Shown here piece after piece: positions 1 to 22,375 of a DNA stretch of 22,375 nt; position 1 is the stretch's first letter, and each line of letters starts with the position of its first letter. The stretch is from Utricularia gibba (Eukaryota; Streptophyta; Magnoliopsida; Lamiales; Lentibulariaceae): positions 1 through 22,375 of the forward strand of contig NEEC01000235.1 of assembly GCA_002189035.1 (NCBI GenBank), written 5' to 3'. The notes below the pieces were generated by a model. That model made no database searches, had not been told where the DNA came from, and saw only the letters and a list, made by a program, of their open reading frames with translations. A program made the position numbers and the translations under genes.

Positions 1-139
1 TAAGACACTTTTCGTTGTGGCTTGTTTTTAATATGTCCACAGTTATCGGACAAACGTAACTCCAAATTATAATACTTGGAGCTCGAAAAGGGCTTCCCAA
101 CAGTGTGCTATGAAGAGCAAGGATCTGCATGTTATGCAA
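1..139. repeat. Partial A monomer (3' end)
   Basis: The window opens inside a monomer. The segment TAAGACACTTTTCGTTGTGG followed by CTTGTTTTTAATATG is the A form of the variable 3' region; B has GAGACACCTTTCG and GGCCCTTTTTT. It is followed by the invariant block with the SacI site at 79-84. The array therefore continues to the left of the window. Confidence 0.95.
60..81. other. Short inverted repeat (6-bp arms, 10-bp A/T-rich loop) in the invariant block
   Basis: CTCCAA at 60-65 is the exact reverse complement of TTGGAG at 76-81; the loop between them is A/T-rich (ATTATAATAC). The right arm overlaps the palindrome GAGCTC (79-84). The dyad recurs in every monomer at the same offset, except the copy near 2701 where one C of the left arm is missing. 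Six-base arms are weak, so it may be incidental. Confidence 0.6.
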
Positions 140-662
140 GAGGTGCTTCGCGGACCAGGATGTGCGACGTAGTCATTTCATTGCGCATCATCATTCGGGG
201 TGCATCCTAAAAATCACACGTGCACGGGATTCATTAAAAATAAATATTTACGCATATCCAGAGTGTATAACAGTGTTGGGATAAGTGATGCCACGAAATT
301 CATGATGTAGCATGTGACTTTTTTCCAACTTGATCGCATAGTAGATGAATTCTGACACCATATGTTGATGCATTTAGTTGCTATGATACTTCTGATTCTT
401 GATGCACCATTCCCGTATACCATGTCTCTAGTGGCTATTTGATTCTTTTGCCTTGTATGTTGTTCGCATCAATTTCGAGAACATGAAGCACATTATTAAA
501 TGCAGTCACCACGGAATGCCACGTGAGACACCTTTCGTTGTGGCCCTTTTTTAATATGTCCACAGTTATCGGACAAACGTAACTCCAAATTATAATACTT
601 GGAGCTCGAAAAGGGCTTCCCAACAGTGTGCTATGAAGAGCAAGGATCTGCATGTTATGCAA
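140..662. repeat. Monomer type B, reference copy (523 bp)
   Basis: Diagnostic features in order: GGTGCTTCGC at the start, CATCATCATTCGGGGTGCATCC, GGGATTCATT, CCAGAGTGTATAAC, GTAGCATGTG, CCAACTTGATCG, then AGTAGATGAATTCTGACACC with an EcoRI-type GAATTC at 347-352. The short form CATATGTTGATGCATTTAG, CCCGTATACC, CCTTGTATGTTGTTCGC, GAACATGAAGC, ATTAAATGCAGTCACCACGG and GGCCCTTTTTT follow. B has a second CACGTG hexamer (GCCACGTGAGAC) that A lacks. No internal subrepeats are obvious, so I take 523 bp as the true monomer and not a multiple of a shorter unit. Confidence 0.93.
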
Positions 663-863
663 GAGGTGTTTCGCGGACCAGGATGTGCGACGTAGTCATT
701 TCATTGCGCATCACCATTCGGGATGCAGCCGAAAAATCACACGTGCACCGGATTTGTTAAAAATAAATATTTACGCATATCCTGAGTATACAACAGTGTT
801 GGGATAAGTGATGCCACGAAATTCATGATGTAACATGTGACTTTTTTCCATCTTGATCGCATA

Positions 864-910
864 TCCGATGAAGTTTGACACCATATGTTTTGGCTGTTGA
901 TTGATTCAAT
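864..910. other. Variable segment 1 of the monomer (shown in the reference A copy)
   Basis: Between the conserved motifs TTGATCGCATA and TAGTTGCTATGATAC, A and B differ by five substitutions and by the only length difference between the two forms (13 bp, in the TTGATTGATTCAAT part). Many of the irregular monomers also carry their insertions and deletions here. The 13-bp excess lies beside the tandem TTGATTGATTC, so replication slippage is a plausible origin, though this is inference. Confidence 0.85.
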
Positions 911-988
911 TAGTTGCTATGATACTTCTGATTCTTGATGCACCATTCCCATACACCATGTCTCTAGTGGCTATTTGATTCTTTTGCC

Positions 989-1088
989 GTGTATCCCATT
1001 TGCATCAATGTCGAGAACGAGAAGCACATTCTTAGACGCAGCCACCAAGAAAGGACACCTAAGACACTTTTCGTTGTGGCTTGTTTTT
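989..1088. other. Variable segment 2 of the monomer (shown in the reference A copy)
   Basis: This 100-bp stretch lies between GATTCTTTTGCC and AATATGTCCAC. It contains 23 of the roughly 43 A/B substitutions although it is less than a fifth of the monomer. Most small deletions in the irregular monomers also fall here. Its boundary with the invariant block at 1089 is abrupt. Confidence 0.88.
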
Positions 1089-1204
1089 AATATGTCCACA
1101 GTTATCGGACAAACGTAACTCCAAATTATAATACTTGGAGCTCGAAAAGGGCTTCCCAACAGTGTGCTATGAAGAGCAAGGATCTGCATGTTATGCAAGA
1201 GGTG
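1089..1204. other. Invariant 116-bp block of the monomer (shown at the A/B junction)
   Basis: From AATATGTCCACAG to GCAAGAGGTG there is no substitution between A and B, and none that I could see among the 43 copies in the window. The only changes noticed are single-base deletions near 2701 (ACTCAAATT for ACTCCAAATT) and near 19085 (CGAAAGGG for CGAAAAGGG). The block contains GAGCTC and the inverted repeat CTCCAA/TTGGAG. Conserved boxes of this kind in satellites can be protein-binding or nucleosome-positioning sequence, but nothing here identifies a binding protein. Confidence 0.85.
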
Positions 1205-2257
1205 CTTCGCGGACCAGGATGTGCGACGTAGTCATTTCATTGCGCATCATCATTCGGGTGCATCCTAAAAATCACACGTGCACGGGATTCATTAAAAATA
1301 AATATTTACGCATATCCAGAGTGTATAACAGTGTTGGGATAAGTGATGCCACGAAATTCATGATGTAGCATGTGACTTTTTTCCAACTTGATCGCATAGT
1401 AGATGAATTCTGACACCATATGTTGATGCATTTAGTTGCTATGATACTTCTGATTCTTGATGCACCATTCCCGTATACCATGTCTCTAGTGGCTATTTGA
1501 TTCTTTTGCCTTGTATGTTGTTCGCATCAATTTCGAGAACATGAAGCACATTATTAAATGCAGTCACCACGGAATGCCACGTGAGACACCTTTCGTTGTG
1601 GCCCTTTTTTAAATATGTCCACAGTTATCGGACAAACGTAACTCCAAATTATAATACTTGGAGCTCGAAAAGGGCTTCCCAACAGTGTGCTATGAAGAGC
1701 AAGGATCTGCATGTTATGCAAGAGGTGTTTCGCGGACCAGGATGTGCGACGTAGTCATTTCATTGCGCATCACCATTCGGGATGCAGCCGAAAAATCACA
1801 CGTGCACCGGATTTGTTAAAAATAAATATTTACGCATATCCTGAGTGTATAACAGTGTTGGGATAAGTGATGCCACGAAATTCATGATGTAACATGTGAC
1901 TTTTTTCCATCTTGATCGCATATCCGATGAAGTTTGACACCATATGTTTTGGCTGTTGATTGATTCAATTAGTTGCTATGATACTTCTGATTCTTGATGC
2001 ACCATTCCCATACACCATGTCTCTAGTGGCTATTTGATTCTTTTGCCGTGTATCCCATTTGCATCAATGTCGAGAACGAGAAGCACATTCTTAGACGCAG
2101 CCACCAAGAAAGGACACCTAAGACACTTTTCGTTGTGGCTTGTTTTTAATATGTCCACAGTTATCGGACAAACGTAACTCCAAATTATAATACTTGGAGC
2201 TCGAAAAGGGCTTCCCAACAGTGTGCTATGAAGAGCAAGGATCTGCATGTTATGCAA
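1199..2257. repeat. Dimeric HOR unit (B+A), 1,059 bp, slightly variant
   Basis: B is 1199-1721 and A is 1722-2257. The B copy lacks one G near 1258 (TTCGGGTGCATCC) and has one extra A near 1611 (TTTTTTAAATATG), so its length stays 523. The A copy carries the B-type variant GAGTGTATAAC instead of GAGTATACAAC near 1845, a small sign of exchange between the two forms. Confidence 0.93.
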
Positions 2258-3313
2258 GAGGTGCTTCGCGGACCAGGATGTGCGACGTAGTCATTTCATT
2301 GCGCATCATCATTCGGGGTGCATCCTAAAAATCACACGTGCACGGGATTCATTAAAAATAAATATTTACGCATATCCAGAGTGTATAACAGTGTTGGGAT
2401 AAGTGATGCCACGAAATTCATGATGTAGCATGTGACTTTTTTCCAACTTGATCGCATAGTAGATGAATTCTGACACCATATGTTGATGCATTTAGTTGCT
2501 ATGATACTTCTGATTCTTGATGCACCATTCCGTATACCATGTCTCTAGTGGCTATTTGATTCTTTTGCCTTGTATGTTGTTCGCATCAATTTCGAGAACA
2601 TGAAGCACATTATTAAATGCAGTCACCACGGAATGCCACGTGAGACACCTTTCGTTGTGGCCTTTTTTAATATGTCCACAGTTATCGGACAAACGTAACT
2701 CAAATTATAATACTTGGAGCTCGAAAAGGGCTTCCCAACAGTGTGCTATGAAGAGCAAGGATCTGCATGTTATGCAAGAGGTGCTTCGCGGACCAGGATG
2801 TGCGACGTAGTCATTTCATTGCGCATCACCATTCGGGATGCAGCCGAAAAAATCACACGTGCACGGATTTGTTAAAAATAAATATTTACGCATATCCTGA
2901 GTATATAACAGTGTTGGGATAAGTGATGCCACGAAATTCATGATGTAACATGTGACTTTTTTCCATCTTGATCGCATATCCGATGAAGTTTGACACCATA
3001 TGTTTTGGCTGTTGATTGATTCAATTAGTTGCTATGATACTTCTGATTCTTGATGCACCATTCCCATACACCATGTCTCTAGTGGCTATTTGATTCTTTT
3101 GCCGTGTATCCCATTTGCATCAATGTCGAGAACGAGAAGCACATTCTTAGACGCAGCCACCAAGAAAGGACACCTAAGACACTTTTCGTTGTGGCTTGTT
3201 TTTAATATGTCCACAGTTATCGGACAAACGTAACTCCAAATTATAATACTTGGAGCTCGAAAAGGGCTTCCCAACAGTGTGCTATGAAGAGCAAGGATCT
3301 GCATGTTATGCAA
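2258..3313. repeat. Dimeric HOR unit (B+A), 1,056 bp, variant
   Basis: B is 2258-2777 (520 bp). It lacks one C in the CCCGTATACC motif (near 2531), one C in GGCCC before the T run (near 2662), and one C in CTCCAAAT (near 2701). A is 2778-3313 (536 bp); it begins with the B-type GGTGCTTCGC, has one extra A near 2850 (GCCGAAAAAATC), one C fewer (GCACGGATTTG) and the intermediate GAGTATATAAC. Confidence 0.92.
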
Positions 3314-3830
3314 GAGGTGCTTCGCGGACCAGGATGTGCGACGTAGTCATTTCATTGCGCATCATCATTCGGGGTGCATCCTAAAAATCACACGTGCACG
3401 GGATTCATTAAAAATAAATATTTACGCATATCCAGAGTGTATAACAGTGTTGGGATAAGTGATGCCACGAAATTCATGATGTAGCATGTGACTTTTTTCC
3501 ATCTTGATCGCATAGTAGATGAATTTGACACCATATGTTGATTGCATTTAGTTGCTATGATACTTCTGATTCTTGATGCACCATTCCCATATACCATGTC
3601 TCTAGTGGCTATTTGATTCTTTTGCCTTGTATGTTGTTCGCATCAATTTCGAGAACAGAAGCACATTCTTAACGCAGCACCAAGGAATGCCACGTAGACA
3701 CTTTCGTTGTGGCTTTTTTTAATATGTCCACAGTTATCGGACAAACGTAACTCCAAATTATAATACTTGGAGCTCGAAAAGGGCTTCCCAACAGTGTGCT
3801 ATGAAGAGCAAGGATCTGCATGTTATGCAA
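3314..3830. repeat. Irregular mosaic monomer (517 bp)
   Basis: The first part is B-like (GGGGTGCATCC, CCAGAGTGTATAAC, GTAGCATGTG). It then mixes forms: A-like CCATCTTG, GATGAATTTGACACC, CCCATATACC (half A, half B), and B-like GTATGTTGTTCGC. Variable segment 2 reads GAACAGAAGC, CTTAACGCAGCACCAAGG and CCACGTAGACAC, lacking single bases where A and B disagree. With the next monomer it breaks the A/B alternation. Confidence 0.88.
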
Positions 3831-4350
3831 GAGGTGCTTCGCGGACCAGGATGTGCGACGTAGTCATTTCATTGCGCATCATCATTCGGGGTGCATCCTA
3901 AAAATCACACGTGCACGGGATTCATTAAAAATAAATATTTACGCATATCCAGAGTGTATAACAGTGTTGGGATAAGTGATGCCACGAAATTCATGATGTA
4001 GCATGTGACTTTTTTCCAACTTGATCGCATATAGATGAATTTGACACCATATGGCTGTTGATTGATTCATTAGTTGCTATGATACTTCTGATTCTTGATG
4101 CACCATTCCCATATACCATGTCTCTAGTGGCTATTTGATTCTTTTGCCTGTATGTTTGCATCAATTTCGAGAACGAGAAGCACATTCTTAACGCAGCACC
4201 AAGAAAGGACACGTAAGACACTTTTCGTTGTGGCTTTTTTAATATGTCCACAGTTATCGGACAAACGTAACTCCAAATTATAATACTTGGAGCTCGAAAA
4301 GGGCTTCCCAACAGTGTGCTATGAAGAGCAAGGATCTGCATGTTATGCAA
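3831..4350. repeat. Irregular mosaic monomer (520 bp)
   Basis: B-like up to CCAACTTGATCG, then mixed: GCATATAGATGAATTTGACA, CATATGGCTGTTGATTGATT (an A-like insert missing TTTT), CCCATATACC, and GCCTGTATGTTTGC, a reduced blend of A GCCGTGTAT and B GCCTTGTAT. The end is mostly A-like (GAACGAGAAGC, CCAAGAAAGGACACGTAAGA). It is the extra monomer of a three-monomer stretch where two or four would be expected. Confidence 0.88.
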
Positions 4351-4886
4351 GAGGTGCTTCGCGGACCAGGATGTGCGACGTAGTCATTTCATTGCGCATC
4401 ATCATTCGGGGTGCATCCTAAAAATCACACGTGCACGGGATTCATTAAAAATAAATATTTACGCATATCCAGAGTGTATAACAGTGTTGGGATAAGTGAT
4501 GCCACGAAATTCATGATGTAACATGTGACTTTTTTCCATCTTGATCGCATATCCGATGAAGTTTGACACCATATGTTTTGGCTGTTGATTGATTCAATTA
4601 GTTGCTATGATACTTCTGATTCTTGATGCACCATTCCCATACACCATGTCTCTAGTGGCTATTTGATTCTTTTGCCGTGTATCCCATTTGCATCAATGTC
4701 GAGAACGAGAAGCACATTCTTAGACGCAGCCACCAAGAAAGGACACCTAAGACACTTTTCGTTGTGGCTTGTTTTTAATATGTCCACAGTTATCGGACAA
4801 ACGTAACTCCAAATTATAATACTTGGAGCTCGAAAAGGGCTTCCCAACAGTGTGCTATGAAGAGCAAGGATCTGCATGTTATGCAA
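4351..4886. repeat. B-to-A chimeric monomer (536 bp)
   Basis: The 5' part carries every B diagnostic (GGTGCTTCGC, CATCATCATTCGGGG, GGGATTCATT, CCAGAGTGTATAAC); the rest carries every A diagnostic from GTAACATGTG onward, including the 13-bp-longer segment. The last B-specific base is at 4479 and the first A-specific base at 4521, so the switch lies in 4480-4520. The junction is clean, without the scattered deletions of the two monomers before it. Confidence 0.9.
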
Positions 4887-5944
4887 GAGGTGCTTCGCGG
4901 ACCAGGATGTGCGACGTAGTCATTTCATTGCGCATCATCATTCGGGGTGCATCCTAAAAATCACACGTGCACGGGATTCATTAAAAATAAATATTTACGC
5001 ATATCCAGAGTGTATAACAGTGTTGGGATAAGTGATGCCACGAAATTCATGATGTAGCATGTGACTTTTTTCCAACTTGATCGCATAGTAGATGAATTCT
5101 GACACCATATGTTGATGCATTTAGTTGCTATGATACTTCTGATTCTTGATGCACCATTCCCGTATACCATGTCTCTAGTGGCTATTTGATTCTTTTGCCT
5201 TGTATGTTGTTCGCATCAATTTCGAGAACATGAAGCACATTATTAAATGCAGTCACCACGGAATGCCACGTGAGACACCTTTCGTTGTGGCCCTTTTTTA
5301 ATATGTCCACAGTTATCGGACAAACGTAACTCCAAATTATAATACTTGGAGCTCGAAAAGGGCTTCCCAACAGTGTGCTATGAAGAGCAAGGATCTGCAT
5401 GTTATGCAAGAGGTGTTTCGCGGACCAGGATGTGCGACGTAGTCATTTCATTGCGCATCATCATTCGGGATGCATCCGAAAAATCACACGTGCACGGATT
5501 TGTTAAAAATAAATATTTACGCATATCCTGAGTATACAACAGTGTTGGGATAAGTGATGCCACGAAATTCATGATGTAACATGTGACTTTTTTCCATCTT
5601 GATCGCATATCCGATGAAGTTTGACACCATATGTTTTGGCTGTTGATTGATTCAATTAGTTGCTATGATACTTCTGATTCTTGATGCACCATTCCCATAC
5701 ACCATGTCTCTAGTGGCTATTTGATTCTTTTGCCGTGTATCCCATTTGCATCAATGTCGAGAACGAGAAGCACATTCTTAGACGCAGCCACCAAGAAAGG
5801 ACACCTAAGACACTTTTCGTTGTGGCTTGTTTTTAATATGTCCACAGTTATCGGACAAACGTAACTCCAAATTATAATACTTGGAGCTCGAAAAGGGCTT
5901 CCCAACAGTGTGCTATGAAGAGCAAGGATCTGCATGTTATGCAA
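4887..5944. repeat. Dimeric HOR unit (B+A), 1,058 bp
   Basis: B at 4887-5409 looks canonical. A at 5410-5944 is 535 bp; near its start it has B-type bases (CATCATCATTC and TGCATCC) and one C fewer (GCACGGATTTG), then becomes canonical A. Confidence 0.93.
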
Positions 5945-7003
5945 GAGGTGCTTCGCGGACCAGGATGTGCGACGTAGTCATTTCATTGCGCATCATCATT
6001 CGGGGTGCATCCTAAAAATCACACGTGCACGGGATTCATTAAAAATAAATATTTACGCATATCCAGAGTGTATAACAGTGTTGGGATAAGTGATGCCACG
6101 AAATTCATGATGTAGCATGTGACTTTTTTCCAACTTGATCGCATAGTAGATGAATTCTGACACCATATGTTGATGCATTTAGTTGCTATGATACTTCTGA
6201 TTCTTGATGCACCATTCCCGTATACCATGTCTCTAGTGGCTATTTGATTCTTTTGCCTTGTATGTTGTTCGCATCAATTTCGAGAACATGAAGCACATTA
6301 TTAAATGCAGTCACCACGGAATGCCACGTGAGACACCTTTCGTTGTGGCCCTTTTTTAATATGTCCACAGTTATCGGACAAACGTAACTCCAAATTATAA
6401 TACTTGGAGCTCGAAAAGGGCTTCCCAACAGTGTGCTATGAAGAGCAAGGATCTGCATGTTATGCAAGAGGTGTTTCGCGGACCAGGATGTGCGACGTAG
6501 TCATTTCATTGCGCATCACCATTCGGGATGCAGCCGAAAAATCACACGTGCACCGGATTTGTTAAAAATAAATATTTACGCATATCCTGAGTATACAACA
6601 GTGTTGGGATAAGTGATGCCACGAAATTCATGATGTAACATGTGACTTTTTTCCATCTTGATCGCATATCCGATGAAGTTTGACACCATATGTTTTGGCT
6701 GTTGATTGATTCAATTAGTTGCTATGATACTTCTGATTCTTGATGCACCATTCCCATACACCATGTCTCTAGTGGCTATTTGATTCTTTTGCCGTGTATC
6801 CCATTTGCATCAATGTCGAGAACGAGAAGCACATTCTTAGACGCAGCCACCAAGAAAGGACACCTAAGACACTTTTCGTTGTGGCTTGTTTTTAATATGT
6901 CCACAGTTATCGGACAAACGTAACTCCAAATTATAATACTTGGAGCTCGAAAAGGGCTTCCCAACAGTGTGCTATGAAGAGCAAGGATCTGCATGTTATG
7001 CAA
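5945..7003. repeat. Dimeric HOR unit (B+A), 1,059 bp
   Basis: B 5945-6467 and A 6468-7003, both with all canonical diagnostics and standard lengths. Confidence 0.95.
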
Positions 7004-7517
7004 GAGGTGCTTCGCGGACCAGGATGTGCGACGTAGTCATTTCATTGCGCATCATCATTCGGGGTGCATCCTAAAAATCACACGTGCACGGGATTCATTA
7101 AAAATAAATATTTACGCATATCCAGAGTGTATAACAGTGTTGGGATAAGTGATGCCACGAAATTCATGATGTAGCATGTGACTTTTTTCCAACTTGATCG
7201 CATAGTAGATGAATTCTGACACCATATGTTGATGCATTTAGTTGCTATGATACTTCTGATTCTTGATGCACCATTCCCGTATACCATGTCTCTAGTGGCT
7301 ATTTGATTCTTTTGCCTTGTATGTTTCGCATCAATTTCGAGAACATGAAGCACATTATTAAATGCAGTCACCACGGAATGCTACGTGAGACGTTGTGGCC
7401 CTTTTTTAATATGTCCACAGTTATCGGACAAACGTAACTCCAAATTATAATACTTGGAGCTCGAAAAGGGCTTCCCAACAGTGTGCTATGAAGAGCAAGG
7501 ATCTGCATGTTATGCAA
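7004..7517. repeat. Shortened B monomer (514 bp)
   Basis: B diagnostics throughout. It is nine bases short: two in TATGTTTCGC (canonical TATGTTGTTCGC) and seven at 7390 (GAGACGTTGTGG where ACCTTTC is missing). There is also a C-to-T change in GCTACGTGAGA, which removes the second CACGTG. Confidence 0.92.
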
Positions 7518-8031
7518 GAGGTGCTTCGCGGACCAGGATGTGCGACGTAGTCATTTCATTGCGCATCATCATTCGGGGTGCATCCTAAAAATCACACGTG
7601 CACGGGATTCATTAAAAATAAATATTTACGCATATCCAGAGTGTATAACAGTGTTGGGATAAGTGATGCCACGAAATTCATGATGTAACATGTGACTTTT
7701 TTCCATCTTGATCGCATATAGATGAATTTGACACCATATGTTGATGATTTTAGTTGCTATGATACTTCTGATTCTTGATGCACCATTCCCATACCATGTC
7801 TCTAGTGGCTATTTGATTCTTTTGCCTTGTAGTTGCATCAATTTCGAGAACGAGAAGCACATTATTAAATGCAGCCACCAAGAAAGGACACCTAAGACAC
7901 TTTTCGTTGTGGCTTGTTTTTAATATGTCCACAGTTATCGGACAAACGTAACTCCAAATTATAATACTTGGAGCTCGAAAAGGGCTTCCCAACAGTGTGC
8001 TATGAAGAGCAAGGATCTGCATGTTATGCAA
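7518..8031. repeat. Irregular mosaic monomer (514 bp) in an A position
   Basis: The 5' part is B-like to GAGTGTATAAC. It then becomes A-like (GTAACATGTG, CCATCTTG), with GCATATAGATGAATTTGACA, TGTTGATGATTTTAG, CCCATACC and CCTTGTAGTTGCATC as reduced blends. The end is A-like (CACCAAGAAAGGACACCTAA, GGCTTGTTTTT). Alternation B-mosaic-B-A is kept, so it replaces an A monomer. Confidence 0.88.
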
Positions 8032-8547
8032 GAGGTGTTTCGCGGACCAGGATGTGCGACGTAGTCATTTCATTGCGCATCATCATTCGGGGTGCATCCT
8101 AAAAATCACACGTGCACGGGATTCATTAAAAATAAATATTTACGCATATCCAGAGTGTATAACAGTGTTGGGATAAGTGATGCCACGAAATTCATGATGT
8201 AGCATGTGACTTTTTTCCAACTTGATCGCATAGTAGATGAATTCTGACACCATATGTTGATGCATTTAGTTGCTATGATACTTCTGATTCTTGATGCACC
8301 ATTCCCATACCATGTCTCTAGTGGCTATTTGATTCTTTTGCCTTGTATGTTCGCATCAATTTCGAGAACATGAAGCACATTATTAAATGCAGTCACCACG
8401 GAATGCCACGTGAGACACCTTTCGTTGTGGCTTTTTTAATATGTCCACAGTTATCGGACAAACGTAACTCCAAATTATAATACTTGGAGCTCGAAAAGGG
8501 CTTCCCAACAGTGTGCTATGAAGAGCAAGGATCTGCATGTTATGCAA
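8032..8547. repeat. Shortened B monomer (516 bp) with A-type start
   Basis: It starts with A-type GGTGTTTCGC and is otherwise B, including GAATTC. Seven bases are missing: two in CCCATACC, three in TATGTTCGC, and two in GGCTTTTTTAAT. Confidence 0.9.
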
Positions 8548-9083
8548 GAGGTGCTTCGCGGACCAGGATGTGCGACGTAGTCATTTCATTGCGCATCACC
8601 ATTCGGGATGCAGCCGAAAAATCACACGTGCACGGGATTTGTTAAAAATAAATATTTACGCATATCCTGAGTGTATAACAGTGTTGGGATAAGTGATGCC
8701 ACGAAATTCATGATGTAACATGTGACTTTTTTCCATCTTGATCGCATATCCGATGAAGTTTGACACCATATGTTTTGGCTGTTGATTGATTCAATTAGTT
8801 GCTATGATACTTCTGATTCTTGATGCACCATTCCCATACACCATGTCTCTAGTGGCTATTTGATTCTTTTGCCGTGTATCCCATTTGCATCAATGTCGAG
8901 AACGAGAAGCACATTCTTAGACGCAGCCACCAAGAAAGGACACCTAAGACACTTTTCGTTGTGGCTTGTTTTTAATATGTCCACAGTTATCGGACAAACG
9001 TAACTCCAAATTATAATACTTGGAGCTCGAAAAGGGCTTCCCAACAGTGTGCTATGAAGAGCAAGGATCTGCATGTTATGCAA
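8548..9083. repeat. A monomer (536 bp) with B-type bases near its start
   Basis: Canonical length and A diagnostics from CATCACCATTCGGGATGCAG on, but with B-type GGTGCTTCGC, the hybrid GCACGGGATTTG and B-type GAGTGTATAAC. It leads directly into the long regular run. Confidence 0.92.
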
Positions 9084-10142
9084 GAGGTGCTTCGCGGACC
9101 AGGATGTGCGACGTAGTCATTTCATTGCGCATCATCATTCGGGGTGCATCCTAAAAATCACACGTGCACGGGATTCATTAAAAATAAATATTTACGCATA
9201 TCCAGAGTGTATAACAGTGTTGGGATAAGTGATGCCACGAAATTCATGATGTAGCATGTGACTTTTTTCCAACTTGATCGCATAGTAGATGAATTCTGAC
9301 ACCATATGTTGATGCATTTAGTTGCTATGATACTTCTGATTCTTGATGCACCATTCCCGTATACCATGTCTCTAGTGGCTATTTGATTCTTTTGCCTTGT
9401 ATGTTGTTCGCATCAATTTCGAGAACATGAAGCACATTATTAAATGCAGTCACCACGGAATGCCACGTGAGACACCTTTCGTTGTGGCCCTTTTTTAATA
9501 TGTCCACAGTTATCGGACAAACGTAACTCCAAATTATAATACTTGGAGCTCGAAAAGGGCTTCCCAACAGTGTGCTATGAAGAGCAAGGATCTGCATGTT
9601 ATGCAAGAGGTGTTTCGCGGACCAGGATGTGCGACGTAGTCATTTCATTGCGCATCACCATTCGGGATGCAGCCGAAAAATCACACGTGCACCGGATTTG
9701 TTAAAAATAAATATTTACGCATATCCTGAGTATACAACAGTGTTGGGATAAGTGATGCCACGAAATTCATGATGTAACATGTGACTTTTTTCCATCTTGA
9801 TCGCATATCCGATGAAGTTTGACACCATATGTTTTGGCTGTTGATTGATTCAATTAGTTGCTATGATACTTCTGATTCTTGATGCACCATTCCCATACAC
9901 CATGTCTCTAGTGGCTATTTGATTCTTTTGCCGTGTATCCCATTTGCATCAATGTCGAGAACGAGAAGCACATTCTTAGACGCAGCCACCAAGAAAGGAC
10001 ACCTAAGACACTTTTCGTTGTGGCTTGTTTTTAATATGTCCACAGTTATCGGACAAACGTAACTCCAAATTATAATACTTGGAGCTCGAAAAGGGCTTCC
10101 CAACAGTGTGCTATGAAGAGCAAGGATCTGCATGTTATGCAA
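9084..10142. repeat. HOR unit 1 of the regular run (1,059 bp)
   Basis: B 9084-9606 and A 9607-10142, canonical. Confidence 0.95.
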
Positions 10143-11200
10143 GAGGTGCTTCGCGGACCAGGATGTGCGACGTAGTCATTTCATTGCGCATCATCATTCG
10201 GGGTGCATCCTAAAAATCACACGTGCACGGGATTCATTAAAAATAAATATTTACGCATATCCAGAGTGTATAACAGTGTTGGGATAAGTGATGCCACGAA
10301 ATTCATGATGTAGCATGTGACTTTTTTCCAACTTGATCGCATAGTAGATGAATTCTGACACCATATGTTGATGCATTTAGTTGCTATGATACTTCTGATT
10401 CTTGATGCACCATTCCCGTATACCATGTCTCTAGTGGCTATTTGATTCTTTTGCCTTGTATGTTGTTCGCATCAATTTCGAGAACATGAAGCACATTATT
10501 AAATGCAGTCACCACGGAATGCCACGTGAGACACCTTTCGTTGTGGCCCTTTTTTAATATGTCCACAGTTATCGGACAAACGTAACTCCAAATTATAATA
10601 CTTGGAGCTCGAAAAGGGCTTCCCAACAGTGTGCTATGAAGAGCAAGGATCTGCATGTTATGCAAGAGGTGTTCGCGGACCAGGATGTGCGACGTAGTCA
10701 TTTCATTGCGCATCACCATTCGGGATGCAGCCGAAAAATCACACGTGCACCGGATTTGTTAAAAATAAATATTTACGCATATCCTGAGTATATAACAGTG
10801 TTGGGATAAGTGATGCCACGAAATTCATGATGTAACATGTGACTTTTTTCCATCTTGATCGCATATCCGATGAAGTTTGACACCATATGTTTTGGCTGTT
10901 GATTGATTCAATTAGTTGCTATGATACTTCTGATTCTTGATGCACCATTCCCATACACCATGTCTCTAGTGGCTATTTGATTCTTTTGCCGTGTATCCCA
11001 TTTGCATCAATGTCGAGAACGAGAAGCACATTCTTAGACGCAGCCACCAAGAAAGGACACCTAAGACACTTTTCGTTGTGGCTTGTTTTTAATATGTCCA
11101 CAGTTATCGGACAAACGTAACTCCAAATTATAATACTTGGAGCTCGAAAAGGGCTTCCCAACAGTGTGCTATGAAGAGCAAGGATCTGCATGTTATGCAA
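10143..11200. repeat. HOR unit 2 of the regular run (1,058 bp)
   Basis: B 10143-10665 canonical; A 10666-11200 is 535 bp, with one T lost in GGTGTTCGC near 10671 and the variant GAGTATATAAC near 10791. Confidence 0.95.
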
Positions 11201-12259
11201 GAGGTGCTTCGCGGACCAGGATGTGCGACGTAGTCATTTCATTGCGCATCATCATTCGGGGTGCATCCTAAAAATCACACGTGCACGGGATTCATTAAAA
11301 ATAAATATTTACGCATATCCAGAGTGTATAACAGTGTTGGGATAAGTGATGCCACGAAATTCATGATGTAGCATGTGACTTTTTTCCAACTTGATCGCAT
11401 AGTAGATGAATTCTGACACCATATGTTGATGCATTTAGTTGCTATGATACTTCTGATTCTTGATGCACCATTCCCGTATACCATGTCTCTAGTGGCTATT
11501 TGATTCTTTTGCCTTGTATGTTGTTCGCATCAATTTCGAGAACATGAAGCACATTATTAAATGCAGTCACCACGGAATGCCACGTGAGACACCTTTCGTT
11601 GTGGCCCTTTTTTAATATGTCCACAGTTATCGGACAAACGTAACTCCAAATTATAATACTTGGAGCTCGAAAAGGGCTTCCCAACAGTGTGCTATGAAGA
11701 GCAAGGATCTGCATGTTATGCAAGAGGTGTTTCGCGGACCAGGATGTGCGACGTAGTCATTTCATTGCGCATCACCATTCGGGATGCAGCCGAAAAATCA
11801 CACGTGCACCGGATTTGTTAAAAATAAATATTTACGCATATCCTGAGTATACAACAGTGTTGGGATAAGTGATGCCACGAAATTCATGATGTAACATGTG
11901 ACTTTTTTCCATCTTGATCGCATATCCGATGAAGTTTGACACCATATGTTTTGGCTGTTGATTGATTCAATTAGTTGCTATGATACTTCTGATTCTTGAT
12001 GCACCATTCCCATACACCATGTCTCTAGTGGCTATTTGATTCTTTTGCCGTGTATCCCATTTGCATCAATGTCGAGAACGAGAAGCACATTCTTAGACGC
12101 AGCCACCAAGAAAGGACACCTAAGACACTTTTCGTTGTGGCTTGTTTTTAATATGTCCACAGTTATCGGACAAACGTAACTCCAAATTATAATACTTGGA
12201 GCTCGAAAAGGGCTTCCCAACAGTGTGCTATGAAGAGCAAGGATCTGCATGTTATGCAA
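11201..12259. repeat. HOR unit 3 of the regular run (1,059 bp)
   Basis: B 11201-11723 and A 11724-12259, canonical. Confidence 0.95.
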
Positions 12260-13318
12260 GAGGTGCTTCGCGGACCAGGATGTGCGACGTAGTCATTTCA
12301 TTGCGCATCATCATTCGGGGTGCATCCTAAAAATCACACGTGCACGGGATTCATTAAAAATAAATATTTACGCATATCCAGAGTGTATAACAGTGTTGGG
12401 ATAAGTGATGCCACGAAATTCATGATGTAGCATGTGACTTTTTTCCAACTTGATCGCATAGTAGATGAATTCTGACACCATATGTTGATGCATTTAGTTG
12501 CTATGATACTTCTGATTCTTGATGCACCATTCCCGTATACCATGTCTCTAGTGGCTATTTGATTCTTTTGCCTTGTATGTTGTTCGCATCAATTTCGAGA
12601 ACATGAAGCACATTATTAAATGCAGTCACCACGGAATGCCACGTGAGACACCTTTCGTTGTGGCCCTTTTTTAATATGTCCACAGTTATCGGACAAACGT
12701 AACTCCAAATTATAATACTTGGAGCTCGAAAAGGGCTTCCCAACAGTGTGCTATGAAGAGCAAGGATCTGCATGTTATGCAAGAGGTGTTTCGCGGACCA
12801 GGATGTGCGACGTAGTCATTTCATTGCGCATCACCATTCGGGATGCAGCCGAAAAATCACACGTGCACCGGATTTGTTAAAAATAAATATTTACGCATAT
12901 CCTGAGTATACAACAGTGTTGGGATAAGTGATGCCACGAAATTCATGATGTAACATGTGACTTTTTTCCATCTTGATCGCATATCCGATGAAGTTTGACA
13001 CCATATGTTTTGGCTGTTGATTGATTCAATTAGTTGCTATGATACTTCTGATTCTTGATGCACCATTCCCATACACCATGTCTCTAGTGGCTATTTGATT
13101 CTTTTGCCGTGTATCCCATTTGCATCAATGTCGAGAACGAGAAGCACATTCTTAGACGCAGCCACCAAGAAAGGACACCTAAGACACTTTTCGTTGTGGC
13201 TTGTTTTTAATATGTCCACAGTTATCGGACAAACGTAACTCCAAATTATAATACTTGGAGCTCGAAAAGGGCTTCCCAACAGTGTGCTATGAAGAGCAAG
13301 GATCTGCATGTTATGCAA
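12260..13318. repeat. HOR unit 4 of the regular run (1,059 bp)
   Basis: B 12260-12782 and A 12783-13318, canonical. Confidence 0.95.
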
Positions 13319-14377
13319 GAGGTGCTTCGCGGACCAGGATGTGCGACGTAGTCATTTCATTGCGCATCATCATTCGGGGTGCATCCTAAAAATCACACGT
13401 GCACGGGATTCATTAAAAATAAATATTTACGCATATCCAGAGTGTATAACAGTGTTGGGATAAGTGATGCCACGAAATTCATGATGTAGCATGTGACTTT
13501 TTTCCAACTTGATCGCATAGTAGATGAATTCTGACACCATATGTTGATGCATTTAGTTGCTATGATACTTCTGATTCTTGATGCACCATTCCCGTATACC
13601 ATGTCTCTAGTGGCTATTTGATTCTTTTGCCTTGTATGTTGTTCGCATCAATTTCGAGAACATGAAGCACATTATTAAATGCAGTCACCACGGAATGCCA
13701 CGTGAGACACCTTTCGTTGTGGCCCTTTTTTAATATGTCCACAGTTATCGGACAAACGTAACTCCAAATTATAATACTTGGAGCTCGAAAAGGGCTTCCC
13801 AACAGTGTGCTATGAAGAGCAAGGATCTGCATGTTATGCAAGAGGTGTTTCGCGGACCAGGATGTGCGACGTAGTCATTTCATTGCGCATCACCATTCGG
13901 GATGCAGCCGAAAAATCACACGTGCACCGGATTTGTTAAAAATAAATATTTACGCATATCCTGAGTATACAACAGTGTTGGGATAAGTGATGCCACGAAA
14001 TTCATGATGTAACATGTGACTTTTTTCCATCTTGATCGCATATCCGATGAAGTTTGACACCATATGTTTTGGCTGTTGATTGATTCAATTAGTTGCTATG
14101 ATACTTCTGATTCTTGATGCACCATTCCCATACACCATGTCTCTAGTGGCTATTTGATTCTTTTGCCGTGTATCCCATTTGCATCAATGTCGAGAACGAG
14201 AAGCACATTCTTAGACGCAGCCACCAAGAAAGGACACCTAAGACACTTTTCGTTGTGGCTTGTTTTTAATATGTCCACAGTTATCGGACAAACGTAACTC
14301 CAAATTATAATACTTGGAGCTCGAAAAGGGCTTCCCAACAGTGTGCTATGAAGAGCAAGGATCTGCATGTTATGCAA
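13319..14377. repeat. HOR unit 5 of the regular run (1,059 bp)
   Basis: B 13319-13841 and A 13842-14377, canonical. Confidence 0.95.
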
Positions 14378-15436
14378 GAGGTGCTTCGCGGACCAGGATG
14401 TGCGACGTAGTCATTTCATTGCGCATCATCATTCGGGGTGCATCCTAAAAATCACACGTGCACGGGATTCATTAAAAATAAATATTTACGCATATCCAGA
14501 GTGTATAACAGTGTTGGGATAAGTGATGCCACGAAATTCATGATGTAGCATGTGACTTTTTTCCAACTTGATCGCATAGTAGATGAATTCTGACACCATA
14601 TGTTGATGCATTTAGTTGCTATGATACTTCTGATTCTTGATGCACCATTCCCGTATACCATGTCTCTAGTGGCTATTTGATTCTTTTGCCTTGTATGTTG
14701 TTCGCATCAATTTCGAGAACATGAAGCACATTATTAAATGCAGTCACCACGGAATGCCACGTGAGACACCTTTCGTTGTGGCCCTTTTTTAATATGTCCA
14801 CAGTTATCGGACAAACGTAACTCCAAATTATAATACTTGGAGCTCGAAAAGGGCTTCCCAACAGTGTGCTATGAAGAGCAAGGATCTGCATGTTATGCAA
14901 GAGGTGTTTCGCGGACCAGGATGTGCGACGTAGTCATTTCATTGCGCATCACCATTCGGGATGCAGCCGAAAAATCACACGTGCACCGGATTTGTTAAAA
15001 ATAAATATTTACGCATATCCTGAGTATACAACAGTGTTGGGATAAGTGATGCCACGAAATTCATGATGTAACATGTGACTTTTTTCCATCTTGATCGCAT
15101 ATCCGATGAAGTTTGACACCATATGTTTTGGCTGTTGATTGATTCAATTAGTTGCTATGATACTTCTGATTCTTGATGCACCATTCCCATACACCATGTC
15201 TCTAGTGGCTATTTGATTCTTTTGCCGTGTATCCCATTTGCATCAATGTCGAGAACGAGAAGCACATTCTTAGACGCAGCCACCAAGAAAGGACACCTAA
15301 GACACTTTTCGTTGTGGCTTGTTTTTAATATGTCCACAGTTATCGGACAAACGTAACTCCAAATTATAATACTTGGAGCTCGAAAAGGGCTTCCCAACAG
15401 TGTGCTATGAAGAGCAAGGATCTGCATGTTATGCAA
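14378..15436. repeat. HOR unit 6 of the regular run (1,059 bp)
   Basis: B 14378-14900 and A 14901-15436, canonical. Confidence 0.95.
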
Positions 15437-16495
15437 GAGGTGCTTCGCGGACCAGGATGTGCGACGTAGTCATTTCATTGCGCATCATCATTCGGGGTGC
15501 ATCCTAAAAATCACACGTGCACGGGATTCATTAAAAATAAATATTTACGCATATCCAGAGTGTATAACAGTGTTGGGATAAGTGATGCCACGAAATTCAT
15601 GATGTAGCATGTGACTTTTTTCCAACTTGATCGCATAGTAGATGAATTCTGACACCATATGTTGATGCATTTAGTTGCTATGATACTTCTGATTCTTGAT
15701 GCACCATTCCCGTATACCATGTCTCTAGTGGCTATTTGATTCTTTTGCCTTGTATGTTGTTCGCATCAATTTCGAGAACATGAAGCACATTATTAAATGC
15801 AGTCACCACGGAATGCCACGTGAGACACCTTTCGTTGTGGCCCTTTTTTAATATGTCCACAGTTATCGGACAAACGTAACTCCAAATTATAATACTTGGA
15901 GCTCGAAAAGGGCTTCCCAACAGTGTGCTATGAAGAGCAAGGATCTGCATGTTATGCAAGAGGTGTTTCGCGGACCAGGATGTGCGACGTAGTCATTTCA
16001 TTGCGCATCACCATTCGGGATGCAGCCGAAAAATCACACGTGCACCGGATTTGTTAAAAATAAATATTTACGCATATCCTGAGTATACAACAGTGTTGGG
16101 ATAAGTGATGCCACGAAATTCATGATGTAACATGTGACTTTTTTCCATCTTGATCGCATATCCGATGAAGTTTGACACCATATGTTTTGGCTGTTGATTG
16201 ATTCAATTAGTTGCTATGATACTTCTGATTCTTGATGCACCATTCCCATACACCATGTCTCTAGTGGCTATTTGATTCTTTTGCCGTGTATCCCATTTGC
16301 ATCAATGTCGAGAACGAGAAGCACATTCTTAGACGCAGCCACCAAGAAAGGACACCTAAGACACTTTTCGTTGTGGCTTGTTTTTAATATGTCCACAGTT
16401 ATCGGACAAACGTAACTCCAAATTATAATACTTGGAGCTCGAAAAGGGCTTCCCAACAGTGTGCTATGAAGAGCAAGGATCTGCATGTTATGCAA
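15437..16495. repeat. HOR unit 7 of the regular run (1,059 bp)
   Basis: B 15437-15959 and A 15960-16495, canonical. Confidence 0.95.
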
Positions 16496-17554
16496 GAGGT
16501 GCTTCGCGGACCAGGATGTGCGACGTAGTCATTTCATTGCGCATCATCATTCGGGGTGCATCCTAAAAATCACACGTGCACGGGATTCATTAAAAATAAA
16601 TATTTACGCATATCCAGAGTGTATAACAGTGTTGGGATAAGTGATGCCACGAAATTCATGATGTAGCATGTGACTTTTTTCCAACTTGATCGCATAGTAG
16701 ATGAATTCTGACACCATATGTTGATGCATTTAGTTGCTATGATACTTCTGATTCTTGATGCACCATTCCCGTATACCATGTCTCTAGTGGCTATTTGATT
16801 CTTTTGCCTTGTATGTTGTTCGCATCAATTTCGAGAACATGAAGCACATTATTAAATGCAGTCACCACGGAATGCCACGTGAGACACCTTTCGTTGTGGC
16901 CCTTTTTTAATATGTCCACAGTTATCGGACAAACGTAACTCCAAATTATAATACTTGGAGCTCGAAAAGGGCTTCCCAACAGTGTGCTATGAAGAGCAAG
17001 GATCTGCATGTTATGCAAGAGGTGTTTCGCGGACCAGGATGTGCGACGTAGTCATTTCATTGCGCATCACCATTCGGGATGCAGCCGAAAAATCACACGT
17101 GCACCGGATTTGTTAAAAATAAATATTTACGCATATCCTGAGTATACAACAGTGTTGGGATAAGTGATGCCACGAAATTCATGATGTAACATGTGACTTT
17201 TTTCCATCTTGATCGCATATCCGATGAAGTTTGACACCATATGTTTTGGCTGTTGATTGATTCAATTAGTTGCTATGATACTTCTGATTCTTGATGCACC
17301 ATTCCCATACACCATGTCTCTAGTGGCTATTTGATTCTTTTGCCGTGTATCCCATTTGCATCAATGTCGAGAACGAGAAGCACATTCTTAGACGCAGCCA
17401 CCAAGAAAGGACACCTAAGACACTTTTCGTTGTGGCTTGTTTTTAATATGTCCACAGTTATCGGACAAACGTAACTCCAAATTATAATACTTGGAGCTCG
17501 AAAAGGGCTTCCCAACAGTGTGCTATGAAGAGCAAGGATCTGCATGTTATGCAA
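16496..17554. repeat. HOR unit 8 of the regular run (1,059 bp)
   Basis: B 16496-17018 and A 17019-17554, canonical. Confidence 0.95.
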
Positions 17555-18613
17555 GAGGTGCTTCGCGGACCAGGATGTGCGACGTAGTCATTTCATTGCG
17601 CATCATCATTCGGGGTGCATCCTAAAAATCACACGTGCACGGGATTCATTAAAAATAAATATTTACGCATATCCAGAGTGTATAACAGTGTTGGGATAAG
17701 TGATGCCACGAAATTCATGATGTAGCATGTGACTTTTTTCCAACTTGATCGCATAGTAGATGAATTCTGACACCATATGTTGATGCATTTAGTTGCTATG
17801 ATACTTCTGATTCTTGATGCACCATTCCCGTATACCATGTCTCTAGTGGCTATTTGATTCTTTTGCCTTGTATGTTGTTCGCATCAATTTCGAGAACATG
17901 AAGCACATTATTAAATGCAGTCACCACGGAATGCCACGTGAGACACCTTTCGTTGTGGCCCTTTTTTAATATGTCCACAGTTATCGGACAAACGTAACTC
18001 CAAATTATAATACTTGGAGCTCGAAAAGGGCTTCCCAACAGTGTGCTATGAAGAGCAAGGATCTGCATGTTATGCAAGAGGTGTTTCGCGGACCAGGATG
18101 TGCGACGTAGTCATTTCATTGCGCATCACCATTCGGGATGCAGCCGAAAAATCACACGTGCACCGGATTTGTTAAAAATAAATATTTACGCATATCCTGA
18201 GTATACAACAGTGTTGGGATAAGTGATGCCACGAAATTCATGATGTAACATGTGACTTTTTTCCATCTTGATCGCATATCCGATGAAGTTTGACACCATA
18301 TGTTTTGGCTGTTGATTGATTCAATTAGTTGCTATGATACTTCTGATTCTTGATGCACCATTCCCATACACCATGTCTCTAGTGGCTATTTGATTCTTTT
18401 GCCGTGTATCCCATTTGCATCAATGTCGAGAACGAGAAGCACATTCTTAGACGCAGCCACCAAGAAAGGACACCTAAGACACTTTTCGTTGTGGCTTGTT
18501 TTTAATATGTCCACAGTTATCGGACAAACGTAACTCCAAATTATAATACTTGGAGCTCGAAAAGGGCTTCCCAACAGTGTGCTATGAAGAGCAAGGATCT
18601 GCATGTTATGCAA
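17555..18613. repeat. HOR unit 9 of the regular run (1,059 bp)
   Basis: B 17555-18077 and A 18078-18613, canonical. Confidence 0.95.
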
Positions 18614-19671
18614 GAGGTGCTTCGCGGACCAGGATGTGCGACGTAGTCATTTCATTGCGCATCATCATTCGGGGTGCATCCTAAAAATCACACGTGCACG
18701 GGATTCATTAAAAATAAATATTTACGCATATCCAGAGTGTATAACAGTGTTGGGATAAGTGATGCCACGAAATTCATGATGTAGCATGTGACTTTTTTCC
18801 AACTTGATCGCATAGTAGATGAATTCTGACACCATATGTTGATGCATTTAGTTGCTATGATACTTCTGATTCTTGATGCACCATTCCCGTATACCATGTC
18901 TCTAGTGGCTATTTGATTCTTTTGCCTTGTATGTTGTTCGCATCAATTTCGAGAACATGAAGCACATTATTAAATGCAGTCACCACGGAATGCCACGTGA
19001 GACACCTTTCGTTGTGGCCCTTTTTTAATATGTCCACAGTTATCGGACAAACGTAACTCCAAATTATAATACTTGGAGCTCGAAAGGGCTTCCCAACAGT
19101 GTGCTATGAAGAGCAAGGATCTGCATGTTATGCAAGAGGTGTTTCGCGGACCAGGATGTGCGACGTAGTCATTTCATTGCGCATCACCATTCGGGATGCA
19201 GCCGAAAAATCACACGTGCACCGGATTTGTTAAAAATAAATATTTACGCATATCCTGAGTATACAACAGTGTTGGGATAAGTGATGCCACGAAATTCATG
19301 ATGTAACATGTGACTTTTTTCCATCTTGATCGCATATCCGATGAAGTTTGACACCATATGTTTTGGCTGTTGATTGATTCAATTAGTTGCTATGATACTT
19401 CTGATTCTTGATGCACCATTCCCATACACCATGTCTCTAGTGGCTATTTGATTCTTTTGCCGTGTATCCCATTTGCATCAATGTCGAGAACGAGAAGCAC
19501 ATTCTTAGACGCAGCCACCAAGAAAGGACACCTAAGACACTTTTCGTTGTGGCTTGTTTTTAATATGTCCACAGTTATCGGACAAACGTAACTCCAAATT
19601 ATAATACTTGGAGCTCGAAAAGGGCTTCCCAACAGTGTGCTATGAAGAGCAAGGATCTGCATGTTATGCAA
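18614..19671. repeat. HOR unit 10 of the regular run (1,058 bp)
   Basis: B 18614-19135 is 522 bp because one A is missing from the run after GAGCTCG (near 19085). A 19136-19671 is canonical. Irregular monomers begin immediately after it. Confidence 0.95.
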
Positions 19672-20176
19672 GAGGTGCTTCGCGGACCAGGATGTGCGAC
19701 GTAGTCATTTCATTGCGCATCATCATTCGGGTGCATCCTAAAAATCACACGTGCACGGGATTCATTAAAAATAAATATTTACGCATATCCAGAGTGTATA
19801 ACAGTGTTGGGATAAGTGATGCCACGAAATTCATGATGTAGCATGTGACTTTTTTTCATCGCATAGATGAATTTGACACCATATGTTATTGCATTAGTTG
19901 CTATGATACTTCTGATTCTTGATGCACCATTCCCGTATACCATGTCTCTAGTGGCTATTTGATTCTTTTGCCGTGTATGTTTTCGCATCAATTCGAGAAC
20001 AGAAGCACATTATTAAATGCAGCCACCACGAAAGGCACGTGAGACACTTTTCGTTGTGGCTTTTTTAATATGTCCACAGTTATCGGACAAACGTAACTCC
20101 AAATTATAATACTTGGAGCTCGAAAAGGGCTTCCCAACAGTGTGCTATGAAGAGCAAGGATCTGCATGTTATGCAA
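19672..20176. repeat. Irregular mosaic monomer (505 bp, shortest in the window)
   Basis: B-like 5' part with one G fewer (TTCGGGTGCATCC). Then GTGACTTTTTTTCATCGCAT, missing the CCAACTTGAT portion, GATGAATTTGACACC, TGTTATTGCATTAG, CCGTGTATGTTTTCGC, CAATTCGAGAACAGAAGC and GCCACCACGAAAGGCACGTG. These blend A and B with bases missing at disagreement sites. Confidence 0.88.
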
Positions 20177-20685
20177 GAGGTGCTTCGCGGACCAGGATGT
20201 GCGACGTAGTCATTTCATTGCGCATCATCATTCGGGGTGCATCCTAAAAATCACACGTGCACGGGATTCATTAAAAATAAATATTTACGCATATCCAGAG
20301 TGTATAACAGTGTTGGGATAAGTGATGCCACGAAATTCATGATGTAGCATGTGACTTTTTTCCAACTTGATCGCATATAGATGAATTTGACACCATATGT
20401 TTGATTGCATTTAGTTGCTATGATACTTCTGATTCTTGATGCACCATTCCCGTATACCATGTCTCTAGTGGCTATTTGATTCTTTTGCCTTGTATGTTTT
20501 GCATCAATTTCGAGAACATGAAGCACATTATTAGCACCACCACGAAACGTAGACACTTTTCGTTGTGGCTTTTTTAATATGTCCACAGTTATCGGACAAA
20601 CGTAACTCCAAATTATAATACTTGGAGCTCGAAAAGGGCTTCCCAACAGTGTGCTATGAAGAGCAAGGATCTGCATGTTATGCAA
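20177..20685. repeat. Irregular mosaic monomer (509 bp)
   Basis: B-like 5' half, then GCATATAGATGAATTTGACA, TGTTTGATTGCATTTAG, CCTTGTATGTTTTGCATC and a strongly reduced variable segment 2 (ATTATTAGCACCACCACG, AAACGTAGACACTTTTCG). The loss falls mainly where A and B differ. Confidence 0.88.
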
Positions 20686-21208
20686 GAGGTGCTTCGCGGA
20701 CCAGGATGTGCGACGTAGTCATTTCATTGCGCATCATCATTCGGGTGCATCCTAAAAATCACACGTGCACGGGATTCATTAAAAATAAATATTTACGCAT
20801 ATCCAGAGTGTATAACAGTGTTGGGATAAGTGATGCCACGAAATTCATGATGTAGCATGTGACTTTTTTCCAACTTGATCGCATATAGATGAATTCTGAC
20901 ACCATATGTTTTGCTGTTGATTGCATTAGTTGCTATGATACTTCTGATTCTTGATGCACCATTCCCGTATACCATGTCTCTAGTGGCTATTTGATTCTTT
21001 TGCCTTGTATGTTTTCGCATCAATTTCGAGAACATGAAGCACATTATTAACGCAGCCACCACGAAAGCACCTAGACACTTTTCGTTGTGGCTTTTTTTAA
21101 TATGTCCACAGTTATCGGACAAACGTAACTCCAAATTATAATACTTGGAGCTCGAAAAGGGCTTCCCAACAGTGTGCTATGAAGAGCAAGGATCTGCATG
21201 TTATGCAA
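20686..21208. repeat. Irregular mosaic monomer (523 bp)
   Basis: Its length equals that of B by coincidence. It has one G fewer at TTCGGGTGCATCC. It combines B-type GAATTC, without the AGTA form upstream (GCATATAGATG), with most of the A-type insert (TGTTTTGCTGTTGATTGCAT). Variable segment 2 is a blend (ATTATTAACGCAGCCACC, ACGAAAGCACCTAGACAC). Confidence 0.88.
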
Positions 21209-21744
21209 GAGGTGTTTCGCGGACCAGGATGTGCGACGTAGTCATTTCATTGCGCATCATCATTCGGGGTGCATCCTAAAAATCACACGTGCACGGATTC
21301 ATTAAAAATAAATATTTACGCATATCCAGAGTATACAACAGTGTTGGGATAAGTGATGCCACGAAATTCATGATGTAACATGTGACTTTTTTCCATCTTG
21401 ATCGCATATCCGATGAAGTTTGACACCATATGTTTTGGCTGTTTGATTGATTCAATTAGTTGCTATGATACTTCTGATTCTTGATGCACCATTCCCATAC
21501 ACCATGTCTCTAGTGGCTATTTGATTCTTTTGCCGTGTATCCCATTTGCATCAATGTCGAGAACGAGAAGCACATTCTTAGACGCAGCCACCAAGAAAGG
21601 ACACCTAAGACACTTTTCGTTGTGGCTTGTTTTTAATATGTCCACAGTTATCGGACAAACGTAACTCCAAATTATAATACTTGGAGCTCGAAAAGGGCTT
21701 CCCAACAGTGTGCTATGAAGAGCAAGGATCTGCATGTTATGCAA
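21209..21744. repeat. B-to-A chimeric monomer (536 bp)
   Basis: It starts with A-type GGTGTTTCGC, is B-like through CATCATCATTCGGGG, GATTCATT and CCAGAG, then canonical A from GTATACAAC onward. The last B-specific base is 21328 and the first A-specific base 21333. One G is missing (GCACGGATTC) and one T added (GGCTGTTTGATTG), so the length remains 536. It resembles the chimera at 4351-4886 but switches slightly earlier. Confidence 0.9.
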
Positions 21745-22264
21745 GAGGTGCTTCGCGGACCAGGATGTGCGACGTAGTCATTTCATTGCGCATCATCATT
21801 CGGGGTGCATCCTAAAAATCACACGTGCACGGGATTCATTAAAAATAAATATTTACGCATATCCAGAGTGTATAACAGTGTTGGGATAAGTGATGCCACG
21901 AAATTCATGATGTAGCATGTGACTTTTTTCCAACTTGATCGCATAGTAGATGAATTCTGACACCATATGTTGGCATTTAGTTGCTATGATACTTCTGATT
22001 CTTGATGCACCATTCCCGTATACCATGTCTCTAGTGGCTATTTGATTCTTTTGCCTTGTATGTTGTTCGCATCATTTCGAGAACATGAAGCACATTATTA
22101 AATGCAGTCACCACGGAATGCCACGTGAGACACCTTTCGTTGTGGCCCTTTTTTAATATGTCCACAGTTATCGGACAAACGTAACTCCAAATTATAATAC
22201 TTGGAGCTCGAAAAGGGCTTCCCAACAGTGTGCTATGAAGAGCAAGGATCTGCATGTTATGCAA
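21745..22264. repeat. B monomer (520 bp), slightly shortened
   Basis: B diagnostics throughout. Three bases are missing: two in TGTTGGCATTTAG (canonical TGTTGATGCATTTAG) and one A in CGCATCATTTCG. Confidence 0.92.
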
Positions 22265-22375
22265 GAGGTGCTTCGCGGACCAGGATGTGCGACGTAGTCA
22301 TTTCATTGCGCATCATCATTCGGGATGCATCCTAAAAATCACACGTGCACGGATTCATTAAAAATAAATATTTAC
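22265..22375. repeat. Partial monomer cut by the window edge (5' 111 bp)
   Basis: It begins with GGTGCTTCGC and CATCATCATTCGGGATGCAT, mixing B (CATCATC, GCATCCT) and A (GGGATG) bases, with one G fewer in GCACGGATTC. The alternation predicts an A monomer here, so it is either a B-to-A chimera or another mosaic. The array continues to the right. Confidence 0.9.

Follow-up and report, generated by a model that had tools for sequence, protein, structure and literature searches.

Dimeric higher-order satellite arrays are of a generally known kind, and the clean part of the window considered here (an entire contig, C322, of 22,375 bases in a Utricularia gibba genome assembly totalling 100.09 Mb in 516 contigs) is like them in being an A-B dimer with a period of 1,059 bp. 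There are two described systems pertinent to the few units of the window that depart from that regularity. The CentromereArchitect account (PMC8336445) has hybrid monomers of alpha satellite, which consist of a prefix of one frequent monomer and a suffix of another at a divergence of no more than 1%. The PECAT paper (PMC10997618) describes how correcting noisy long reads mixes the alleles of different haplotypes. The two blurred monomers of prime interest here, M1 and M2, share with the alpha-satellite hybrids the presence of two parents' alleles within a single repeat unit, but they miss the 1% prefix-plus-suffix fit, they lose disputed bases and the mosaics of their kind have no second copy among 348 monomers. 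The likeness to the allele mixing in the PECAT paper is that reads of two similar sequences would have been merged, with both allele sets ending up in the corrected sequence; unlike in that case, the sources here are adjacent satellite monomers, apparently in opposite register, and many of the disputed positions have dropped out instead of being merely swapped.

The satellite fills the window with 42 complete monomers, mostly a 523-bp B alternating with a 536-bp A; no notable feature came to light in the clean part. Tandem Repeats Finder, whose maximum period of 500 is smaller than that of the array, detected no array in the window. A conserved stretch of 43 bases within the satellite recurs exactly, with 1,397 matches genome-wide including those of the window. 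According to PMC8333044, satellite repeats are absent from the putative centromeric regions of Utricularia gibba; given the 1,397 core copies, a satellite array may have been overlooked in that species. Plant-type telomere repeats give at least 266 forward and at least 404 reverse matches, and the places listed for them include the beginnings of contigs C1, C2 and C3.

Two monomers served as references, both on the forward strand:

12670 to 13205, forward strand: reference monomer A, 536 bp, with 10 letter-identical copies among the window's 42 complete monomers and 36 among the 348 monomers from 11 contigs

13206 to 13728, forward strand: reference monomer B, 523 bp, with 13 letter-identical copies in the window and 92 among the 348 monomers from 11 contigs

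These are equal at 479 of 538 aligned columns, and their differences cluster in 24 blocks. Beyond the window the sample comprised 20 stretches from ten other contigs, which were non-random picks from the best matches of three sequence searches and which bring the total genotyped to 348 monomers in 11 contigs. It covered 6,000 bases of C147, 7,364 of C503, 7,001 of C383 and 7,000 of C381, and stopped short of the contig end by 1,604 bases in C97, 2,148 in C79, 1,822 in C323 and 781 in C324; monomer counts took spacings of 440-570 bases alone. Seven contigs have A-B arrays. Of their 303 monomers, 139 are A and 133 are B; 25 are mosaic, and 6, which decompose poorly, are omitted from rate counts. 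Two of the poorly decomposed units, at L019 8137-8651 and L014 8754-9238 (contigs C324 and C79), have many substitutions and indels at conserved columns and are possibly insertions or foreign sequence. A third monomer type, C, of 536 bp, forms monomeric and not dimeric arrays in C147, C503, C383 and C381 (L003, L004, L005 and L006). It has B-like alleles in most blocks, a block 12 of A length that is one letter off A, and A alleles in blocks 22-23. Of the 139 A monomers in the seven contigs, 83 have an A-like first half (blocks 0-7) and 9 a B-like one, meaning at least 7 of the 8 blocks B, and in the other 47 it is mixed or gapped; B monomers show hardly any variation.

The units around the blurred pair are the following:

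2666 to 3200, forward strand: A-type monomer of 535 bp, flanking the blurred run on its left, with A alleles in blocks 8-23

3201 to 3717, forward strand: M1, blurred, 517 bp, with 9 of 24 divergent blocks non-parental and each of its 6 deleted shared columns within a divergent block

3718 to 4237, forward strand: M2, blurred, 520 bp, with 11 of 24 divergent blocks non-parental and each of its 9 deleted shared columns within a divergent block

4238 to 4773, forward strand: clean single-crossover B+A hybrid with 0 edits, the crossover lying 242 bases in, so that it is B to about 4480 and then A

4774 to 5296, forward strand: clean B monomer to the right of the run, with the same letters as the modal B

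A first-pass annotation of the window had singled out 3314-4350, which is M1 plus M2 in a different frame, and had quoted gapped forms from it. These are in the sequence as quoted, GAACAGAAG at 3653 and 19997, GCAGCACC at 3674 and 4193, and GCCTGTAT at 4146, while the intact A or B counterpart of each has 18-21 occurrences in the window; M1 and M2 as whole monomers are singletons, with one occurrence each. Its assertion that bases are missing where A and B disagree is likewise correct. Call a column shared if A and B each carry a base in it; there are 521 of these, 67 of them within divergent blocks. M1 has lost 6 shared columns and M2 has lost 9, and every one of the 15 is in a divergent block; for uniformly placed deletions the chance would be 0.129^15, or about 4e-14, a figure that ignores homopolymer bias and the non-independence of neighbouring losses. 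At the 908 conserved columns of the two monomers there are no deletions and no substitutions, and either 0 or 1 insertion according to the alignment tie-break. The further proposal that these monomers look like the common subsequence of A and B survives in part: the losses are at A/B-divergent columns, but a strict common subsequence of the whole monomer has to be rejected since unshared bases are present, with 26 bases of M1 unexplained by A and 7 by B, and 18 by each for M2. In the pair's 48 divergent blocks the allele is that of B in 26 and that of A in 3, the common subsequence in 8, shortened in 7 and mixed in 4. The first 8 blocks of both M1 and M2 carry B alleles throughout, so the blurring is limited to approximately the second half of each monomer. 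By edit distance over the whole monomer M2 is slightly nearest to C (28, with 30 to B and 34 to A), and type C was considered as a parent; the letters of M2's block 12, however, are those of A.

What a consensus of mixed reads would give was simulated with assumed values of 9% insertion, 4% deletion and 1% mismatch and with 24 reads. Reads of A and B were mixed and aligned to one read, and consensus was called by five methods with 10 replicates each, nothing being fitted to the mosaics. Unmixed controls had 1-4 non-parental blocks in 240 depending on the method, and 1 in 240 for insertion/deletion-only alignment combined with a linked majority path. With 50% A the same combination yielded a mean length of 521.9 and 83 of 240 blocks non-parental (31 with the common subsequence, 28 shortened, 24 mixed), for comparison with the mean of 518.5 and the 19 of 48 observed in M1 and M2. 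Single-substitution columns were gapped in 42-51 of 110 instances by strict-majority votes (43 when mismatches were aligned as mismatches) and in 20 of 110 by the linked majority path; the M1 and M2 count is 4 of 22. A graph path without gap nodes put gaps at just 5 of the 110 when given mixed reads. When mixtures were put to a maximum-likelihood consensus, the gap ranked first, or level with the best, in 1 of 57 block-and-parameter trials, each a single replicate with candidates no more than 2 deletions from a parent; otherwise parental, hybrid or joined alleles were picked. It follows from the maximum-likelihood result that the dropping of disputed bases is a property of majority-type consensus and not of all methods. 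The first-pass annotation had it that a consensus of mixed reads which emits gaps at ambiguous columns would give ‘exactly this’, which is apt to the extent that most of the alleles are reproduced; the pattern did not arise under every consensus method. Since maximum-likelihood and gap-node-free graph methods give few gaps, an artefactual origin hinges on which consensus program was run.

Comparison allele by allele was made with 1,009 further simulated replicates. The commonest non-parental alleles in these are also the ones most often observed, TA at block 10, TT at 11, AT at 14, A at 18 and CT/CTT at 23. Over the 14 of 24 blocks used (blocks 0-7, 12 and 21 being left out), 100 of the 130 non-parental alleles observed rank among the simulated top three for their block, against 52.7 expected under crossover with random deletion to the same length; with alternative gap placement the values are 99 observed and 54.9 expected, and the log2 likelihood ratios are 155.1 and 144.8. 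Single-column gaps predicted by both models account for 26 of the 130, and for the remaining, informative alleles the tally is 74 of 104 as compared with 26.7 expected. Prediction was weak at block 13 (3 of 11) and block 16 (7 of 21). The simulation is also somewhat lossy at conserved bases: the linked path at 50% A loses 29 of 4,540, which predicts about 6 losses in M1 and M2 where 0 of 908 are observed, and about 17 in the six strongly blurred mosaics of the window where 10 of 2,724 are observed, a prediction that depends on the assumed 24 reads and that greater depth would reduce.

Blurring is not confined to one place. The window has two other odd runs:

6891 to 8434, forward strand: second odd run (monomers at 6891, 7405 and 7919), register kept, the strongly blurred monomer being that at 7405

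19559 to 21095, forward strand: third odd run, comprising three blurred monomers, with the register kept

In all seven A-B contigs blurring is tied to A/B-divergent columns. The 25 mosaics are gapped at 37 of 275 single-substitution columns versus 58 of 11,350 conserved columns; for A monomers the counts are 86 of 1,529 versus 129 of 63,106, and for B monomers 12 of 1,463 versus 48 of 60,382. Departures are thus wholly confined to columns where the sources differ in M1 and M2 (15 of 15), with a strong excess there but incomplete confinement in the 25 mosaics at large. Twenty-two of the 25 are shorter than B. Of the 200 mosaic alleles in blocks 0-7, 176 are B, so that the A partner must have had a B-like first half; this is an extra assumption, and clean monomers of that description are few (9 of 139). 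The columns most often deleted in A monomers, 199, 164 and 173, are at blocks where A-type copies vary between the A and B alleles. Among the 45 type-C monomers, column 199, which is variable there, is gapped 11 times, and column 173, which is invariant there, 6 times, from which it follows that gaps at 173 are in part plain run shortening. At conserved columns the 297 well-decomposed A-B monomers have 235 deletions, 10 substitutions and 36 insertions. Mutation is expected to yield departures rich in substitutions, and this deletion-rich error pattern is unlike it.

The odd runs also have to do with register. Clean neighbours in the seven contigs are AB in 121 cases, BA in 123, AA in 1 and BB in none, and of the 14 interior runs of odd monomers 8 break the A/B register and 6 keep it, versus a break at 1 of 245 clean junctions. 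Poorly decomposed monomers are entered in this tally as ‘?’ inside runs; 13 of the 14 runs contain mosaics, and the remaining one, in C324, is a single poorly decomposed monomer with register kept. Breakage of about half of the runs is what would be expected if sequences were joined at random displacements of whole monomers. The M1-M2 run is one of those that break it, reading A, M1, M2, A: at M1 (3201) the left register predicts B and the right predicts A, and at M2 (3718) the left predicts A and the right B. The monomer at 4238-4773, where the right-hand register takes over, is the sole copy of its kind among the 348 and could be either a real hybrid or a switch point between the registers.

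Might a real event nonetheless underlie the run? The register does differ on the two sides of 3201-4237, the adjoining 4238-4773 is a perfect B+A hybrid, and the A monomers with a B-like first half suggest past exchange in the family. A real register break from unequal A/B exchange could therefore lie beneath M1 and M2, their letters having been blurred when the few reads carrying the break were corrected with reads in the regular register; this possibility, which is compatible with an artefactual origin of the letters, is less likely than not. Only 1 of the 9 register breaks is clean, however, when a well-covered real break should sometimes assemble cleanly, and joining out of register suffices for the same picture. 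It is another matter to regard M1 and M2 themselves as real recombinants of A, B or C with no blending by consensus. Alleles of both A and B are present, and among assignable blocks there are just 2 switches in M1 and 1 in M2, yet the best single-crossover fit of A, B and C needs 12 edits for M1 and 15 for M2, divergences of 2.3% and 2.9% that exceed the 1% of a hybrid satellite monomer. The other four strongly blurred mosaics of the window are at 2.5-4.0%, while four control monomers, 4238-4773 included, need 0-3 edits (0-0.6%). For two of the six strongly blurred mosaics the best fit is a B+C or C+A single crossover, but still with 2.9% and 2.7% edits. Exchange should moreover retain one parental letter instead of removing it, and the 25 mosaics have no identical copy among the 348 monomers, all of which makes unblended recombinants very unlikely.

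Ordinary homopolymer-length errors of noisy reads, with no mixing of A and B, have in their favor that many single-column losses are compatible with the shortening of a run in A or B, and that 6 of 45 type-C monomers are gapped at column 173 without there being a second letter at that position. But the 25 mosaics lose 33 of 4,650 bases at conserved homopolymer columns versus 37 of 275 at divergent single-substitution columns, M1 and M2 have no conserved-column deletions whatever, and losses such as GA/AT becoming A and TCC/GTA becoming TA are not run shortening; such errors are thus a highly improbable source for the whole. One can also envisage the gapped monomers as real, with A/B exchange giving heteroduplex from which mismatches were removed while the shared parts were mainly kept, at changes of register, though we would accord this scarcely any likelihood.

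Consensus or assembly merging, as the first-pass annotation proposed, draws support from the match to simulated alleles, the localization to divergent columns, the recurrence as singletons and the link to register breaks, and the mosaic monomers at 3201-4237 are very probably an assembly artefact from mixed A and B reads. In a near-uniform A-B dimer array noisy long reads could be piled together in opposite register, A over B, either during read correction or where two sequences were joined that lay an odd number of monomers out of step. Under a majority-type consensus both letters would then drop out where neither has enough support, or the consensus would hop between parents. Only at columns that distinguish A from B would this leave alleles of the shared-subsequence, shortened and hybrid kinds. 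The artefact status is something that we infer strongly, though short of proof, and we infer too the type of read, the program and the lack of gapped forms in single molecules.

The blurred monomers, then, are most likely not a real feature of the DNA. Draft long-read assemblies of satellite arrays can hold invented units that mimic hybrids or new subtypes. The signature, losses where two frequent monomers differ together with singletons and changes of register, lends itself to scoring from the sequence by itself and could serve to mask such units ahead of studies of satellite evolution.
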